Shown one piece after another: positions 1 through 64,000 of a stretch of DNA of 64,000 nt. How positions within the stretch are numbered: the stretch's first letter is position 1; each line of letters begins with the position of its first letter. The stretch lies in contig NZ_JAIQYY010000013.1 in NCBI RefSeq assembly GCF_020181035.1, positions 140,562 through 204,561 on the forward strand. The letters run 5' to 3'. Both the position numbers and the translations under genes were made by a program. Source of the stretch: Streptomyces sp. CoH27. Its GTDB lineage: Bacteria > Actinomycetota > Actinomycetes > Streptomycetales > Streptomycetaceae. The notes under the pieces were generated by a model. The model had not been told where the DNA came from and did no database searches. It worked only from the letters and a program-made list of their open reading frames with translations.

Positions 1-1135
1 CCTCGTGGTCGAGCTGGACGACCCCGATGGCGCCCAGAACACGGACGTCCTTCACCCCCGGCAGGTCCGAGGCCGGCGCCAGTCCATCCCGCAGACCCGC
101 CTCGATCCGCTTGACCTCCGACAGCCAGTCCTGCCCCAGCAGCAGTCCGACCGAGGCGCAGGCGACGGCCGCCGCGAGCGGGTTGCCCATGAACGTCGGG
201 CCGTGCGCGAGCACCGGCACCTCGCCCCGCGAGATGCCGTCGGCGACCCGCGCGGTGCACAGCGTCGCCGCCATCGTCAGATAGCCGCCGGTCAGCGCCT
301 TGCCCACGCACATCACATCCGGGGTGACGGCCGCGTGGTCCGCCGCGAACAGCGCACCCGTACGGCCGAACCCGGTGGCGATCTCGTCGAACACCAGCAG
401 CACGTCGTGCGCGTCGCACGCCTCGCGCAGCACCCGCAGATAGGCGGGGGAGTGGAAGCGCATCCCGCCCGCGCCCTGCACCACCGGCTCCACGATCACC
501 GCGGCCAGTTCGTCCGCGTGGCGTGCGATCAGCTCACGCAGCCGGTCCGCGTACGACTCCTCGTACTCCACCGGGGGCGCGTCGGCGAACACCTGGCGCG
601 GCAGCACGCCGGACCACAGCTCGTGCATCCCGCCCTCGGGGTCGCACACGGACATCGGCTGCCAGGTGTCGCCGTGGTAGCCGCCGCGCCAGGTCAGCAG
701 GCGCCGCTTGCCCGGGCGGCCGAGCGAACGCCAGTACTGGAGGCACATCTTCACGGCGACCTCGACCGACACCGAGCCGGAGTCGGCCAGGAAGACATGC
801 TCCAGGCCCTCGGGCGACATGTCGACAAGGAGCTTTGCGAGCCGTACGGCGGGCTCGTGCGTGAGCCCGCCGAACATCACATGGCTCATCCGGCCGAGCT
901 GCCGCCGGGCCGCCTCGTTGAGGACCGGGTGGTTGTAGCCGTGGATCGCCGACCACCAGGACGACATGCCGTCCACCAGCTCGCCCGAGCCGTCCGCGAG
1001 CCGGAGCCGGACCCCGCTCGCCGACTCCACGACGAGCGGTTCGACACGCCCGGGCATCGGTCCGTACGGATGCCACACGTGCCGCCGGTCCAGCTCCAGC
1101 AGGTCGGGCACGCTCGGGCCGGGCAGGTCAGGCAT
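1..1135 (-). CDS. bioA: BioA, DAPA aminotransferase (3' end outside window)
   Basis: Adenosylmethionine-8-amino-7-oxononanoate aminotransferase, the SAM-dependent transaminase that turns KAPA into DAPA in biotin synthesis. The translation begins [18 protein letters not shown] and continues open to the window edge (378 codons seen, C-terminus missing). Class III PLP-enzyme features are visible: the WHPYG entry motif, [12 protein letters not shown], the cofactor-phosphate region, and GKALTGG with the predicted Schiff-base lysine at residue 279. The ATG lies 8 bases inside the end of bioB, so the two are translationally coupled in a bioB-bioA operon. Identity is secure; only the C-terminus is unseen. 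Confidence 0.93.
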
Positions 1136-2345
1136 TGGGTGCGAGGTCCGTTCCGGCACCCCGGCGGCGGACGGCGACGAGGTCGGTGCGCGCCTCGTGT
1201 GCGGCGGGCGCCGCGGCCGTGGCCGCCGTACCGCACCCGTCCGCACCCTCGTGCGAGCCGCAGACGGACCCGCATCCGGCACCCTCGTGCGAGCCGCATC
1301 CGGCGCTCTCGTGCGCTCCGCAGCCGCCGGTGGCCGCCGTCGCGCGGTGCTCGGGCAGGGTCACCTCGCCGGCGCCCTCCACCTCGAACCCGGCGTCCGC
1401 GATCATCTCCAGGTCGGCCTTGCCGGCCTGGCCCTCGGTGGTCAGGTAGTCGCCGAGGAAGATGGAGTTGGCCAGGTGCAGGGCGAGGGGCTGCATCGTG
1501 CGCAGATGAACCTCGCGGCCGCCCGCGATGCGCACCTCGACGTCCGGGCACACGAAACGGACCATCGCCAGGATCCTGAGGCAGCGCTGCGGGGTGAGGT
1601 TCCACTCCTTGGCCAGCGGGGTGCCCTCGACCGGGATCAAGAAGTTGACCGGGACCGAGTCGGGGTCCAGCTCGCGCAGCGAGAAGACCACGTCGACCAG
1701 GTCCTCGTCGCTCTCGCCCATGCCCGCGATCAGGCCGGAGCAGGCGGACAGGCCGGCGGCGTGCGCCTTGTTCACCGTGTCCACCCGGTCCGCGTAGGTG
1801 TGGGTGGTGGTGATGTCCGCGTACGTCCCCTCGGACGTGTTGAGGTTGTGGTTGTAGGCGTCCGCGCCCGCCTCGCGCAGCCGCTCGGCCTGGCCGTCGG
1901 AGAGCAGCCCGAGGCAGGCGCACACCTCGACGCCCTCGTTCTGATCCTTGATCGCCTTGATGGTGCCGGCGACCCGCTCCACGTCACGGTCGGTCGGACC
2001 GCGCCCGGACGCCACCAGACAGACCCGCTTGGCACCGCCGGCCAGCCCGGCCGCCGCGGCCCTGGAGGCCTCGTCGGGCTTGAGCCAGGTGTACTTCAGG
2101 ATGCCGGTGTCGGAGCCGAGCCGCTGGGAGCAGTAGGAGCAGTCCTCCGGACACAGACCCGACTTCAGGTTCACCAGATAGTTGAGCTTCACCCGGCGCC
2201 CGAACCAGTGCCGGCGCACCTTTCCGGCCGCGGCCACCACATCGAGTACGTCGTCGTCGGAGGTGGCCAGTACGGCGAGCGCTTCCTCGCGGGTCGGCAG
2301 CTCGCGCCGAAGCCCCTTGTCCACCAGCGTGTTCAGCAGGTCCAT
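1128..2345 (-). CDS. bioB: BioB, biotin synthase
   Basis: Radical-SAM biotin synthase inserting sulfur into dethiobiotin. The start [11 protein letters not shown] at 2345 is chosen because AGGA lies 9 bases upstream and the family normally begins here; an in-frame ATG at 2396 exists but adds 17 residues unlike the family. The radical-SAM CxxxCxxC is at C65/C69/C72 (CPEDCSYC). 405 aa, longer than E. coli BioB because of a Gly/Cys/His-rich tail (residues about 340-372, five Cys and three His in GCGSHEG-like units) followed by a charged end. First gene of a leftward operon with bioA, divergent from bioF. Confidence 0.95.
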
Positions 2346-2403
2346 GAGGTCCGATCCTGTCCTACGGGACCGCCCCGGGCCAAGGAGAGTTTGCACAACA
2401 CAG

Positions 2404-2431
2404 ACGGTTCACCGTGTGGGTATTGCCACAC
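2404..2431. promoter_or_regulatory. Palindromes between divergent bioB and bioF
   Basis: Two overlapping inverted repeats sit in the 147-bp gap between bioB and bioF: ACGGT-TC-ACCGT at 2404-2415 and GTGTGG-N6-CCACAC at 2414-2431. Their position between divergent biotin genes makes a biotin-responsive operator likely (inference); which regulator (BioQ-type TetR, bifunctional BirA or other) cannot be read from this window, because no regulator gene is adjacent. Confidence 0.45.
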
Positions 2432-2492
2432 CCTGGGCGGCTGGTCGTCCCGCTAGGGTCTGTCCGCTACCTACAAAAGCCCCGGAGGACCC

Positions 2493-3620
2493 ATGGCGTT
2501 CGGCTGGATCGACGACCAGGCCGAGGCGCGCCGCCGCGCCGGACTTGTACGGACCCTGCGCCCGCGCCCCGCCGACTCAGCCCTGCTGGATCTGGCGAGC
2601 AACGACTACCTGGGCCTCGCCCACCACCCCGAGGTCGTCGAGGGCGCGGCCGGGGCGGCGCGGACCTGGGGCGGCGGGTCCACCGGCTCCCGGCTGGTCA
2701 CCGGCACCACCGAATTGCACACCGAGCTGGAGCGCGAGCTGGCCGCCTTCTGCGGCGTGGAGGCGGCCCTGGTCTTCTCCTCCGGCTACGCGGCGAACCT
2801 GGCCGCGGTCACCACGCTCGGCCCGCACGGCTCGCTGATCGTCTCCGACGCGGGCAACCACGCCTCCCTCATCGACGGCTGCCGGCTCGCCCGCGGTGAG
2901 CGGCAGGTGGTGGGGCACGCGGACCCGGAGGCGGTGCGCAAGGCGCTGACCACGCACGCGGGCGAGGCGATCGTCGTCTCCGACACGGTGTTCTCCGTGG
3001 ACGGCGACGCGGCTCCGCTGGCCGCGCTGGCCGAGGCGTGCCGGGAGCACGGGGCCGGGCTGGTCGTGGACGACGCGCACGGGCTCGGGGTACTGGGCGA
3101 GGGCGGCCGGGGAGCGCCGTACGCGGCCGGGCTCGCGGGCGCCGCGGACGTGGTGGTCACGGCCACCCTGTCCAAGTCGCTGGGCAGTCAGGGCGGGGTG
3201 GTGCTGGGACCGGCGCGGGTGATCGACCATCTGGTCAACGCGGCCCGGACCTTCATCTTCGACACGGGCCTGGCCCCGGCGGCGGCCGGTGCGGCCCTGG
3301 CGGCGCTGCGGCTGCTCGTGCGGGAGCCGGAGCGCGCGGCGCGGGCCCGTGAGGTGGCCGCGGAACTGCACGCACGGCTGACCGCCGCGGGTCTGGAGGC
3401 GGTGCGTCCGGACGCCGCGGTGGTCTCCGTGCGAGCTCCGTCCCCGGAGCAGGCCGTGCGCTGGGCGGCCGACTGCCGTACGGCAGGGCTGGCCGTGGGC
3501 TGCTTCCGTCCTCCTTCCGTGCCCGACGGCATCTCGCGGCTGAGGCTGACCGCCCGCGCGGACCTGTCCGGGGCCGAGATCGAACGCGCTGTACGGGTGA
3601 TCGGCGAAACGCGACCATGA
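2493..3620 (+). CDS. bioF: BioF, 8-amino-7-oxononanoate synthase
   Basis: PLP-dependent alpha-oxoamine synthase condensing pimeloyl-thioester with L-alanine to KAPA, the first committed ring-forming step of biotin synthesis. 375 aa, normal family length. Visible: LASNDYLGLAHHPEV near the N-terminus, GGGSTGSRLVTG, DDAHGLGVLG, and TATLSKSLGSQGG with the PLP lysine at residue 228. ATG is preceded by a good GGAGG seven bases upstream. Transcribed divergently from bioB-bioA, so the biotin genes share one control region. Confidence 0.95.
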   Translation: MAFGWIDDQAEARRRAGLVRTLRPRPADSALLDLASNDYLGLAHHPEVVEGAAGAARTWGGGSTGSRLVTGTTELHTELERELAAFCGVEAALVFSSGYAANLAAVTTLGPHGSLIVSDAGNHASLIDGCRLARGERQVVGHADPEAVRKALTTHAGEAIVVSDTVFSVDGDAAPLAALAEACREHGAGLVVDDAHGLGVLGEGGRGAPYAAGLAGAADVVVTATLSKSLGSQGGVVLGPARVIDHLVNAARTFIFDTGLAPAAAGAALAALRLLVREPERAARAREVAAELHARLTAAGLEAVRPDAAVVSVRAPSPEQAVRWAADCRTAGLAVGCFRPPSVPDGISRLRLTARADLSGAEIERAVRVIGETRP

Positions 3621-3656
3621 GTCGGCGTGACACGGCCGTGCTTCACCGGTTGCTGG

Positions 3657-3878
3657 TCAGATGGCGGTGAGGAACTCCGCCCAGCTGTCGGCCGAGAAGA
3701 GCAGTGCGGGTCCGGCCGGGCTCTTGGAGTCCCGTACGGCGAGCAGTCCGGCCGAGGGACCGGAGCACGGCCGCGCCGTCTCCACACAGTTGTTGGCTCC
3801 CGTGCTGTAGCTGCTGCGCAGCCAGCTCACGTCGTGCAGGTCGGTACTGGCAGGGACGTTCCGAGGCAGTGTTGACAT
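3657..3878 (-). CDS. DUF397 small protein
   Basis: 73-aa DUF397 protein (WLRSSYSTGANNCVETA, VRDSKSPAGPALLFS, WAEFLTAI are the typical family blocks). DUF397 proteins in Streptomyces are encoded beside XRE-DUF5753 regulators and HATPase proteins and are thought to act as their partners in development or antibiotic control (WhiJ-type modules). Here it lies 15 bases downstream of the XRE gene on the same strand. Exact role unknown. Confidence 0.88.
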   Translation of the reverse strand: MSTLPRNVPASTDLHDVSWLRSSYSTGANNCVETARPCSGPSAGLLAVRDSKSPAGPALLFSADSWAEFLTAI

Positions 3879-3893
3879 GGGGGGTGTGCCTCC

Positions 3894-4754
3894 TTACGCG
3901 CCGTCACCTATCCCGGCGATGTAGTCCAACGATTCCTCGGGGGAAAGGGCGTGGAACTGAAGGGTTGTGAAGGCCTCGGAGTAGGCCATGAGGTCTTCTT
4001 TCCGCTCCAGGTAGAGGCTACTCGTCAACTGGTCGAGAACAACCACGTCCAGATCAGAAGTGCTCGGAAATGAGAAAATAACAAAAGGCCCGGTGAGGCC
4101 CACATGGGCGCCGGCCCCGAACGGCAGTACCTGAAGCCGGACTTGGGGTAGCCGGGCGGCCTCCAGCAGCCGCTCCAGCTGCCGGGCCATCACCTCGGGG
4201 CCGCCGACCTCGCGCCGCAGCACCGCCTCGTCCAGTACCGCGCACAGCGTCAGCGGCGGGTCCGAGCGCAGCACGTCCTGCCGGGCCAGCCGCACCTCCA
4301 CCAGCGTGTCCAGGCGCTCCTCGTCCAGATCGGGCACGGCCGCCCGGGTCACCGCGCGGGCGTACTCGGGCGTCTGGAGCAGTCCCGGCACCACCGTGGT
4401 CTCCAGGGTGCGCATCGCGCTCGCCTGCGACTCCAGGCTGATGAAATCCCGGTACGTGGGCGGCAGCACCCCGCGGTAGGCGTGCCACCAGCGGTGCCGC
4501 TCGCCCGCCCTCTCGGAGCCCGCCAGCATCAGCAGCAACTCGCGCAGATGCCCGTCCCGCACCCCGTAGGCGTCCAGCAGCGAGCGCACATCGGCCGGTT
4601 TCACCCCGCTGGCACCGGTCTCGATCCGGCTCACCTTCGACTGGTGCCAGCCGACCAGCCGGGCCGCCTCACCGCTCGTGAGCCCAGCACCGGTGCGCAG
4701 CATGCGCAGTTCGGCGCCCAGTTTGCGGCGCCGCACCGCCGGACCGTTCTGCAT
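3894..4754 (-). CDS. XRE-family regulator with DUF5753 (WhiJ-like)
   Basis: 286 aa. N-terminal helix-turn-helix (about residues 8-65: LRMLRTGAGLTSGEAARLVG, then WHQSKVSRIETGASG) followed by a DUF5753 sensor/partner domain (about 95-275, starting near ISLESQASAMRTLETTVVPG and LLQTPEYARAV). This architecture matches the WhiJ-like regulators that occur in many paralogues in streptomycetes. Next gene downstream is DUF397; divergent upstream is an anti-sigma-factor-like HATPase, giving the complete three-part module. Confidence 0.9.
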   Translation of the reverse strand: MQNGPAVRRRKLGAELRMLRTGAGLTSGEAARLVGWHQSKVSRIETGASGVKPADVRSLLDAYGVRDGHLRELLLMLAGSERAGERHRWWHAYRGVLPPTYRDFISLESQASAMRTLETTVVPGLLQTPEYARAVTRAAVPDLDEERLDTLVEVRLARQDVLRSDPPLTLCAVLDEAVLRREVGGPEVMARQLERLLEAARLPQVRLQVLPFGAGAHVGLTGPFVIFSFPSTSDLDVVVLDQLTSSLYLERKEDLMAYSEAFTTLQFHALSPEESLDYIAGIGDGA

Positions 4755-4829
4755 GGGCTCCTCCTTACTCCTTCCGGGCCGCCCGAATACGGTCTCGCGT
4801 CGTAGAGTTCACCGCTTTGGGCGACAGAT

Positions 4830-4839
4830 ATATGCATAT
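4830..4839. promoter_or_regulatory. ATATGCATAT palindrome upstream of XRE and HATPase genes
   Basis: A perfect 10-bp AT-rich palindrome lies in the 213-bp gap between the divergent XRE regulator and HATPase gene, conspicuous in DNA of over 70% GC. It is a candidate operator for the XRE protein; no experimental site is known to me, so this is inference from position and symmetry. Confidence 0.35.
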
Positions 4840-4967
4840 CCTGGTGGATCGCTCCCCGTGGCCGGTCCGGTGATGGCAGGCTGACGAGGAAGCACCAGTC
4901 CGGGACCGTACTCGAACCATCCGCTCCTTGTCGGACTGCGGTCCCGGGGGAAAGGGACGACGTCGCC

Positions 4968-5405
4968 ATGGCAGACCATCTGGAAGCATCCGTCACTCTG
5001 CCGAGCGATCCCGCCTCGGTCTCCGCCGCCCGTTCGTACGTCGTGGGGACCCTCGCGGAATGGGGTCTGCCGTCGGACACCGAAGCGGCCGACACCGTGC
5101 GGCTCATCGTCTCCGAACTCGCCACCAACGCCGTACAGCACACCTTCGGCCAGTCACCCACCTTCACGGTCGACATCGCGCTGGACCGTGACGAACATCT
5201 GCGCATCGGCGTCACGGACAGTCATCCGCGCTTCCCGAAGAGACTGCCCGCCGCAGTCCAGCAGGACAATGGCCGCGGCATGGTCATCATCCGCTGGCTC
5301 ACCGCCGAATACGGCGGCAAACTCCGTATCCGCCCGACCCGTGAGGGCGGCAAGACGGTCTCCATCGAACTGCCGTGGATGGTTCCCGCGGGGCAGCACC
5401 CCTGA
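4968..5405 (+). CDS. HATPase_c anti-sigma-factor-type protein
   Basis: 145-aa GHKL ATPase of the RsbW/SpoIIAB-like class common in streptomycetes. N-box SELATNAVQH (about residues 46-55), G1-like GVTDSHPRFPKR and G2-like NGRGMVIIRWL are visible. No transmembrane segment. Predicted to bind ATP and perhaps a sigma factor or the adjacent DUF397/XRE partners. Divergent from the XRE gene. ATG follows a purine-rich GGGGGAAAGGGA stretch. Confidence 0.85.
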   Translation: MADHLEASVTLPSDPASVSAARSYVVGTLAEWGLPSDTEAADTVRLIVSELATNAVQHTFGQSPTFTVDIALDRDEHLRIGVTDSHPRFPKRLPAAVQQDNGRGMVIIRWLTAEYGGKLRIRPTREGGKTVSIELPWMVPAGQHP

Positions 5406-5422
5406 GGGGCGGAGCGGCCCCT
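5405..5422. terminator. Hairpin between convergent HATPase and NlpC/P60 genes
   Basis: AGGGGC-GGAGCG-GCCCCT, a 6-bp GC stem immediately after the HATPase stop codon in a convergent gap of 47 bp. Likely a bidirectional terminator; there is no T-tract, as is common in Streptomyces. Confidence 0.5.
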
Positions 5423-5452
5423 CTGCTGGAGCCGCCCGCTCCTGACGGTGGA

Positions 5453-5926
5453 TCAGCTGACCCGGCCGTACCAGACGCTCTTGGTCCAGATCTTCTGGAG
5501 CCGCACCACGTCCCCGGTCTTCGGCGCGTGCCAGATCTTTCCCTGTCCGGCGTAGATGCCGACGTGGTAGACGTTCGAGCCGTAGTGGAAGAACACCAGG
5601 TCACCGACCCTGCGGTTGCCGGCCGAGATGTGGTGCGTCTTGTTGTACTGCCCGGCTGCGGTACGCGGCAGGGTCTTGCCCGCCTTCTTGAACGAGTAGA
5701 GCGTCAGCCCCGAGCAGTCGAAGCGGCGCGGTCCGGTGGCCCCCCACGCGTACGGGGCACCTTTCTTGGAGGCCGCGATCTGGAGTGCTTTCGCCGCGAG
5801 GCTCGCGGCCGAGGCGTCGGTGGCGAGACCCGGGACCACGATCGAGCCGCCGACGGCGGCCAGGGTGAGTGCCGAGGCCGTACCGGCCCGGGCCATGAGC
5901 GACGGGACACGATTGAGCGCAGTCAT
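5453..5926 (-). CDS. Secreted NlpC/P60 peptidoglycan endopeptidase
   Basis: 157-aa exported cell-wall hydrolase. The start MTALNRVPSLMARAG has GAAGGG 6 bases upstream and directly precedes a hydrophobic signal sequence ending near ATDASA; longer in-frame starts run into the riboswitch and are rejected. The NlpC/P60 core shows the catalytic Cys in RFDCSGL, the His in VYHVGIYAG and the third position in IWHAPKTG. It cleaves stem-peptide bonds, probably during growth or spore germination. Expression is expected to be controlled by the cyclic di-AMP riboswitch in its leader. Confidence 0.9.
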   Translation of the reverse strand: MTALNRVPSLMARAGTASALTLAAVGGSIVVPGLATDASAASLAAKALQIAASKKGAPYAWGATGPRRFDCSGLTLYSFKKAGKTLPRTAAGQYNKTHHISAGNRRVGDLVFFHYGSNVYHVGIYAGQGKIWHAPKTGDVVRLQKIWTKSVWYGRVS

Positions 5927-5943
5927 GCGCAACCCTTCGTCAG

Positions 5944-6158
5944 CCGCCTGTGAAGGATGACCTGTCGGATTCGGGCTGGCGAAGGTGCCCGGCCGCGTTG
6001 CCGCGGCTTCACCCCAAGGGCTGCTCGGAACCTCCGTCCGTCTGCCAGTGACGCACAGACGAACATCCGCTCCGGCGACCCGTCTTGCTTGGGTCCTCCA
6101 CTCCTGCCGATCCACTCCTGTCGACCGGTCATCCGGTGCGGCGGCAGGATTCGGCGTC
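5944..6158 (-). ncRNA. Cyclic di-AMP riboswitch (ydaO-yuaA class)
   Basis: The 5' leader of the NlpC/P60 gene carries the hallmark ydaO blocks in order on the minus strand: ACGCCGAATCCTGCC at its 5' end, GGAGGACCCA, CTTGGGGTGAA, then GCCCGAATCCGACAG and a closing ACAGGCGG about 18 bases before the start codon. ydaO riboswitches bind c-di-AMP and in actinobacteria typically precede cell-wall hydrolase genes, switching expression off at high ligand. Boundaries are approximate because they were read by eye. Confidence 0.85.
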
Positions 6159-6507
6159 CGCCCGGATCGCCCCGCCGCGGTGGCGGGGGCTTGTCGTCAG
6201 TCAGGGATCTTGACTCACCGCTGTCCGAAAATCCCAATGGATCCGGGGATTTGTGGCGTTACTCACCACTCGCCCGTTCGGGTGGACAGTGCTGTGTTCG
6301 AGTCACCGTCAGTTCCCGTACGTAGCCCCCGACCTGGGACGAAGTGCCTGCGCGTGATCGTCGGCCCGGCGCCCTGCGCAAGTCGGAAGACCCCGGAAAC
6401 GATCTGGATATACACCGGTCGGCGGTACGTCGTTCGGGCCGTTTGTGTCCCGCGCGAACGGTCACGTGTCGACACCGCTGCCCCATCGGCCCGTTCGGGC
6501 GTCCGGA
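6159..6507. other. Intergenic region upstream of the riboswitch
   Basis: About 350 bp without a gene. It must contain the leftward promoter for the riboswitch transcript; a CAAGAT hexamer near 6205 on the minus strand is a weak -10 candidate. I see no other convincing coding or structural signal. Confidence 0.4.
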
Positions 6508-6813
6508 TCAGCGGACGCCTTCCGGCGGTAGCGCGACGCGCGCAGTACGGCGTTCACCGTCCAGCACCCGCAACGCCCGTGCCAGCGTGTCCCCGTGCAG
6601 CTCCGCCTCGCCCCGCTGGTGCATCAACGCGAGGGCGTCCCGCAGCTCTGCGGCCTTGCGCACCAGGGCCTGGGCCGCGCGCAGACCCCGGTAGGTGTCG
6701 CCGTCGAGGGCCGGGTTGATCCTGCCGAGCAGGTCGACCGCCTCCAGGTAACGGTCGATCAGATCGCCCTCGGCGCGTGTCAGCGCGGGCAGCGGCGGCA
6801 GCTCCGGAAGCAT
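6508..6813 (-). CDS. Small conserved protein downstream of clpP
   Basis: 101-aa soluble, mostly alpha-helical protein of unknown function (LTRAEGDLIDRYLEAVDLLG at the N-terminus, arginine-rich C-terminus). It starts 7 bases after the ClpP-like stop codon, so the two are almost certainly co-transcribed and possibly functionally linked. I do not recognise a domain. Confidence 0.7.
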   Translation of the reverse strand: MLPELPPLPALTRAEGDLIDRYLEAVDLLGRINPALDGDTYRGLRAAQALVRKAAELRDALALMHQRGEAELHGDTLARALRVLDGERRTARVALPPEGVR

Positions 6814-6820
6814 CGTCGGC

Positions 6821-7471
6821 TCACCCCGCGTCCGGTGCGCCGGGCGTGCTCCGCCGACTGGGCACGATGCCGTCCACCAGACCGTAGGCCAGTGCCGCCG
6901 GGGCGTCCAGCACCACGTCCCGTTCCAGGTCGGCGTGCACCTGCTCCGCCGTGCGCCCGGTGTGCCGGACGAGCATCTCCTCCGCCAGCGCCCGCATCCG
7001 GCCCAACTCCTCGGCCTGGATGAAGAGGTCGCTGGGCTGACCCTGCACCGGCGCGGCCAGCTGGGGCTGCGCGATCACCATGCGCGCGCCGGGCAGCGCG
7101 AACCGCTTGCCCGGGGTGCCGGCCGCGAGCAGCAGCGCCGCGTAGGAGGCGGCCTGGCCCAGGCAGTAGGTGGCCACGTCGCAGCTGACGTAGCGCAGCG
7201 TGTCGTAGAGCGCCGTCATCGCATGGAAGGTGCCGCCGGGGGAGTTGATGTACAGCGTGATGTCCCGCTCGGGGGCCGCGTGTTCGAGGTGCATGAGCTG
7301 CGCCATCACGTCGTTGGCCGCCGTGTCGTCGAGCGGGGTGCCGAGGAAGACGATCCGGTCCTCGAAGAGCTTGCCGTAGGGATCGAGGGTGCGCGCGCCG
7401 CTGCTGGTGCGCTCGGTGAATTCCGGCAGGACATAGCGGGCGTGGGCGGCGAATTGCCGGGACATGGACAT
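6821..7471 (-). CDS. ClpP-family protein lacking the catalytic histidine
   Basis: 216-aa ClpP-fold protein. The start [10 protein letters not shown] at 7471 follows GAGAGGGG. Alignment to E. coli ClpP gives the serine at S109 ([16 protein letters not shown]) and the aspartate at D185 (ERDVVL), but the position exactly 25 residues after the serine, where the catalytic His sits, is Ala134 (MVIAQPQL instead of MIHQPLG). The codon is GCG at 7070-7072. It may therefore be a non-proteolytic or partner-dependent subunit that mixes with active ClpP paralogues. Streptomycetes carry several ClpP genes; this resembles the monocistronic extra copy. Operon with the downstream 101-aa gene. Confidence 0.88.
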
Positions 7472-7509
7472 ACCCCTCTCGTGGCGCGGCCGGCGATGCG
7501 GCGCTGCTT

Positions 7510-7546
7510 CTGTAAAAAATGTACAGGACGTACGTGACGTTAGAAT
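7510..7546. promoter_or_regulatory. Operator/promoter between clpP-like gene and Phd antitoxin
   Basis: AT-rich stretch with CTGTA-N7-TACAG (7510-7526), a TGTACA core (7520-7525), ACGTACGT (7528-7535) and a TAGAAT -10 hexamer (7541-7546) six bases before the antitoxin ATG, implying a leaderless or very short transcript. TGTACA is the core of known YefM operators, so autoregulation is likely; the site also covers the divergent clpP-like promoter region. Confidence 0.55.
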
Positions 7547-7552
7547 GGGGGT

Positions 7553-7840
7553 ATGGCCTACGAGATTCCGGTGACACAAGCCAGGGCTGAGCTCGCCGAC
7601 CTGATCAACCGGGTGGTGTACGGCGGTGAGCGCGTCGTCGTGACGCGGCATGGAAAGCCGCTGGTCGCGCTGGTCTCGGCCGCCGATCTGGAGCGCCTGG
7701 ACGCGCTGGACGAGGCTGCCGGTGCGGCCGAGGAGCAGATCATCAGCTCTGTCTCGGGCGTTCGCGAGGCCGGTTCCGCTCCGCGCGAACAGCGGCGGTT
7801 CGGGATCGCCGCCGAGCATCGCGGGCCCGGGGTGTCCTGA
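7553..7840 (+). CDS. Phd/YefM-family antitoxin, no toxin alongside
   Basis: 95 aa. N-terminal Phd/YefM fold ([19 protein letters not shown], then [20 protein letters not shown]) that binds DNA; the C-terminal half, which in family members wraps the toxin, is an acidic then basic tail. No Doc, YoeB or PIN gene follows: the next 230 bp lead into urease. So it is an orphan antitoxin or a repurposed repressor. Divergent from the clpP-like gene. Confidence 0.88.
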
Positions 7841-8074
7841 CCCGTGCGGGTGAACCGGTAAGACCCGTCCCGTCGTGCAGTCATCGGTGGATCAAGGTCT
7901 GGTTAACGTCGTTGAAACTCCGACGAACTAGCCTGCCGATCCACGCCACCAGGGGTTTTTCTGCCCGGATTCTTCTTGATCTTGAGAAATGTCCGTGTGT
8001 GAGACCTGACGCCGTCGTGGTGGCTGCGGCAACCGGACCCCGCACGGTCCGGAGCGAGGACTGTGAGGTGGGAC

Positions 8075-8377
8075 GTGCAACTGACCCCGCATGAGCAAGA
8101 GAGGCTGCTCATCCACGTGGCGGCCGACGTCGCCGAGAAGCGCCGGGCCCGCGGGCTGCGGCTCAACCACCCGGAGGCGGTCGCCCTCATCACGTCGCAC
8201 ATCCTCGAAGGGGCGCGTGACGGCCGTACGGTCGCCGAGCTGATGTCCTCCGGACGCAAGCTGCTCACCCGGGACGACGTGATGGAAGGCGTCCCCGAGA
8301 TGATCCACGACGTCCAGGTGGAGGCCACCTTCCCGGACGGCACCAAGCTCGTCACCGTCCACGAACCGATCATCTGA
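8075..8377 (+). CDS. ureA: UreA, urease gamma subunit
   Basis: 100-aa gamma subunit of nickel urease ([19 protein letters not shown] at the N-terminus, the Streptomyces three-gene type). GTG at 8075 is preferred over GTG at 8063 because GAGG sits six bases upstream and the family begins with this sequence. First gene of the ureABCFGD operon, which turns urea into ammonia and CO2 in the cytoplasm. Confidence 0.93.
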
Positions 8378-8388
8378 CGGGGGCCGCC

Positions 8389-8692
8389 GTGATTCCCGGA
8401 GAGATCCTGTTCGCCGAGGGCCCGATCGTCTACAACGAGGGCCGTGAGGTCACCCGGCTGACCGTCCTCAACGCCGCCGACCGGCCCGTCCAGGTCGGCT
8501 CTCACTACCACTTCGCCGAGGCCAACCCCGGCCTGGACTTCGACCGCGCCGCCGCGCACGGCAAGCGGCTCAACATCGCCGCGGGTACGGCCGTGCGCTT
8601 CGAGCCCGGGATCCCCGTCGACGTCGAACTCGTCCCGCTCGGCGGCGCCCGTGTGGTGCCCGGACTGCGCGGTCAGACCGGAGGTGCCCTCG

Positions 8693-8700
<8 letters not shown>
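8389..8700 (+). CDS. ureB: UreB, urease beta subunit
   Basis: 103-aa beta subunit ([36 protein letters not shown]). GTG start, 11 bases after ureA. It packs with UreA and UreC in the urease trimer. Its last 8 bases overlap the ureC start, so translation is coupled. Confidence 0.94.
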
Positions 8701-10413
<1,713 letters not shown>

Positions 10414-10414
<1 letters not shown>

Positions 10415-11088
10415 TGAGCAGGGCCGCACTGCTCGTCCTGGCCGACGGCCGCTTCCCCGCCGGAGGGCACGCGCACTCCGGCGGGGCGGAGGCCGCCGTC
10501 AAGGCGGGCCGGATCACCTCCGCCGCGAGCCTGGAGGACTTCTGCCGGGGCCGGCTGCACACCGCCGGGCTGGTCGCGGGCGCGCTGGCGGCCGCCGCCG
10601 TACTCGGCACGGACCCCGGTGAGCTGGACGCGGCGGCGGACGCCCGCACCCCGTCCCCCGCCCTGCGCACTGCCGCCCGCCGGCTCGGCCGGCAACTGCT
10701 GCGGGCCGCCCGGGCGAGCTGGCCGTCCCCCGAACTCGACGCGCTGGCACGGCAGTTCCCCAAGGGCGCCCATCAGCCGGTCGTGCTCGGACTCGCCGCA
10801 CGGGCCGCCGGACTCGCCCCGCGGGACGCGGCCCACTGCGCGCTCTACGAGAGCGTCAGCGGACCGGCCACGGCCACGGTACGACTGCTCAGCCTGGACC
10901 CGTTCGACGCGACGGGCGTCCTGGCGAGGCTGGCCCCCGAGCTGGACCGGGTCGCCGACCGGGCGGTGGAGGCGGCGAGGCGGGTGGCCGAGGAGGGAAC
11001 CGACGCGCTGCCCGCCGCATCGGCGCCCCTGCTGGAGGTGGGGGCGGAATGGCACGCCGACTGGCCCGTCCGCCTCTTCGCGTCCTGA
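10414..11088 (+). CDS. ureF: UreF, urease accessory protein
   Basis: 224-aa all-helical accessory protein that sits between UreD-bound apo-urease and UreG and gates GTP hydrolysis during nickel insertion. LADGRFPAGGHAHSGG and FPKGAHQPVVLGLAA are typical blocks. The ATG shares one base with the ureC stop (TGATG), so translation is coupled. Confidence 0.92.
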
Positions 11089-11130
11089 CTTTCCCACCCG
11101 TACCAGGCACACGGAACAACGGAGCCGTAC

Positions 11131-11795
<665 letters not shown>

Positions 11796-11808
<13 letters not shown>

Positions 11809-12563
11809 CCGCCACCGGCGTCAGGGCGCACGCGCGGATCGTCGCCCGGCCCGACGGTCGCGGCGGCACCGTGCTGCCCGTGCTGGACGGCGAGGGGCCG
11901 CTGGCCCTGCGCCGCACCCGGTCCGCCGGCGGCGAGGCCAGGGTGCTGGTCGTCGGTGCGATGAGCGGCCCGCTCGGCGGCGACCGCCTCGCGCTCACGG
12001 CGAGCGTCGCGGAGGGCGCCCGGCTGCACGTCGGATCGGCCGCCGCCACCATCGCCCTGCCGGGCCAGACCAAGGCCGAGGCCCGCTACGACGTCCGGCT
12101 CGACGTCGCCGACGGCGCCGAACTGCGCTGGCTGCCCGAGCAGTTGATCTCGGCCGGCGGCAGCGACCTGTGCGTCACCACCCACGCCGAACTCACCGCC
12201 GGCGCACGTCTGGTGCTGCGCGAGGAACAGGTGCTGGGCCGGTCCGGCGAGGAGCCCGGCCGGCTCACCAGCCGCCTGACGGTACGGATCGCGGGCCGGA
12301 CGGTGCTGGACCAGGAGCTGGCCTGCGGACCTGGGGCACCGGGCGGCTGGGACGGCCCGGCCGTGCTGGCGGGGCAGCGCGCGGTGGGGCAACTGGTTGT
12401 CGTACGGCCGGAGTTCGCGCAGGAACCGGTCCGGGCGCAGGCCTTGGGGGAGTGTGCCGCGCTGATGCCGCTGGCGGGCCCGGCAGCACTGCTCGGCGCG
12501 GTGGCCCCGGACGCCCTGCGCCTGCGACGCATCCTGGACGAGGCACTGGCCAGGTTCGACTGA
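11796..12563 (+). CDS. ureD: UreD/UreH, urease accessory protein
   Basis: 255-aa accessory scaffold binding apo-urease ([27 protein letters not shown]-like block, [13 protein letters not shown]). The GTG at 11796 overlaps ureG by 13 bases; a second GTG at 11805 is a plausible alternative start giving 252 aa. Last gene of the operon; then a 141-bp gap before tap. Confidence 0.9.
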
Positions 12564-12704
12564 CAGTTCGCGGCCCGAACATGATCGTCCGGTTATCGGA
12601 TTGGTAAAGATGACCGGCGCCCCCCTGTTCTCAGGCTGCTCACAGCCGAGAGGATCCCTCGAACTGACCACTCGCAGTGATCCTGATGTAGGGGGAGGGC
12701 CCAC

Positions 12705-14303
12705 TTGAGGGACAACAGACCGAAGAGCCGCCTGCTGGCGCTCGGTTCGGCCGGAGCACTCGTCACCGCCACCCTGATCGCCGGCGCCGTGTCCGCGCCC
12801 GCGGCCAGCGCCGCCGGCCGGCCCAGCCAGGACCGGGAGGCCAAGGGCGCCGCGATCGCCGCCGCCCGCGCGGCCGAGGCGGGCATCGACTGGCAGGACT
12901 GCCCGGCCGGCTGGGGGCTGGAGAAGCCCATCCAGTGCGGCTGGGTCAGTGTGCCCGTCGACTACGCCCACCCGTACGGCAAGCAGATCAAGCTCGCCGT
13001 CGACCGCATCGGCAACACGGGGACCAAGGCCGAGCGCCAGGGCGCGCTCGTCTACAACCCGGGCGGCCCCGGCGGCTCGGGTATGCGGTTCCCGCGCCGC
13101 GTCACCACCAAGAACCCCTTGTGGGCGAACGTGGCCAAGGCCTACGACTTCGTCGGCTTCGACCCGCGCGGCGTCGGCCACTCCGCGCCCATCTCCTGCG
13201 AGGATCCGCAGGAGTTCGTCAAAGCGCCGAAGATGGACCCGGTGCCGGACTCCGAGGCGGACAAGACGGCCCAGCGCAAGCTGGCCCGCCAGTACGCGGA
13301 CGGCTGCCTGGAGCGCACCGGCCGTACGATGCTCCAGCAGATGACCACGCCCAACACCGCCCGCGACCTGGACGTCATCCGAGCGGCCCTGGGTGAGAAG
13401 AAGCTCAACTATCTCGGTGTCTCCTACGGCACCTACCTCGGCGCCGTCTACGGCACCCTCTTCCCGGGCCACCTGCGCCGCATGATCGTGGACAGCGTGG
13501 TCGACCCGGCCCGCGAGAACATCTGGTACCAGGCCAACCTGAACCAGGACATCGCCTTCGAGGGCCGCTGGAAGGACTGGGAGGACTGGGTCGCCGCGAA
13601 CGACGCGGCCTTCCACCTCGGCACCACCCGCGCCGCCGTCCAGGCCGAGTGGCTCCAGCTGCGCGCCACCGCCAAGAAGAGCCCCATCGGCGGGGTCGTC
13701 GGCCCGGCCGAGCTGATCTCCTACTTCCAGAACGCGCCGTACTACGACTCCTCGTGGGTGCCGGTCGCAACGGTGTTCAGCAAGTACGTCGCCGGTGACA
13801 CCAAGGCGCTGGTCGACGCGGCCGCCCCCGACCTGTCGAACACCGCGGGCAACATCTCCGCGGAGAACGGCAACGCCGTCTACACGGCCGTCGAGTGCAC
13901 CGACGCCAAGTGGCCCACCAGCTGGAAGAAGTGGGACCGGGACAACACCCGGCTCAACGCGCAGTACCCGTTCATGACCTGGGCCAACGCGTGGATGAAC
14001 CTGCCGTGCGCCACCTGGCCGGTCAAGCAGCAGACGCCGGTCCACGTCACGACCCACCAGGGCCTGCCGCCGGTGCTGATCGTGCAGTCCACCCGGGACG
14101 CCGCCACCCCGTACCCGGGCGCCGTCGACCTGCACAAGCGCTTCGCGGGCTCCCGCCTGATCACCGAGAAGGACGCGGGCTCCCATGGTGTGACCGGCCT
14201 GGTCAACCCCTGCATCAACCAGCGTGTCGACGCCTACCTGATCGACGGCAAGCTGGACGGCGCGGACGTGACCTGCGGCCCGCACGCCACGCCCAAGCCG
14301 TGA
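12705..14303 (+). CDS. tap: Secreted tripeptidyl aminopeptidase (S33)
   Basis: 532-aa exported alpha/beta-hydrolase peptidase that removes tripeptides from protein N-termini. TTG start with a strong GGGGGAGGG five bases upstream. Signal peptide about residues 1-37 (ending APAASAA). Oxyanion region YNPGGPGGSG, nucleophile in GVSYGTY, Asp in QSTRDAATPY and His in DAGSHGVTG complete the S33 triad. Cysteines near the C-terminus (CATWP, NPCINQ, VTCGPH) suggest disulfides. Monocistronic, followed by a strong hairpin. Confidence 0.93.
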   Translation: MRDNRPKSRLLALGSAGALVTATLIAGAVSAPAASAAGRPSQDREAKGAAIAAARAAEAGIDWQDCPAGWGLEKPIQCGWVSVPVDYAHPYGKQIKLAVDRIGNTGTKAERQGALVYNPGGPGGSGMRFPRRVTTKNPLWANVAKAYDFVGFDPRGVGHSAPISCEDPQEFVKAPKMDPVPDSEADKTAQRKLARQYADGCLERTGRTMLQQMTTPNTARDLDVIRAALGEKKLNYLGVSYGTYLGAVYGTLFPGHLRRMIVDSVVDPARENIWYQANLNQDIAFEGRWKDWEDWVAANDAAFHLGTTRAAVQAEWLQLRATAKKSPIGGVVGPAELISYFQNAPYYDSSWVPVATVFSKYVAGDTKALVDAAAPDLSNTAGNISAENGNAVYTAVECTDAKWPTSWKKWDRDNTRLNAQYPFMTWANAWMNLPCATWPVKQQTPVHVTTHQGLPPVLIVQSTRDAATPYPGAVDLHKRFAGSRLITEKDAGSHGVTGLVNPCINQRVDAYLIDGKLDGADVTCGPHATPKP

Positions 14304-14323
14304 CCGGTTCCGTACGGTGACCA

Positions 14324-14351
14324 GGGGCGGCCGGGATCTTCCGGCCGCCCC
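14324..14351. terminator. Bidirectional terminator between tap and plsC
   Basis: Perfect 11-bp stem GGGGCGGCCGG / CCGGCCGCCCC with a 6-base loop in the 66-bp convergent gap. Very stable; likely stops both transcripts. Confidence 0.85.
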
Positions 14352-14369
14352 TCACTCGTGCAACGGCCG

Positions 14370-15095
14370 TCAACTGAGCGGCGCCCGCGGGAACCTGCGT
14401 TCCTTCTCACCCTTCTGCGCGGTCTGCCGGTCCTTGACGACGGCCGCGTACTCGTCGACGTACTCCTGCTCGGAGAGCGTCAGGATCGCGTACATGATCT
14501 CGTCGGTGACGGCCCGCAGGATCGCCTTCTGCTGTTCCATGCCGGCGTAGCGGGAGAAGTCGAGGGGCTTGCCGAAGCGGATGGTGACGGGGTGGACGTT
14601 CGGGATGACCTTGCCGGGCGGCTGGGCCTCGAACGTGCCGATCATCGCGCAGGGCACGACCGGCACGCCGGCCGTCAGCGCCATCACGGCGACACCGACC
14701 TTGCCCTTGTACAGCCGCCCGTCGTGCGACCGCGTCCCCTCCGGGTAGATGCCGAGCAACTCGTCCTTGCCCAGTACCTTGAGCCCCTCGCGGATCGCCG
14801 CCTGGCCCGCCTCCTTGCCCGAGCGGTCCACCGGGATCTGGCCGGCGCTGCGGAAGAAGAACGCGGTCAGCCGGCCCTTGAGCCCCGGGCCGGTGAAGTA
14901 CTCCGCCTTCGCCAGGAACGTGATCCGGCGCTTGAGGATCGCCGGCATCAGGAAGTGGTCGGAGAAGGACAGATGGTTCCCCGCGACGATGGCCGGGCCC
15001 GACGCCGGCACGTGCTCCAGGCCTTCGATGCGCGGCCGGAAGACCAGCCTCAGCAGGGGGCCCAGCAGCACGTACTTGAGCAGGTAATAGAACAC
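14370..15095 (-). CDS. PlsC-type 1-acylglycerol-3-phosphate acyltransferase
   Basis: 241-aa membrane-associated acyltransferase that makes phosphatidic acid. Acyltransferase block I NHLSFSDH (NHx4D), block II in FFFRSAGQIPVDR, block III YPEGTRSHDG and block IV near VPVVPCAMIG are all present. An N-terminal hydrophobic stretch (FYYLLKYVLLGPLLRLVF) anchors it. Several paralogues occur in actinobacteria, so substrate preference is uncertain. Lone gene facing tap. Confidence 0.88.
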   Translation of the reverse strand: MFYYLLKYVLLGPLLRLVFRPRIEGLEHVPASGPAIVAGNHLSFSDHFLMPAILKRRITFLAKAEYFTGPGLKGRLTAFFFRSAGQIPVDRSGKEAGQAAIREGLKVLGKDELLGIYPEGTRSHDGRLYKGKVGVAVMALTAGVPVVPCAMIGTFEAQPPGKVIPNVHPVTIRFGKPLDFSRYAGMEQQKAILRAVTDEIMYAILTLSEQEYVDEYAAVVKDRQTAQKGEKERRFPRAPLS

Positions 15096-15181
15096 GGCTC
15101 GCCCCTCACTCCGCCAGGCGCAGTCATATGTGAGTCATACGTAACCGCCCCGCACCCCCCTCATGCCCGTCCGCGCGTCCG

Positions 15182-16411
15182 TCACAACCGCACGATGACC
15201 AGTGCCGTGTCGTCGGTGGCGCCCCCGGGCGGCAGCAACTCCAGCAGAACGGCGTCCGCGAGACTCTCGGGGTCCTCCTCGCGGTGGCGTGCGAGGGAGT
15301 CGGCGAGGCGGGCCAGACCGGCGTCGATGTCCTCGCCGCGCCGTTCGACCAGGCCGTCGGTGTAGAGGACGAGGGTGGCGCCCTCGGCGAAGTCCGTCAC
15401 GGCCTGGGGGCGGGGCATCGGGTCGGGGCGGGCGTCGAGCGGCGGGTCGGTGGCCTGGTCGAGGAACTCTGTGCGGCCGTCGGGGTGGACGAGGACGGGC
15501 GGCGGATGTCCGGCGCTGCTGTAGCTGATCGTGTGGTCGTCGAAGTCGATGAACGTCGTGACGGCGGTGGCCGATTCGGCGCCGTCGACGACGCTCGCGT
15601 ACCGCCCCAGGATGTTCAGGGCCTCGCCCGGCCCCATGGCCACCCGGGAGGCGGCGCTCAGCGCGCTGCGCAGCTGGCCCATGACCCCGGCGGCCGCCAG
15701 GCCGTGGCCGACCACGTCGCCCACGGACACCCCGATGCGGTTGCCGCCGACCAGGTCGACGAGGTCGTACCAGTCCCCGCACACGTTCAGCGCGCCGACC
15801 GCGGGCCGGTACCGCACGGCGACACGATGGTGGCCGACCTGCCGGCAGGCGGGCAGCATGGCCTCCTGCAGGGCGAGGGCCACCTCGCGCTCGCGGGCGT
15901 GGGCCTGGCGCAGCCGCTCGTTGAGCTCCTGCAGTTCGCGGGCGCGCGTGAACAGCTCGGCCTCCAGGACCCGGGTCCGGCCTCCGGTGGGACCGCCGCG
16001 GGCCCGGATCAGCTCGGTGACCTCCTCCACCCGGTGCACCAGCAGCGTCACCTTGCCCTCCGGGCCGAAGACCGGGGCGTTGACCGGGCTCCAGTAGCGC
16101 TCCTCCCACTCCCCGGGCCGGTCGGGGTTCTCGACGTCGTAGCGCTGCAGGGCCATGGTGTCCCGCTCGCCGGTGGCCGCGACCCGCGTCAGCGAAGCGG
16201 CCAGATTGCGCATGCCCGACGCGCCGGGGTCGTTCGGATTGTCAGGGAAGACGTCGAAGAGACGGCGCCCCACCACCTGATCGCGGGTGCGCCTGGCCGC
16301 CTTCAGGAACTCCGCGTTGGCGTCCGCGAAGACCAGACCGGGCGTCAGCAGCGCCACCATGCCCGGCAGCGCCTGGAACACCGCCGCGTAGTCGATGGCC
16401 GTGTCGTCCAT
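15182..16411 (-). CDS. PAS-SpoIIE (PP2C) phosphatase
   Basis: 409-aa sensor phosphatase: N-terminal PAS fold (about 1-130, FQALPGMVALLTPGLVFAD), a coiled-coil linker (LEAELFTRARELQELNERL), and a C-terminal SpoIIE/PP2C domain with VCGDWYDLV, VGDVVGHGLAAAGVMG, SSAGHPPPVL and LYTDGLVERRG. Metal-binding aspartates look intact. Such proteins dephosphorylate anti-anti-sigma factors. ATG at 16411 is chosen; a GTG three codons earlier is possible. Downstream of the larger phosphatase gene on the same strand, 96 bp apart. Confidence 0.87.
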   Translation of the reverse strand: MDDTAIDYAAVFQALPGMVALLTPGLVFADANAEFLKAARRTRDQVVGRRLFDVFPDNPNDPGASGMRNLAASLTRVAATGERDTMALQRYDVENPDRPGEWEERYWSPVNAPVFGPEGKVTLLVHRVEEVTELIRARGGPTGGRTRVLEAELFTRARELQELNERLRQAHAREREVALALQEAMLPACRQVGHHRVAVRYRPAVGALNVCGDWYDLVDLVGGNRIGVSVGDVVGHGLAAAGVMGQLRSALSAASRVAMGPGEALNILGRYASVVDGAESATAVTTFIDFDDHTISYSSAGHPPPVLVHPDGRTEFLDQATDPPLDARPDPMPRPQAVTDFAEGATLVLYTDGLVERRGEDIDAGLARLADSLARHREEDPESLADAVLLELLPPGGATDDTALVIVRL

Positions 16412-16507
16412 GGCTGCCACCCATCCGCCGGAATCACGCCGGTTCCCGCCGTCTTCCTCTGCCAGCCGTTGTTCTCTGTCATACGGCGTCCCCGCGTGCC
16501 GCGCACG

Positions 16508-18964
16508 TCAGACGGGCGGCTCCGTCAGGGACTGCTCCGCCCAGATGACCTTTCCACCGGGTACGAAGCGGGTCCCCCAGCGCTGGGAGAACTGGGAGAC
16601 CAGCAGCAGTCCGCGGCCGCCCTCGTCCGTGGCGCGCGGATGGCGCAGATGGGGCGCGGTGGCACTGCCGTCGGTGACCTCGCAGATCAGGGTCCGGTTC
16701 CTGATCAGCCGGAGCCGGATGGGGCCCTCGGCGTGCCGGATGGCGTTGGTGACCAGCTCGCTCACGACCAGTTCGGTCGTGAACGCCAGTTCCTCCAGGC
16801 CCCACTCGTCCAGTTGCCGGGCGGCGTCCTTGCGGGCCTCGGAGACCGCGGCCGGGTCGGGGGGCAGCTCCCAGTCGGCGACCCGGTCCGTGCCGAGCAG
16901 CCTGGTGCGGGCCAGCAGGAGGGCCACGTCGTCGTGCGGCCGGGCCGGGACCAGGGTGTCGATCACGGTCCGGCAGGCCTGATCGAGCGAGGAGCCGTAC
17001 CGCTCCAGGGCGCGGCGCAGCCGGCCGCGGTCCGCGTCGGCCGTTCCGTTGTCGTACGCGTGGGCCAGCAGGCCGTCGGTGTGCAGGGCCAGCGTGCTGC
17101 CCTCGGCCAGGGACAGCTCGACCGCCTCGAAGGGGGCACCGCCCACCCCGAGCGGCGGCCCCTGCGGAAGATCGACGAAGCTGACGGCACCGTCGGGCAG
17201 GACGACGGCGGGCGCCGGATGGCCCGCGGCGGCCATCGCGCACTGCCCGGCGACCGGGTCGTAGACGACGTACAGACATCCCGAGCCCACCGACTCCGCA
17301 CCGCCGGCCACCGTGTCCGCAAGCGGCAGGCCTTCCTCGTCGGCCGTGCGCGCCACCAGGTCGTCGAGATGGGCGAGGACCTCCTCGGGCGGCAGATCGA
17401 GCGCCGCGAGGGTGCGTACGGCGGTGCGCAGCCGCCCCATGGCCGCGGCGGCGTCGATCCCGTGCCCCGGCACCTCGCCCACGACGAGGGCGACGCGCGC
17501 ACCGGACAGCGGGATCAGGTCGTACCAGTCGCCGCCGAGGCCGGTCAGCTCGTCGGCCGGCCGGTAGCAGGCGGCCACCTCCACCGCCGCCTGCTCGGGC
17601 AGCCGCTGCGGCAGCAGGCTGCGCTGCAGGACCAGGGCCGCGTCCCGCTCGCGGGTGTAGCGGCGGGCGTTGTCCACGCACACCGCCGCCCGGGACACCA
17701 GGTCCTCGGCGAGACTCAGGTCGTCCTCGTCGAACGGGTCCTGCCGGTGGCCCCGGAAGAAGGTGGTGACCCCCATCGTGACGCCCCGCGCGCTGACGGG
17801 CACGATCAGCACGCTGTGCAGGCCCAGGTCCAGGAAGGTCGCCGCCCGGCCGTCCGGGATGTCCGTGGCCCACTCCCTGGCCAGCGGATCGAGCCGTTCC
17901 TCGCGCCAGGAGCGGCCCGTGGTCAGACAGCGGATCGGGGGCGAGCCGGCGAAATAGGTGGCCACCTCGCCGATCCCGACGACGGACTCCGGGACCCCCG
18001 GGCTCACCGACTGTTGCCCGGCGCGCCGCAGCGGCACCCGGTCCGTGTCGCCCGGCTGCTCGGGCTCCGCGCCCCGCAGCACGGACTCCAGCAGGTCCAC
18101 GCTGACGAAGTCGGCGAAGTCCTGCACGGCCACGTCGGCCAGTTCCTGCGCGGTGCGCACGATGTCCAGGCTGCGGCCGATCTGCTCGCCGGCCCGGTCG
18201 AGCAGGGCGAGGCGCTGCCGGGCCCGGTGCCGGTCGGTGATGTCGACGACGGTGTAGTACACGCCCATCGGGTGGCCCTGGTCGTCGTCCAGGCGGGTGA
18301 ACGACATCATGTGCGCCGTCTCCCGGTGCGGCGCGGACCGCACCTGGCCCACATGCTCGTACCCGACCACCGGCCGGCCGGTCTCCAGCACGCGCCGCAT
18401 CTGAGTCTCGATGCCGCCGAAGTCGATGCCCGGCTGAATCTCCCCCAGCCGCCGCCCCAGCCGCTCCCGCGGGGAGCCGCCGCCGTACCGCTCCAGGGCC
18501 GCGTTCGACCACACGCACCGCAGATCCGTGTCCACGATGGCGATGCCGACGGGGGAGTCGGTGACCATCTGCTCCAGCACCGCACGGCTCATGTCCCAGC
18601 CGCGTGCCCCGGAGACGTCGGAGAGCAGAACCAGCCAGTGCGGCGCGCCGCCGGGTTCCATCGCGGGAGTGACCCGCACCATCACCCGGACCGGCTGCCC
18701 GTCCTTGCGCCGCGCGGTCAGCAGCCCCGCCCAGCCGCCGTCCCTGCGGCACCGCGCGGCCAGTTCGGGCACCCGCGTGGCGTCCTCGGCGGACAGCAGA
18801 CCGGTCACCTCGGTGCCCACCACCTCGGCCGCCGGGTACGCCAGCAGCCGCTGGGCATCGCGGGTCCAGCTCGTCACCACGCCCTGCGCGTCGAGCAGCA
18901 GGGGCGCGGCATCGGCCACGTCGAACCGCTGCCGGGCAGCGTCCCGCTTCTCGTGAGTGCCCAC
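16508..18964 (-). CDS. PAS-PAS-GAF-SpoIIE-HATPase sensor protein
   Basis: 818-aa multidomain regulator. GTG at 18964 has AGAGAGG six bases upstream; longer in-frame starts lack a ribosome site. Domains in order: PAS (about 10-125), PAS (about 140-250, ITDRHRA end), GAF (about 265-430, LIVPVSARGVTMGVTTFFRG), SpoIIE/PP2C (about 450-670, LGGDWYDLIP) and an RsbW-like HATPase (about 690-810, VVSELVTNAIRHAEG, DEGGRGLLLV). It thus joins anti-sigma kinase-like and phosphatase functions. In the phosphatase the usual GDVxGHG is GEVPGHG: a metal-ligand Asp is replaced by Glu. Confidence 0.88.
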   Translation of the reverse strand: MGTHEKRDAARQRFDVADAAPLLLDAQGVVTSWTRDAQRLLAYPAAEVVGTEVTGLLSAEDATRVPELAARCRRDGGWAGLLTARRKDGQPVRVMVRVTPAMEPGGAPHWLVLLSDVSGARGWDMSRAVLEQMVTDSPVGIAIVDTDLRCVWSNAALERYGGGSPRERLGRRLGEIQPGIDFGGIETQMRRVLETGRPVVGYEHVGQVRSAPHRETAHMMSFTRLDDDQGHPMGVYYTVVDITDRHRARQRLALLDRAGEQIGRSLDIVRTAQELADVAVQDFADFVSVDLLESVLRGAEPEQPGDTDRVPLRRAGQQSVSPGVPESVVGIGEVATYFAGSPPIRCLTTGRSWREERLDPLAREWATDIPDGRAATFLDLGLHSVLIVPVSARGVTMGVTTFFRGHRQDPFDEDDLSLAEDLVSRAAVCVDNARRYTRERDAALVLQRSLLPQRLPEQAAVEVAACYRPADELTGLGGDWYDLIPLSGARVALVVGEVPGHGIDAAAAMGRLRTAVRTLAALDLPPEEVLAHLDDLVARTADEEGLPLADTVAGGAESVGSGCLYVVYDPVAGQCAMAAAGHPAPAVVLPDGAVSFVDLPQGPPLGVGGAPFEAVELSLAEGSTLALHTDGLLAHAYDNGTADADRGRLRRALERYGSSLDQACRTVIDTLVPARPHDDVALLLARTRLLGTDRVADWELPPDPAAVSEARKDAARQLDEWGLEELAFTTELVVSELVTNAIRHAEGPIRLRLIRNRTLICEVTDGSATAPHLRHPRATDEGGRGLLLVSQFSQRWGTRFVPGGKVIWAEQSLTEPPV

Positions 18965-19120
18965 CGTCGGCCTCTCTGTCGCTGAGAGTGGTCTACCCCC
19001 TCCTGGCTCAATCTTCACCCTCGGGGCGCCGGGCGGGACGGGCAGTGGGCCACGTGGGACGGCGGGCGGAGGGCGGGACCGGAGCATGACAGGCGCCCGC
19101 CCCCGCCCCCGCCCCTCAGG

Positions 19121-20353
19121 TCACGAACCCAGCACCTTCGCCAGCGCCGCCAGCGCCGAGCGCAACTCCTCCGCGGTGACGGTCAGCGGGGGCGCCAGCC
19201 GGATGGTGGAGCCGTGGGTGTCCTTGACCAGGATCCCCTCCCGCATCAGCCGCTCGCTGATCTCACGGCCGGTGCCGATCGCCGGGTCGATGTCGACGCC
19301 CGCCCACAGCCCGCGCGCCCGGAAGCCGACCACGCCGGCGCCGACCAGCTCGGCGAGTCCGTCGCGCAGGACCACGCCCAGCTCGGCGGCCCGCCGCTGG
19401 AACTCGCCGGTCTCCAGCAGGCCGATCACGGCCGTGCCGACCGCCGCCGCGAGCGGGTTGCCGCCGAAGGTGGAGCCGTGCTCGCCCGGGTGCAGCACGC
19501 CCAGCACCTCGCGCCGGGCCACCACCGCCGACACCGGCACGATGCCGCCACCGAGTGCCTTGCCGAGCGTCAGCACGTCCGGCACGACGTCCTCGTGCTC
19601 GACGGCGAGGGTGCGGCCGGTGCGGCCGAGGCCCGACTGGATCTCATCGGCGATGAACAGGCAGCCCTTGCGCCGGGTCAGCTCGCGCACCCCGGCGAGA
19701 TAGCCGGCGGAGGGGATGACGACGCCGGCCTCGCCCTGGATGGGCTCGATCAGCACCGCAGCCGTCGTGTCGTCGACCGCTTCCTCCAGCGCGGCCAGGT
19801 CGTCGTACGGCACGATCCGGAAGCCGGGCGTGAACGGGCCGAAGCCGCCGCGGGCCGTCTCGTCGGTGGAGAAGCTGACGATGGTCGTCGTACGGCCGTG
19901 GAAGTTCTCCGCCGCGACGACGATCGTCGCCTGTCCGTCCGGGACTCCCTTGACGTCGTACGCCCACTTGCGGGCCACCTTCACGGCGCTCTCCACGGCC
20001 TCCGCGCCCGTGTTCATCGGCAGCACCATGTCCAGCCCGGTCAGCCCCGCGAGCCGCTCGGCGAACTCGGCGAGCCGGTCGTTGTGGAAGGCGCGGGAGG
20101 TCAGCGTGAGCTGGTCCAGCTGGCGGTGCGCGGCCTCGATCAGCGCCGGGTGACGGTGGCCGAAGTTCAGCGCCGAGTAGCCGGCGAGCATGTCGAGGTA
20201 ACGCCGGCCCTCGACGTCCTCGACCCAGGCGCCCTCGGCCCGGGCGACGACCACGGGCAGCGGGTGGTAGTTGTGCGCGAGGACCGGTTCCTCGGCGCGG
20301 ATCAGGTCGGCGGACGTACGCGTCGGCGCGGATACACGGGTGGGCGCGGTCAT
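19121..20353 (-). CDS. rocD: RocD, ornithine aminotransferase
   Basis: 410-aa PLP class III aminotransferase converting ornithine to glutamate-5-semialdehyde. Blocks: YHPLPVVVARAEGAWVED, GYSALNFGHRHP, the PLP Asp region FIADEIQSGLGRTG, and the Schiff-base lysine in LTLGKALGGG. The ATG shares one base with the ddaH stop (TGATG), so it is translationally coupled to the arginine-derivative hydrolase. Together they would feed arginine-type nitrogen toward glutamate. Confidence 0.93.
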   Translation of the reverse strand: MTAPTRVSAPTRTSADLIRAEEPVLAHNYHPLPVVVARAEGAWVEDVEGRRYLDMLAGYSALNFGHRHPALIEAAHRQLDQLTLTSRAFHNDRLAEFAERLAGLTGLDMVLPMNTGAEAVESAVKVARKWAYDVKGVPDGQATIVVAAENFHGRTTTIVSFSTDETARGGFGPFTPGFRIVPYDDLAALEEAVDDTTAAVLIEPIQGEAGVVIPSAGYLAGVRELTRRKGCLFIADEIQSGLGRTGRTLAVEHEDVVPDVLTLGKALGGGIVPVSAVVARREVLGVLHPGEHGSTFGGNPLAAAVGTAVIGLLETGEFQRRAAELGVVLRDGLAELVGAGVVGFRARGLWAGVDIDPAIGTGREISERLMREGILVKDTHGSTIRLAPPLTVTAEELRSALAALAKVLGS

Positions 20354-21162
20354 CAGCGGATCTCCTGGGTGCAGCACTTGATGCCACCGCCGGCCTTGTG
20401 GAACTCCGAAAGGTCGACGGGGACGGGGACGTAACCGTGGTCGGCGAGACTGTCGGCGAGCGCCTCGGCCTGCGGGGCGATGAAGACATTGCGGCCGTCG
20501 GACACGGAGTTCAGGCCGAACGCCATCGCGTCGTCGCGGCCGGCGAGCACCGCGTCCGGATACAGGCGGCGCAGCACCTCGCGGCTGCCCGCCGAGAACG
20601 CCTCGGGGTAGTAGCAGATGTTGTCGTCGTCGAGGACGAACAGCGCGGTGTCCAGGTGGTAGAAGTACGGGTTCACCAGGGTCAGGCCGATCACCGGGTG
20701 GCCGAGGAACTCCTGCGCCTCCCGGTGCGCCTCGCGGGTGGTGCGGAACCCGGTGCCGGCGAGCACGTACCGGCCCGTCCACACCAGGTCCCCCTCGCCC
20801 TCGGTCACCGCCTCCGGGCGGTACACGTCGTAGCCCGCCGTCTTGAACCAGGTGTCGTAGTGCACCGACTCGGGGCGGCGCTCGGGTGCGTGGAACAGCG
20901 AGCCGAAGACCCGGCCGCCGACGACGAAGGCCGCGTTGGCGGCGAAGACCATGTCGGGCAGGCCGGGCACCGGCTCGATCGACTCGACGGTGTGACCGTG
21001 GGTGCGATAGGCGCGCATCAGCGCCTGCCATTGCTCCTGGGCGAGATCCACGTCGACCGGTCGGTCGGGATGCATCCAGGGATTGATCGCGTAGCTGACG
21101 GCGAAATGTCTGGGTTCACAGACGAGAAAACGCCGGGAACGCGGCACACGGCTTTCGGGCAC
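20353..21162 (-). CDS. ddaH: Dimethylargininase (DDAH family)
   Basis: 269-aa amidinotransferase-fold hydrolase that converts methylated arginines to citrulline plus methylamines. GTG at 21162 has GGAGG nine bases upstream; the longer in-frame ATG at 21207 would overlap the palindrome. Substrate and catalytic blocks: NPWMHPDRPVDVDLA, FAANAAFVVGG, FYHLDTALFVLDDDN (His) and GGGIKCCTQEIR with the catalytic Cys at 263 or 264. First gene of ddaH-rocD; likely controlled by the upstream Lrp protein. Confidence 0.9.
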   Translation of the reverse strand: MPESRVPRSRRFLVCEPRHFAVSYAINPWMHPDRPVDVDLAQEQWQALMRAYRTHGHTVESIEPVPGLPDMVFAANAAFVVGGRVFGSLFHAPERRPESVHYDTWFKTAGYDVYRPEAVTEGEGDLVWTGRYVLAGTGFRTTREAHREAQEFLGHPVIGLTLVNPYFYHLDTALFVLDDDNICYYPEAFSAGSREVLRRLYPDAVLAGRDDAMAFGLNSVSDGRNVFIAPQAEALADSLADHGYVPVPVDLSEFHKAGGGIKCCTQEIR

Positions 21163-21184
21163 AGAGGGTTTCCTCCGGTTCCTG

Positions 21185-21206
21185 TGTGTCACTGACGGGT
21201 GACACA
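21185..21206. promoter_or_regulatory. Perfect 8-bp inverted repeat upstream of ddaH
   Basis: TGTGTCAC-N6-GTGACACA lies 23 bp upstream of the ddaH start codon, in the 161-bp gap between the Lrp gene and ddaH. Size and symmetry fit a dimeric regulator operator; the neighbouring Lrp/AsnC protein is the obvious candidate (inference). Confidence 0.6.
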
Positions 21207-21323
21207 ACGGTAGGAACGGAGATCCACGGACGACAAGTGCGAAAAGCTGCGTGCATGCGCAGCATCGATGCGTCGTCGCTCGACATCACGCAGAAGTGCT
21301 GCGCATACTTCCGCGCCCGCGCC

Positions 21324-21809
21324 TCATTCCGGGGCCGGTTGGGTGGCGCCCGCTTCCGGGCTCTCCGGCAGGAGGTGGGACAGCACCATCACGCTGATCG
21401 TCTTCCGGATGAACGGCTCGGTGCGGATGCGCTCCAGCACCTCCTCGAAGTGCTCCACGTCCCGGGCCCGGACATGCAGCAGCGCGTCCGCGCCGCCCGT
21501 GACCGTCATGGCCGCCGTGATCTCCGGATGGTTCCGTACGACCTCCGCGAGCCGCCGGGGCGGGGCCGCGCCCTCGCAGTACACCTCGACGTACGCCTCC
21601 GTGCGCCAGCCCAGCGCCGACGGCTTGACCGTGGCCGTGAACCCGGTGATCACCCCGGTCTCGCGCAGCCGGTCCACGCGTCGTTTGACGGCGGTGGACG
21701 ACAGCCCTACGTCCGCGCCGATCTCGGCGAAGCTGGTCCGGGCGTTCGCCATCAGCGCGGTGATGATCTTGCGGTCGAGATCGTCGAAGGAGGCGGTCCT
21801 GCTGTTCAT
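21324..21809 (-). CDS. Lrp/AsnC-family regulator
   Basis: 161 aa. N-terminal winged HTH (DDLDRKIITALMANARTSFA, then GADVGLSSTAVKRRVDRLRE) and C-terminal RAM effector domain (TVTGGADALLHVRARD). ATG at 21809 begins MNSRTASFDDLD; a longer open frame upstream has no family similarity. It lies just upstream of ddaH-rocD in the same direction and probably senses an amino acid such as arginine or ornithine to control them. Confidence 0.9.
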   Translation of the reverse strand: MNSRTASFDDLDRKIITALMANARTSFAEIGADVGLSSTAVKRRVDRLRETGVITGFTATVKPSALGWRTEAYVEVYCEGAAPPRRLAEVVRNHPEITAAMTVTGGADALLHVRARDVEHFEEVLERIRTEPFIRKTISVMVLSHLLPESPEAGATQPAPE

Positions 21810-21847
21810 GCGGGCACTGTAATCAGCCACGCCCGCCGCGAGACGGC

Positions 21848-22036
21848 CTAGGACGGCGTGATGACCATGGCGAGGGTCAGCAGACCCAGCACCACCCAGC
21901 CGAACCACAGCCAGCCGTTGCTGCCGAGCGCGACCGTGTAGGCGGTCACGGCGACGAGCCCGCCGACCGTGAGCGCCCCCATCGCCTTGGTGGAGCCGTT
22001 GGTGGAGCCGTTCGTACCGTTCGTGGAACCGGGCAT
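21848..22036 (-). CDS. Small two-helix membrane protein
   Basis: 62 aa: an N-terminal TNGSTNGSTK repeat tail followed by two hydrophobic helices (MGALTVGGLVAVTAYTVALG and WLWFGWVVLGLLTLAMVI). No catalytic motif. Coding is supported by the clean hydrophobic pattern, in-frame ATG with GAGGGT upstream, and a position just downstream of the ctaG-like start side. Function unknown; a cytochrome-oxidase-associated role is only a guess from the next gene. Confidence 0.6.
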   Translation of the reverse strand: MPGSTNGTNGSTNGSTKAMGALTVGGLVAVTAYTVALGSNGWLWFGWVVLGLLTLAMVITPS

Positions 22037-22050
22037 CGCGACACCCTCCT

Positions 22051-22071
22051 CATGGTCCGTCCACGACCATG
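22051..22071. other. 7-bp hairpin between small membrane protein and ctaG-like gene
   Basis: CATGGTC-N7-GACCATG perfect inverted repeat in a 70-bp gap. It sits after the ctaG-like stop and before the next gene start on the same strand; may be an attenuating terminator or an operator. Confidence 0.35.
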
Positions 22072-22106
22072 GTGCCCCGGATCCCGCCCGGAGGGGATGG
22101 CTCCGC

Positions 22107-23057
22107 CTAGCCCTTGCGCGCGTTCAGCGAGGCCAGGTAGGCGTTGTACGCCTCCAGCTCCTTGTCGCCGTCCCGGTCCGCGGCCCGGTCCGTGCGCCTG
22201 GCCTGCCGCTGCTCGGAGCGATACCACTGGAACAGCAGCGCGATCAGCACCAGCACGGACGGGACCTCGCTGAACGCCCAGGCGATGCCGCCCGCGGCGT
22301 TCTGGTCGGACAGCGCGTCGATGCCGAGCGAGGCGGGCGGGTGCTCGAAGGTGCTCACCATCGGCGCCGACGCCATCATCAGCGCGATGCCGAAGAACGC
22401 GTGGAACGGCATGCCCGCGAACAGCTCCAGCATGCGCATCACGTACCCGGGCCGGTGCGGGCCCGGGTCGACGCCCATGATCGGCCAGAAGAACACCATG
22501 CCCACGGCGAAGAAGTGCACCATCATCGCGATGTGCCCGGCCTTCGACCCCATCAGGAAGTCGAACAGCGGGGTGAAGTACAGCACGTACAGGCTCGCGA
22601 TGAACATCGGGATCGTGAACGCCGGGTGCGTGATGATCCGCATGTAGCGGCTGTGCAGCAGCGCCAGCAGCAGCTCGCGCGGCCCCTTGCGGCCTTTGCC
22701 GGCGACGGGCAGCGCGCGCAGCGCCAGCGTGACCGGGGCGCCGAGCAGGATCAGTATGGGCGACAGCATGCTGATGATCATGTGCTGCACCATGTGCACG
22801 CTGAACATGACCATGCCGTAGTCGTTCAGCTTGGTGCACATCACCACCGCGACGGTCAGCACACCGACGGCGTACGACACCGTACGGCCGGCCGGCCACG
22901 CGTCCCCGCGCCGCCGCAGCCGTACGACACCCCACCCGTACAGCCCGAGCCCGAGCAGGCACGCGATGAGGAAGAACGGGTCGGCGGACCACTCCAGCCC
23001 CCGCCCCAGCGTGAACGGCGGCAGATCCATCATCATGCCGTGCCCGCTGTGATCCAT
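22107..23057 (-). CDS. CtaG-like cytochrome c oxidase assembly membrane protein
   Basis: 316-aa polytopic membrane protein of the caa3-type CtaG family (seven or so hydrophobic segments; FSVHMVQHMIISMLSPILIL, MVHFFAVGMVFFWPIMGVDP, GMPFHAFFGIALM). The N-terminus MDHSGHGMMMDLPP is His/Met rich, consistent with copper handling for oxidase assembly. Monocistronic or with the small membrane gene downstream. Confidence 0.85.
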   Translation of the reverse strand: MDHSGHGMMMDLPPFTLGRGLEWSADPFFLIACLLGLGLYGWGVVRLRRRGDAWPAGRTVSYAVGVLTVAVVMCTKLNDYGMVMFSVHMVQHMIISMLSPILILLGAPVTLALRALPVAGKGRKGPRELLLALLHSRYMRIITHPAFTIPMFIASLYVLYFTPLFDFLMGSKAGHIAMMVHFFAVGMVFFWPIMGVDPGPHRPGYVMRMLELFAGMPFHAFFGIALMMASAPMVSTFEHPPASLGIDALSDQNAAGGIAWAFSEVPSVLVLIALLFQWYRSEQRQARRTDRAADRDGDKELEAYNAYLASLNARKG

Positions 23058-23113
23058 CCGGCGGCTCCTGATTCGTGGGGGTTGTGCGAGTTGTCCGCCC
23101 CCAGAGTAGAACC

Positions 23114-23141
23114 GCCCCCGGTCACGGCCGTGACCGGGGGC
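23114..23141. terminator. 28-bp perfect palindrome after pfkA
   Basis: A GC-rich perfect palindrome with arms GCCCCCGGTCACGG lies 19 bases past the pfkA stop codon and upstream of the ctaG-like gene. As RNA it folds into a long hairpin, most simply the pfkA terminator. Confidence 0.7.
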
Positions 23142-23159
23142 AGGTTGTTCGCAGGCGAA

Positions 23160-24185
23160 CTACAGCACGCACTCCGCCTCGTCGTACCGCTCCACCGGAA
23201 CGGTCTTCAGCGTCTCCACGGCCTCCGCCAGCGACACCATCACGATGTCGGTCCCGCGTAGCGCCGTCATCCGGCCGAACTCGCCCCGGTGCACGGCCTC
23301 CACCGCGTGCCAGCCGAAGCGCGTGGCGAGCACCCGGTCGTACGCGGTCGGCGTGCCGCCCCGCTGGACGTGCCCGAGGATGACTGGCCGCGCCTCCTTG
23401 CCGAGCCGCTGCTCCAGCTCGATCGACAGCTGCCGGGCGATGCCGGCGAAGCGCTCGTGGCCGTAGATGTCCTTGCCGCCCTCGTCGAACTCCATCGTGC
23501 CGGTCTTCGGCTTGGCGCCCTCGGCCGCGACCACGATGGCGAACCGCTTGCCCGCCGCGAACCGCTCGCCGACCTTCTTCGTCAACTCCTCGATGTCGAA
23601 GGGCCGTTCCGGTACGACGACGGCGTGGGCGCCGGCCGCCATGCCGGAGTGCAGCGCGATCCAGCCGGTGTGCCGGCCCATGACCTCCACGATCAGCACC
23701 CGCTGGTGCGACTCGGCGGTGGTCTTCAGCCGGTCCAGGGCCTCCGTCGCCACGGTCACGGCCGTGTCGAAGCCGAAGGTGACATCGGTGACGGCGATGT
23801 CGTTGTCGATGGTCTTGGGCACGCCCACGATCGGCAGCCCGTTGTCCGACAGCAGCCGGGCCGCCTTCAGCGTGCCCTCCCCGCCGATCGGGATGATCGC
23901 GTCCAGGCCGAGCTCCTGGACATGGCCCTTGGCCCGCTCCACCCCGTCGCGCAAGTGCTCCGGGCGGACCCGGGAGGAGCCGAGGATGGTGCCGCCGCGC
24001 GCCAGGATGCCGCCCACGGCATCGAGGTCGAGCTTCAGATAGTCGCACTCCAGGAGGCCTTTCCAGCCGTCCCGGAAACCGATGACCTCGTCGCCGTGGT
24101 CGGCGACGGCACGGTGCACGACGGACCGGATGACGGCGTTCAGGCCGGGGCAGTCGCCGCCGGACGTGAGGACACCAATGCGCAT
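23160..24185 (-). CDS. pfkA: 6-phosphofructokinase
   Basis: 341-aa phosphofructokinase phosphorylating fructose-6-phosphate. MRIGVLTSGGDCPGLNAVIR start, substrate block VMGRHTGWIALHSG and HVQRGGTPTAYDR. The phosphoryl-donor positions are Gly104 (GGEGTLKAA) and Lys124 (PKTIDND): Gly104 indicates ATP rather than pyrophosphate use, whereas Lys124 is typical of the PPi-type lineage; this G/K pair is known for actinomycete group III ATP-PFKs. Full length. Confidence 0.93.
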   Translation of the reverse strand: MRIGVLTSGGDCPGLNAVIRSVVHRAVADHGDEVIGFRDGWKGLLECDYLKLDLDAVGGILARGGTILGSSRVRPEHLRDGVERAKGHVQELGLDAIIPIGGEGTLKAARLLSDNGLPIVGVPKTIDNDIAVTDVTFGFDTAVTVATEALDRLKTTAESHQRVLIVEVMGRHTGWIALHSGMAAGAHAVVVPERPFDIEELTKKVGERFAAGKRFAIVVAAEGAKPKTGTMEFDEGGKDIYGHERFAGIARQLSIELEQRLGKEARPVILGHVQRGGTPTAYDRVLATRFGWHAVEAVHRGEFGRMTALRGTDIVMVSLAEAVETLKTVPVERYDEAECVL

Positions 24186-24397
24186 AGCCCGAAATACCTT
24201 CTCAACGTGGGCCGGGTGACCGGACCACGTTGTCCGGCGGATTCCCGGCCACCCTACCGGCGTGAGGGGGTCGCTCCGTAGCAGGCGTCCGCCTGCTGGA
24301 CGCGCCCGCGCATATGAGCGGACGGTCCGTCAGGCGGGCTCGGAACCATCGTGCCGACAGACGCTGGAAAGGCCCTGCAGTGTCCCTGGAAGGAGCC

Positions 24398-25126
24398 TTA
24401 CGCAGGCTGCTGCGCGGCCGCGATGCGCTCGCCCCGCAGAGCCTCGTACCAGCGGTCGTCGATCGGCGGCAGCGCATTGACGTCGAGCGCCAGCTTGAGC
24501 AGCAGGTCGGCGATCAGCGGGTTGCGGGCGAGGACCGGGCCGTGCATGTACGTACCGAAGACGGTCCCGTTGTACGCGCCCTCCGTGCCGTCCCCGGTGC
24601 CGTTGCCCTTGCCGATCTGCACCCGGGCGAACGGGCGGGCGTTCGGGCCGACGTGGGTGACGCCCTGGTGGTTCTCGAAGCCGGTCAGCTGGGGCAGGCC
24701 GAGCTGCGGGTCGATGTCGGCGAGCACGTCACCGACGCACCGCTCGCCCTCGCCGCGCACCGACACCACGTCGAGCAGACCGAGGCCCGGCTCGCGCTGG
24801 CCGAGGTCGTTGATGAACTCGTGGCCGAGGATCTGGTAGCCGGCGCACACCGAGAAGACGATCGCGCCGTTCTGCACGGCCTGGTACAGATGCCCGTCCC
24901 GGCGCAGCCGCTCGGCCGCGAGCCGCTGCGGACGGTCCTCGCCGCCGCCGATCAGGTAGATGTCGCCGGAGGTCGGGATCGGCTGGTCGCTGCGCACGTC
25001 CAGGCGGGCCACGTCCAGGCCGCGCTGCCGGGCCCGGCGCTCCACGACGAGCGCGTTGCCCTGGTCGCCGTAGGTGCTCAGCAGGTCCGGGTAGACCCAC
25101 ACCAGCCGCAGTTGGTTGTCGCTCAT
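24398..25126 (-). CDS. gatD: GatD, lipid II isoglutaminyl synthase glutaminase subunit
   Basis: 242-aa class I glutamine amidotransferase of the CobB/CobQ-like type. Nucleophile Cys94 in FSVCAGYQILG and catalytic His in GTYMHGPVLARNP match S. aureus GatD. It supplies ammonia to MurT to amidate the D-Glu of lipid II stem peptides, a step needed for cross-linking. It starts 29 bases after murT in the same operon. Confidence 0.92.
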   Translation of the reverse strand: MSDNQLRLVWVYPDLLSTYGDQGNALVVERRARQRGLDVARLDVRSDQPIPTSGDIYLIGGGEDRPQRLAAERLRRDGHLYQAVQNGAIVFSVCAGYQILGHEFINDLGQREPGLGLLDVVSVRGEGERCVGDVLADIDPQLGLPQLTGFENHQGVTHVGPNARPFARVQIGKGNGTGDGTEGAYNGTVFGTYMHGPVLARNPLIADLLLKLALDVNALPPIDDRWYEALRGERIAAAQQPA

Positions 25127-25155
25127 GAGGTGATCGCCCTTCGAGGATCAGAAGA

Positions 25156-26394
25156 TCAGTTGCCGACGCGGCGGCGCAGGTCCTGGAAAGCGGTGTAGTT
25201 CGCGATGACCTCGATCCGGCCGGGCGGGCACATCTGCACGGCCTGGTCGAGGGTGTCGCAGACCTGGAAGTGCTGGTTCGCGACCTCCAGACGGACGGCG
25301 AGGTCCAGCTTGCGGTCGCCGATCACGAAGATCGGGTGGCCGGTGAGCCGGGTGTAGTCGACGTCCCACAGCCAGGAGGTGTCGGTGCCGTCGGCCCCGC
25401 GGGCGTTCACGGAGAGGATCACCGGCGCGGGCGGCTGGTCGATCAGGGAGAACGTCTCCAGCCAGCCGGCCGGGTTCTTGGCCAGCAGCAGCCGCAGATC
25501 ACGGTTCAGGAACTGCACGACGTCGTAGCGGCCGGCCACGGCCTGCACCTGGTACATCCGCTCCAGGGCGACCTGCGGCGGCACCCCGAAGACGGCGGCC
25601 ACGGCGGCGGAGCTGGCCGCGTTCGCCTTGTTGGCGCGCCCCGGGAGCTGCAGATGGATCGGCCACGCGGAGCCGTGCGGGTCGAGGACGTGGTCCCCGG
25701 ACAGCGCCCAGGTCGGCTGGGGCCGGCGGAAGCCGCACTCGCCGCAGTACCAGTCGTCGCCGGGGCGCTGCATCACGCCACCGCAGGACGGGCAGGACCA
25801 GGCGTCGTCCTTCCACATCTGCCCGGCGGCGACCCAGACCACGTTCGGGGAGGAGGAGGCGGCCCACACCACCAGCGGGTCGTCGCAGTTGGCGACGACG
25901 ACGGCCTTGGAGCCGGCGAGGCCCTCGCGCCAGTTCTCGGCGAGCATCCGGGTCTCGGCGGCGCGGTCGAGCTGGTCGCGGGAGAGGTTGAGCAGGGCGA
26001 TGCACTTCGGGTCGGTGTCCCGGGCCACACCGGCCAGGTACTTCTCGTCGACCTCGATGACCGCGAACTTCGCGTCCGAGCCGCCCGCCAGCGCGGAGGT
26101 GATGCCGGCCGGCATGTTGGCGCCGAGCGCGTTGGACACGACCGGGCCGGCGGCACGCAGCGCCTCGGCGATCAGCCGGGTCGTCGTGGTCTTGCCGTTG
26201 GTGGCGGAGACCAGGACGACGTCCAGGTTCTGGGCGAGCCGGGCGAGCAGGTCGGGGTCGAGTCTCAGCGCGACCCGGCCACCGATCACCGACCCGCTGC
26301 CGCGTCCCGCGGCGCGCGATGCCGCAGCGACCGCCTTGCCCGCGGTCACGGCCAGCTTGGCCCGCGGCGTGAGCGGGTCCGAGTTGCCTGCCAT
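25156..26394 (-). CDS. murT: MurT, lipid II isoglutaminyl synthase ligase subunit
   Basis: 412-aa Mur-ligase-like protein. ATP loop SATNGKTTTTRL, central block VIEVDEKYL, a zinc-ribbon insertion CPSCGG...CGECGF (residues about 205-230) and the C-terminal DUF1727 region (VILSVNARGADGTDTSWLWD). It uses ATP and ammonia from GatD to convert lipid II glutamate to isoglutamine. Operon murT-gatD, divergent from def. Confidence 0.94.
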   Translation of the reverse strand: MAGNSDPLTPRAKLAVTAGKAVAAASRAAGRGSGSVIGGRVALRLDPDLLARLAQNLDVVLVSATNGKTTTTRLIAEALRAAGPVVSNALGANMPAGITSALAGGSDAKFAVIEVDEKYLAGVARDTDPKCIALLNLSRDQLDRAAETRMLAENWREGLAGSKAVVVANCDDPLVVWAASSSPNVVWVAAGQMWKDDAWSCPSCGGVMQRPGDDWYCGECGFRRPQPTWALSGDHVLDPHGSAWPIHLQLPGRANKANAASSAAVAAVFGVPPQVALERMYQVQAVAGRYDVVQFLNRDLRLLLAKNPAGWLETFSLIDQPPAPVILSVNARGADGTDTSWLWDVDYTRLTGHPIFVIGDRKLDLAVRLEVANQHFQVCDTLDQAVQMCPPGRIEVIANYTAFQDLRRRVGN

Positions 26395-26543
26395 CAGTTC
26401 TCGATCCTCCTTGCGTACGCGCCGCGCCTGGGGCCATCCGGCAGCGTGGTGTGGACCTCAGCCTATCGAGATCCCTTCGCACACCCGAATCGCGCCCACA
26501 CCTGGGCGAGGGCGTGGGTCGAACGAACCGTACCCTTGCGGCC

Positions 26544-27089
26544 ATGCGACACGGTTCCATTCCGGGCGCCCGCGGGCGAGTCCGGCCCCTCACCCTGCTC
26601 GGCGAAGCGGCGCTGCGCGAGCAATGCCGGGAAGTCACCGAATTCGGCGCCGAGCTGGCGGACCTCGTGGAGGATCTGTTCGCCACGATGTACGCGGCGC
26701 AGGGGGTCGGTCTGGCGGCGAATCAGGTGGGGGTGCCGCTGCGGGTGTTCGTGTACGACTGCCCCGACGACGATGACGTACGTCACTTGGGCCACATCGT
26801 GAACCCCCGCCTGGTGGAGACGGACGGTGTGGTGATCCGCGGCCCCGAGGGCTGCCTGTCCCTGCCGGGGCTGGAGGCGGGGACGCAGCGGTACGACCAC
26901 GCGGTGGTCGAGGGTGTCACGGCGACGGGGGAGCCGGTCACCGTGCACGGCACGGGGTTCTTCGCGCGCTGCCTTCAGCACGAGTGCGACCACCTGGAGG
27001 GCCGGGTGTACGCGGACCACGTCACGGGGTGGCGCAAGCGGAGACTGTCGAGGCAGATCTCCCGGGCTTCCTGGAGCAGGCAGGCCTGA
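26544..27089 (+). CDS. def: Peptide deformylase
   Basis: 181-aa Fe/Zn peptide deformylase removing the N-formyl group from nascent proteins. Motif I GVGLAANQVG, motif II EGCLSLPG (C104) and motif III QHECDHLEG (H146, E147, H150) are complete. The ATG at 26544 has no ribosome-binding site but a TACCCT -10-like hexamer (26531-26536) seven bases upstream, suggesting a leaderless mRNA. Streptomycetes carry several def copies; the Lys/Arg-rich C-terminus is typical of the longer actinobacterial type. Confidence 0.92.
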   Translation: MRHGSIPGARGRVRPLTLLGEAALREQCREVTEFGAELADLVEDLFATMYAAQGVGLAANQVGVPLRVFVYDCPDDDDVRHLGHIVNPRLVETDGVVIRGPEGCLSLPGLEAGTQRYDHAVVEGVTATGEPVTVHGTGFFARCLQHECDHLEGRVYADHVTGWRKRRLSRQISRASWSRQA

Positions 27090-27093
27090 CCGC

Positions 27094-27738
27094 CTAGAAC
27101 CCGGGACCGCCGATCCTGTCCCCGGCCGCCGCCAGACGGCCCCACAGCAGGTCCGCCAAAGACCGCACCAACTCGGCCCGGGCGCAGGGCCGTTCCCCCA
27201 GCCACCAGTCCCCGGCCGCGTGCATCATCCCGACGATCCCATGCCCCCACACCCGCGCGAGCTGCTGGCTGTCCGGACCGAGGTCCACCCGCTCCTCGAT
27301 GACCTGGGCCAGCTCCTCGCCCATCCGCCGCAGCAGCGGAGCGGAGTGCTTGCCGACGTCGAAGCCCTGGTCGCCGCCCGTGCTGCCCTCCGCCGGGTGC
27401 ATCAGGAACCGGTACACCTGAGGACGCGCCTCGATCGCGGCGAGGTAGGTGTCCAGCGTGGACTCGACCCGCTCGCGCCGGTCCGCGGGAGCGTCCAGCG
27501 CCGCCCGCAGGGAAGCGAGCAGCGCGTCCGTGTGCCGCTTGGCGAGGGCCGCGTACAGCCCGCCCTTGTCGCCGAAGTGGCGGTACAGGATCGGCTTGGT
27601 GATCCCGGCCTCGGCCGCGATCGCGTTCATCGACGCCTGCGGGCCGTCCCGGAGCACCACCCGGTCCGCGGCCTCCAGCAGCTCGCGCCGTCGGCGGTCG
27701 GCGGACTGCTGCTGCCCGGTCCGCTGTGTGGTGTCCAT
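27094..27738 (-). CDS. TetR-family regulator
   Basis: 214-aa repressor: N-terminal TetR HTH (RRRELLEAADRVVLRDGPQA, AAEAGITKPILYRHFGDKGG) with a divergent ligand domain. It is transcribed away from the acyl-CoA dehydrogenase across a 181-bp gap holding repeated GTAAC/GTTAC half-sites, so it very likely controls both genes in response to a fatty acyl-CoA. Confidence 0.9.
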   Translation of the reverse strand: MDTTQRTGQQQSADRRRRELLEAADRVVLRDGPQASMNAIAAEAGITKPILYRHFGDKGGLYAALAKRHTDALLASLRAALDAPADRRERVESTLDTYLAAIEARPQVYRFLMHPAEGSTGGDQGFDVGKHSAPLLRRMGEELAQVIEERVDLGPDSQQLARVWGHGIVGMMHAAGDWWLGERPCARAELVRSLADLLWGRLAAAGDRIGGPGF

Positions 27739-27845
27739 GTCTTCTCCCCACCCGTGCTGATTCGGTGACGCCTGCGCAAACTAACACTGACTGTGCCCCT
27801 GACATCGAACGGGATGCCGAGGCGTCATCGCCGGTTGACTTTTCC

Positions 27846-27882
27846 TACCCGTGGGTAACAGACTCGGGTTACCGCTAGTAAC
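27846..27882. promoter_or_regulatory. Clustered operator repeats upstream of acyl-CoA dehydrogenase
   Basis: Three interleaved palindromes: TACCC-GT-GGGTA (27846-27857), GGTAAC-N8-GTTACC (27854-27873) and GTTAC-CGCTA-GTAAC (27868-27882). They sit about 40 bp upstream of the dehydrogenase start, placed to bind the adjacent TetR protein as two side-by-side dimers (inference). Confidence 0.6.
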
Positions 27883-27919
27883 ATCGCTGGTGAGACGTAC
27901 TGCCGCCGCTGGAGGGGAC

Positions 27920-29149
27920 ATGGCCGAGTTCACCATGGAGCTGAACGACGAACAGAAGGAAGTCCGGGACTGGCTCCATGGCTTCGCCGCCGACGTGATC
28001 CGCCCCGCGGCCGCCGAGTGGGACGAGCGCGAGGAGACTCCCTGGCCGGTCATCCAGGAGGCCGCGAAGGTAGGCATCTACTCCCTCGACTTCTACGCGC
28101 AGCAGTACTTCGACCCCACCGGGCTCGGTATCCCGATGGCGATGGAGGAACTGTTCTGGGGCGACGCGGGCATCGCCCTCTCCATTGTGGGCACGGGGCT
28201 CGCCGCCGTGGGCGTGCTCGCCAACGGAACCGAGGAGCAGATCGGCACCTGGATCCCGCAGATGTACGGCGACCAGAACGATGTCAAGGTCGCCGCGTTC
28301 TGCTCCTCCGAGCCCGACGCCGGCTCCGACGTCGCCTCCATGCGCACGCGTGCCGTGTACGACGAGGCGAAGGACGAGTGGGTGATCAACGGCACGAAGA
28401 CCTGGGCGACCAACGGTGGCATTGCCAACGTCCACGTCGTCGTCGCCGTCGTCGACCCGGAGCTGGGCTCCAAGGGCCACGCCTCCTTCATCGTCCCGCC
28501 GAGCACCCCCGGTCTCGCGCAGGGCCAGAAGTTCAAGAAGCACGGCATCCGCGCCTCGCACACCGCCGAGGTGATCCTCGACAACGTCCGGGTCCCCGGC
28601 TCCTGCCTGCTCGGCGGCAAGGAGAAGCTGGACGAGCGCCTCGCCCGCGCCCGCGAGAGGGCGAAGGCCGGCGGCGGTGAGCGTGTGAAGAACGCGGCGA
28701 TGGCGACGTTCGAGGCGTCCCGCCCGGCCGTCGGAGCGATGGCGGTCGGCACCGCGCGCGCCGCGTACGAGGTCGCCCTGGACTACGCGAAGACCCGCGA
28801 GCAGTTCGGCCGGCCGATCATCGACAACCAGGGCGTCGCCTTCCAGCTCGCCGACATGCGGACCCAGATCGACGCGGCCCGGCTGCTGGTCTGGCGCGCC
28901 TCCTGGATGGCGGTCAACGGCAAGCCGTTCACCGCCGCCGAGGGCTCCATGTCGAAGCTGTTCGCCAGCGAGACGGCCAAGAAGGTCACCGCCCAGGCCA
29001 TCCAGATCCTCGGCGGCAACGGTTACACCCGTGAATACCCCGTCGAGCGCATGCACCGGGACGCGGCCATCTACACCATCTTCGAGGGCACGAGTGAGAT
29101 CCAGCGCCTGGTCATCGCCCGCACCCTCTCGGGCATGCCCCTGCGCTAA
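27920..29149 (+). CDS. Acyl-CoA dehydrogenase
   Basis: 409-aa flavin acyl-CoA dehydrogenase. ATG at 27920 follows GGAGGGG; an earlier in-frame ATG at 27851 lies in the operator. Conserved blocks: [56 protein letters not shown] and [15 protein letters not shown] with the catalytic Glu. An unusual Lys/Arg-rich insertion ([19 protein letters not shown]) interrupts the middle domain. First beta-oxidation step; under TetR control. Its last four bases overlap the convergent cupin gene. Confidence 0.92.
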
Positions 29150-29667
29150 CGGTGCTTGAGCGGCGTCAGCTGCTCGATGTCGTACGTGGCCCGCAGCGCC
29201 TCGATCGCCTCCTGGTCCGGCGGGCCCCCGTTCCCCAGGATCTCCAGCAGCTCCTCGAAGTAGCGTTCGTGATCCGGCGGCGGACTCGCCTGGAAGAACA
29301 TCTTCGCCGGCGTGTCCGTCGGGTTCGCGAACGCATGGGGGCAACCGGGTGGTACGACGATCACCGTACCCTGGGTCGCCCGGACCACTCTGTTGCCCGA
29401 ACTCGACTGCCACTTCTGCCAGTTGTCGGGCGTGCGGACGAGCGGCTCGAAGGCGAGGACGTCGAGCTCGCCCTCCAGGACGTAGAACAGCTCCTCGCTG
29501 CGCGTGTGCACATGCGCACCCACGTCGAAACCCGGCGGGACCTCCACCTCGAAGGTGGAGGCCATCCGCGAGTGCATGCCGGTGACCTTGAACGTCACCC
29601 GCTGGGCCGGTGTCTCGACGACACGGCCGTGGCCCGGCGGTACGAGGAGTCCCTCGGTCCAGGTCAT
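29146..29667 (-). CDS. Cupin monooxygenase-like protein (MomA type) of the flaviolin cassette
   Basis: 173-aa single-domain cupin. Metal-binding His/Glu pattern in [20 protein letters not shown] and [13 protein letters not shown]. Downstream of rppA and the P450, matching the rppA-P450-cupin arrangement of S. coelicolor, whose cupin is related to MomA, which oxidises tetrahydroxynaphthalene to flaviolin. Assignment rests on context plus fold. It follows the P450 by 7 bases and overlaps the convergent acyl-CoA dehydrogenase end by 4 bases. Confidence 0.8.
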
Positions 29668-29674
29668 CGGCTGC

Positions 29675-30889
29675 TCACCAGGTCACCGGTACGGCCTCGG
29701 GCCCCCGGATCAGCGCACCCTTCTTGAAGGGCACCTGCTCCGGCGGTACGGCCAGTCTGAGGCCCGGAATCCGGTCCAGCAGGGCGTCCACCATGAGTTC
29801 CTCCTCCAGCCGGGCCAGCATGTTGCCGGGGCAGAAGTGCGGGCCGAAACCGAAGGAGACATGGGGGTTGGGACTGCGCGAGAAGTCGATCGTCTCCGGG
29901 TCGGGGAAGACGTCCGGGTCGCGGTTGGCGGCCAGGTAGGAGTTGTACACCGCGTCGCCCGCGCGGATCCGCACGCCCCGGATCTCCACGTCCACCAGGG
30001 CGATGCGGGACAGGCCGACCGCGTTGCGGTGCGGGATCCAGCGCAGTAGCTCGTCGATCGCCTTCGGGCGGATCTCCGGCTCCGCGCGCAGCCGGTCCAC
30101 CAGGTCGGGGCGGGTCAGCAGCAGATAGAACATCTGGCCGCTGTTGTTGGTGACCGCCTCGCCGCCGATCTGGAGCAGCCCGGCCAGCCCCACGGCCTCC
30201 TCCAGGGTGATCTCGCCCCGGCCGACGGCGGCGCCGAGCAGTGAGGTGACGTCCTCGCCCGTGCTGTTCTCGCGCAGCCCGATGAGGTCGGAGAAGTAGG
30301 CGGCCATCTCTCGCTTGGCCTTCTCGCTGACCTCCTTGCCGTTCGAGGAGGACAGGATGAGCTGCGTCCAGGTGTGCATGACGTGCCGGTCGGCGGCCGG
30401 GACGCCCATCATCTCGCAGATCACCGCGATCGGGAACGGGCTGAGGATCGTGGCCGTGAGATCGGCCGGCGGCCCGTCCTGGAGGAGTTCGTCGATCAGC
30501 TCGTCCAGCATGGCCCGGGCCTTCTCCCGGACCCGCTCCACGCCCTTGGTGGTGAACGCGGGCGCCACCGAGCGGCGCAGCCGGGTGTGGTCGGGCGGGT
30601 CGAGGAAGCCGACCGCTCCCGGGTCCGGGATGAAGTGCGGGGCCAGCCGGGTGACCGGCTTGTCCATGACGGCCTCGCGGCTGAAGCGGGCGTCGTTGGT
30701 CACCATGCGTACGTCGTCGTACCGGGTCACCAGCCACGCCCAGCCCTCGCCGTTGGGCAGCTGGATGCGGGTGACCGGTCCCTCGCTCATCAGCTCTCTC
30801 AGCACCGGGTCGAAGTCCGTCCCGGTCAGATCGAGCGCCGGCCAGTGCCGGATCGGGGGCAGGGTCTCGGTGAGCGTCTCTTCCGTCAT
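29675..30889 (-). CDS. Cytochrome P450, CYP158A2-like flaviolin coupling enzyme
   Basis: 404-aa P450. Heme ligand C353 in FGFGPHFCPG and ERR-like EPEIRPKAIDELLRW region. The I-helix reads GGEAVTNN with Ala245 where most P450s have Thr, the signature of S. coelicolor CYP158A2, and both residue numbers coincide. CYP158A2 couples flaviolin oxidatively into red-brown dimers and trimers. Second gene of rppA-P450-cupin. Confidence 0.92.
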   Translation of the reverse strand: MTEETLTETLPPIRHWPALDLTGTDFDPVLRELMSEGPVTRIQLPNGEGWAWLVTRYDDVRMVTNDARFSREAVMDKPVTRLAPHFIPDPGAVGFLDPPDHTRLRRSVAPAFTTKGVERVREKARAMLDELIDELLQDGPPADLTATILSPFPIAVICEMMGVPAADRHVMHTWTQLILSSSNGKEVSEKAKREMAAYFSDLIGLRENSTGEDVTSLLGAAVGRGEITLEEAVGLAGLLQIGGEAVTNNSGQMFYLLLTRPDLVDRLRAEPEIRPKAIDELLRWIPHRNAVGLSRIALVDVEIRGVRIRAGDAVYNSYLAANRDPDVFPDPETIDFSRSPNPHVSFGFGPHFCPGNMLARLEEELMVDALLDRIPGLRLAVPPEQVPFKKGALIRGPEAVPVTW

Positions 30890-30896
30890 GCCGTAC

Positions 30897-31961
30897 TCAT
30901 GCCGTTTCTCGGTCGGAGCCGCGCCAGCGGCCCAGCGCCATTTCCGCGGTGATGCCGGGTCCGAACCCGGCGAGCAGCCCGCGTGCCCGGTGCTCGGCGC
31001 CGCCCTCGTCGAACATCCGGCGCAGCGCGTCCAGCACGACGCCGGAGGCGATGTTGCCGTACTCGGTGAGGGTGGCCCGGCTGAACCGGAACGCGTGCGG
31101 GTCGACCCGGAGGAACTTGCTCAGGTCGTCGAGGATGCGCGGCCCGCCCGCGTGGACGATGTAGAAGTCCAGGTCGGACGCGTCCCAGCCGTGCAGGCCC
31201 GCGAGGTCCTGCAGCGCCGGGGCGAGCGGCTCCATGGTGGCCGGCACCCGCTTGTCGAGCAGGAAGTGGAAGCCGGTCGCACGGACGTCGTACATGATCC
31301 ACTCTTCGGTCTTCGGGATCAGGTACGAGCCGTTGCGCTCCAGCTCGATGCCGGTGCCGCCCGTGCCGCGGACCACGGCTGCGGCTATGCCGTCACCGAA
31401 CAGGCCGTTGGAGAGCAGCGAGCCGACGCCCAGGTCGGTGGGCTGGTAGCACAGCGAGCAGAACTCGCAGGCCACGATGAGCGCGTTGCCGTCGGGGTAG
31501 GCCGAGCAGAAGTCGTGGGCGCGGTTGATCGCCGCGCCGCCGGCCGCGCAGCCCAGCTGGGCTATGGGCAGCTGTCGCGTGGTGGGGTCGAAGTCCATTT
31601 CGTTGATCAGCCACGCCGTGAGCGAGGGCATCATGAAGCCCGTGCACGAGACGTAGATGATCACGTCGATGTCGGTGGTGAGGAGTTCCGCGTCGTCGAG
31701 CGCCCGCTGGATCACCGCGGGGACCCGGGCCTTCGCCTCGGCCTCGTAGAGCTTGTTGCGCTCCTCGAAGCCGGGGTGCTTGAGGGTCTCCTCGATGGGC
31801 TGCACGATGTGCCGGGTCTTGACGCCCGTGTTCGCGATCAGCCGTAGCGCGAGCGGCAGTTGTGGATGATCCGCGTGGCGGGAGCGCGCCAGCTCCAGCG
31901 TCTCCTCCATCGTGATCACGTGTTCCGGAACCGACACCGCCGGTCTGCACAAAGTCGCCAT
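30897..31961 (-). CDS. rppA: RppA, type III polyketide synthase (THN synthase)
   Basis: 354-aa type III PKS condensing five malonyl-CoA to 1,3,6,8-tetrahydroxynaphthalene. Catalytic triad exactly at the known positions: C138 (QLGCAAGGAA), H270 (YIVHAGGPR) and N303 (EYGNIASG). ATG at 31961 (MATLCRPAVSVPEH) gives normal family length; longer in-frame starts are rejected. Leads the melanin-like pigment cassette. Confidence 0.95.
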   Translation of the reverse strand: MATLCRPAVSVPEHVITMEETLELARSRHADHPQLPLALRLIANTGVKTRHIVQPIEETLKHPGFEERNKLYEAEAKARVPAVIQRALDDAELLTTDIDVIIYVSCTGFMMPSLTAWLINEMDFDPTTRQLPIAQLGCAAGGAAINRAHDFCSAYPDGNALIVACEFCSLCYQPTDLGVGSLLSNGLFGDGIAAAVVRGTGGTGIELERNGSYLIPKTEEWIMYDVRATGFHFLLDKRVPATMEPLAPALQDLAGLHGWDASDLDFYIVHAGGPRILDDLSKFLRVDPHAFRFSRATLTEYGNIASGVVLDALRRMFDEGGAEHRARGLLAGFGPGITAEMALGRWRGSDRETA

Positions 31962-32318
31962 GAACCGTGCCTGCTTTCGCCGTCCGGAAGGCCTTCGCCC
32001 GCCGGTCAGAAGGTGGTTCACCTCAGGAGGTGGTCCACCCACGATCACCCGTCAGGGCGGCGATCTCTCGCCGGACTACTCCAGACCGGGGACACCATGT
32101 CGGGGTCGGAGAAGAAGCCGCACGTCGCGCGGGGGAGAACAGCGCGACGGACAGGGTGATCCCGGCCGGCCGCCGGGCCCCCGACGGACACGGTTGCGAC
32201 CTGACGGCCGACGGACGGCGTCGGTGCGGGCAGCGACCGGCGGAGCAGGCTCTGGGCAGCCCCGAGCGTGGGCGCGACGAGTCACGGCGCACCTGCACCC
32301 GAAACGGGGTCGAAACCC
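31962..32318. promoter_or_regulatory. rppA upstream region with tandem palindromes
   Basis: 357 bp without a gene. Contains two near-identical 12-bp units AGGTGGTTCACC (32011-32022) and AGGTGGTCCACC (32028-32039), each an inverted repeat, 17 bp apart and about 50-80 bp upstream of rppA. They look like a doubled operator for the pigment genes. The rest shows no convincing signal. Confidence 0.5.
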
Positions 32319-32552
32319 CTACGGCGTCCCACTGCTGTGCGCGATGCACGCCACGTCGATACGATCCGCGAGCTTGGCCAGCTCGATGGTGAGCGCGGCG
32401 ACCGTGTCCTCGTCCAGCCCCTGCTCCCCGGCCTCCACGAGCCGCAGCCACCGCCCGCCCACGGTCCGCAGCAACCTGCTCACGTCGGCGGCGGCCACCT
32501 GCAAGGTCCCGCGGTCGTCGACGATCAGAGGCAGAGTCACTTCGCGGTTCAC
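32319..32552 (-). CDS. Small conserved protein between rppA and aldehyde dehydrogenase
   Basis: 77-aa acidic protein (VNREVTLPLIVDDRGTLQVA, AADVSRLLRTVGGRWLRL, ELAKLADRIDVACIAHS). GTG start with TACCAT seven bases upstream and no ribosome site, so probably a leaderless transcript. I recall a similar short gene at this place in S. coelicolor. Function unknown. Confidence 0.6.
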   Translation of the reverse strand: MNREVTLPLIVDDRGTLQVAAADVSRLLRTVGGRWLRLVEAGEQGLDEDTVAALTIELAKLADRIDVACIAHSSGTP

Positions 32553-32577
32553 GAATGGGATGGTAGCCCCGCAGCGC

Positions 32578-33963
32578 TCACAGCCCCTGCCAAACCGTGG
32601 TGATGTTGCAGAACTCCCGGATTCCGTGCCCGGACAGCTCACGGCCGTACCCCGAGCGCTTGACACCTCCGAACGGGAACGCCGGGTGGGAGGCGGTCAT
32701 CCCGTTGACGAACACCGAACCGGCCTCCAGATCACGGGCGCACCGCGCCACCTCGTGCTCGTCCCGCGTCCACACGTTGGAACTCAGCCCGAACGGCGAG
32801 TCGTTGGCGATGAGCAGCGCCTCGTCCAGGTCACCGGCCCGGTACAGCGTGGCCACCGGGCCGAACGCCTCCTCCCGGTGGATGCGCATGTCCCGGTGGA
32901 TGCCGGCGAGCACGGTCGGCGGGTAGTACCAGCCCGGTCCGTCCGGCCGTTGCCCCCCGCACAACACCTCGGCCCCGCCGCGCCGGGCGTCGTCGACCAG
33001 TTCCTCCAGATCGGCGCGCCCCTGCTCGGAGGAGAGCGGCCCGACCTCGGTGTCCTCCTCCAGCGGGTCACCGACCTTGAGCGCCTTCATGCCCGCGACG
33101 AACCTCTCGGCGAAGGCGTCGTACACGTCCGTGTGCACGATGAACCGCTTCGCGGCGATACACGACTGCCCGTTGTTCTGCACGCGCGCGGTGACCGCGA
33201 CCTCGGCGGCCCGGTCCACGTCGGCGGAGGGCAGCACGATGTAGGGGTCGCTGCCGCCGAGCTCCAGCACCGTCTTCTTGACCATCTCGCCGGCGGTGGA
33301 GGCGACCGCCCGGCCCGCGGGCTCACTGCCCGTCAGGGTGGCCGCCTTCACCCGCTCGTCGCGCAGGATGTCGTCCACCGCGCCCGCCCCGATCAGCAGC
33401 GTCTGGAAGCAGCCCTCCGTGAAGCCCGCCCGGTGGAACAGATCCTCCAGGTACAGGGCCGTCTGGGGGACGTTGGAGGCGTGTTTGAGCAGGCCCACGT
33501 TGCCCGCCATCAGCGCGGGCGCCGCGAACCGTACGACCTGCCAGAGCGGGAAGTTCCACGGCATGACCGCGAGCACCGGTCCGAGCGGCCGGTAGCGCAC
33601 CCGGACCCGGGACGCCCCGGAGTCCCGGGCGTCCGAGGCGGCGGGCTCCTCGTCGGCCAGCAGCGCCTCGGCGTGCGCGGCGTACCAGCGCATCGCCTTC
33701 GCGCACTTCGCGGCCTCCGCGCGCGCCTGCTTGACCGGCTTGCCCATCTCCAGGGTCATGGTCCGGGCGATCTCCGGCTGGTCCTCGTCCAGCAGATCGG
33801 CGGCCTTGTCCATCAGGCGGGCCCGCTCGGCGAACGTGGTCGTCCGGTACGTGCGGAACGTGGCCTCGGCGAGCTGGAGCCGGCGCTGAAGCTCCTCCTC
33901 GCCCATGGGCTCGTACGTCTTGAGCGTCTCGCCGTTCGCCGGGTTCACCGTCGCGATGGGCAT
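32578..33963 (-). CDS. NAD(P)-dependent aldehyde (succinate-semialdehyde-type) dehydrogenase
   Basis: 461-aa aldehyde dehydrogenase. ATG at 33963 follows GGGAGG. MPWNFPLWQVVRF, catalytic Glu in VLELGGSDPYIV and nucleophile Cys in NNGQSCIAAKRF, plus the C-terminal SGYGRELSGHGIREF typical of succinate-semialdehyde dehydrogenases. Substrate is inferred from family; 4-aminobutyrate breakdown or general semialdehyde oxidation is plausible. Confidence 0.88.
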   Translation of the reverse strand: MPIATVNPANGETLKTYEPMGEEELQRRLQLAEATFRTYRTTTFAERARLMDKAADLLDEDQPEIARTMTLEMGKPVKQARAEAAKCAKAMRWYAAHAEALLADEEPAASDARDSGASRVRVRYRPLGPVLAVMPWNFPLWQVVRFAAPALMAGNVGLLKHASNVPQTALYLEDLFHRAGFTEGCFQTLLIGAGAVDDILRDERVKAATLTGSEPAGRAVASTAGEMVKKTVLELGGSDPYIVLPSADVDRAAEVAVTARVQNNGQSCIAAKRFIVHTDVYDAFAERFVAGMKALKVGDPLEEDTEVGPLSSEQGRADLEELVDDARRGGAEVLCGGQRPDGPGWYYPPTVLAGIHRDMRIHREEAFGPVATLYRAGDLDEALLIANDSPFGLSSNVWTRDEHEVARCARDLEAGSVFVNGMTASHPAFPFGGVKRSGYGRELSGHGIREFCNITTVWQGL

Positions 33964-34038
33964 GGCTGACCTCCCTGGGAGCGGGCTTGTCTCGACCTTC
34001 GCGCGCGGGCGTGCTGTCCGCAACGCGTGAGCCCCTCC

Positions 34039-34512
34039 TCAGCCCGAGTGCTCCGCCAGCCGGTCGAGAAACGCCGCCTGCGCGGTGATGATCAGCTCCC
34101 GGGCCCGGCCGAGGCCCAGCCAGGCCACCCGGTCCAGCTCGGGGAACTCCTGCAACCGGCCGGACCTCGGCGGCCACTCCATGGTGAAGCTGCCGGGGTC
34201 GAAACCCGACAGGTCCAGGTCCGCCGCCACCGCCCACGCCGTGACGATCTTTCCGCCCCGCTGCACGACCTCGCCCAGCGGTACGGCCTCCCCGTCGGGC
34301 GGCGCCAGCCCCAGCTCCTCCCGGAACTCGCGCCGGGCCGCCTCCCAGGCGGGCTCCTCGGGTGCGTACTCGCCCTTGGGGACCGTCCACGCCCCCGCGT
34401 CCTTCTTCGCCCACAGCGGGCCACCCATATGGCCCAGCAGCACCTGAAGTCCCTCATCGGTGTGCCGGAACATCAGCAGTCCTGCGCTGCGCTTCGCCGC
34501 ACGCGCCGTCAC
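34039..34512 (-). CDS. NUDIX hydrolase downstream of DNA ligase
   Basis: 157 aa. Complete NUDIX box G-x5-E-x7-REFREELGL around KGEYAPEEPAWEAARREF. N-terminal SAGLLMFRHTDEGLQVLLGH is the typical first strand. The GTG start overlaps the ligase stop by four bases (GTGA), so the genes are coupled. Coupling suggests nucleotide or ADP-ribose housecleaning linked to repair; the substrate is not evident. Confidence 0.88.
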   Translation of the reverse strand: MTARAAKRSAGLLMFRHTDEGLQVLLGHMGGPLWAKKDAGAWTVPKGEYAPEEPAWEAARREFREELGLAPPDGEAVPLGEVVQRGGKIVTAWAVAADLDLSGFDPGSFTMEWPPRSGRLQEFPELDRVAWLGLGRARELIITAQAAFLDRLAEHSG

Positions 34513-36047
34513 GGTGTGACCTCCGGGTGGGCCGCCAGCAGAGCCTCCACCGTATCGGCCTCCTCGGGCCGTTTGTCCTCGCGGTAGCGGACCACGCGGG
34601 CGAAGCGCAGGGTGACGCCGGCCGGGTAGCGGGAGGAGCGCTGCAGGCCGTCGTAGGCGATCTCCACGACGAGTTCGGGGCGGACCCGGACCACCCAGCC
34701 GTCGTCCTCGACGGCCAGCTCCCGCAGCCGCTTCGTCTGCCAGGCGAGCATCACGTCGGTCATGCCCTTGAAGGTCTTGCCCAGCATGGCGAAGCCGCCG
34801 TCGGCGGTGCGGGCACCCAGGTGGAGATTGGAGAGCTTGCCGGTGCGGCGGCCGTGGCCCCACTCGGCGGCCAGCACCACCAGGTCGAGGGTGTGCACGG
34901 GCTTGACCTTCAGCCACGCGGCGCCGCGCCGGCCCGCGCTGTAGGGAGCGGCCAGCGCCTTCACCACCACGCCCTCGTGCCCGCGGGCCAGCGTCTCGGC
35001 GAGGAAGCGTTCCGCCTCCGCGATGTCCTCAGGTCCCCGCGCCACGGTACGACGCACCCGCATCGGCTCGGGCACCAGCCGCGCCAGCTCCGCGTGCCGT
35101 TCGGCGAACGGCAGGTCCAGCAGATCGCGGCCGGCGACGGCCAGGACGTCGAAGAAGACGGGGGAGACCGGGACCTGACCGGCCGCCTTCGCCACGTCCG
35201 TGCGCGACCCGACCCGGCCCGCGGTCTCCTGGAAGGAGCGCGGGCGGCCGTCCGCGCCGAAGGAGATCACCTCGCCGTCCAGGACGAACCGATCAGCCGC
35301 CAACTCCCGTGCAACGGCGGTCACTTCGGGCAGCCGGTCGGTGATGTCGTCCAGGGTGCGGGTGTGCACCCGGACCGCGTCGCCGTCCCGGTGGACCTGC
35401 ACCCGGATGCCGTCCAGCTTCTCCTCCACCGCGCACGCGCCCAGCTTCCGCACCGCCTCGGCGACCGAGGACGCGCTCTGCGCCAGCATCGGCAGCACCG
35501 GCCGGCCGACGGTGAGCCCGAACCGCTCCAGCGCCCCCGGCCCCTCGGCGAGCAGTGCCCGGGCGACCGTCTGCAGCGAACCGGCGAGCATCACCGCCCG
35601 CCGCACGCCGGCCGGGTCCGCGCCGGTCGCCCGGGCGAGGCCCTCCACCGCGACCGCGTCCAGCGCGCCCTGCCGGACCTCGCCGGTGAGCAGCCCGCGC
35701 AGAAAGCGCTGCTCCTCCTCGGTGGCCGCGCCCATCAGCGCGCCGACGATCCGGGTCCGCTCCGCCTGCGCGCCCGGCCCGGAGACCGAGCCCAGCTCGG
35801 TGAGCAGGGCGTCGACCTCCTGGACGGTGAGGGCGGGCCCGGCGGCCGGCGGCACCGCGCGGCTCAGCACCCTCCAGCCGACACCGATCCGCCCCTGCGG
35901 CAGCCGTCCGGCCAGATACGGGATGACGATCGGCACGTCGTCCGCCGCCGCGTCCCGGAACAGCTCCGCGAGCAACTCCGTCTTACGGGACCGGGCCGCC
36001 GTCGCGGCGACGTCCCGGGACACCTGAGCGAGCCGGGCAAGCAGCAT
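34509..36047 (-). CDS. ATP-dependent DNA ligase (LigB/archaeal-type)
   Basis: 512-aa DNA ligase. ATG at 36047 (MLLARLAQVSRDVAAT) is preferred to upstream in-frame starts that would encode a poly-Ala/Arg stretch from the hexanucleotide repeat. N-terminal helical DNA-binding domain (about 1-190), adenylation domain with K210 in VEEKLDGIRVQVHR, motif III-like VLDGEVISFG, EGVVVKALAAPYSAG, and motif V AAWLKVKPVHTLDLV, then an OB fold. An auxiliary repair ligase distinct from NAD-dependent LigA. Confidence 0.92.
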   Translation of the reverse strand: MLLARLAQVSRDVAATAARSRKTELLAELFRDAAADDVPIVIPYLAGRLPQGRIGVGWRVLSRAVPPAAGPALTVQEVDALLTELGSVSGPGAQAERTRIVGALMGAATEEEQRFLRGLLTGEVRQGALDAVAVEGLARATGADPAGVRRAVMLAGSLQTVARALLAEGPGALERFGLTVGRPVLPMLAQSASSVAEAVRKLGACAVEEKLDGIRVQVHRDGDAVRVHTRTLDDITDRLPEVTAVARELAADRFVLDGEVISFGADGRPRSFQETAGRVGSRTDVAKAAGQVPVSPVFFDVLAVAGRDLLDLPFAERHAELARLVPEPMRVRRTVARGPEDIAEAERFLAETLARGHEGVVVKALAAPYSAGRRGAAWLKVKPVHTLDLVVLAAEWGHGRRTGKLSNLHLGARTADGGFAMLGKTFKGMTDVMLAWQTKRLRELAVEDDGWVVRVRPELVVEIAYDGLQRSSRYPAGVTLRFARVVRYREDKRPEEADTVEALLAAHPEVTP

Positions 36048-36091
36048 GGAGCCATCGTGCCTCAGCGCTCCGCCGGGTGCGCGGTCCTTGC

Positions 36092-36126
36092 CTGCGGCTG
36101 CGGCTGCGGCTGCGGCTGCGGCTGCG
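36092..36126. repeat. CTGCGG hexanucleotide tandem repeat
   Basis: Five perfect CTGCGG units plus five bases of a sixth, 45 bp upstream of the DNA ligase start. Length may vary by slippage; if the longer in-frame start were used it would encode poly-alanine. Confidence 0.85.
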
Positions 36127-36226
36127 CGCCGCCGGGCGGGCCGCGGTGTCGTCGTTCGTCCGCGGCGCCGTCGGGGCCGGTCGCGCCCACGCGGCGGTAG
36201 CCGCATATCAGACACGGCCCGCGCCG

Positions 36227-37171
36227 TTACCGTCGGACCGCCGCGTCGAGGTCCGCCATCAGCAGCTCCCCGTTGATCGCCGCCCCCGCCCGGTACCCGC
36301 GGCTGGCCGCGTTGATCACCTGTTCGGCGAAGCCGCTCGCGTTGCCCGCCGTCCAGAGGCCGGGCACGGTCGTCAGGCCGCGTTCGTCGATCACCGGGTA
36401 GCTGCCGAACGGGGTCTCGCGCAGCTCGGCGCCCAGCCGCACGAGGAGGTCGTTCCGGGGGACGGCGCGCGGGGCGGTGTAGAGCACCTCACGGTCGTGG
36501 ACCGTGCCGTCCGCCAGTCGGACCCCGGCGAGCCGGTCACCGGTGACGACGAGTTCCGCCACCTCGCCGGGCACGACCGCGACCCCGGCGGCGGCCAGCC
36601 GGCGCAGATCGCCGTCCGTCAGCTCCGACTCGCTCACCTGGTGCAGGAAGAACCGCACGTCCTTCGTCCACTGGGTCACCATCAGTGCCTGGTGCACGCT
36701 CAGCGGCGAGGTCGCGAGCACGCCGGTCGGCAGGTCGCGGGCCTCCCAGCCGTGGCAGTACGGGCAGTGCACCACGTCCCGGCCGAATCGGTCGGCCAGC
36801 CCCGGGACCTCGGGCAGTTCGTCCGTCAGGCCGGTGGCGATCACCAGCTGACGGGCCCGTACCGTCCGGCCGCCGGCAAGCCGCGCCGTAAAGCCTTTCC
36901 CGTCCCGGTCCGCGTCCACCACCCGGTCCCGGACCAGCTCCACGCCGTACCGGGCGATCTCCGCACGGCCGGCCGCCAGGAACTCCGCCGGGGACATGCC
37001 GTCGCGGGACAGATAGCCCTGCATGTGGGCGCTCGGCGCGTTGCGCGGCTCGCCGGCGTCGACGACCAGGGTGCGACGCCGGGCCCGGCCGAGGACCAGT
37101 GCGGCGGACAGCCCGGCGGCTCCGCCTCCGACGACGACCACTTCGTACGCGTACCTGTTGTTCTCCGTCAT
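36227..37171 (-). CDS. Thioredoxin-reductase-like FAD/NAD(P) oxidoreductase
   Basis: 314-aa two-dinucleotide-fold flavoprotein. FAD site VVVVGGGAAGLSAAL, redox-active CxxC C136/C139 in HCPYCHGWE, and the C-terminal FAD block GLWTAGNASGFAEQVI. ATG at 37171 begins MTENNRYAYEVVVVG. Divergent from the XRE-cupin regulator across a 64-bp gap with a palindrome, so it is probably the main regulated target. Physiological partner unknown. Confidence 0.88.
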   Translation of the reverse strand: MTENNRYAYEVVVVGGGAAGLSAALVLGRARRRTLVVDAGEPRNAPSAHMQGYLSRDGMSPAEFLAAGRAEIARYGVELVRDRVVDADRDGKGFTARLAGGRTVRARQLVIATGLTDELPEVPGLADRFGRDVVHCPYCHGWEARDLPTGVLATSPLSVHQALMVTQWTKDVRFFLHQVSESELTDGDLRRLAAAGVAVVPGEVAELVVTGDRLAGVRLADGTVHDREVLYTAPRAVPRNDLLVRLGAELRETPFGSYPVIDERGLTTVPGLWTAGNASGFAEQVINAASRGYRAGAAINGELLMADLDAAVRR

Positions 37172-37199
37172 GCCGCGACCGTGGCTCGATCGCCGCGGT

Positions 37200-37229
37200 A
37201 TTGACAAACGTATTTGCCGTTTCTGCAAT
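37200..37229. promoter_or_regulatory. Operator/promoter between flavoreductase and XRE-cupin genes
   Basis: ATTG-ACAAACG on the left and CGTTTCTGCAAT on the right form an imperfect AT-rich inverted repeat. TTGACA (37201-37206) is a consensus -35 for the rightward gene, and TTGCAG on the minus strand a -35 for the leftward gene, so one bound regulator could block both promoters. Confidence 0.6.
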
Positions 37230-37235
37230 AGAGGC

Positions 37236-37811
37236 ATGAGCACTGACGACGTACTGGCGGAGGTGGGTGCCCGGCTGCGCCGCATCCGCAAGGAGCGGGA
37301 GGTGACCCTGGCCGTGCTGTCGGAGGCGACCGGGATCTCCGTGAGCACGCTGTCCCGGCTGGAGTCCGGCCTGCGCAAGCCCAGCCTGGAGCTGCTGCTG
37401 CCGATCGCCCAGGCGCATCAGGTGCCGCTGGACGAACTGGTCGGCGCGCCGCCGGCGGGGGACCCGAGGGTGCGGGCCAAGCCGATCGTGCGGGGCGGGC
37501 GCACCCACTGGCCGCTGACCCGCCAGCCCGGCGGCCTGCAGGCCTTCAAGGTGCTCGAACCGCAGCGCCATCAGGAGCCCGACCCGCGCACCCACGAGGG
37601 CTACGAGTGGCTGTACGTGCTCTCGGGCCGGCTCCGGCTGGTCCTCGGCGAGCACGACGTGGTGCTGGCGGCGGGGGAGGCTGCCGAGTTCGACACGCGC
37701 GTGCCGCACTGGTTCGGGTCGACGGGGGAGGGGCCGGTGGAGTTCCTCAGCCTGTTCGGGCCCCAGGGGGAGCGGATGCACGTACGGGCCCGGCCGACGT
37801 CCCGGAAGTGA
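37236..37811 (+). CDS. XRE-family regulator with C-terminal cupin
   Basis: 191 aa: HTH_3 domain (about 8-65: LRRIRKEREVTLAVLSEATG, ISVSTLSRLESGLRKPS) followed by a cupin_2 sensor (about 110-180: HEGYEWLYVLSGRLRLVLGE, HDVVLAAGEAAEFD). This class senses small ligands or metals in the cupin. Divergent from the flavoreductase and likely its repressor or activator. Confidence 0.9.
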   Translation: MSTDDVLAEVGARLRRIRKEREVTLAVLSEATGISVSTLSRLESGLRKPSLELLLPIAQAHQVPLDELVGAPPAGDPRVRAKPIVRGGRTHWPLTRQPGGLQAFKVLEPQRHQEPDPRTHEGYEWLYVLSGRLRLVLGEHDVVLAAGEAAEFDTRVPHWFGSTGEGPVEFLSLFGPQGERMHVRARPTSRK

Positions 37812-37847
37812 CGCAGTTCCCTCATGGGCGACTGTTCCCTGATCGGC

Positions 37848-37864
37848 AAGCGACCGCTTAGTAT
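37848..37864 (+). promoter_or_regulatory. Palindrome and -10 element before quinone reductase/ACAD operon
   Basis: AAGCG-AC-CGCTT (37848-37859) is a perfect inverted repeat of the kind bound by TetR regulators of acyl-CoA metabolism; it abuts a TAGTAT -10 hexamer (37859-37864), with TTCCCT 18 bases upstream as a weak -35. Bound protein would occlude RNA polymerase. Confidence 0.5.
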
Positions 37865-37908
37865 GCCGTCGGACCCGGTCAGACGAAGCAGTCCCGTGGA
37901 GGCCCCGC

Positions 37909-38874
37909 ATGCAGGCATGGCAAGTGCACGAGAACGGCGAGCCGAGCGAGGTGATGCGCCTCGCGGAGGTGGACCCGCCCACGCCCGGCGAGGGCCAGGT
38001 GCTGCTGCGGGTACGCGCCGCCAACATCAACTTCCCGGACGCCCTGCTGTGCCGGGGCCAGTACCAGGTGCGCCCCCCGCTGCCGTTCACGCCCGGCGTG
38101 GAGATCTGCGGCGAGACCGAGGACGGCCGCCGGGTGATCGCCAACCCCGCGCTGCCGTACGGCGGTTTCGCCGAGTACGCCCTCGCCGACGCCCGCGCCC
38201 TGCTGCCCGCACCCGAGTCGCTGGACGACGCCGAGGCCGCCGCGCTGCACATCGGCTACCAGACGGGCTGGTTCGGCCTGCACCGCCGGGCACACATCGA
38301 GGCCGGCGAGACCCTGCTGGTGCACGCCGCCGCCGGCGGTGTCGGCAGCGCCGCCGTCCAGCTCGGCAAGGCGGCCGGAGCCACCGTGATCGGTGTCGTC
38401 GGCGGCGCGGACAAGGCCGCCGTCGCCCGTGAGCTGGGCTGTGACGTGGTCGTCGACCGCCGCAGCGAGGACGTGATCGCGGCCGTGAAGGAGGCCACCG
38501 GCGGCCGGGGCGCCGACGTCATCTACGACCCCGTCGGCGGCGAGGCCTACGCACAGTCCGCCAAGCTGGTCGCCTTCGAGGGCCGGATCGTCGTCGTCGG
38601 CTTCGCCAGCGGCACCATCCCGAGCCCCGGCCTCAACCACGCCCTGGTGAAGAACTACTCGATCCTCGGCCTGCACTGGGGCCTGTACGCCACCAAGAAC
38701 CCGAAGCTCATCCTGCACTGCCACGAGGAACTGACCGCACTGGCCGCCCGGGGCGCGATCAAGCCCCTGGTGAGCGAGCGGGTACCGCTGAGCGAGGCCG
38801 CCCGGGCCGTGCAGAAGGTGGCGGACGGCCGGTCCACCGGCCGGATCGCCGTGGTGATGGAGGGAGCAGCATGA
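37909..38874 (+). CDS. NADPH:quinone oxidoreductase-type MDR enzyme
   Basis: 321-aa medium-chain dehydrogenase/reductase without the zinc ligands. N-terminal GroES-like fold (NINFPDALLCRGQYQ, PFTPGVEICGE) and Rossmann motif HAAAGGVGSAAVQLG. Start preceded by GTGGAGG. The stop overlaps the next gene (ATGA), making a three-gene operon with two acyl-CoA dehydrogenases; it may act as an enoyl-CoA/quinone reductase in that pathway (inference). Confidence 0.88.
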   Translation: MQAWQVHENGEPSEVMRLAEVDPPTPGEGQVLLRVRAANINFPDALLCRGQYQVRPPLPFTPGVEICGETEDGRRVIANPALPYGGFAEYALADARALLPAPESLDDAEAAALHIGYQTGWFGLHRRAHIEAGETLLVHAAAGGVGSAAVQLGKAAGATVIGVVGGADKAAVARELGCDVVVDRRSEDVIAAVKEATGGRGADVIYDPVGGEAYAQSAKLVAFEGRIVVVGFASGTIPSPGLNHALVKNYSILGLHWGLYATKNPKLILHCHEELTALAARGAIKPLVSERVPLSEAARAVQKVADGRSTGRIAVVMEGAA

Positions 38875-40052
38875 CCGACGCCGACGAACTGGTCCGCCGC
38901 ACACGCGAGTTGCTCGACCAGAACCCGCCCGCGAGCACCGACCGGCTGGAATTCCTGCGGGCCCGCTTCGACGCCGGCCTCGCCTGGGTGCACTACCCGC
39001 AGGGCCTCGGCGGACTGGGCGCCCCCCGCCACCTCCAGGTCGTCGTGGACGCCGAGCTGGAGGCCGCCGGCGCCCCCGACAACGACGCGCGCCGCAACGG
39101 CATCGGGCTCGGCATGGCTGCCCCGACCATCCTCAAGTACGGCACCGAGGAGCAGAAGCAGCGCTATCTGCGGCCGCTGTGGACGGGGGAGGAGGTCTGG
39201 TGCCAGCTGTTCAGTGAGCCCGGCGCCGGCTCCGACCTCGCCGCGCTCGGCACCCGGGCCGTCCGGGAAGGCGACAACTGGGTCGTCAACGGGCAGAAGG
39301 TGTGGACGTCCGGCGCGCACAACGCCCGCTGGGCCATCCTCATCGCCCGCACCGACCCGGCCGTGCCCAAGCACGCGGGCATCACGTACTTCCTGTGCGA
39401 CATGACCGACCCGGGCGTCGACGTCCGGCCGCTGCGCCAGATCACCGGCGAGGCCGAGTTCAACGAGGTCTTCCTCACCGACGTCCGCATCCCCGATTCC
39501 CGTCGCCTCGGCGAGATCGGCGACGGCTGGCGGGTCGCCCAGACCACCCTCAACAACGAGCGCGTGGCCATCGGCGGCATGCGGCTGCCCCGCGAGGGCG
39601 GCATGATCGGCCCGGTCGCGAAGACCTGGCGCGAGCGTCCCGAGCTGCGCACCCACGACCTGCACCAGCGCCTGCTGAAGCTGTGGGTCGAGGCCGAGGT
39701 CTCGCGCCTCACCGCCGAGCGCCTGCGCCAGCAGCTCGTGGCCGGACAGCCCGGCCCCGAGGGCGCCGGCATGAAGCTCGCCTTCGCCCGCCTCAACCAG
39801 GAGATCAGCGGCTTGGAGGTCGAACTGCGGGGCGAGGAAGGCCTGTTGTACGACGACTGGACCATGCGCCGCCCCGAACTGGTCGACTTCACCGGCCGGG
39901 ACGCCGGCTACCGCTATCTGCGCGCCAAGGGCAACAGCATCGAGGGCGGGACCAGCGAGGTCCTGCTGAACATCGTCGCCGAGCGCGTCCTCGGCCTGCC
40001 CGCCGAGCCGCGCACCGACAAGGACGTCGCCTGGAAGGACCTCGCCCGATGA
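38871..40052 (+). CDS. Acyl-CoA dehydrogenase, catalytic-type subunit
   Basis: 393-aa acyl-CoA dehydrogenase (FSEPGAGSDLAALGTRAVRE, VNGQKVWTSGAHNARW, GNSIEGGTSEVLLNIVAER). The glutamate-bearing C-terminal block is present. It overlaps both neighbours by four bases (ATGA). With the following shorter homologue it resembles the two-chain ACADs of actinobacterial sterol and fatty-acid breakdown (ChsE type). Confidence 0.9.
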   Translation: MTDADELVRRTRELLDQNPPASTDRLEFLRARFDAGLAWVHYPQGLGGLGAPRHLQVVVDAELEAAGAPDNDARRNGIGLGMAAPTILKYGTEEQKQRYLRPLWTGEEVWCQLFSEPGAGSDLAALGTRAVREGDNWVVNGQKVWTSGAHNARWAILIARTDPAVPKHAGITYFLCDMTDPGVDVRPLRQITGEAEFNEVFLTDVRIPDSRRLGEIGDGWRVAQTTLNNERVAIGGMRLPREGGMIGPVAKTWRERPELRTHDLHQRLLKLWVEAEVSRLTAERLRQQLVAGQPGPEGAGMKLAFARLNQEISGLEVELRGEEGLLYDDWTMRRPELVDFTGRDAGYRYLRAKGNSIEGGTSEVLLNIVAERVLGLPAEPRTDKDVAWKDLAR

Positions 40053-41122
40053 CCGATCTTCTCTACTCCGAGGAGGAAGAGGCGCTGCGGGCCGCCGTAC
40101 GGGACCTGCTCACGGACCACTGCGCCCCGGCCGACGTCCTCGGCCGCGTCGTGTCGGACACCCCGCACGACCTCGCCCTGTGGAAGCTGCTCGCCGACGG
40201 CATGGGCCTGGCCGGCCTCCTGGTGCCCGAGGCACAGGGCGGCCAGGGCGCCTCGCATCGGGAAGTGGCCGTCGTCCTGGAGGAGTTGGGCCGCGCGGTC
40301 GCCCCCGTGCCCTACCTCACCAGTGCCGTCGTGGCCACCGAGGCCCTGCTGGCCTGCGGCGAGGCGGAACTGCTGAGCCGCCTGGCCTCGGGGCGCACCA
40401 TCGGCGCCCTCGCCGTCGGACTGCACACGGCACCGGGCGCCGCCTTCACGGCCGTACGGCTCGAAAACGGCGTACTGCACGGCGAGTTGACCGGCATCGC
40501 CGACGCGGCCGTGGCCGACCTGCTGCTCGTCCCGGCCGACGACGGCGGCCTGTACGCCGTCACCGCCGACGCGGTGACCGTCACCCCGCAGGTCTCCTTC
40601 GACCTGACCCGCCCGCTGGCGACCGTACGGCTGGAGGGCGCCCCCGGCCGCCGTATCGGCGACGCCCAACCGGCCGTACGACGGGCCCTGCGCGCCGCCG
40701 CCGGACTGCTCGCCTCCGAACAACTGGGCGTCGCCGACTGGGCGTTGACCGAGACGGTCCGCTACCTGAAGGAGCGCAAGCAGTTCAACCGGCCGGTCGG
40801 CGGCTTCCAGGCGCTCAAGCACCGGCTCGCCCAGCTGTGGCTGGAGACGGTCAACCTCCGGGCGGCCGCGCGCGCCGCCGCCGACGCGCTCGCCTCCGGC
40901 GAGGACACGGAGATCTCCGTCGCCGTCGCCCAGGCGTACGCGGCTCCCGTCGCCGTCCACGCCACGGAAGAGGCCGTGCAGCTGCACGCCGGTATCGGCA
41001 TGACCTGGGAGCACCCGGCCCACCTGTATCTGAAGCGGGCCAAGGCGGACTCGATCGCCTACGGCACGGCGGGCGCGCACCGGGAGGCGCTGGCCGGGCT
41101 GGTCGACCTCCAGACACCCTGA
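40049..41122 (+). CDS. Acyl-CoA dehydrogenase, partner subunit
   Basis: 357 aa, shorter than single-chain ACADs. N-terminal LYSEEEEALRAAVRDLL, central substrate/FAD domain degenerate, C-terminal YLKERKQFNRPVGGFQALKH conserved. The usual catalytic Glu region reads SIAYGTAGAHR, so it probably lacks its own base and functions as the second chain of a heteromer with the preceding protein. Coupled by ATGA; followed by a strong terminator. Confidence 0.87.
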   Translation: MTDLLYSEEEEALRAAVRDLLTDHCAPADVLGRVVSDTPHDLALWKLLADGMGLAGLLVPEAQGGQGASHREVAVVLEELGRAVAPVPYLTSAVVATEALLACGEAELLSRLASGRTIGALAVGLHTAPGAAFTAVRLENGVLHGELTGIADAAVADLLLVPADDGGLYAVTADAVTVTPQVSFDLTRPLATVRLEGAPGRRIGDAQPAVRRALRAAAGLLASEQLGVADWALTETVRYLKERKQFNRPVGGFQALKHRLAQLWLETVNLRAAARAAADALASGEDTEISVAVAQAYAAPVAVHATEEAVQLHAGIGMTWEHPAHLYLKRAKADSIAYGTAGAHREALAGLVDLQTP

Positions 41123-41134
41123 CGTCACCCGAGC

Positions 41135-41162
41135 GAAGCCCGCCCCGCCTGGGGCGGGCTTC
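41135..41162 (+). terminator. Terminator of the quinone reductase/ACAD operon
   Basis: Perfect 12-bp stem GAAGCCCGCCCC / GGGGCGGGCTTC with GCCT loop, 13 bases after the last stop codon. Confidence 0.9.
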
Positions 41163-41283
41163 TTCACGTGCCTGCTCCGCGGAGGTGAACAACGCGCCAA
41201 CTCCCCGCGAGACAGCATCCGTTGAGTGGCGAGTGCACGCATACTCTCCCCGGTCCCATCCGGCACCTCAAGGGAGGCAGAGC

Positions 41284-42156
41284 ATGGCCCTCACCACCCG
41301 ACGCAGAGCCCTCGGCACCCTCGGCGCCCTCGGCGCCGCCCTCGCCGGCGCGGTCGCGCTGCCCGCGGCACAGGCCTGGGCGGGCGGTTCCCAGCGGGGT
41401 CCGCACCCGCTGTGGAACGCCCACGCCCACAACGACTACGAGCACCCGCATCCCCTGTTCGACGCGCTCGGCCACCGCTTCAACAGCGTCGAGGGCGACA
41501 TCTTCCTCGTCGGCGACCAGCTCCTCATCGGTCACGACACCTCCGAGCTGGACCCGTCCCGCACCCTCGAATCCCTCTACCTCGACCCGCTGGCCGCGCT
41601 CGTGAAGGCCAACCACGGCTCGGTGTACCGGGGTTGGCACCGGCCGCTGCAGCTCCTCATCGACATCAAGACCGAGGGCTCCTCGACCTACCTCGAACTC
41701 GACCGCCATCTGCGCCGCTACCCGCACCTGTTCACCCGGTACGACCGCGGCCGTGTCCACCGCGGACCCGTCACCGCCGTCGTCTCCGGCGACCGTGCCG
41801 CCCGCATCCCCATGGCGGCGCAGGAAGAGCGACGGGCCTTCTACGACGGCCGGCTCACCGACCTCGGCGGCACCGCCCCCGCCTCCTTCATCTCGCTGAT
41901 CAGCGACAACTGGACCCAGAACTTCACCTGGACGGGGGCAGGCGCGTTCCCCGACACCGAGCGGCAGAAGCTGCGCGGCATCACCGCCGCCGCGCACGCG
42001 CACGGGCAGCGGGTGCGGTTCTGGGCCACCCCGGATGCCGCGGGCCGGGCCCGCGACGCCCTGTGGACGGAACTGCTCTCCGCCGGCGTCGACTACCTCA
42101 ACACCGACGACCTGGCCGGCGCGGAGACCTTCCTGGACGCCCACCCCTCCGCGTAA
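41284..42156 (+). CDS. Secreted PLC/GDPD-like phosphodiesterase
   Basis: 290 aa. Twin-arginine type signal TTRRRALGTLGALGAALAGA cleaved near AAQAWA. TIM-barrel phosphodiesterase pattern: NAHAHNDYEHPHPLFDAL, the Glu/Asp pair in SVEGDIFLVGDQLLIGHD, IDIKTEGS, and NTDDLAGAETFL at the end. GGGAGG precedes the ATG. Acts outside the cell, probably on glycerophosphodiesters or phosphoinositol lipids; substrate not determined. Confidence 0.82.
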   Translation: MALTTRRRALGTLGALGAALAGAVALPAAQAWAGGSQRGPHPLWNAHAHNDYEHPHPLFDALGHRFNSVEGDIFLVGDQLLIGHDTSELDPSRTLESLYLDPLAALVKANHGSVYRGWHRPLQLLIDIKTEGSSTYLELDRHLRRYPHLFTRYDRGRVHRGPVTAVVSGDRAARIPMAAQEERRAFYDGRLTDLGGTAPASFISLISDNWTQNFTWTGAGAFPDTERQKLRGITAAAHAHGQRVRFWATPDAAGRARDALWTELLSAGVDYLNTDDLAGAETFLDAHPSA

Positions 42157-42257
42157 CACCACACGATCGGGGGACACGTCAGCTGCCCGGACGAACCCTC
42201 CGCTACGCCACACTTGCGGCCGAACGCCGTCAAAGGGCGCGGCGGAGGAGGTTCCCG

Positions 42258-42452
42258 ATGGCCGTTTCCATCTCTGTGGTGCTGTTGCTCACGATCCTGG
42301 CCGTGATCTTCTTGCGCAACGGCGGGCTGAAGATCTCCCACGCGCTGGTCTGCATGGTGCTCGGCTTCTTCCTGGCCGGCTCCAGCATGGCGCCCACCAT
42401 CAGCAGCACGCTCACCGCGACCGCCGACCTGGTCAGCAGCCTGCGGCCCTGA
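42258..42452 (+). CDS. Small conserved membrane protein
   Basis: 64 aa with two hydrophobic helices (ISVVLLLTILAVIFL, ALVCMVLGFFLAGSSMAP). ATG preceded by GGAGGAGG. I recall near-identical small proteins in many streptomycetes with no assigned function; I see no catalytic motif. Confidence 0.65.
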   Translation: MAVSISVVLLLTILAVIFLRNGGLKISHALVCMVLGFFLAGSSMAPTISSTLTATADLVSSLRP

Positions 42453-42463
42453 GCCGTACACCC

Positions 42464-43702
42464 TCACCGATCGGAGAAGACGCCGATGCCGTTCGCGACG
42501 GGACGCTCGGCACCGCCGCTCGGATGGTTGCGGACCGTCACGGCGCGCGCGCCCGCGTTCCGGGTGACCAGCTCCGTCGAGCCGCCGCCGTCGAGGTTGA
42601 ACGCGTCGGACGCGCCCAGCGAGCGCATGGTGGCCGCCTCCTCCGCGACCGTCATCCCGGTGCGATAGGCGGCGGCGCCGTCCAGCGCGAGGATCAGCAT
42701 CTGCCGTCCGCCGTCCTTGAAGCCCACGACCGTGCGCACCGCCGAGGTGCCGTCGTCCAGGCCGGACAGCGCCGTGCCGTCGCGCAGCACCGGGAAGCCG
42801 CCGACCGCGAACGCGTACGGCACCCCGGACGACGCCGCCACCAGGGTGTGCGTGACCGTCACCGCGTCCCCGACACCGAGCTTGCGCAAGCGCCGCGCGC
42901 CCTCCTCGCGGCCCAGCAGGACCGTGGTGCCCGCCGGGATCGAGCCGCTGCCCGGGGTGTCCGCGGCCGAGACGACCCGGCCGTCCCGGACCTGCACCTC
43001 GTAGGTGTCGGTGCTGCACGGCGCCGAGCGCCGGGTGTCCGTGCCGCAGACGGCGCGCTCGCGGGACGCGCTGCCCCAGCGGGAGGTGAAGGCGCCGACG
43101 GAGTTCTCCGGCAGCGCGTACTGGTTCAGGCCCTTCAGGGTGAGCCGGCCCTCCGGTGTGGTGACGGTGCCGGCGAGGGAGAGCCGGTCCAGCCGGGCCC
43201 GCCCGTCCGTGCCGACGCCGAAGACGTCCTGGGTGTTCGTCCCCTGGGGCAGCGTGGGCCCGAACCGCTGGCCGTCCGGCACCGCCGCCTTGAGCACGTG
43301 CCCGTCCGCGATCGCCGGTCCGACACTCGCGCCGGTGGCCTCCACACCCGGATGCTGCGTCTCGGTGATGTTGAAGAAGTCACCGTTGACCCCCGCGACC
43401 GCTCCGGCCGAGTCCGCCATCCGGGAGACGGTGGCCCGGGCCGCCACCGCGCCCGGGTACAGCAGATCGACGCGGACATGCGGATCGCCCAGGTCGACCG
43501 TGAGGAGATGGGCGTGCGCCGGGCCCGCGGCCGCGGCGACGTCGAACTGCCGGTACGTGACCCCGGGCGCGATCCGCCGGCCCGCCGGTACGGCACCGGC
43601 CGGCGCCGCCCCCGCCAGGGCCGCACCGGCCAGCACACCGAACGCAGTGACCACCGTGAGAACCGCTCTCGCCGCTGCCGTACGCCTGCTGCGTCCTGTC
43701 AC
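42464..43702 (-). CDS. Secreted phosphodiester glycosidase (NAGPA domain)
   Basis: 412 aa. Signal peptide about residues 1-38 (ending near APAGAVPA). The NAGPA domain shows VAGVNGDFFNITETQHP, FAVGGFPVLRDG, LILALDGAAAYRTGM and the signature FNLDGGGSTELV. The family includes the mammalian uncovering enzyme that removes GlcNAc from phosphodiesters; bacterial members may trim cell-wall or polysaccharide phosphodiesters. Single gene, convergent with the small membrane gene. Confidence 0.87.
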   Translation of the reverse strand: MTGRSRRTAAARAVLTVVTAFGVLAGAALAGAAPAGAVPAGRRIAPGVTYRQFDVAAAAGPAHAHLLTVDLGDPHVRVDLLYPGAVAARATVSRMADSAGAVAGVNGDFFNITETQHPGVEATGASVGPAIADGHVLKAAVPDGQRFGPTLPQGTNTQDVFGVGTDGRARLDRLSLAGTVTTPEGRLTLKGLNQYALPENSVGAFTSRWGSASRERAVCGTDTRRSAPCSTDTYEVQVRDGRVVSAADTPGSGSIPAGTTVLLGREEGARRLRKLGVGDAVTVTHTLVAASSGVPYAFAVGGFPVLRDGTALSGLDDGTSAVRTVVGFKDGGRQMLILALDGAAAYRTGMTVAEEAATMRSLGASDAFNLDGGGSTELVTRNAGARAVTVRNHPSGGAERPVANGIGVFSDR

Positions 43703-43783
43703 CGTGTCCCCTGATGTCTCGTCAACTGTCCCTGGACAAGGGCCTAGGGGCAGTTGAGCAGACGGGGACGCACGGCGGGCCGA

Positions 43784-44143
43784 CTAGGCGTCGACTACGC
43801 GAGAACGAGTGAGAAAACGCACCCCCTCGGGTGCCTCCAGCGAGAAGCCGCTGCCGCGCCCTGGTACGACGTCGACGATCAGCCGGGTGTGGCTCCACGC
43901 CTGGTACTGGCTGCGGGACATCCAGAAGGTGACCGGTTCCGCCACGCCGTCCACCGTCAGCTCCGCCAGCAGCACGTCCGAACCGCCGGTGCGGAACTCA
44001 CCGTCCGGGTAGCACATGGGCGCGCTGCCGTCACAGCAGCCGCCGGACTGGTGGAACATCAGCGGACCGTGCTCGGCACGCAACTTCCGCACCAGCTCCG
44101 CGGCCCGCGGGGTGAGTTCGACGCGGGGGACTACCTCTTCCAT
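43784..44143 (-). CDS. DUF779 protein
   Basis: 119-aa DUF779 protein (FHQSGGCCDGSAPMCY with a CC pair and another Cys, SRSQYQAWSHTRLIVDVVPG). DUF779 genes normally follow acetaldehyde dehydrogenases; none is next to it here. Conserved cysteines suggest metal or redox chemistry, but the function is unknown. A GTG two codons upstream (44149) is an alternative start. Confidence 0.85.
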   Translation of the reverse strand: MEEVVPRVELTPRAAELVRKLRAEHGPLMFHQSGGCCDGSAPMCYPDGEFRTGGSDVLLAELTVDGVAEPVTFWMSRSQYQAWSHTRLIVDVVPGRGSGFSLEAPEGVRFLTRSRVVDA

Positions 44144-44226
44144 GGTCACCGTCCTGGAGAGCCGGGGGCGCGGGGCGCCGGACCCGGTCCAGTCTCACGG
44201 CTCGTCACCGAGGCGTCCAGAAGGCG

Positions 44227-45160
44227 GTGTTGTGTCCCTCGAACGGGTGGCTGCGCGGCTGGGGCCTGGACCCCAGCGCCTTCGGCAGCGCCCCGGTCGG
44301 CACCGCGGCCCTCGCCCCGGTTCTGGACGGCGTACCCGCCTTCATCGATCTGTTCGACGCGCACTCGGCGCCGGCCGGCGAGCGCGCGCTGGAACGCGCC
44401 GGCATCGACGGCCCGCGCCGCTTCGCGCAGGGCTCCGAGATCGTCTGCGATGCCGCCGGCCGGCCCACCGGACCGCTGCTGGAGGACGTGGCCTGCGCAC
44501 TCGTCGAGGCCGTCGCCTCCCGGCCCACCGAGGCCGAGGTGCGCGCCCGCTCCGCCGAGGTGCTGCGTGCCATGGCCGCGTCCGGCCTCACCGGCCGGCA
44601 CGCGATGGACGCCGACGGGGACAGCCTCGCCGGTCACGCCGCGCCGGAGGCCCAGGACGCCCTGCCCCTGCGGCCGCGCATCGCGCCCTGGTGCCGGCCG
44701 GAGACGGACGACGCCGCCGTGGCCGAGCTGATCCGGCTCCAGGGGACCGGCGGCACGCTGTGGCGGGTGGCGGGCGTGAAGCTGTTCATGGACGGCACCA
44801 TCGACAACGGCACCGCCTGGCTGGAGACCCCCGACTGCCACGGCGCGTCCGCTCACGCCTACTGGCCCGACCCGCAGCGCTGCACCCAGGTGATCACGGC
44901 CCTGCACCGCGCCGGTGTGCCGACGGCCGCGCACGCCATCGGGAACGCGGCCGTGCGCCACGTGCCCGACCCGGTGGAGCCGCGGGGGAGGAGGACCGCG
45001 CGGGCCGGGTCGCCGTCGGATACCGGGCCGACCTGACCGTGCCGGCGGAGGATCCGCCGAGGGTGGGGGACACGGATCCGGCGGCGGTGCCGGTCGTACT
45101 CACGGTGGTCGGGGGCCGGGTCATTCATCAGGGGACGGGGCGGTACAGCCCCCCCGGCAC
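44227..45160 (+). pseudogene. Relic of a YtcJ-type amidohydrolase
   Basis: Reads in two frames. Frame one (44227 to about 44990) gives RGWGLDPSAFG, PAFIDLFDAHSA, VKLFMDGTIDNGTAWLETPD, AHAYWPDP and AHAIGNAAVRHV, the middle of an amidohydrolase_3 protein. Frame two (about 45000 to 45160) gives its C-terminus RVAVGYRADLTVPAEDPP and VVGGRVIHQG. The N-terminal metal-binding HxH segment and the stretch between the two pieces are absent. So the gene has lost its start, an internal section and frame; no activity is expected. Confidence 0.8.
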
Positions 45161-45162
45161 TC

Positions 45163-45789
45163 TCAGCGGCGTTCCCGACGTCGGCGCCACGCCTCGATCA
45201 GCAACGGCAGCATCGACACCACGACAACCGTGGCCACCAGCGGCAGCAGATAGTCGTCGACGTTCGGAACCGACGACCCCAGGCTGTACCCGGCGAGGAC
45301 GAGGGCCTGTGACCACAGCACACCACCCACGGTCTGCCACAGGGTGAAGGTGCGGACAGGCACCTCCAGCGCACCGGCCACGGGATGCAGCACCGTCCGC
45401 AGCAGTGGCACGAACCGGCCGATGACCAGTGCCTTCCCGTAGCCGTACCGCGCGAGCAACTCCTCGGCGCGGGCGGCCGCCGCCTTCACCCGGCGACTTG
45501 AGGTGCGCGCCAGCAGCGCCCGGCCGCCCTGCCGCCCGATCAGATACCCGACCTGTCCGCCCGCCACCGCCCCGACGGCCGCGCACACCAGCACCTGCCA
45601 CAGCGCGAGCCGGGGCGGCTGGTGCGCGCCGCCGGCGCACAGCACTCCGGCCGGGAACAGCAGGGTGTCGCCGGGCAGGAAGAAGCCGACCACCAGCAGA
45701 CCGGACTCCGCGAAGATCACCACCAGGACGCCGAGCGCGCCGAAGGCGGCCAGCACCGAGGCGCTGTTCAACGGATTGACGGCGATCAC
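45163..45789 (-). CDS. DedA/VTT-domain membrane protein
   Basis: 208-aa SNARE-associated (VTT) membrane protein: FAESGLLVVGFFLPGDTLLF, the conserved GYLIGRQGGRALL and RFVPLLRTVLHPVAGALEVP re-entrant region, four to five hydrophobic segments. DedA proteins are undecaprenyl-phosphate or phospholipid flippases/scramblases maintaining envelope homeostasis. Intact, unlike its decayed left neighbour. Confidence 0.9.
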   Translation of the reverse strand: MIAVNPLNSASVLAAFGALGVLVVIFAESGLLVVGFFLPGDTLLFPAGVLCAGGAHQPPRLALWQVLVCAAVGAVAGGQVGYLIGRQGGRALLARTSSRRVKAAAARAEELLARYGYGKALVIGRFVPLLRTVLHPVAGALEVPVRTFTLWQTVGGVLWSQALVLAGYSLGSSVPNVDDYLLPLVATVVVVSMLPLLIEAWRRRRERR

Positions 45790-46234
45790 CTGGGCGCGCC
45801 TCCTGGCCTTCTCGCAGCCTCGTCGCGGGCCGCTTGCTCACCAGGATCGCCCGCCCGGCACAAAACCGCCCGCGTCCCTTCGGACGCGAGCGGTGTCTGC
45901 CCTCCTCTCCGGCCGGTCAGTGCGCGTGACCGCCCGCTCTCCCTGTGGCCGGACCCGGGTGTCTCGCCGGCGGCCGTCGCACCGTCCGCGTGGACCGCGA
46001 ACGCGGCCGTGCCGTGAAGGAGACCTCCGGACCGGGCTCGGTGCCGCCGTCGCCGGGCTCGCCTCGACGCGGCGGACGCCTTCCCATGCGCCGCCGAACT
46101 ACGGCCACTCTCCTGCGCGTTGCTGCGGCGCGGGCCGGGAGCCGCCGTCGTGCCGGGTCAGGACGGGGACACCTTCGTCATCGACTCCGACGACCCCCTC
46201 CTGACCCGCACCTTCGTCCATGCCCGTCGGGCGC
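45790..46234. other. Intergenic region with hairpin and a possible coding remnant
   Basis: Holds a strong imperfect hairpin at 45865-45894 (CGCGTCC-CTTC-GGACGCG core with ACCGC/GCGGT outside one mismatch). On the plus strand, about 46040-46253 reads open without a start as LDAADAFPCAAELRPLS, then VVPGQDGDTFVIDSDDPLL, ending TFVHARRALSRRAG; this looks coding in composition and may be the tail of a lost gene, but I do not recognise the family. Confidence 0.3.
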
Positions 46235-47176
46235 TCAGCCGACGTGCAGGGTGAGCGCCGCCGTGTGCAGCCGGTCGGCCGTCCGGAACTGCAGGAACAG
46301 CCGCCAGTTCCCCGACTGGGCGAACTCGGCGTGGAAGGTCAGCGCCGGCCCGCCGTGGTCGCCGTCGACCTTGCTCTCCGGGTGCAGATGCGCGAAGGCC
46401 AGGTCGCCCTGGTGGAACGCGGTCAGGTGGGCGTAGGTGTCCAGATAGGGCTGGAGGTCGGTGACCGGCTTGCCGTCCTTGGTGACAGTGGCGGTGAGCT
46501 GATGGGCCATGCCGGCCATCGGGGCGCCCTTGACGGTGATCGTGTAGCCGTCGACCGTCGTGGTGCCGGACGGCTTGGCCAACGGCGTGGTCATCGCCAT
46601 GCCGGGCACCTTCACGGTCCGGCTGAGGACGAAGTCCTTGCCCTTGCCCGAGCCGCTGTCCGGGACGAAGGAGGCGTACAGCCGCCAGGTGCCCGGCTGC
46701 AGCGCGGCCAGCGGCGCGGTCCAGGTGCCGTCCGGGGCCATGGCCGGGTGCACGTGCTGGAAGCCGGAGAGGTCGGAGCGGATGGCGTAGAAGTGCATGC
46801 GCTTCGTCTGGTCGACGGCGAACGCGGTGACCGGCTTGCCGTCCGGACCGGTGACGGTGAAGCGGTAGCCGGTCGCCTTGCCAGCGGTGAGGGTCGCGGC
46901 GGAGGAGGCCATCCGATAGCCGTCCTTCGCGTCGGCCAGCCCGTTGCCGGTCGCGGCGCTGTTCATGCCGGGCATGTTCGACATGTCGCCGGACGACGCC
47001 GACGCCGAGGAGGAGGGGGTGCCGCTGTGGTTCATGCCGGTCATGGAGCCGTTGTCGGAACCGGAACCGGAACCGGAGTCGGAACCGGAGCCGCAGGCGG
47101 TCAAGGTGAGGGCGAGGGCCGCGGTGGCGGCGGCCGCCGCGAGAGCGTGACGAGTCGTCCGGTGAGCCTTGGACAT
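46235..47176 (-). CDS. Met/His-rich secreted lipoprotein
   Basis: 313 aa. Lipoprotein signal with lipobox LTAC (LALTLTACGSG), then a Gly/Ser linker with Met/His metal-type motifs (MTGMNHSG, MSNMPGM) and two beta-rich domains containing GFQHVHPAMAPDGTW and LAFAHLHPESKVDGDHGG. Metal (copper) binding is suggested by composition; no enzyme motif. ATG at 47176 starts MSKAHRTTRHAL after a GGAAAG. It is followed upstream by a second secreted protein gene. Confidence 0.8.
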   Translation of the reverse strand: MSKAHRTTRHALAAAAATAALALTLTACGSGSDSGSGSGSDNGSMTGMNHSGTPSSSASASSGDMSNMPGMNSAATGNGLADAKDGYRMASSAATLTAGKATGYRFTVTGPDGKPVTAFAVDQTKRMHFYAIRSDLSGFQHVHPAMAPDGTWTAPLAALQPGTWRLYASFVPDSGSGKGKDFVLSRTVKVPGMAMTTPLAKPSGTTTVDGYTITVKGAPMAGMAHQLTATVTKDGKPVTDLQPYLDTYAHLTAFHQGDLAFAHLHPESKVDGDHGGPALTFHAEFAQSGNWRLFLQFRTADRLHTAALTLHVG

Positions 47177-47273
47177 GGGTGTGTCTTTCCAGGTGGGCGC
47201 CGTACTGCGGCGCGGGTGAACGTGGGTCCTGGCCGGGCCGCGGCGCTTGCCGCACCGGGGCCCGGGGGACACG

Positions 47274-47831
47274 TCACGTCCGCGCGACGCACACCTGGAG
47301 CAGGAGGTCCCGTCCGCCGGCCGGCGGCCCCCGCCGCCGGGCCTCGCCGTACGCCCGCCGGGCCCACGGGAGCAGGGCGGCGGCGGGCAGTGCGCAGGCG
47401 AGCGCGCTGAGTGGGGGCAGTGGGAACGTGGAGCGAGGGGTGGTGGCGAGGCACAGCGCGCCCCGCATGGACTCGGCGAGGTGTGTGCCGGCCTTGGCGG
47501 CCACGGCGCCGGGGGTGTGCGCGGCGGGCGTCGACGGCATGACAGCCGCGCTCGCGGCCATCGCGTCCGGCGCCGATCGCGTCACAGCCGTGTGTGTCAC
47601 GGCCGTATGCGTTACTGCTGTGCGCGTCCCTGCCGTGCGCGTCACGTCCGCATGCGTCATGGCCGCATGTATGGGTGCCGTGTCCGGCATGGCCCCGTGG
47701 CACCCGCCGTCGGCCGCGGCCGGGCCGCCGTGCATCAGGAACAGCCCGAGCAGCACCGCGACCAGCACGCAGGGACGCACCAGCCGCCGGCGGGCGCCGG
47801 CTGCACCGGGGGCGGACTGCGGGGCAAGCAC
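47274..47831 (-). CDS. Secreted/anchored low-complexity protein (DUF6153-like)
   Basis: 185 aa. One hydrophobic segment (VRPCVLVAVLLGLFLMHGG) followed by GCHGAMPDTAPIHAAMTHAD and a TAVTHTAVTHTAVTR repeat, then LPPLSALACALPAAALLPWA. The MHGGP/His pattern resembles DUF6153 proteins, which often sit beside copper-type lipoproteins such as the next gene. Repeat region encoded by degenerate 15-bp units. Function unknown. Confidence 0.6.
   Translation of the reverse strand: MLAPQSAPGAAGARRRLVRPCVLVAVLLGLFLMHGGPAAADGGCHGAMPDTAPIHAAMTHADVTRTAGTRTAVTHTAVTHTAVTRSAPDAMAASAAVMPSTPAAHTPGAVAAKAGTHLAESMRGALCLATTPRSTFPLPPLSALACALPAAALLPWARRAYGEARRRGPPAGGRDLLLQVCVART
47580..47690. repeat. Degenerate 15-bp tandem repeat in secreted protein gene
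   Basis: Successive units of the form GTCACGGCCGTATGC / GTCACGTCCGCATGC encode the TAVTH pentapeptide array of the overlapping minus-strand gene; about seven units with point differences. Confidence 0.6.
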
Positions 47832-47835
47832 GGCA

Positions 47836-48935
47836 TCACCCTACCGGGCCCACTTCGCCGACACGCGGTACTGCTGCTCCGGTGTCCGCGGCCGTGGCCC
47901 GCACTGAGCGGTCCTGCCGGGCCCGGACCCAGGCCGCGACCGGCTCGGGCCGCGGTGCCGTCACCCGGCCGCTCTGCGCCGGCGCGGCCACGGCCGAGGC
48001 GCACGCCACTCCCGTCGCCGTGAGCGCCGCCCAGGCCGGCCAGTGGGTGCCGTGGCGCAGCGCAAAGTCCCACAGGGCGCCGACGACCAGGTTGCCGAGG
48101 GTGATGCCCAGGCGGAGACGGTGTTGGAGAGGCCGTAGTGCGTGGCGACGAGGCGGTTGCCGGAGAGGGCGACCACGGTCTCCATCCCGAAGGGGTGGAC
48201 CACCGCGGAACCCGCCGCGAGGAGGACGACCGCCGCCACCAGCGAGCCGAGCAGCGCCGGGGACGACACCGGCGGCGCGAACACGAGCGGAAGGAACGCC
48301 GGCCCCATCGCGAGCAGCCCCCGCACCAGCACAGCTGCCCGGCCACGGCGACGGCGGCCGAGACGACGAACAGGCCGCTCGTGACCGCCGTACCGCCGGA
48401 CCCGAGGGTGTCGGCGGCGGCGAGCGGCAGCGCGCGGCAGACCTGGAAGGTCAGCACGTAGAAGCCGGTCGTCGCCGTGGCGAACAGCAGGAACGGCTGT
48501 TCGCGACGACAGTGCGCCACTGTTCCGCCACGCCGCCGTTCCCGAGGCCGGCCGGGTGGCCGTGGCGAGCGGGCAGGGCCCGCCACCGGAGCAGGGTGAG
48601 CGCGGCGAAGACGGCCGCGGCCGTCGTGCACTCGAGACGGAAGTCGGCCGTTGGCAGGGCGAGTCCGACGAGCGGACCGAGCAGCATGCCTGCCTGGCGG
48701 TGGACGTCGAAGACGGCGAACGCGTCGACAGGCCGTTCACCACCCTCGGCGGCCAGGCCGGTGCGGATGGCGGGGTTGAACAGGCGCCCGCGAAACCGGT
48801 CGCGGCAGAGGCGATGATCAGGGCGGGCAGGGAGTCTACCCAGCCGAGCAGCCCGAAGCCGACCGTGCGCAGCAGGCAGCCCGCCCAGGCCGACGGGCAC
48901 GTGAAGTGACGAGCCGTCGCGGAGGTCCGCAGCGT
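47836..48935 (-). pseudogene. MFS transporter broken by four frameshifts
   Basis: Clear major-facilitator helices read only by switching frame: LLRTVGFGLLGWVDSLPALI then FNPAIRTGLAAEGGERPVD, then FLLFATATTGFYVLTFQVCR, then VVLLAAGSAVVHPFGMETVV with RLVATHYGLSNTVS, then LGNLVVGALWDFALRHGTH. The codon register goes 2-0-1-2-0 (first base modulo 3), each step equal to one lost base. The first one or two helices are missing. TGA at 47836-47838. Dead as sequenced unless the shifts are sequencing errors. Confidence 0.8.
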
Positions 48936-48978
48936 CACCGAGGCCGAGTGCATCGACCGGCCTGTCCAGCCCGCGGCA

Positions 48979-49283
48979 GTGGCTGAAGCGCAAGCCCGGT
49001 CGAGGGCCTTCGCCGTGGCCACCGCCGACGGCATCCGCAGTCTCCCGCCGGAGTTGCTGCGCAGGGGCCGGTGCGGCGAGCTGTTGTTCGCCGGCCTGCC
49101 GGACGGCGTGGACCGCAAGGAGATCATCGAGCTCTCCTCCCACCGCTGTCCGAAGACGGACCCCGAGCCGGAGCAGGTGGACCGGCTCCTGCTCGACGCC
49201 TTCGCCGACACGGTGGCCCTGTGCCGCGTCGACCCCGAGCAGGCGCCCCACCGTCGCGGTGGATCGTCTTCATGGACGAGTGA
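48979..49283 (+). pseudogene. Short frameshifted coding remnant
   Basis: Plus-strand open frame VAEAQARSRAFAVATADGIR, RRGRCGELLFAGLPDG, IIELSSHRCPKTDPEPEQVD, FADTVALCRVDPEQAPHRR, which then runs into nonsense, while one base back the frame continues naturally as WIVFMDE and stops at 49281-49283. Reads as a roughly 100-aa protein with a one-base deletion near 49255. I do not recognise the family. Confidence 0.4.
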
Positions 49284-49361
49284 CCACCACGACCTGGCAC
49301 CGCCCGCTGTGCGCCCTCCGCTCGCGGCCAACTGGGGTTCGAACACAGGGGCGAGAGCCGC

Positions 49362-49367
49362 TATGAT
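49362..49367 (+). promoter_or_regulatory. Promoter of the tRNA-like gene
   Basis: TATGAT, a near-consensus -10, 10 bases before the tRNA-like sequence, with TTCGAA at 49338-49343 spaced 18 bases as a possible -35. Transcription would start about 49374, at the base of the acceptor stem. Confidence 0.6.
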
Positions 49368-49371
49368 CTCC

Positions 49372-49453
49372 GCGGCAAGGCTGTAGCGCAGAGGTCGTCG
49401 CGCCCAAGCATCGAGCTGGAGGACGTCGGTTCGAATCCGACCAGCCTTGCCGC
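49372..49453 (+). tRNA. tRNA-like gene with atypical anticodon arm
   Basis: Cloverleaf elements: acceptor AAGGCTG (49377-49383) / CAGCCTT (49442-49448); TA at positions 8-9; D arm GCGC-AGAGGTCGTC-GCGC (49386-49403); T arm GTCGG-TTCGAAT-CCGAC (49125+300 frame, i.e. 49425-49441). Flanking GCGGC and GCCGC extend the acceptor to 12 bp. Between the D and T arms only 21 bases remain, and the anticodon stem CCA(A)GC / GCTGG needs a bulged A, leaving a 5-base loop ATCGA without U33, so no anticodon can be assigned. Either an unusual tRNA, a tRNA-derived RNA or a pseudogene; the promoter argues that it is transcribed. Confidence 0.6.
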
Positions 49454-49558
49454 CCTTGTCGTGGAGGAAAGTCGATTGGCGTCGGTTCGTCCTGGGCGGG
49501 CGGAGGGCGATGCCGCCCTCGGCGAGCCGGGCACCGGCGATGGACCGGTGGAGTGGTG

Positions 49559-50692
49559 ATGACGCAGCCGACACCCGTACGCTGCCCCGCGATCGAGCAC
49601 CCGGACATCCCGCTCAGCGATCCCACCGCGCTGGAGCCGCTGCTCGACCGGCTGCGGTCCGCCCAGCCGGTCGAGGCCGACGAGACCTTCCCGCTCGGCA
49701 CCGTGCGCGCGGACGGGCGTATCGACCTGTGCAAGCAGGGTCTCGGAGCGGCCGGCGCCGCACGGCTGATGCCCGTGGCCGCCGCCTCCGCGCACGCCGC
49801 CCATGTCCTGCTCGGCACCAACGCCATCGGCGACGACGGCGCCCGCACGGTCGGCGACGCGCTCGTCGACGGCCATGGCCTGCACACGCTCTACCTCGGC
49901 TGCAACCGCATCGGCCCCGAAGGCGTCACCGCACTCGCCGACATGCTGACCACCGACGGCACCGTCCGCGCCCTGTGGCTCAAGCGCAACCCGGTGGGCG
50001 ACGACGGCGCCCGCGCGCTCGCCGCGCTGCTCCGCCGCACCACCACGCTGCGCACCCTCGACCTGGTCAACACCGGTCTGACCACCGACGGACTGCGGGC
50101 CCTGTGCGACGCCCTCACCAGTCGGCCCAGCCCCGTGGAACGCCTCTTCCTCGGCGGCAACGGCCTGACCGCCGCCGCTGCCCCGCTGCTGGCCGCGCTG
50201 ATCCGCGAGGCGGGCGTGCGCGAGCTGTACCTTCCCGCCAACCACCTCGGCGACGAAGGCGCCGCGATCCTCGCCGCCGCCGCCGACCCCGCCCGGCCGG
50301 TGCGTCTCGGCCTGGGCGGCAACGGCATCGGCCCCGCCGGAGTCCGGGCCCTCGCCGGCTCCCTCGACGGGATCGAGGCACTCGACCTGGGCCGGCCGCT
50401 GTCGGAACGCAGCCTCGGTGCCCCCGGCAACACCACCGGCGACGAAGGCGCCCACGCGCTGGCCGCCGCCCTGCCGGGCAGCCCGCTGCGTCGGCTGGAG
50501 CTGCGCCACACCGGCCTGACCGGCCGGGGCGCGAAGACACTGCTGACGGCGGTGACCGACAACTCGCCCCTGGAGTACGTCGGTCTGGGGCCCGGCCTGC
50601 CCCGCAAGGTGAAGCGGTCCTTCAGCCGGCGGCTGAGGCCCCTCGGCAGGACGCATCCCGACCTGCGCGCGATAGGGAGTGTCTACCGTTGA
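49559..50692 (+). CDS. Leucine-rich-repeat protein (ribonuclease-inhibitor-like)
   Basis: 377 aa, almost entirely RNI-type LRRs: repeated units such as LHTLYLGCNRIGPEGVTALA, VRALWLKRNPVGDDGARALA, LRTLDLVNTGLTTDGLRALC, VERLFLGGNGLTAAAAPLL, VRELYLPANHLGDEGAAIL and VRLGLGGNGIGPAGVRALAG, at about 28-residue spacing from residue 70 to 350. No signal peptide or membrane segment: a cytoplasmic protein-binding solenoid. ATG at 49559 follows GGTGGAG; GTGs at 49553 and 49556 are alternatives. First gene of a four-gene operon; its stop overlaps the next start (TTGA). Confidence 0.9.
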   Translation: MTQPTPVRCPAIEHPDIPLSDPTALEPLLDRLRSAQPVEADETFPLGTVRADGRIDLCKQGLGAAGAARLMPVAAASAHAAHVLLGTNAIGDDGARTVGDALVDGHGLHTLYLGCNRIGPEGVTALADMLTTDGTVRALWLKRNPVGDDGARALAALLRRTTTLRTLDLVNTGLTTDGLRALCDALTSRPSPVERLFLGGNGLTAAAAPLLAALIREAGVRELYLPANHLGDEGAAILAAAADPARPVRLGLGGNGIGPAGVRALAGSLDGIEALDLGRPLSERSLGAPGNTTGDEGAHALAAALPGSPLRRLELRHTGLTGRGAKTLLTAVTDNSPLEYVGLGPGLPRKVKRSFSRRLRPLGRTHPDLRAIGSVYR

Positions 50693-52482
50693 GCGCTCGT
50701 GGTGAACTCCGCTGCTTCCCCCGGGACGAGGCGGCGAGCATGCGCCGGATCCGCCGGTACGCGGTGCCCCGCTGGATGATCGAGCGTGCGACCGCGTGCC
50801 GTCTGGCCGGTGACTGGCAGGGGGCCTGCGCGGCGGCGAACGTCGACGTCACCTTCGACCTGGCCGAGGTCGCCGAGCACTGCGACGACGACGTCGCCGC
50901 CGCCCTGGTGGACGACCTCCGCCATTTCGCCCCGGACCTGGTGCGCTGGCACTTGCCGCGCGTGCTCGGCGGGCGGACCACGCTCGCCACGGGCACGACG
51001 GTCGTCCTCGCGCGCTACCGCCCGAAGACGGCGGGCGAGGGCCGCCTGGCCACGCCGTATCTGCACGTCACCACTCCCGCGATGGTCGACGGCCCGCAGC
51101 GGATCGCCCTGCGGTTCAGCACGGTCGAGAGCGAGCAGACCGCGGGCGTCTTCGGGCAGTTCACGCAGGACTGGCGGTCCGCGCGGCACCTGTGGGACGC
51201 ACGGCACGCGGCCGAGCTGCGCGAACGGTGCGGTGGTGGCGCGGACCGGCCGCCGTACTTCCATGCCGACGCCACCCCGCGCGGCACGGACGAGCTGCCG
51301 ACGGCCGACCCCGGCGACAGCGACCCGGCGGCGCGGGCCGAGTGGGCCACGCTGCTGCACCAAAGGGGCGAGACACAGGCCGCCTTCGCCGCCGCCGGCA
51401 TCGAACTGGACCTGACACCCCCGCAGCAACAGGGCTGGTACCACGCGGACCCGGAGCAGCTCGTGAGCGGGCTCGCGCTCGACCACACCCGCCTGGAGCC
51501 GGAAGTCCGCCGGCAGGTGGCCGAGGGCGTCGGCGACCGCTTCCTCATCGGCGCGCACTGGCGGACGTTCATCCTGCTGGAGCCGAGGGACGCAGGCGGG
51601 CTGCTGGCGCGAGCCGTGGACCGAGGCGAGGTCAAGGGCGAGCCCTTCCTCGCCGAGGCCTTGTGGCGCAGGCTTCCCGACCTCGACCTGATGCGTGCCG
51701 GAGGCGTCGCGGCGCAGGATCTGCATCCGCTCGTCCGCGAGGCGCTGTTCCCCGCCCTCCAGGTCCCGCAGGGCCCGGTCGGCCCACCCGGACCGGCGGT
51801 TCCGCCGCCCGTGCGGGTCCGGTGCCGCGGGGAGTGGCACGAGGTGGCCTTCCGGCCCGGCGATCTGCTGCGCATGCCGCACAGCGACGAGGAACAGCAG
51901 CGCGAACGCGCCATGCGCGCCTTCGGCGGTGCCGTCGCGGGTTGCTTCGCCGTGGAACAGACGTGGACCTCCGGCGAAGGCCGCCTGCCCAAGGCGCTGC
52001 GGGCCGGGCGCCAGGAACTGTTCCTGCGCGCCCAGCACGGTGACACCCCCGGCGTGCTGGAGCTGCTGGACGCCGGTGTCGATCCCCGGGTACGGGACGC
52101 CTCCGGGCGCACCCTGCTGCACGTACTGAACCTCCTCGACCACGAGACGCTGCTGCCCCGGCTGCTGGCGGAGGGACTCGACCTGGAGGCCCGCGACCGG
52201 CGGGAGCGCACCCCGCTGTTCGTGGCGGTCAACGACCTGGGTTCGAAGGCGCTGGTGGAGGCGCTCGTCGCCGCCGGCGCACGGCTCGACGTGACCGACC
52301 AGGACGAACTGTCCCTGGCCCAGCTCGTGCGCCGATACAAGCGGCCCGACCTGGCCTTCCTCCGGGAACGCGTCGAGGCGGAGCATCCGGGCGTCGGCGC
52401 CGAGTGGTGGGACGAGTACCTGGACGAGCAGGAGCAGTACGCCGAGGACGACGCCGACGACGAGGAAGAGCTGTCCCTTTGA
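50689..52482 (+). CDS. Large protein with a duplicated module and C-terminal ankyrin repeats
   Basis: 597 aa. TTG start overlapping the LRR stop as TTGA, with AGGGAG about 10 bases upstream. N-terminal region unknown, containing two related ~75-residue modules: residues about 40-110 (GDWQGACAAANVDVTFDL ... VVLARY) and about 225-305 (GETQAAFAAAGIELDLT ... FILLE). Residues about 441-550 are ankyrin repeats (LFLRAQHGDTPGVLELLDAG, DASGRTLLHVLNLL, RRERTPLFVAVNDLGS), followed by a very acidic C-terminus (YAEDDADDEEELSL). No enzyme motif seen. Likely an adaptor or substrate-binding component. Confidence 0.85.
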   Translation: MSARGELRCFPRDEAASMRRIRRYAVPRWMIERATACRLAGDWQGACAAANVDVTFDLAEVAEHCDDDVAAALVDDLRHFAPDLVRWHLPRVLGGRTTLATGTTVVLARYRPKTAGEGRLATPYLHVTTPAMVDGPQRIALRFSTVESEQTAGVFGQFTQDWRSARHLWDARHAAELRERCGGGADRPPYFHADATPRGTDELPTADPGDSDPAARAEWATLLHQRGETQAAFAAAGIELDLTPPQQQGWYHADPEQLVSGLALDHTRLEPEVRRQVAEGVGDRFLIGAHWRTFILLEPRDAGGLLARAVDRGEVKGEPFLAEALWRRLPDLDLMRAGGVAAQDLHPLVREALFPALQVPQGPVGPPGPAVPPPVRVRCRGEWHEVAFRPGDLLRMPHSDEEQQRERAMRAFGGAVAGCFAVEQTWTSGEGRLPKALRAGRQELFLRAQHGDTPGVLELLDAGVDPRVRDASGRTLLHVLNLLDHETLLPRLLAEGLDLEARDRRERTPLFVAVNDLGSKALVEALVAAGARLDVTDQDELSLAQLVRRYKRPDLAFLRERVEAEHPGVGAEWWDEYLDEQEQYAEDDADDEEELSL

Positions 52483-53690
52483 GCACCGACCGCACCGCAG
52501 CCCCCACCGCGCCGGCCGGCCCGCTGGCGGCCGCGGACGACCTCAACCGCAGGCTGCGGACGCACCGGACCGAATCCGCCGTGAACCCGCAGCTGGAGGC
52601 GCTCGCCCTCGCCGTGACCGCCAATCAGCCCGTGCTGCTGTGGGGCGAGCCCGGCATCGGCAAGTCGGCCGCCCTGGAGCAGCTCGCCGCCGGGCTCGGT
52701 CTGCCGCTGGAGACGGTCATCGCCAGCGTGCACGAGCCGTCCGACTTCGCCGGCCTGCCCGTCGTCGGTGACGACCCGGCCGTGACCGGGGTGCCGATGG
52801 CCCCGCCCGACTGGGCGGTCCGCCTCGCCCGGGCCGGGCAGGGCCTGCTCTTCTTCGACGAGCTGTCCTCCGCACCGCCGGCCGTGCAGGCGGCGCTGCT
52901 GCGGGTGGTGCTCGAACGGCGGGTCGGCAGCCTGGTCCTGCCGGAGGCGGTGCGGATCGTCGCCGCCGCCAACCCGCCGTCCAGCGCGGCGGACGGCTGG
53001 CATCTCAGCCCGCCGCTCGCCAACCGCTTCGTGCACCTCGCGTGGACCCACGACCCCCGGACGGTCGCCCGCGGCATGGCCGGCACCTGGCCCGAGGTGA
53101 CCGTGCCCGTCGTCGCCGCCAAGGTGCCCGGTGCGGTCGCACGGGCCCGCGGCGCGATCTCCGGCTTCCTCACGGCCCGGCCCGGCCTGGTCCACCACAT
53201 CCCCGGCGACGCCGAGAGCCGGGGCCGGTCCTGGCCGTCCCCCCGGACCTGGGAGATGGCACTCCGGCTGCTCGCCACCGGGTTCGCCGCCGGCGCCGGC
53301 CGCGAGGCGCTGGCCGCCGCGCTCACCGGCGCCGTCGGGGACGGCGCGGGCATCGAGCTGCTGTCCTACCTCGAACACCTCGATCTGCCCGACCCCGACC
53401 GGGTCCTCGCCGACCCGGACGCCTTCGCCCTGCCCGACCGCGGCGACCGGCAGCTGGCGTTCCTCATCGCCGTGGTCGCCGCCATCCAGAGCGACCTCAC
53501 CCGGCCCCGGTGGGAGGCCGGCTGGGCGGTGCTGGCGAAGGCCGTGGACGCGGGCGTACCGGACGTGGCCGCCCGGGCCGCCACCGACCTCGCGGCGATG
53601 CGGCACCTCGACTGGCCCGTACCGCCCGGCATCGACGGGTTCCTCGACCTGCTGCAGATGTCCGGGGCGCTGCCCGGCGGCAGCAGGTGA
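52479..53690 (+). CDS. MoxR-type AAA+ ATPase
   Basis: 403 aa. TTG start again overlapping the previous stop as TTGA, with GAGGAAGAG as ribosome site. Walker A GEPGIGKS (residues 56-63), Walker B LLFFDELSS (D127, E128), sensor 1 AAANPPSSA and an arginine-finger-type region LANRFVHLAW. Short MoxR-like AAA+ followed by a helical lid. MoxR proteins remodel or load metal into partners and are almost always paired with a VWA protein, here the next gene. Confidence 0.92.
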   Translation: MSTDRTAAPTAPAGPLAAADDLNRRLRTHRTESAVNPQLEALALAVTANQPVLLWGEPGIGKSAALEQLAAGLGLPLETVIASVHEPSDFAGLPVVGDDPAVTGVPMAPPDWAVRLARAGQGLLFFDELSSAPPAVQAALLRVVLERRVGSLVLPEAVRIVAAANPPSSAADGWHLSPPLANRFVHLAWTHDPRTVARGMAGTWPEVTVPVVAAKVPGAVARARGAISGFLTARPGLVHHIPGDAESRGRSWPSPRTWEMALRLLATGFAAGAGREALAAALTGAVGDGAGIELLSYLEHLDLPDPDRVLADPDAFALPDRGDRQLAFLIAVVAAIQSDLTRPRWEAGWAVLAKAVDAGVPDVAARAATDLAAMRHLDWPVPPGIDGFLDLLQMSGALPGGSR

Positions 53691-53701
53691 GAGGGGCGCG
53701 G

Positions 53702-54889
53702 ATGACGGACGACCCCCGCCGCGCCCTGGACATGACCAAACTGCTCGCCGCCCGTTACCGGGCGGCGAACGACCGGCCGTACCTGGCGTCGGCGTTGTAC
53801 GCCCTGACCGTCGTACCGAGCACAGAGGTGCAGACGATGGGGGTCGACCGGCACTGGCGCTGTTATGTGTCCCCCGCCTTCGTCGACGCGACGCCGGTGC
53901 CCGAGCTCGCGGGCGTCTGGGTGCACGAGGTGGCGCACCTGCTGCGCGACCATCACGGCCGAGCGGACCGGCTCCCGGCCGCCGCCCAGCGCGACCGGCA
54001 CCGCGTCAACGTCGCACAGGACTGCGAGATCAACGACGACCTGCTCGCCGACGGCCTGCGCCTGCCCGAAGGCCGCATGGAGCCGCGCCTCTTCGGCCTC
54101 CCCGAGGGCCAGTTGTTCGAGGTCTACCTCGACCGGCTGCCACCGCAGGTGCGGGCGCCGGACTGCGGATCGGGCGCCCACGGCCGGCCCGCGCCCTGGG
54201 AACTCCCCGACTCCGCCGGCCCCGCCCGGCTCGGCGAGGTCGAGGCGCAGGCCCTGCGGCGGCAGACCGCCGAGGCGATGCGCGCCCATCAGCGCACCCG
54301 CGGCACCCTGCCCGCGGGCTGGCAGCGCTGGGCCGAGGAGACGCTGGAGCCCACCGTGGACTGGCGGCGCGCGCTGTCCGGCGCGGTCCGCGAAGCCGCC
54401 GCGTGGGCCGGCGGAGCCGTCGACTACACCTACCGCCGTCCCTCGCGCCGGACCTCGGCGCTGCGCGGTGTCGTCCTGCCGAGCCTGCGCCGGCCGCTGC
54501 CGCGGGTGGCGGTCGTCATCGACACCTCCGGTTCGATGGGCGACGCCGAACTGGCCGCCGCCCTCGCGGAGGTGACGGGCGTGCTGCGCGAGGTGGGGGT
54601 ACGGGGCAATCGCGTGACCGTGCTCGCCTGCGACGCCGATGTGCACGCCGTGTCCTGGGTGGCGGCCACCGAGCAGATCACCCTGGGTGGCGGTGGCGGC
54701 ACGGACATGCGTGTCGGCATCGAGGCGGCGCTCGCCACACCTGACCGCCCGAGCATCGTCGTCGTCCTCACCGACGGCCACACCCCCTGGCCCGACGAGC
54801 CCCCGCCCTGCCGCATCATCGCGGCCCTGATCGGCTCCACCGCCCCACAGCCGCCCGGCTGGGTGGAGACGGTACGCATTCCCACCTGA
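53702..54889 (+). CDS. DUF2201-type putative metallopeptidase with VWA domain
   Basis: 395 aa. N-terminal zinc-peptidase-like domain with HExxH at residues 75-79 (VWVHEVAHLLRDHHG) and a following DCEINDDLLADGLRLP block; C-terminal von Willebrand A-like domain with the MIDAS motif DTSGSMGD (D274, S276, S278) and LTDGHTPWPDE. ATG at 53702 after GAGAGGGG, 11 bases past the MoxR stop. It is the MoxR partner, possibly a protease or metal-dependent binder activated by the ATPase. Confidence 0.9.
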   Translation: MTDDPRRALDMTKLLAARYRAANDRPYLASALYALTVVPSTEVQTMGVDRHWRCYVSPAFVDATPVPELAGVWVHEVAHLLRDHHGRADRLPAAAQRDRHRVNVAQDCEINDDLLADGLRLPEGRMEPRLFGLPEGQLFEVYLDRLPPQVRAPDCGSGAHGRPAPWELPDSAGPARLGEVEAQALRRQTAEAMRAHQRTRGTLPAGWQRWAEETLEPTVDWRRALSGAVREAAAWAGGAVDYTYRRPSRRTSALRGVVLPSLRRPLPRVAVVIDTSGSMGDAELAAALAEVTGVLREVGVRGNRVTVLACDADVHAVSWVAATEQITLGGGGGTDMRVGIEAALATPDRPSIVVVLTDGHTPWPDEPPPCRIIAALIGSTAPQPPGWVETVRIPT

Positions 54890-54989
54890 CGCCACCGAGG
54901 CAGGGCCCCCACCGGGTCGCGGTCACTGCCCCGGACGGCCTCCTGACCCACCGGGTGCGGCCGGCCGGACGCTGGCGGCCGGGAACTCC

Positions 54990-55748
54990 TCACCCCTCCG
55001 CGTGGCGAGGCTTCGCCGGAGCGCCCGGTCGACGCCCCGCTGTACCGGCGATGGGTGATTCCGAGGAGCGCAGGTGTTCCCTCAGCCACTGCTCGGTGTT
55101 GTTGACGTGCAGGAGGGCGGCGGCCTGGCTCAGGAAGGCGTCGCGGGTGGAGAGGGCCGAGAAGATCGCCTCGTGTTCGGCGAGGGTGCGGCCCGCGGCC
55201 TGATCGTCGACCAGGCCGCGCCAGATCCGGGCGCGCAGCGTACGGCCCGAGACGCCTTCCAGGAGCGTGAGCAGCGAGTCGTTGCCCGTGGCGGAGACCA
55301 CGGCCCGGTGGAAGGCCGCGTCGTGGGCGTTGAGCTGCTCGACGTCGTCGCGGGCCTCGCGCATGGCGTCCAGATGGTGCTTGACCTCCGCCAGCTGGTC
55401 GTCGGAGATCCGGGTGGCGGCCAGCGCGGCGGCCGCCGGCTCCAGGAGCCGACGGACCTCCATCAGGTCCAGCAGCGCGGCCGAGTCGCTCTGGAGGAGT
55501 TCCACGGCGCCGCCCAGGCCCTCGAACAGCAGGCTGGGCTCCAGGCTGGTCACGTACGTGCCGTCACCTCGCCGGACATCCAGCACACGGGCGACGGCCA
55601 GTGCCTTGACGGCCTCGCGCGCGAGATTGCGGGACAGGCCCAGCTGGGCGGCGAGGTCCGCCTCCGGCGGCAGCTTCGACCCCGGAGGCAGCGCACCGCT
55701 GCGGATCAGCTCACGGATGTGCTCGATGGCCTTGTCGGTCAACGACAC
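54990..55748 (-). CDS. GntR-family FadR-type regulator
   Basis: 252 aa. GntR winged HTH (SLTDKAIEHIRELIRSGALP, PPEADLAAQLGLSRNLAREA) and FCD ligand domain (LMEVRRLLEPAAAALAATR, NAHDAAFHRAVVSATGND). GTG with GGAGGAG seven bases upstream, inside the 3' end of the aldo/keto reductase gene (10-base overlap). Presumably regulates sugar catabolism with its partner. Confidence 0.9.
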   Translation of the reverse strand: MSLTDKAIEHIRELIRSGALPPGSKLPPEADLAAQLGLSRNLAREAVKALAVARVLDVRRGDGTYVTSLEPSLLFEGLGGAVELLQSDSAALLDLMEVRRLLEPAAAALAATRISDDQLAEVKHHLDAMREARDDVEQLNAHDAAFHRAVVSATGNDSLLTLLEGVSGRTLRARIWRGLVDDQAAGRTLAEHEAIFSALSTRDAFLSQAAALLHVNNTEQWLREHLRSSESPIAGTAGRRPGAPAKPRHAEG

Positions 55749-56671
55749 CGCGCGCTCCTCCCGCGACCGGCCCGCGCCGGCACGTCCGCCCTGATCAGGC
55801 CCCGAGCGCGAAGATCGGCCCAGAGTCCGTCGGGAACGGGCCGATGGCGAAGCTCCGCGTTCCGCTCGACCTGTTCGAGGTTCCGCATGCCCAGGGTGAC
55901 GTTGATGATACTGGGATGCGTCCGGGGGAAGGCGATGGCAGCAGCGGGCAGGCTCGTCCCGTGCGCCACGCAGACCTCGGCGATCTCCCGGGCGCGCGCG
56001 ACCCGCTCCGGAGGAGCCTCCCGGTAGTCGTACTTCATTCCCTCGGTGGGCCGGTCGTGGGAGTCGTGGGAGAGCAGCCCGGAGTTGAACATGCCGACGG
56101 CGACCACACTCTTGCCCAGTTCCCGCGCGGCGGGCAGGTCGTCCAGTGCCGACTGGTCCAGCAGCGTGTAGCGCCCGGCCGGCATCACCACGTCGGCGGC
56201 GGTCTCGCGCAGGAAACGGGCGAGCATCGCCGACTGGTTCATGCCCGCGCCGATCGCGCCGATCACTCCCTGCGCACGCAGCTCCGCCAGGGCGGGCATG
56301 GCCTCCTCGGCGGCCTGCCGCCAGTGGTCGCGGCTGAAGTCCCACTGTCTGCGCAGGTCGTCCCGTACGGCGAAACCCTCGCTGTCGACACCGCGCGGCT
56401 GCTCGTCGGGCACGAGGAGCCGGCCCGCCTTGGCGGACACCACGTACTCGGCGCGCGGCAGGTGCCGCAGTGCCGCGCCCCGGCGGCGCTCGGAGAGGCC
56501 GAGACCGTAGTGCGGCGCGGTGTCGAAGTACCGGATGCCGGCCGTCCAGGCCGCCTCGACCGCGGCAGCCGCGTCCTTCGCCGGGGTGACCTCGTAGAGG
56601 TTGCCGATGACGCAGGCTCCGAAGCCGAGTTCGGTCAGCTCGACCGTGGTGTTCCCGGTCTTCCGGCGCCC
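55739..56671 (-). CDS. Aldo/keto reductase, L-fucose/D-threo-aldose dehydrogenase type (5' end unclear)
   Basis: About 310 aa. LGFGACVIGNLYEVTPAKDA, GIRYFDTAPHYGLGLSERR (catalytic Asp/Tyr), AGRYTLLDQSALDDLP and HPSIINVTLGMRN fit the aldose 1-dehydrogenase clade that oxidises L-fucose. The family N-terminus RRKTGNTTVELTELGFG is readable, but no ATG, GTG or TTG occurs in frame between an upstream TAG (about 56700) and this block; where the start should be, the codon is ATC (56669-56671). Either a start codon was lost by mutation or by the rearrangement with the fucosidase/ricin relic. Operon with the GntR gene. Confidence 0.75.
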   Translation of the reverse strand, partial: GRRKTGNTTVELTELGFGACVIGNLYEVTPAKDAAAAVEAAWTAGIRYFDTAPHYGLGLSERRRGAALRHLPRAEYVVSAKAGRLLVPDEQPRGVDSEGFAVRDDLRRQWDFSRDHWRQAAEEAMPALAELRAQGVIGAIGAGMNQSAMLARFLRETAADVVMPAGRYTLLDQSALDDLPAARELGKSVVAVGMFNSGLLSHDSHDRPTEGMKYDYREAPPERVARAREIAEVCVAHGTSLPAAAIAFPRTHPSIINVTLGMRNLEQVERNAELRHRPVPDGLWADLRARGLIRADVPARAGRGRSARCR

Positions 56672-57018
56672 GATGGGCCACCTGAAGCGCTTCGGAGAGT
56701 CGGTCTACGCGACCCGGCCCTGGACAGCGGCGGCAACGTGGCCTCCGGGTCCGACCTCAAGCAGTGGACCTGGGACGGCAGCCCGAACCTGCAGTGGCGG
56801 GCCGAAGAGGTCGGTCACCGGTCAGGCAGGCGCCGTGGAACGGCGGTACGAACCAGCAGTGGACGATCACCCACCGAGGCGACGGCCGCCACACGATCGC
56901 CAACCGCACCACCGGCCTCGTCCTCGACGGCGGCGGCAACGTCGCCTCGGGCTCCGTCACCAAGCAGTGGACGTACGGAAGCAGCACGAACCTGCTGTGG
57001 ACCTTCACCGCTGAGTGA
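56640..57018 (+). pseudogene. Relic of alpha-L-fucosidase fused to ricin-type lectin
   Basis: Plus-strand fragments in three frames: GHLKRFGESVYATRPW (like the WLKxNGESIYGTRPW block of GH29 fucosidases), then ALDSGGNVASGSDLKQWTWD, then APWNGGTNQQWTI with RTTGLVLDGGGNVASGSVTK and a final WTFTAE stop at 57016-57018. These are QxW ricin-B repeats. The catalytic body and most of the first lectin repeats are gone. It abuts the aldo/keto reductase gene head to head. Confidence 0.7.
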
Positions 57019-57054
57019 CGGGAGGGCTCGCGAGGGCTTTCGCGGGCGGCGCGA

Positions 57055-57660
57055 TCAGTGCCGGGCGAACTGGAGACCGGTCGGTTGCACGACGTTCGGC
57101 CGCAGCGCGATCCCGCTGACGGTCAGTTGCTGACCGTAGAGGTCCGTGATTCTGATCGCGTCGCCGCACCCGCTGCCGTCGGCGGAGATGAAGGAGTTGT
57201 AGCCGGTACGGGGGGGGGGCAGCTGCCGCCAGCCCCCTGCGGTGCGCACCTCCAGCCCGGCGAGCGGATTGCGGTGTCCGATCGCCGGGATGCCGCACCA
57301 GTAGGGGCTGGAACCGGTCTTGTACCGGATGGAAATGGTGCCGGACGCACTGGGGCTCAGCAGGCTCCAGGTGATCGGGATCCGGCCGGCCTTGAGGTCG
57401 GCGAGTTTCGCGAAGGCCTGCCGGCTGAGGTCGAGTTGCCCGGGTGCGCAGGGCAGCGGGCACTCGTTGGTGATCCGCACCTGACGGAGGCGCCGTTCGC
57501 CGCGCGGACGAGCGGAGTGCGACGGCCGCGGCGGCAAAGCCGTCGGCCGCGGAGACCCCGCGTCCCCCACGCACTGCGCAGTGGCCACAGGAAGCGAAAA
57601 GGTTGCCTACGAGTCCCTGCGAAGCCCGTGCCGGACGCGAACGGAGGTGTCCGGCAGGGC
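57055..57660 (-). pseudogene. Expansin-like protein, N-terminal half lost and frameshifted
   Basis: The readable 140 C-terminal residues are a bacterial expansin: VRITNECPLPCAPGQLDLSR, QAFAKLADLKAGRIPITW, GSSPYWCGIPAIGHRNPLAG, GYNSFISADGSGCGDAIRIT, GIALRPNVVQPTGLQF. Upstream, the frame breaks: LVRAANGASV, which should precede VRITNECP, is in the register one base away, and no signal peptide or first half of the double-psi barrel is found. A wall-loosening, cellulose-binding protein by descent, not functional as sequenced. Confidence 0.7.
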
Positions 57661-58965
57661 TCAGCGGTTGAACGTCAGGGGCGGTGCCGCGTTGCGGGCC
57701 AGCGCGTGGGCCTGGTCGGGCCACCAGGCGCCGGCGGGCGGGTCGACGATGCCGTACTCGGGGTCGATCGTGCCGCCGGTGTTGCGCGTGCAGCTGCCGT
57801 CGGATTCACCAGGGGTCTTGATCCACAGATAGGCATCGACGAGCGGGACGCCGGTGTGGGCGGTGGGGCGTGGTCCGAGACCGCGGCCTGGCGCGTTGCA
57901 CCAGATCTCCGGGTCACCGCTGTACTTGCCCGGCGGCGGGGTCCAGGCGCCCCGGCCGTTGCGGCTGGTGTCGATCACGAAGTGACGCAGCTCGTCGGCC
58001 GGCGGGTTGCCCACGTTCTGGTCGAACCAGGCGTCGGTCCACCGCCAGGTGGCGGGGTCCGTGGGGGAGACGGCGTCGCCGGGGGCGCCGTCGTTGGGGG
58101 CGGCGGACGAGTAGTACTGGCTGGCGCACCAGTCGGTGTGGCCGCGCGCCTGCTCGGGACCCTTGGTGGCGAACCAGAGGCACTTGGCGATCCAGGTGCC
58201 GTATCTGGCGTTGTGGTCGGTGGGGTGGTTGTTGGAGACGTTCAGGGCGAAGCCGTCGCCGTACTGGACCCCGGCGTCCTGCAGTCGCTGGGCGATGTCG
58301 CCGACAGACCGCCACTGTACGTTGCCGGCGTCCAGGTAGACCGCGGTGCGCGGCCGGGCCTTCAGGGTCTTGACGGCGTACGCGAGGTCGGCGATGCGGG
58401 CGGCGGTGAGTTCGCCGCTCGGGTCCGTGGTGGGCCCGCAGTCCTTGGGAAGGTTGGCCAGGCCGTCGGGCTCGACGACGATCACCGCCTTGTCGTCGCC
58501 TATGCCGGCGGCGAAGGCGTCGATCCACTGGCGGTAGGCGGCGGAGGATGCGGCTCCGCCGCTGGAGTACTGGGAGCAGTCCCGGCCGGGTATGTCGTAG
58601 GCGACCAGGACGGGGGTCCGGCCGACGGCCCGGGCCCGGCGGACGAGTGTGTGCACCTTGACGCGCACCTCGTCGGGCGTGCCGTCGGTGAACCATTCGG
58701 CCTGCGGCCAGCTCGCGAGCCTGGCCATGTTCGTGGCGTCCTCGATGTCGCCGTTTCTGAAGTCGACGAGGGCCTGCTTCGCCGCCTTGCTGTGCGGGTC
58801 CACATAGAACTTCGTGGCCGGGGTGACCACGTCCTGTGTGGGTGTGGGTGTGGGTGTGGGTGTGGGCGTGGGCGTGGCCTGAGCCTGCGTCGCGGTGAGG
58901 GCGGCGCAGACAGTGAGCGTCGCGATGACGGCGGCCGCGCGGCGCCTCGGGTTGCGTGGTTTCAT
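57661..58965 (-). CDS. Secreted GH6 glucanase, larger type
   Basis: 434-aa glycoside hydrolase family 6 protein. Signal peptide (about 1-30), a TP-repeat linker (residues 31-43), then the GH6 barrel: FYVDPHSKAAKQALVDFR, VLVAYDIPGRDCSQYSSGGA (catalytic-acid region), VVEPDGLANLPKDCG, YLDAGNVQWRSVGD, FALNVSNNHPTD, DTSRNGRGAW and YLWIKTPGESDGSC. No cellulose-binding module. Cleaves beta-1,4-glucan outside the cell. Faces the cebR-like gene together with the next GH6; probably CebR controlled. Confidence 0.92.
   Translation of the reverse strand: MKPRNPRRRAAAVIATLTVCAALTATQAQATPTPTPTPTPTPTQDVVTPATKFYVDPHSKAAKQALVDFRNGDIEDATNMARLASWPQAEWFTDGTPDEVRVKVHTLVRRARAVGRTPVLVAYDIPGRDCSQYSSGGAASSAAYRQWIDAFAAGIGDDKAVIVVEPDGLANLPKDCGPTTDPSGELTAARIADLAYAVKTLKARPRTAVYLDAGNVQWRSVGDIAQRLQDAGVQYGDGFALNVSNNHPTDHNARYGTWIAKCLWFATKGPEQARGHTDWCASQYYSSAAPNDGAPGDAVSPTDPATWRWTDAWFDQNVGNPPADELRHFVIDTSRNGRGAWTPPPGKYSGDPEIWCNAPGRGLGPRPTAHTGVPLVDAYLWIKTPGESDGSCTRNTGGTIDPEYGIVDPPAGAWWPDQAHALARNAAPPLTFNR
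58809..58880. repeat. GTGTGG/GTGTGG-type repeat in GH6 linker
   Basis: Runs of GTGGGT/GTGTGG hexamers around 58842-58878 encode the TPTPTP linker of the GH6 protein on the minus strand. Low-complexity, slippage-prone linker. Confidence 0.7.
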
Positions 58966-59020
58966 GACTGCTCCTGAGCGGTGGATGGATGAGGGGGGCG
59001 TCTGCCCCAGGACGGTCCGA

Positions 59021-59986
59021 TCAGTAGCCGTAGATCATCTTGTAGGCGACCTCGGGGAGGAACTGTCCGGCCGAGGAGCCGGTTCCGACGCCGCAGTTGC
59101 CGTCGGACTCGCCCGGGGTCTTGATCCACAGCAGCATCTCGGCACCTCCGCCCGTCTGGGTCGGGGTGCCGATACGGCGGCCTGAGGGGTTGCACCACTG
59201 GCCGTTGGAGCCGTTGCCGTTGCGGCTGGTGTCCACGACGAACGGCTTGGTGTAGCCGTAGCGGGCGCTGAGTTCGCTGTTGACGGCGTTGCCGTAGGCG
59301 ATGTTCTCGGCCGTGGTGTAGTAGTTCGAGATGTTGAGCGAGAAGCCGTGGGCCTGTCGCAGGCCGGCTTCGTGGAGGCGCTGGGCCATGGTCGCCGGGC
59401 TCGCCCAGCCCGGGTTGCCGGCGTCCAGATAGACCCAGGTGTTGGGTGCCTGGCGGTTGAACTGCGTGAGGGCACCGGTGATCATGCCTTCGCGTTCGTC
59501 GATCTGAGCCCGGGTCATGCAGCCGTAGTCCGCGAGGGAGTCCGGTTCGAGGAGGACGACGGCCGGGCGGTTGGCGATACCGCCGGCGAACTGGGCGATC
59601 CAGCTCGCGTAGGCGGACGGCGAGGCGGCTCCGCCGGCGGAGTGTCCGCCGCAGTAGTCGCGGTTGTAGATGTTGTACGCGACGAGGACGGGCAGCTTGT
59701 GCTGGTGGTCCGCCGCGCCTGTGTAGGCGCCCGTGGCGGTGCCGATGGTGCCGCTCCAGGAGCCGAACCAGTGGGCCATCGGGGTGTTGGCGATGGAGGC
59801 GTTGATCGCGGGCGCCCGGCCGTCGCCGGGGTTGGCGGCGACCCACCGTTTCACGCTGGAGTCGGGGTCCACGTAGAACCCGCTTGTCATGGTGGTCGGG
59901 TCGGCAGCGTGGGCGGACGGTGCGACGGCGAGCGCCAGCGGCAGGGCGAAGGACGCTGCCACGAGGGCGCGCAGTCTGCGGCGCAT
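59021..59986 (-). CDS. Secreted GH6 endoglucanase
   Basis: 321-aa GH6 enzyme lacking extra domains. ATG at 59986 starts MRRRLRALVAASFALPLALA, a signal peptide ending SAHAA. Core motifs FYVDPDSSVKRWVAANPG, VLVAYNIYNRDYCGGHSAGG, LLEPDSLADYGC, YLDAGNPGWAS, FSLNISNYYTT, DTSRNGNGSNG and LWIKTPGESDGNCG. Close to endoglucanases such as CelA1. First gene after the CebR box, so directly under cellobiose control (inference from box). Confidence 0.93.
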   Translation of the reverse strand: MRRRLRALVAASFALPLALAVAPSAHAADPTTMTSGFYVDPDSSVKRWVAANPGDGRAPAINASIANTPMAHWFGSWSGTIGTATGAYTGAADHQHKLPVLVAYNIYNRDYCGGHSAGGAASPSAYASWIAQFAGGIANRPAVVLLEPDSLADYGCMTRAQIDEREGMITGALTQFNRQAPNTWVYLDAGNPGWASPATMAQRLHEAGLRQAHGFSLNISNYYTTAENIAYGNAVNSELSARYGYTKPFVVDTSRNGNGSNGQWCNPSGRRIGTPTQTGGGAEMLLWIKTPGESDGNCGVGTGSSAGQFLPEVAYKMIYGY

Positions 59987-60060
59987 GACTGTACCTCGAC
60001 TTCCTGACGGAGATGCCCCGCACGCTCTCGTCCCGGGACGGACGTGCGACGCCGAATATG

Positions 60061-60074
60061 TGGGAGCGCTCCCA
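60061..60074. promoter_or_regulatory. CebR box TGGGAGCGCTCCCA
   Basis: Exact 14-bp palindrome matching the known Streptomyces CebR operator consensus, 75 bp upstream of the GH6 start and next to a CATATT -10-like element on the minus strand. CebR releases it on binding cello-oligosaccharides, switching on cellulase genes. Confidence 0.92.
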
Positions 60075-60208
60075 TTTGGAAGCGGTACCAGATGCTGGAG
60101 GGAACCTTGGGGTGTGGCCGGTATCGTGTGATGAGCTGTTCGAGCTGTCAAGGGAGTTGTGCAATGCTCCCTTCGCATGGCGGAAAAGAGGCTCTACAGT
60201 CTTGAAAA

Positions 60209-60224
60209 CTGGAAGCGCTACCAG
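60209..60224. promoter_or_regulatory. LacI-type palindrome upstream of cebR-like gene
   Basis: CTGGAAGCGCTACCAG, symmetric around AGCGCT with one mismatch pair, 40 bp upstream of the LacI gene; a further AGGGAG-N10-CTCCCT repeat lies at 60151-60172. Likely autoregulatory sites. Confidence 0.45.
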
Positions 60225-60263
60225 CCGCTTGCCGTCCGGCTGAGAGGGAGAGGCTCACGGTTC

Positions 60264-61280
60264 ATGGCAGCAGATACGCCACGCCGGCAGTCGACGCTCG
60301 ACGAGGTGGCCGAACTCGCCGGCGTCTCCCGCTCGGTGGCCTCCCGCGTCCTCAACAACGCCCCGCACGTCAGCCGCGTCAAACGCGAGGCGGTCGAACG
60401 GGCCGTCCAGCAGCTCGGTTACGTACGCAATCCGACCGCCCGCGCTCTGGCCAGCCGCCAGACGGGAGCGGCCGCCCTGGTTGTCGCGGGAGAGGAGCCG
60501 TCGATCTTCGCGGACCCTTTCTTCGCCCAGGTGATCGTGGGGGCGTCGGCCGCTCTGGAGGAGGCCGACCTGCATCTGATGCTGTGCCTGGCGGCCTCCG
60601 ACCGGGGCCGCAAGCGAGTGGAGGAACTCCTTCGGTCCAAGGGCGCCGACGGCGTCATGCTGATGGCACTGCGCGAGAACGATCCGCTGGCCCGTATGGC
60701 CGAGGAGGCGGAGATGCCCGTCGTGTTCGGCGGACGCCCGGCCGCTTCGGCTGCTCCCCGGTGGTACGTGGACGTCGACAACGCCGGCGGAGCGCGCGAG
60801 GCCACCGAGCATCTGATCTCGCGTGGCCGGACTCATGTGGCGGCGATCTGCGGGCGTCTGGACACCGAGGTCGGGCGCGCCCGGTACCGCGGCTACCGGG
60901 ACGCCGTGCTGGCCGTCGGCCTCGAACCGTACCCGCCGCAGGAGGGGGACTTCACCGAGCCCAGTGGAGCCGCCGCCATGGCCGCATTGCTGGCGAACCA
61001 CCCTGAGGTGGACGGCGTGTTCGCCGCCAACGACAACATGGGGGCGGGAGCGCTGCGCACGTTGCGTACGGCCGGCCGACTGGTCCCCGACGACGTCGCG
61101 GTGGTCGGTTTCGACGACCTGACTGTCGCCCAGGTCGCCGATCCGCCGCTCACCACCGTTCATCAGCCCATAAAGGCCTTCGGACGAGAGATGGCGCGCA
61201 TGCTCGTCGCGCTCATCAACGGACAGGAGCCCACCCCGCTGATCCTGCCCACCCGCTTGGTCACCCGCTCCAGCTCCTGA
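60264..61280 (+). CDS. LacI-family regulator, CebR-like
   Basis: 338 aa. HTH STLDEVAELAGVSRSVASRV with hinge NPTARALASRQTGAAALVV, and a periplasmic-binding-protein-like effector domain (GFDDLTVAQVADPPLTTVHQ). ATG at 60264 after GAGAGGGAGAGG. Divergent from two GH6 cellulases and preceded by a CebR box, so it should repress them until cellobiose is present. Equivalent CebR genes usually sit beside cebEFG; that transporter is not seen here, so it may be a paralogue specialised for these enzymes. Confidence 0.88.
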   Translation: MAADTPRRQSTLDEVAELAGVSRSVASRVLNNAPHVSRVKREAVERAVQQLGYVRNPTARALASRQTGAAALVVAGEEPSIFADPFFAQVIVGASAALEEADLHLMLCLAASDRGRKRVEELLRSKGADGVMLMALRENDPLARMAEEAEMPVVFGGRPAASAAPRWYVDVDNAGGAREATEHLISRGRTHVAAICGRLDTEVGRARYRGYRDAVLAVGLEPYPPQEGDFTEPSGAAAMAALLANHPEVDGVFAANDNMGAGALRTLRTAGRLVPDDVAVVGFDDLTVAQVADPPLTTVHQPIKAFGREMARMLVALINGQEPTPLILPTRLVTRSSS

Positions 61281-61544
61281 CGGCCGTGATCCCGACGCCC
61301 GGCGTGGTTGCCTTGCCTCTGGACGAAGAACGCCAAGAACACGGCCGACACGGAGCCGATCAGCAGTCGCCCACGCCCGTCCAGAACGCAAAGGCCGCCG
61401 GCCGGGGAGCGGGCGAGGGGCACCAGGAGACCTTGTATCCATCGGACTCGGCGTACGTGACGAGGGAGCCCTGTCAGGCGGACAGCATCGAGACGACGGT
61501 TCCGCCCTGGGGCAGGCGGCGCTGCGCAAGGCGCCACACAGTGA
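61281..61544. other. Intergenic region between convergent LacI genes
   Basis: About 260 bp with no recognisable gene, hairpin or palindrome that I can support. Confidence 0.4.
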
Positions 61545-62588
61545 TCAGCGCATCGCGCGATCGACTCGCGACGGCCGGCCGGTGGGTGCGGCGGCTGTAC
61601 TGGAGCGCAGCGAGATCGGCGGGGTCAACAGGATGTGCCGAGGCGGGGTGTTCGGCGCGGCGATGCGTTCCATCAGCAGGGAAACGGCCTTCTCCCCCAT
61701 GTCCAGGGCCGGTACGTCCGCCGCCGTGAGCGGCGGACGGAAGTCTTCGGCCCAGATCCTGGCCGCGACTCCGGTGACGGAGAAGTCGTACGGCACTTCG
61801 AGGCCGCTGTCCGCCAGCGCGCGCTCGATGCCGGGCAGCGCGGCCTCGTTGATGGTGGTGACAGCGGTGAGGTCCGGATGGCTGCGCAGGAGCGCTTCGA
61901 CGCATTCCTGGCCGGAGCGGGCATCGTCCCCGCACGGCACTTCGATGCCGTCAAGACCGCGTTCCGCCACGGCCGCTTCGAAACCCTCACGGGCCCTGTG
62001 TGCGGGACCGTAACCGGCCGAGATGAGTTCCCTGGAACGCGTGACCAGGGCCACCCGGCGGTGCCCCAGATCGGCGAGGTGCCGCACACAGTGCTGGACC
62101 AAGCCGGCATAGTCGACGTCGATCCAGGACATCTGGTGATCGCCGGCTGTGTGCCCGATGCCGACGAAGGGCAGCCCCGCGGCCTGGAGGCGACCCACAC
62201 GAGGGTCCTCCAAGCGGATCTCCATCAGAATGACACCGTCCACCCGGCTCCCGGAGACCAACCGCTCGAAGGAACCGTCGTGAACCCCGCCGGACGGGGA
62301 CAGCAGCACGTCCAGATCGACCCGGGCGGCGGCGTCGACCACGCTGGCGACGAAGTCCAGCTGCATGTGGGTGAGCCTGTTGCCGGCCGGCGGGATGACG
62401 AGACCGATCGTCCGGGTCCGGCCCTCCTTGAGTGCCCTCGCGGTCGCGTTGGGGCGATATCCCAATTCGTTGATCACGTCTTGGATGCGTCTGCGGGTGC
62501 CGGCCGAGACCGGTCGTTTGCCGCTGAGCGCGTAGGACACCGTGCTGCGTGACACACCGGCGCGCCGAGCGATCTCCCCGATGTTCAT
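61545..62588 (-). CDS. LacI-family regulator
   Basis: 347 aa. ATG at 62588 with GGGGAG upstream: NIGEIARRAGVSRSTVSYAL HTH, hinge RPNATARALKEGRTRTIGLV, effector domain with MSWIDVDYAGLVQHCVRHLA and TTINEAALPGIERALADSG. Probably controls a sugar uptake or glycosidase set such as the adjacent decayed ABC system and GH3 gene; GAAGCGCTTC at 63101-63110 is a likely target. Confidence 0.88.
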   Translation of the reverse strand: MNIGEIARRAGVSRSTVSYALSGKRPVSAGTRRRIQDVINELGYRPNATARALKEGRTRTIGLVIPPAGNRLTHMQLDFVASVVDAAARVDLDVLLSPSGGVHDGSFERLVSGSRVDGVILMEIRLEDPRVGRLQAAGLPFVGIGHTAGDHQMSWIDVDYAGLVQHCVRHLADLGHRRVALVTRSRELISAGYGPAHRAREGFEAAVAERGLDGIEVPCGDDARSGQECVEALLRSHPDLTAVTTINEAALPGIERALADSGLEVPYDFSVTGVAARIWAEDFRPPLTAADVPALDMGEKAVSLLMERIAAPNTPPRHILLTPPISLRSSTAAAPTGRPSRVDRAMR

Positions 62589-62639
62589 GCAGCTCCCCAA
62601 GCACTTACCCGCGATCGTCAGGGTACCCCGCGCGCATCG

Positions 62640-63073
62640 GTTTGCCATGGGGTCGGGAAGGGCGTGAGACGTCAGGCCCTGGAAGGCGGCTGCCGCCGGA
62701 GTACACGGTGAGTTCGTGGGAGGCGCTCTGGGACCAGATCTGGTTCGCCGCGCCCGTGCAGTCACGGATCTGCGTACGCGTACCTGCCCTCGTGGATGCG
62801 CTCGGCCGTCGGTGCGGCTGTTGGTCTCGACGCCGATCACGATGAAGCCGAAGGACGACAGCGAGGCGATGTCCGGCTTCACGGGAGTACGCGGCACACA
62901 GGCCGGCAGCGCCCCCTTCAGGCCCGCCTTCGTGTTCGTACCCGTGTGCTGCTGTCCGCCACCCCCGCAGGCGGACAGCGACGGAGCCAGTGCGGCCGCT
63001 CCCGTGCGGCCGCTCCCGCGACCGAGGCGGCTGCGCCGACGAAGCTTCTGCGATTCACCTCGTTCGCCATGGT
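62640..63073 (-). pseudogene. Composite of secreted-protein shards (solute-binding lipoprotein, hydrolase, ricin lectin)
   Basis: Read leftward: MANEVNRRSFVGAAASVAGA, a Tat-type signal, shifts frame near 63030 into ALAPSLSACGGGGQQHTGTN and KAGLKGALPACVP, the start of an ABC sugar-binding lipoprotein (about 70 aa). It then fuses to SLSSFGFIVIGVETNSRTDG, like a strand-turn of secreted alpha/beta-hydrolases (cutinase/lipase type), and after another frame change to IRDCTGAANQIWSQSASHEL, a ricin-type lectin block. Each piece is a fragment; none is complete. Confidence 0.55.
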
Positions 63074-63099
63074 GGCGGCCCCTTCCCCTGAGAGAGCGT

Positions 63100-63111
63100 T
63101 GAAGCGCTTCA
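63100..63111. promoter_or_regulatory. LacI-type operator TGAAGCGCTTCA
   Basis: 12-bp perfect palindrome with the AGCGCT core of LacI-family operators, between the leftward lipoprotein relic and the rightward GH3 gene. Likely target of the LacI protein at 61545-62588. Confidence 0.6.
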
Positions 63112-63285
63112 CTTGGCAGGCGAAGTTGACGGAGATGTCTCGTGCGAAACGTGAGTGCGAGCACCGGAGAAGGTTTCTTTTCGCAGGTCCATTGACAGCC
63201 TGTCATGACGGTGGCAGCGTCGATGCGCTTCGACATTCCGACCTTCGACCCGACATCCACCTGCGCCTGTTGAGGGGTCTGACTC

Positions 63286-64000
63286 GTGGGATCTCTGGGA
63301 TCTCCCTCCCTTTCCGCCACCGCCCGGCTGCCGTTCCGGGATCCCGCGCTTCCGCTCGGAGAGCGCGTCGACGACCTGCTGGACCGGCTCACCCTGGACG
63401 AGCGGCTCGCCATGCTGCACCAGTACGTGCCGCCCGTCCCCCGCCTGGACATCGCCTCGTTCCGCACCGGGACAGAGGCGTTGCACGGCGTGGCCTGGCT
63501 GGGGGTGGCGACCGTCTTTCCCCAGGCCGTGGGGCTGGGAGCCACATGGGACGAGGATCTGGTACGCGCCGTCGGGGAGGCGGTGTCGGTCGAAGTGCGG
63601 GCCTTCCACCGGCACCGGCCGACTATGACCGGGTCCGGCACCAACAGCCTGCAGACCTGGTCACCCGTCGTGAACCTGCTGCGCGACCCGCGATGGGGTC
63701 GCAACGAAGAGGGCTACTCCGAGGACCCGTTGCACACCGCGCGCCTCGGTACCGCGTACTGCCGGGGCCTGGCCGGAGATCATCCCGACTTCCTGCGCGC
63801 CGCCCCGGTGCTCAAGCACTTCCTCGCCTACAACAACGAGAACGACCGCTGCGTCAGCTCCTCCGGCCTGCGCCCCCGCGTGCTGCACGAGTACGACCTG
63901 GCCGCCTTCCGCCCGGTCATCGCCTCCGGCGCGGCCACCGGCGCGATGGCCGCCTACAACCTGGTCAACGGTCGCCCCTGCCACGTCAGTCCGCTCATCG
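63286..64000 (+). CDS. GH3 beta-glycosidase (3' end outside window)
   Basis: 238 codons seen. GTG start with GAGGGG about 8 bases upstream. N-terminal GH3 barrel: RVDDLLDRLTLDERLAMLHQ, TEALHGVAW, TVFPQAVGLGATWDEDLV, SPVVNLLRDPRWGRNEEGYS (the conserved RDPRWGR/E-G-Y-S-E-D region), KHFLAYNNEND. No signal peptide, so cytoplasmic. Substrate (glucoside, xyloside or arabinoside) cannot be fixed without the C-terminus. LacI box lies upstream. Confidence 0.9.
   Translation, partial: MGSLGSPSLSATARLPFRDPALPLGERVDDLLDRLTLDERLAMLHQYVPPVPRLDIASFRTGTEALHGVAWLGVATVFPQAVGLGATWDEDLVRAVGEAVSVEVRAFHRHRPTMTGSGTNSLQTWSPVVNLLRDPRWGRNEEGYSEDPLHTARLGTAYCRGLAGDHPDFLRAAPVLKHFLAYNNENDRCVSSSGLRPRVLHEYDLAAFRPVIASGAATGAMAAYNLVNGRPCHVSPLI

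Follow-up and report, generated by a model that had tools for sequence, protein, structure and literature searches.

The window analyzed here is a 64,000-nucleotide stretch of the Streptomyces sp. CoH27 genome. Its minus strand carries a ClpP-family gene, clpP5, with a small gene directly downstream and a divergently oriented Phd/YefM-family gene upstream. The features of the locus are as follows.

6508 to 6813, minus strand: gene for a 101-amino-acid helical protein of no known family, 7 bp downstream of clpP5
6821 to 7471, minus strand: clpP5, encoding a ClpP-family subunit with a broken triad (S109, A134, D185), assigned by PF00574, alignment, and predicted fold
6917 to 6919, minus strand: codon GAC of Asp185, third triad position, kept (alignment)
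7070 to 7072, minus strand: codon GCG (CGC on the plus strand) of Ala134, at the catalytic-histidine position (alignment, translation)
7145 to 7147, minus strand: codon TCC of Ser109, nucleophile position, kept (alignment)
7511 to 7534, no strand assigned: putative operator TGTAAAAAATGTACAGGACGTACG, recognized by its conserved GTAC spacing, with cores GTAA (7512 to 7515), GTAC (7521 to 7524), and GTAC (7530 to 7533) in 9-bp steps
7553 to 7840, plus strand: gene for a Phd/YefM-family antitoxin-like protein (PF02604, E value of 4.7e-13; TIGR01552), divergent from clpP5

The clpP5 product (216 amino acids) matches Pfam PF00574 in a profile search with an E value of 1.5e-62, and an AF2 model built with 48 aligned sequences predicts the ClpP fold (pLDDT 90.1); profile and fold together place it in the ClpP family. 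The top PDB matches of the model are chains of Mycobacterium tuberculosis ClpP1P2, with Streptomyces hawaiiensis ClpP1P2 chains lower. Alignment to M. tuberculosis ClpP2 is collinear, window residue n pairing with ClpP2 residue n+1, so that Ser109 corresponds to Ser110, Asp185 to Asp186, and Ala134 to the histidine of 'LIHQP'. In place of the Ser-His-Asp triad of an active peptidase, the window protein has S109, A134, and D185. An earlier note on this DNA had described exactly this exchange, with Ser109 and Asp185 kept, and both alignment and codons agree; its further proposal of an inactive subunit holds insofar as the triad is predicted from the sequence to be nonworking. The protein shares with ClpR the trait of being a ClpP homologue without an intact triad; in our ClpP tree, which contains no ClpR sequences, it groups with Streptomyces ClpP2. 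The second ATG (Met3) is favored as the start codon by the GAGAGGGG stretch and by the N termini of homologues and, if used, moves the ClpP5 residue numbers by 2.

Three ClpP-family matches are found in the source genome (9.75 Mb in 104 contigs). The third is clpP5; the other two form a tandem pair on a separate contig and are ClpP1 and ClpP2 by tree. In a phylogeny built from 196 distinct ClpP sequences, the window gene falls within a clade holding 129/129 ClpP5 sequences (support, 0.94), separate from ClpP1, ClpP3, and ClpP4, with Streptomyces ClpP2 as the nearest paralogue (support for ClpP2 plus ClpP5, 0.94). Ninety-six of the 129 come from an even draw covering 121 genomes (the source genome plus 120 evenly drawn Streptomyces), in which ClpP5 is found in 96 and missing in 25; these 96 are not biased to the query. 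The remaining 33 come from 38 named loci, which are biased to the query because they were found with query peptides. The five named loci dropped were duplicates of draw sequences (L010, L028), outside ClpP5 (L037, L039), or a split match below the length cut (L041). Three additional ClpP5 sequences (L271, L274, and L275, with SHD, SSD, and AEE at the triad positions) stand outside the 129. An early-branching relative in Pseudonocardia eucalypti (L036:4001-4624) has Pro-Arg-Glu at these positions, and neither the small gene nor the Phd-like gene has a match in that stretch.

We use the label ClpP5 after the single-gene clpP5 of Streptomyces lividans, whose sequence is absent from our comparison. 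The five-gene naming in Streptomyces follows PMC9765437 and PMC12607617, and numbering is not uniform between papers (Streptomyces cattleya, PMC4989188). SCO1230 was rejected as the Streptomyces coelicolor ClpP5, since PMC3276577 gives it as a possible secreted tripeptidylaminopeptidase.

Triad loss among Streptomyces ClpP proteins

The triad is broken in 62 and intact in 34 of the 96 even-draw ClpP5 sequences; over all 129, 87 are broken and 42 retain Ser-His-Asp. The replacements are diverse. The His column reads H in 54 sequences, followed by Q (27), R (26), E (8), S (7), G (3), D (2), K (1), and A (1), and the Ser column S in 91, A in 26, G in 6, P in 5, and T in 1 (Ser lost in 38/129). 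Asp is found in 111, with the rest spread over ten other residues. On the tree of the 129 ClpP5 sequences, the most parsimonious history has 11 changes of triad state; under irreversibility, 17 losses of the triad are needed, and, counted residue by residue, His is lost 11 times, Ser 21 times, and Asp 13 times.

All 19 members of the clade that includes the window gene lack the catalytic His, with E (8), Q (5), R (2), S (2), G (1), and A (1) in that column. In the three closest relatives (90, 88, and 85% identity), the residue opposite Ala134 is Glu, Glu, and Gly, respectively, and the codons at position 134 in the closest relatives of the window gene encode Glu, Gly, or Ser. The simplest reading is that His loss predates the split of this clade and that the site drifted afterwards. 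Conservation of the alanine across Streptomyces, proposed in the earlier note as a check, is not what the alignment gives. The residue varies; to judge from these sequences, Ala134 itself is nothing special, and what recurs in ClpP5 is triad loss, by many routes. The open-access PMC literature consulted, seen in part, offered no statement on triad loss in Streptomyces ClpP4 or ClpP5.

Among the other paralogues, the triad is kept in ClpP1 (21/21), ClpP3 (10/10), and ClpP2-type proteins (23/23, two of them second-module copies). In ClpP4, the ClpP2-like half of the ClpP3/P4 pair, Gly takes the place of the His in 50/50 sequences (e.g., L158:2051-2656 and L212-L251), read in 50 of the 51 ClpP4-scored genomes (G050 not included); the ClpP4-positive call has a clear gap, with identity of ≥82% versus ≤58%. 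ClpP4 appears to be a partner of ClpP3 that is fixed as a pseudo-protease. Like ClpP5, this ClpP2-like pair member has its His replaced, but by one fixed change, whereas the changes in ClpP5 are many and mutually unlike.

Genomes with ClpP4 have 25 intact and 15 broken ClpP5 copies and those without it 9 and 47 (Fisher P = 4e-6), a raw table that is confounded by ancestry and contains just 3 supported independent pairs. A correlated-evolution test of ClpP4 against ClpP5 on the gene tree was marginal (P = 0.043 for the triad and 0.026 for His). We therefore treat an association between ClpP4 and intact ClpP5 as unproven.

Neighboring genes and the GTAC sites

The two linked genes pointed out in the earlier note, one small and the other a divergent antitoxin gene, are present in the window, and the linkage is kept genus-wide. 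Over the 129 ClpP5 loci, some of whose flanks end at contig ends, the small gene lies ≤200 bp downstream on the same strand in 127, and phd lies upstream and divergent in 121, within 400 bp in 108.

The Phd-like protein carries the Phd/YefM domain of type II toxin-antitoxin systems (PF02604, TIGR01552), and its residues 1 to 50 are nearly invariant. The next gene after phd is ureA, 222 bp on, rather than a toxin gene in the same operon, and YoeB, the one toxin family sought, had no match in the whole source genome. Beside broken ClpP5 copies, the Phd-like gene has a median omega of 0.235 (23 pairs), with one sister pair at 1.86.

Between clpP5 and phd, two GTAC cores 9 bp apart (GTAC-N5-GTAC) occur in 103/103 intergenic regions (the ClpP5 loci, of the 129, with a clpP5-phd gap of 30 to 220 bp), compared with 0.16 of 103 expected from mononucleotide shuffles. 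TGTAC-N5-GTAC occurs in 102/103 regions, and a third GTAC or GTAA follows another 9 bp away in 88/103. The sites are present next to both intact and broken ClpP5. The putative operator resembles that of YefM-YoeB operons in that a Phd/YefM-family protein is encoded beside paired GTAC-core sites. YefM operators have TGTACA cores 12 bp apart (PMC7730913), whereas the cores here are 9 bp apart in every region; because of this spacing, the geometry is related to that of YefM but different. The clpP5 locus also differs from YefM-YoeB in having no adjoining toxin gene and in having clpP5 as the divergent neighbor. An exact match to the 15-mer pattern TGTACNGGANGTACR occurs only at the window site in the 9.75-Mb genome. 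A wider regulon was rejected: besides the one exact copy, matches with ≤1 mismatch number 24+27, versus 19+16 for the reversed control. A sigma-70 promoter scan of positions 7400 to 7650 found none.

The small gene is present in 100/121 genomes, five of them without ClpP5. Its omega is 0.146 beside intact and 0.154 beside broken ClpP5, indicating strong constraint in both settings. An AF2 model (pLDDT 88.9) has four helices. The protein has no Pfam or NCBIfam match and no PDB match below an E value of 0.05, and identification by fold failed, with generic helical matches only (best Foldseek E value, 0.96; VIA Z, 6.5). Three genomes from another family (L264:1239-1568, L265:2983-3315, and L266:1353-1622) encode relatives of the small protein next to GNAT acetyltransferase genes, in stretches that match neither ClpP nor the Phd-like protein; the small protein may have a function in its own right.

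A second set with the same plan, an intact-triad ClpP with a small gene and a Phd/YefM-family gene, occurs at L209, L210, L192, L272, and L267, in genomes G058, G016, G064, and G365 and in G397, from another family.

A candidate role for ClpP5 without a triad

What a subunit of this kind could do is suggested by work on ClpP2. In S. hawaiiensis ClpP1P2, cutting is done by ClpP1, while ClpP2 binds ClpX, ClpC1, and ClpC2; activity is undiminished with ClpP2 S131A, in agreement with cell-based results from S. lividans (PMC9765437). In M. tuberculosis, ClpX and ClpC1 dock on ClpP2 as well (PMC4416901). Because ClpP2 docks the ATPases and tolerates S131A, proteolysis can continue after a ClpP2-type subunit has lost its triad, and a ClpP2-like paralogue that keeps its use without a triad would explain losses in ClpP4 and ClpP5 and not in ClpP1 or ClpP3. 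ClpP5 and Streptomyces ClpP2 share a fold and the docking pocket positions 72, 74, and 94 (Thr, Tyr, and Tyr in the window protein). They differ in that ClpP2 keeps Ser-His-Asp and that ClpP5 is encoded at a separate locus, flanked by the small gene and the divergent Phd/YefM-family gene.

The window ClpP5 is, in our view, probably a pseudo-protease, namely a ring subunit of the ClpP2 type that lacks an intact triad and takes the position of ClpP2 beside catalytic ClpP1. Such a subunit would have lost its own peptidase chemistry while the remaining protein was kept by selection. It would assemble opposite or among catalytic ClpP1 subunits, replacing ClpP2, and the resulting ClpP1-ClpP5 core, differently gated and with fewer active sites, would be offered to Clp-ATPases. 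The Phd/YefM-like protein would repress both divergent genes via the GTAC sites, with ClpP5 expressed once it releases the DNA; the small helical protein is proposed as a partner or regulator.

Two known systems bear on this proposal. ClpR of cyanobacteria, plastids, and apicoplasts is likewise a homologue without a catalytic triad and sits in mixed Clp cores, but it is a standing inactive subunit type (PMC7966870), whereas ClpP5 is a mosaic, intact or separately broken by species. Of the six S. cattleya ClpPs, four, among them a complete second tandem pair and one single-gene ClpP, cut the half-life of an antitoxin in Escherichia coli when coexpressed with ClpX (PMC4989188). Because of this coexpression result, inactive-looking subunits may still promote degradation, with the proviso that the S. 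cattleya numbering differs and that neither a ClpP5 orthologue nor a His-less subunit is matched to the four.

More tentatively, and as less likely than not, we consider a dedicated switchable module (a toxin-less Phd/YefM-like repressor, its private operator, ClpP5, and the small helical protein) that puts a noncatalytic subunit into the housekeeping Clp protease, only the ClpP2-like side losing its active site. If this is true, the genus would follow a rule: active-site loss in the ATPase-docking, ClpP2-like side (fixed in ClpP4, recurrent in ClpP5) and never in the ClpP1-like side. Two of the five Streptomyces ClpPs would then be pseudo-proteases in most or all species. Many antitoxins are Clp substrates; if the repressor is one too, the amount of ClpP5 would be tied to Clp activity. 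Clp influences Streptomyces development, and antibiotics target ClpP. Recurrent active-site loss under selection would offer a testable case for bacterial pseudo-protease subunits that retune Clp, comparable to plastid ClpR, with intact- and broken-ClpP5 species as a natural comparison. Taken together, the pattern of sequences suggests that a dead ClpP5 subunit is used to retune the main Clp protease.

The main functional rival is a poison or decoy: inactive ClpP5 would bind ClpP1 (or ClpP2) and block or break tetradecamers. It would act as an inhibitor, or would protect against compounds directed at ClpP, and would not be part of a working hybrid protease. It holds this place because ClpP-ADEP of S. 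hawaiiensis, an accessory ClpP that, like the proposed ClpP5, alters the housekeeping core by direct binding, remodels that core partly by breaking up ClpP1 complexes. ClpP-ADEP thus provides a precedent from the same genus, binding ClpP1, preventing tetradecamers, and protecting against ADEP, and it forms an active core with ClpP2 too (PMC12607617). Broken triads are fully compatible with such a role. However, ClpP-ADEP is nearest to ClpP1 and lies close to an antibiotic gene cluster (PMC12607617), whereas ClpP5 is nearest to ClpP2, and a pure poison would need none of the ATPase-docking residues that most broken ClpP5 copies keep. With pocket positions transferred from PMC9765437 via the spacing to the catalytic Ser, the 87 broken sequences have Tyr74 in 86, Phe or Tyr94 in 72 (another residue in 15), and Ser, Ala, or Thr72 in 83. 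On this evidence we regard a poison as unlikely.

Constraint on triad-less ClpP5

A different rival is decay, in which ClpP5 is a redundant paralogue being lost, triad loss being an early step and deletion the last. The 11 to 17 triad losses would fit, and ClpP5 is dispensable in places, since it is missing in 25/121 genomes and deleted or truncated between its neighbors in three. In G107 (L204:1287-1475), ClpP5 is truncated to approximately 63 N-terminal residues, with the Phd-like gene on one side and the small gene on the other. G087 (L205:1334-1604) has no ClpP match between these two genes, and on contig C2 of G016 (L208:1489-1680) ClpP5 is gone, the flanks being a Phd-like gene and a weaker small-gene relative.

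The surviving broken copies argue against decay. All 87 broken frames extend to query column 200 or beyond with no internal gap of more than 3, including throughout two wholly broken clades (36/36 and 19/19); a TGA within the match in four ClpP5 rows is the frame end at the C-terminal tail. In sister pairs with measurable dS (NG86), omega has a median of 0.248 (range, 0.10 to 0.61; n = 24) for broken and 0.194 (n = 12) for intact ClpP5 (P = 0.08). Neutral simulation of clpP5 gave median omega values of 1.1 to 1.7 and, at a dS of 0.2 to 0.3, stops in 28 to 41 of 60 copies, with 19 to 32 of 60 still stop-free. Because the broken frames are full length and their omega is low relative to these simulations, the broken copies are held to be under purifying selection, and ClpP5 is not simply a dead gene. 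It is nonetheless less constrained when broken, as omega across all pairs is 0.39 for broken ClpP5, 0.28 for intact ClpP5, and 0.14 for ClpP2, a difference that decay would also produce. Beside broken copies, the small gene is still constrained and the GTAC sites are still present. We find decay decidedly unlikely as an explanation, and the pseudo-protease ring subunit remains our preferred reading.

The earlier note had allowed that another nearby histidine might fill the catalytic role. The window protein has six His residues, and a survey of these six found no replacement; the idea is judged unlikely. His179 is the most enriched in His-less ClpP5 but occurs in just 16/75 (1/42 intact), and Ser109 is lost in 11/13 sequences with His83. 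His201 is found in 36/75 His-less and 0/42 intact ClpP5 proteins, 6 of the 36 missing Ser and 11 missing Asp, and the window protein has Gly201; family-wide, this column is a puzzle and may simply mark one large clade. An active enzyme with another base is thus hardly credible, even with Ser109 and Asp185 kept, His83 only a few residues from the conserved Gly79-Gly80 in the window protein, and His201 common elsewhere, given how often these histidines accompany a lost Ser or Asp and that 38/129 ClpP5 proteins lack Ser.

The columns with the largest entropy gains in broken ClpP5 are 134, 110, 163, 164, and 109, and columns 165, 185, and 108 are also within the 11 most relaxed. So are columns 207, 53, and 23, for which we know of no active-site role. 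Columns 163 to 165 (window positions 6977 to 6985), in helix 146-171, are strongly relaxed in broken ClpP5. They read Leu-Glu-Glu, a motif that intact ClpP5 conserves and ClpP2 mostly shares, and Ala-Glu-Glu in the window protein, and they may be coupled to the active site.
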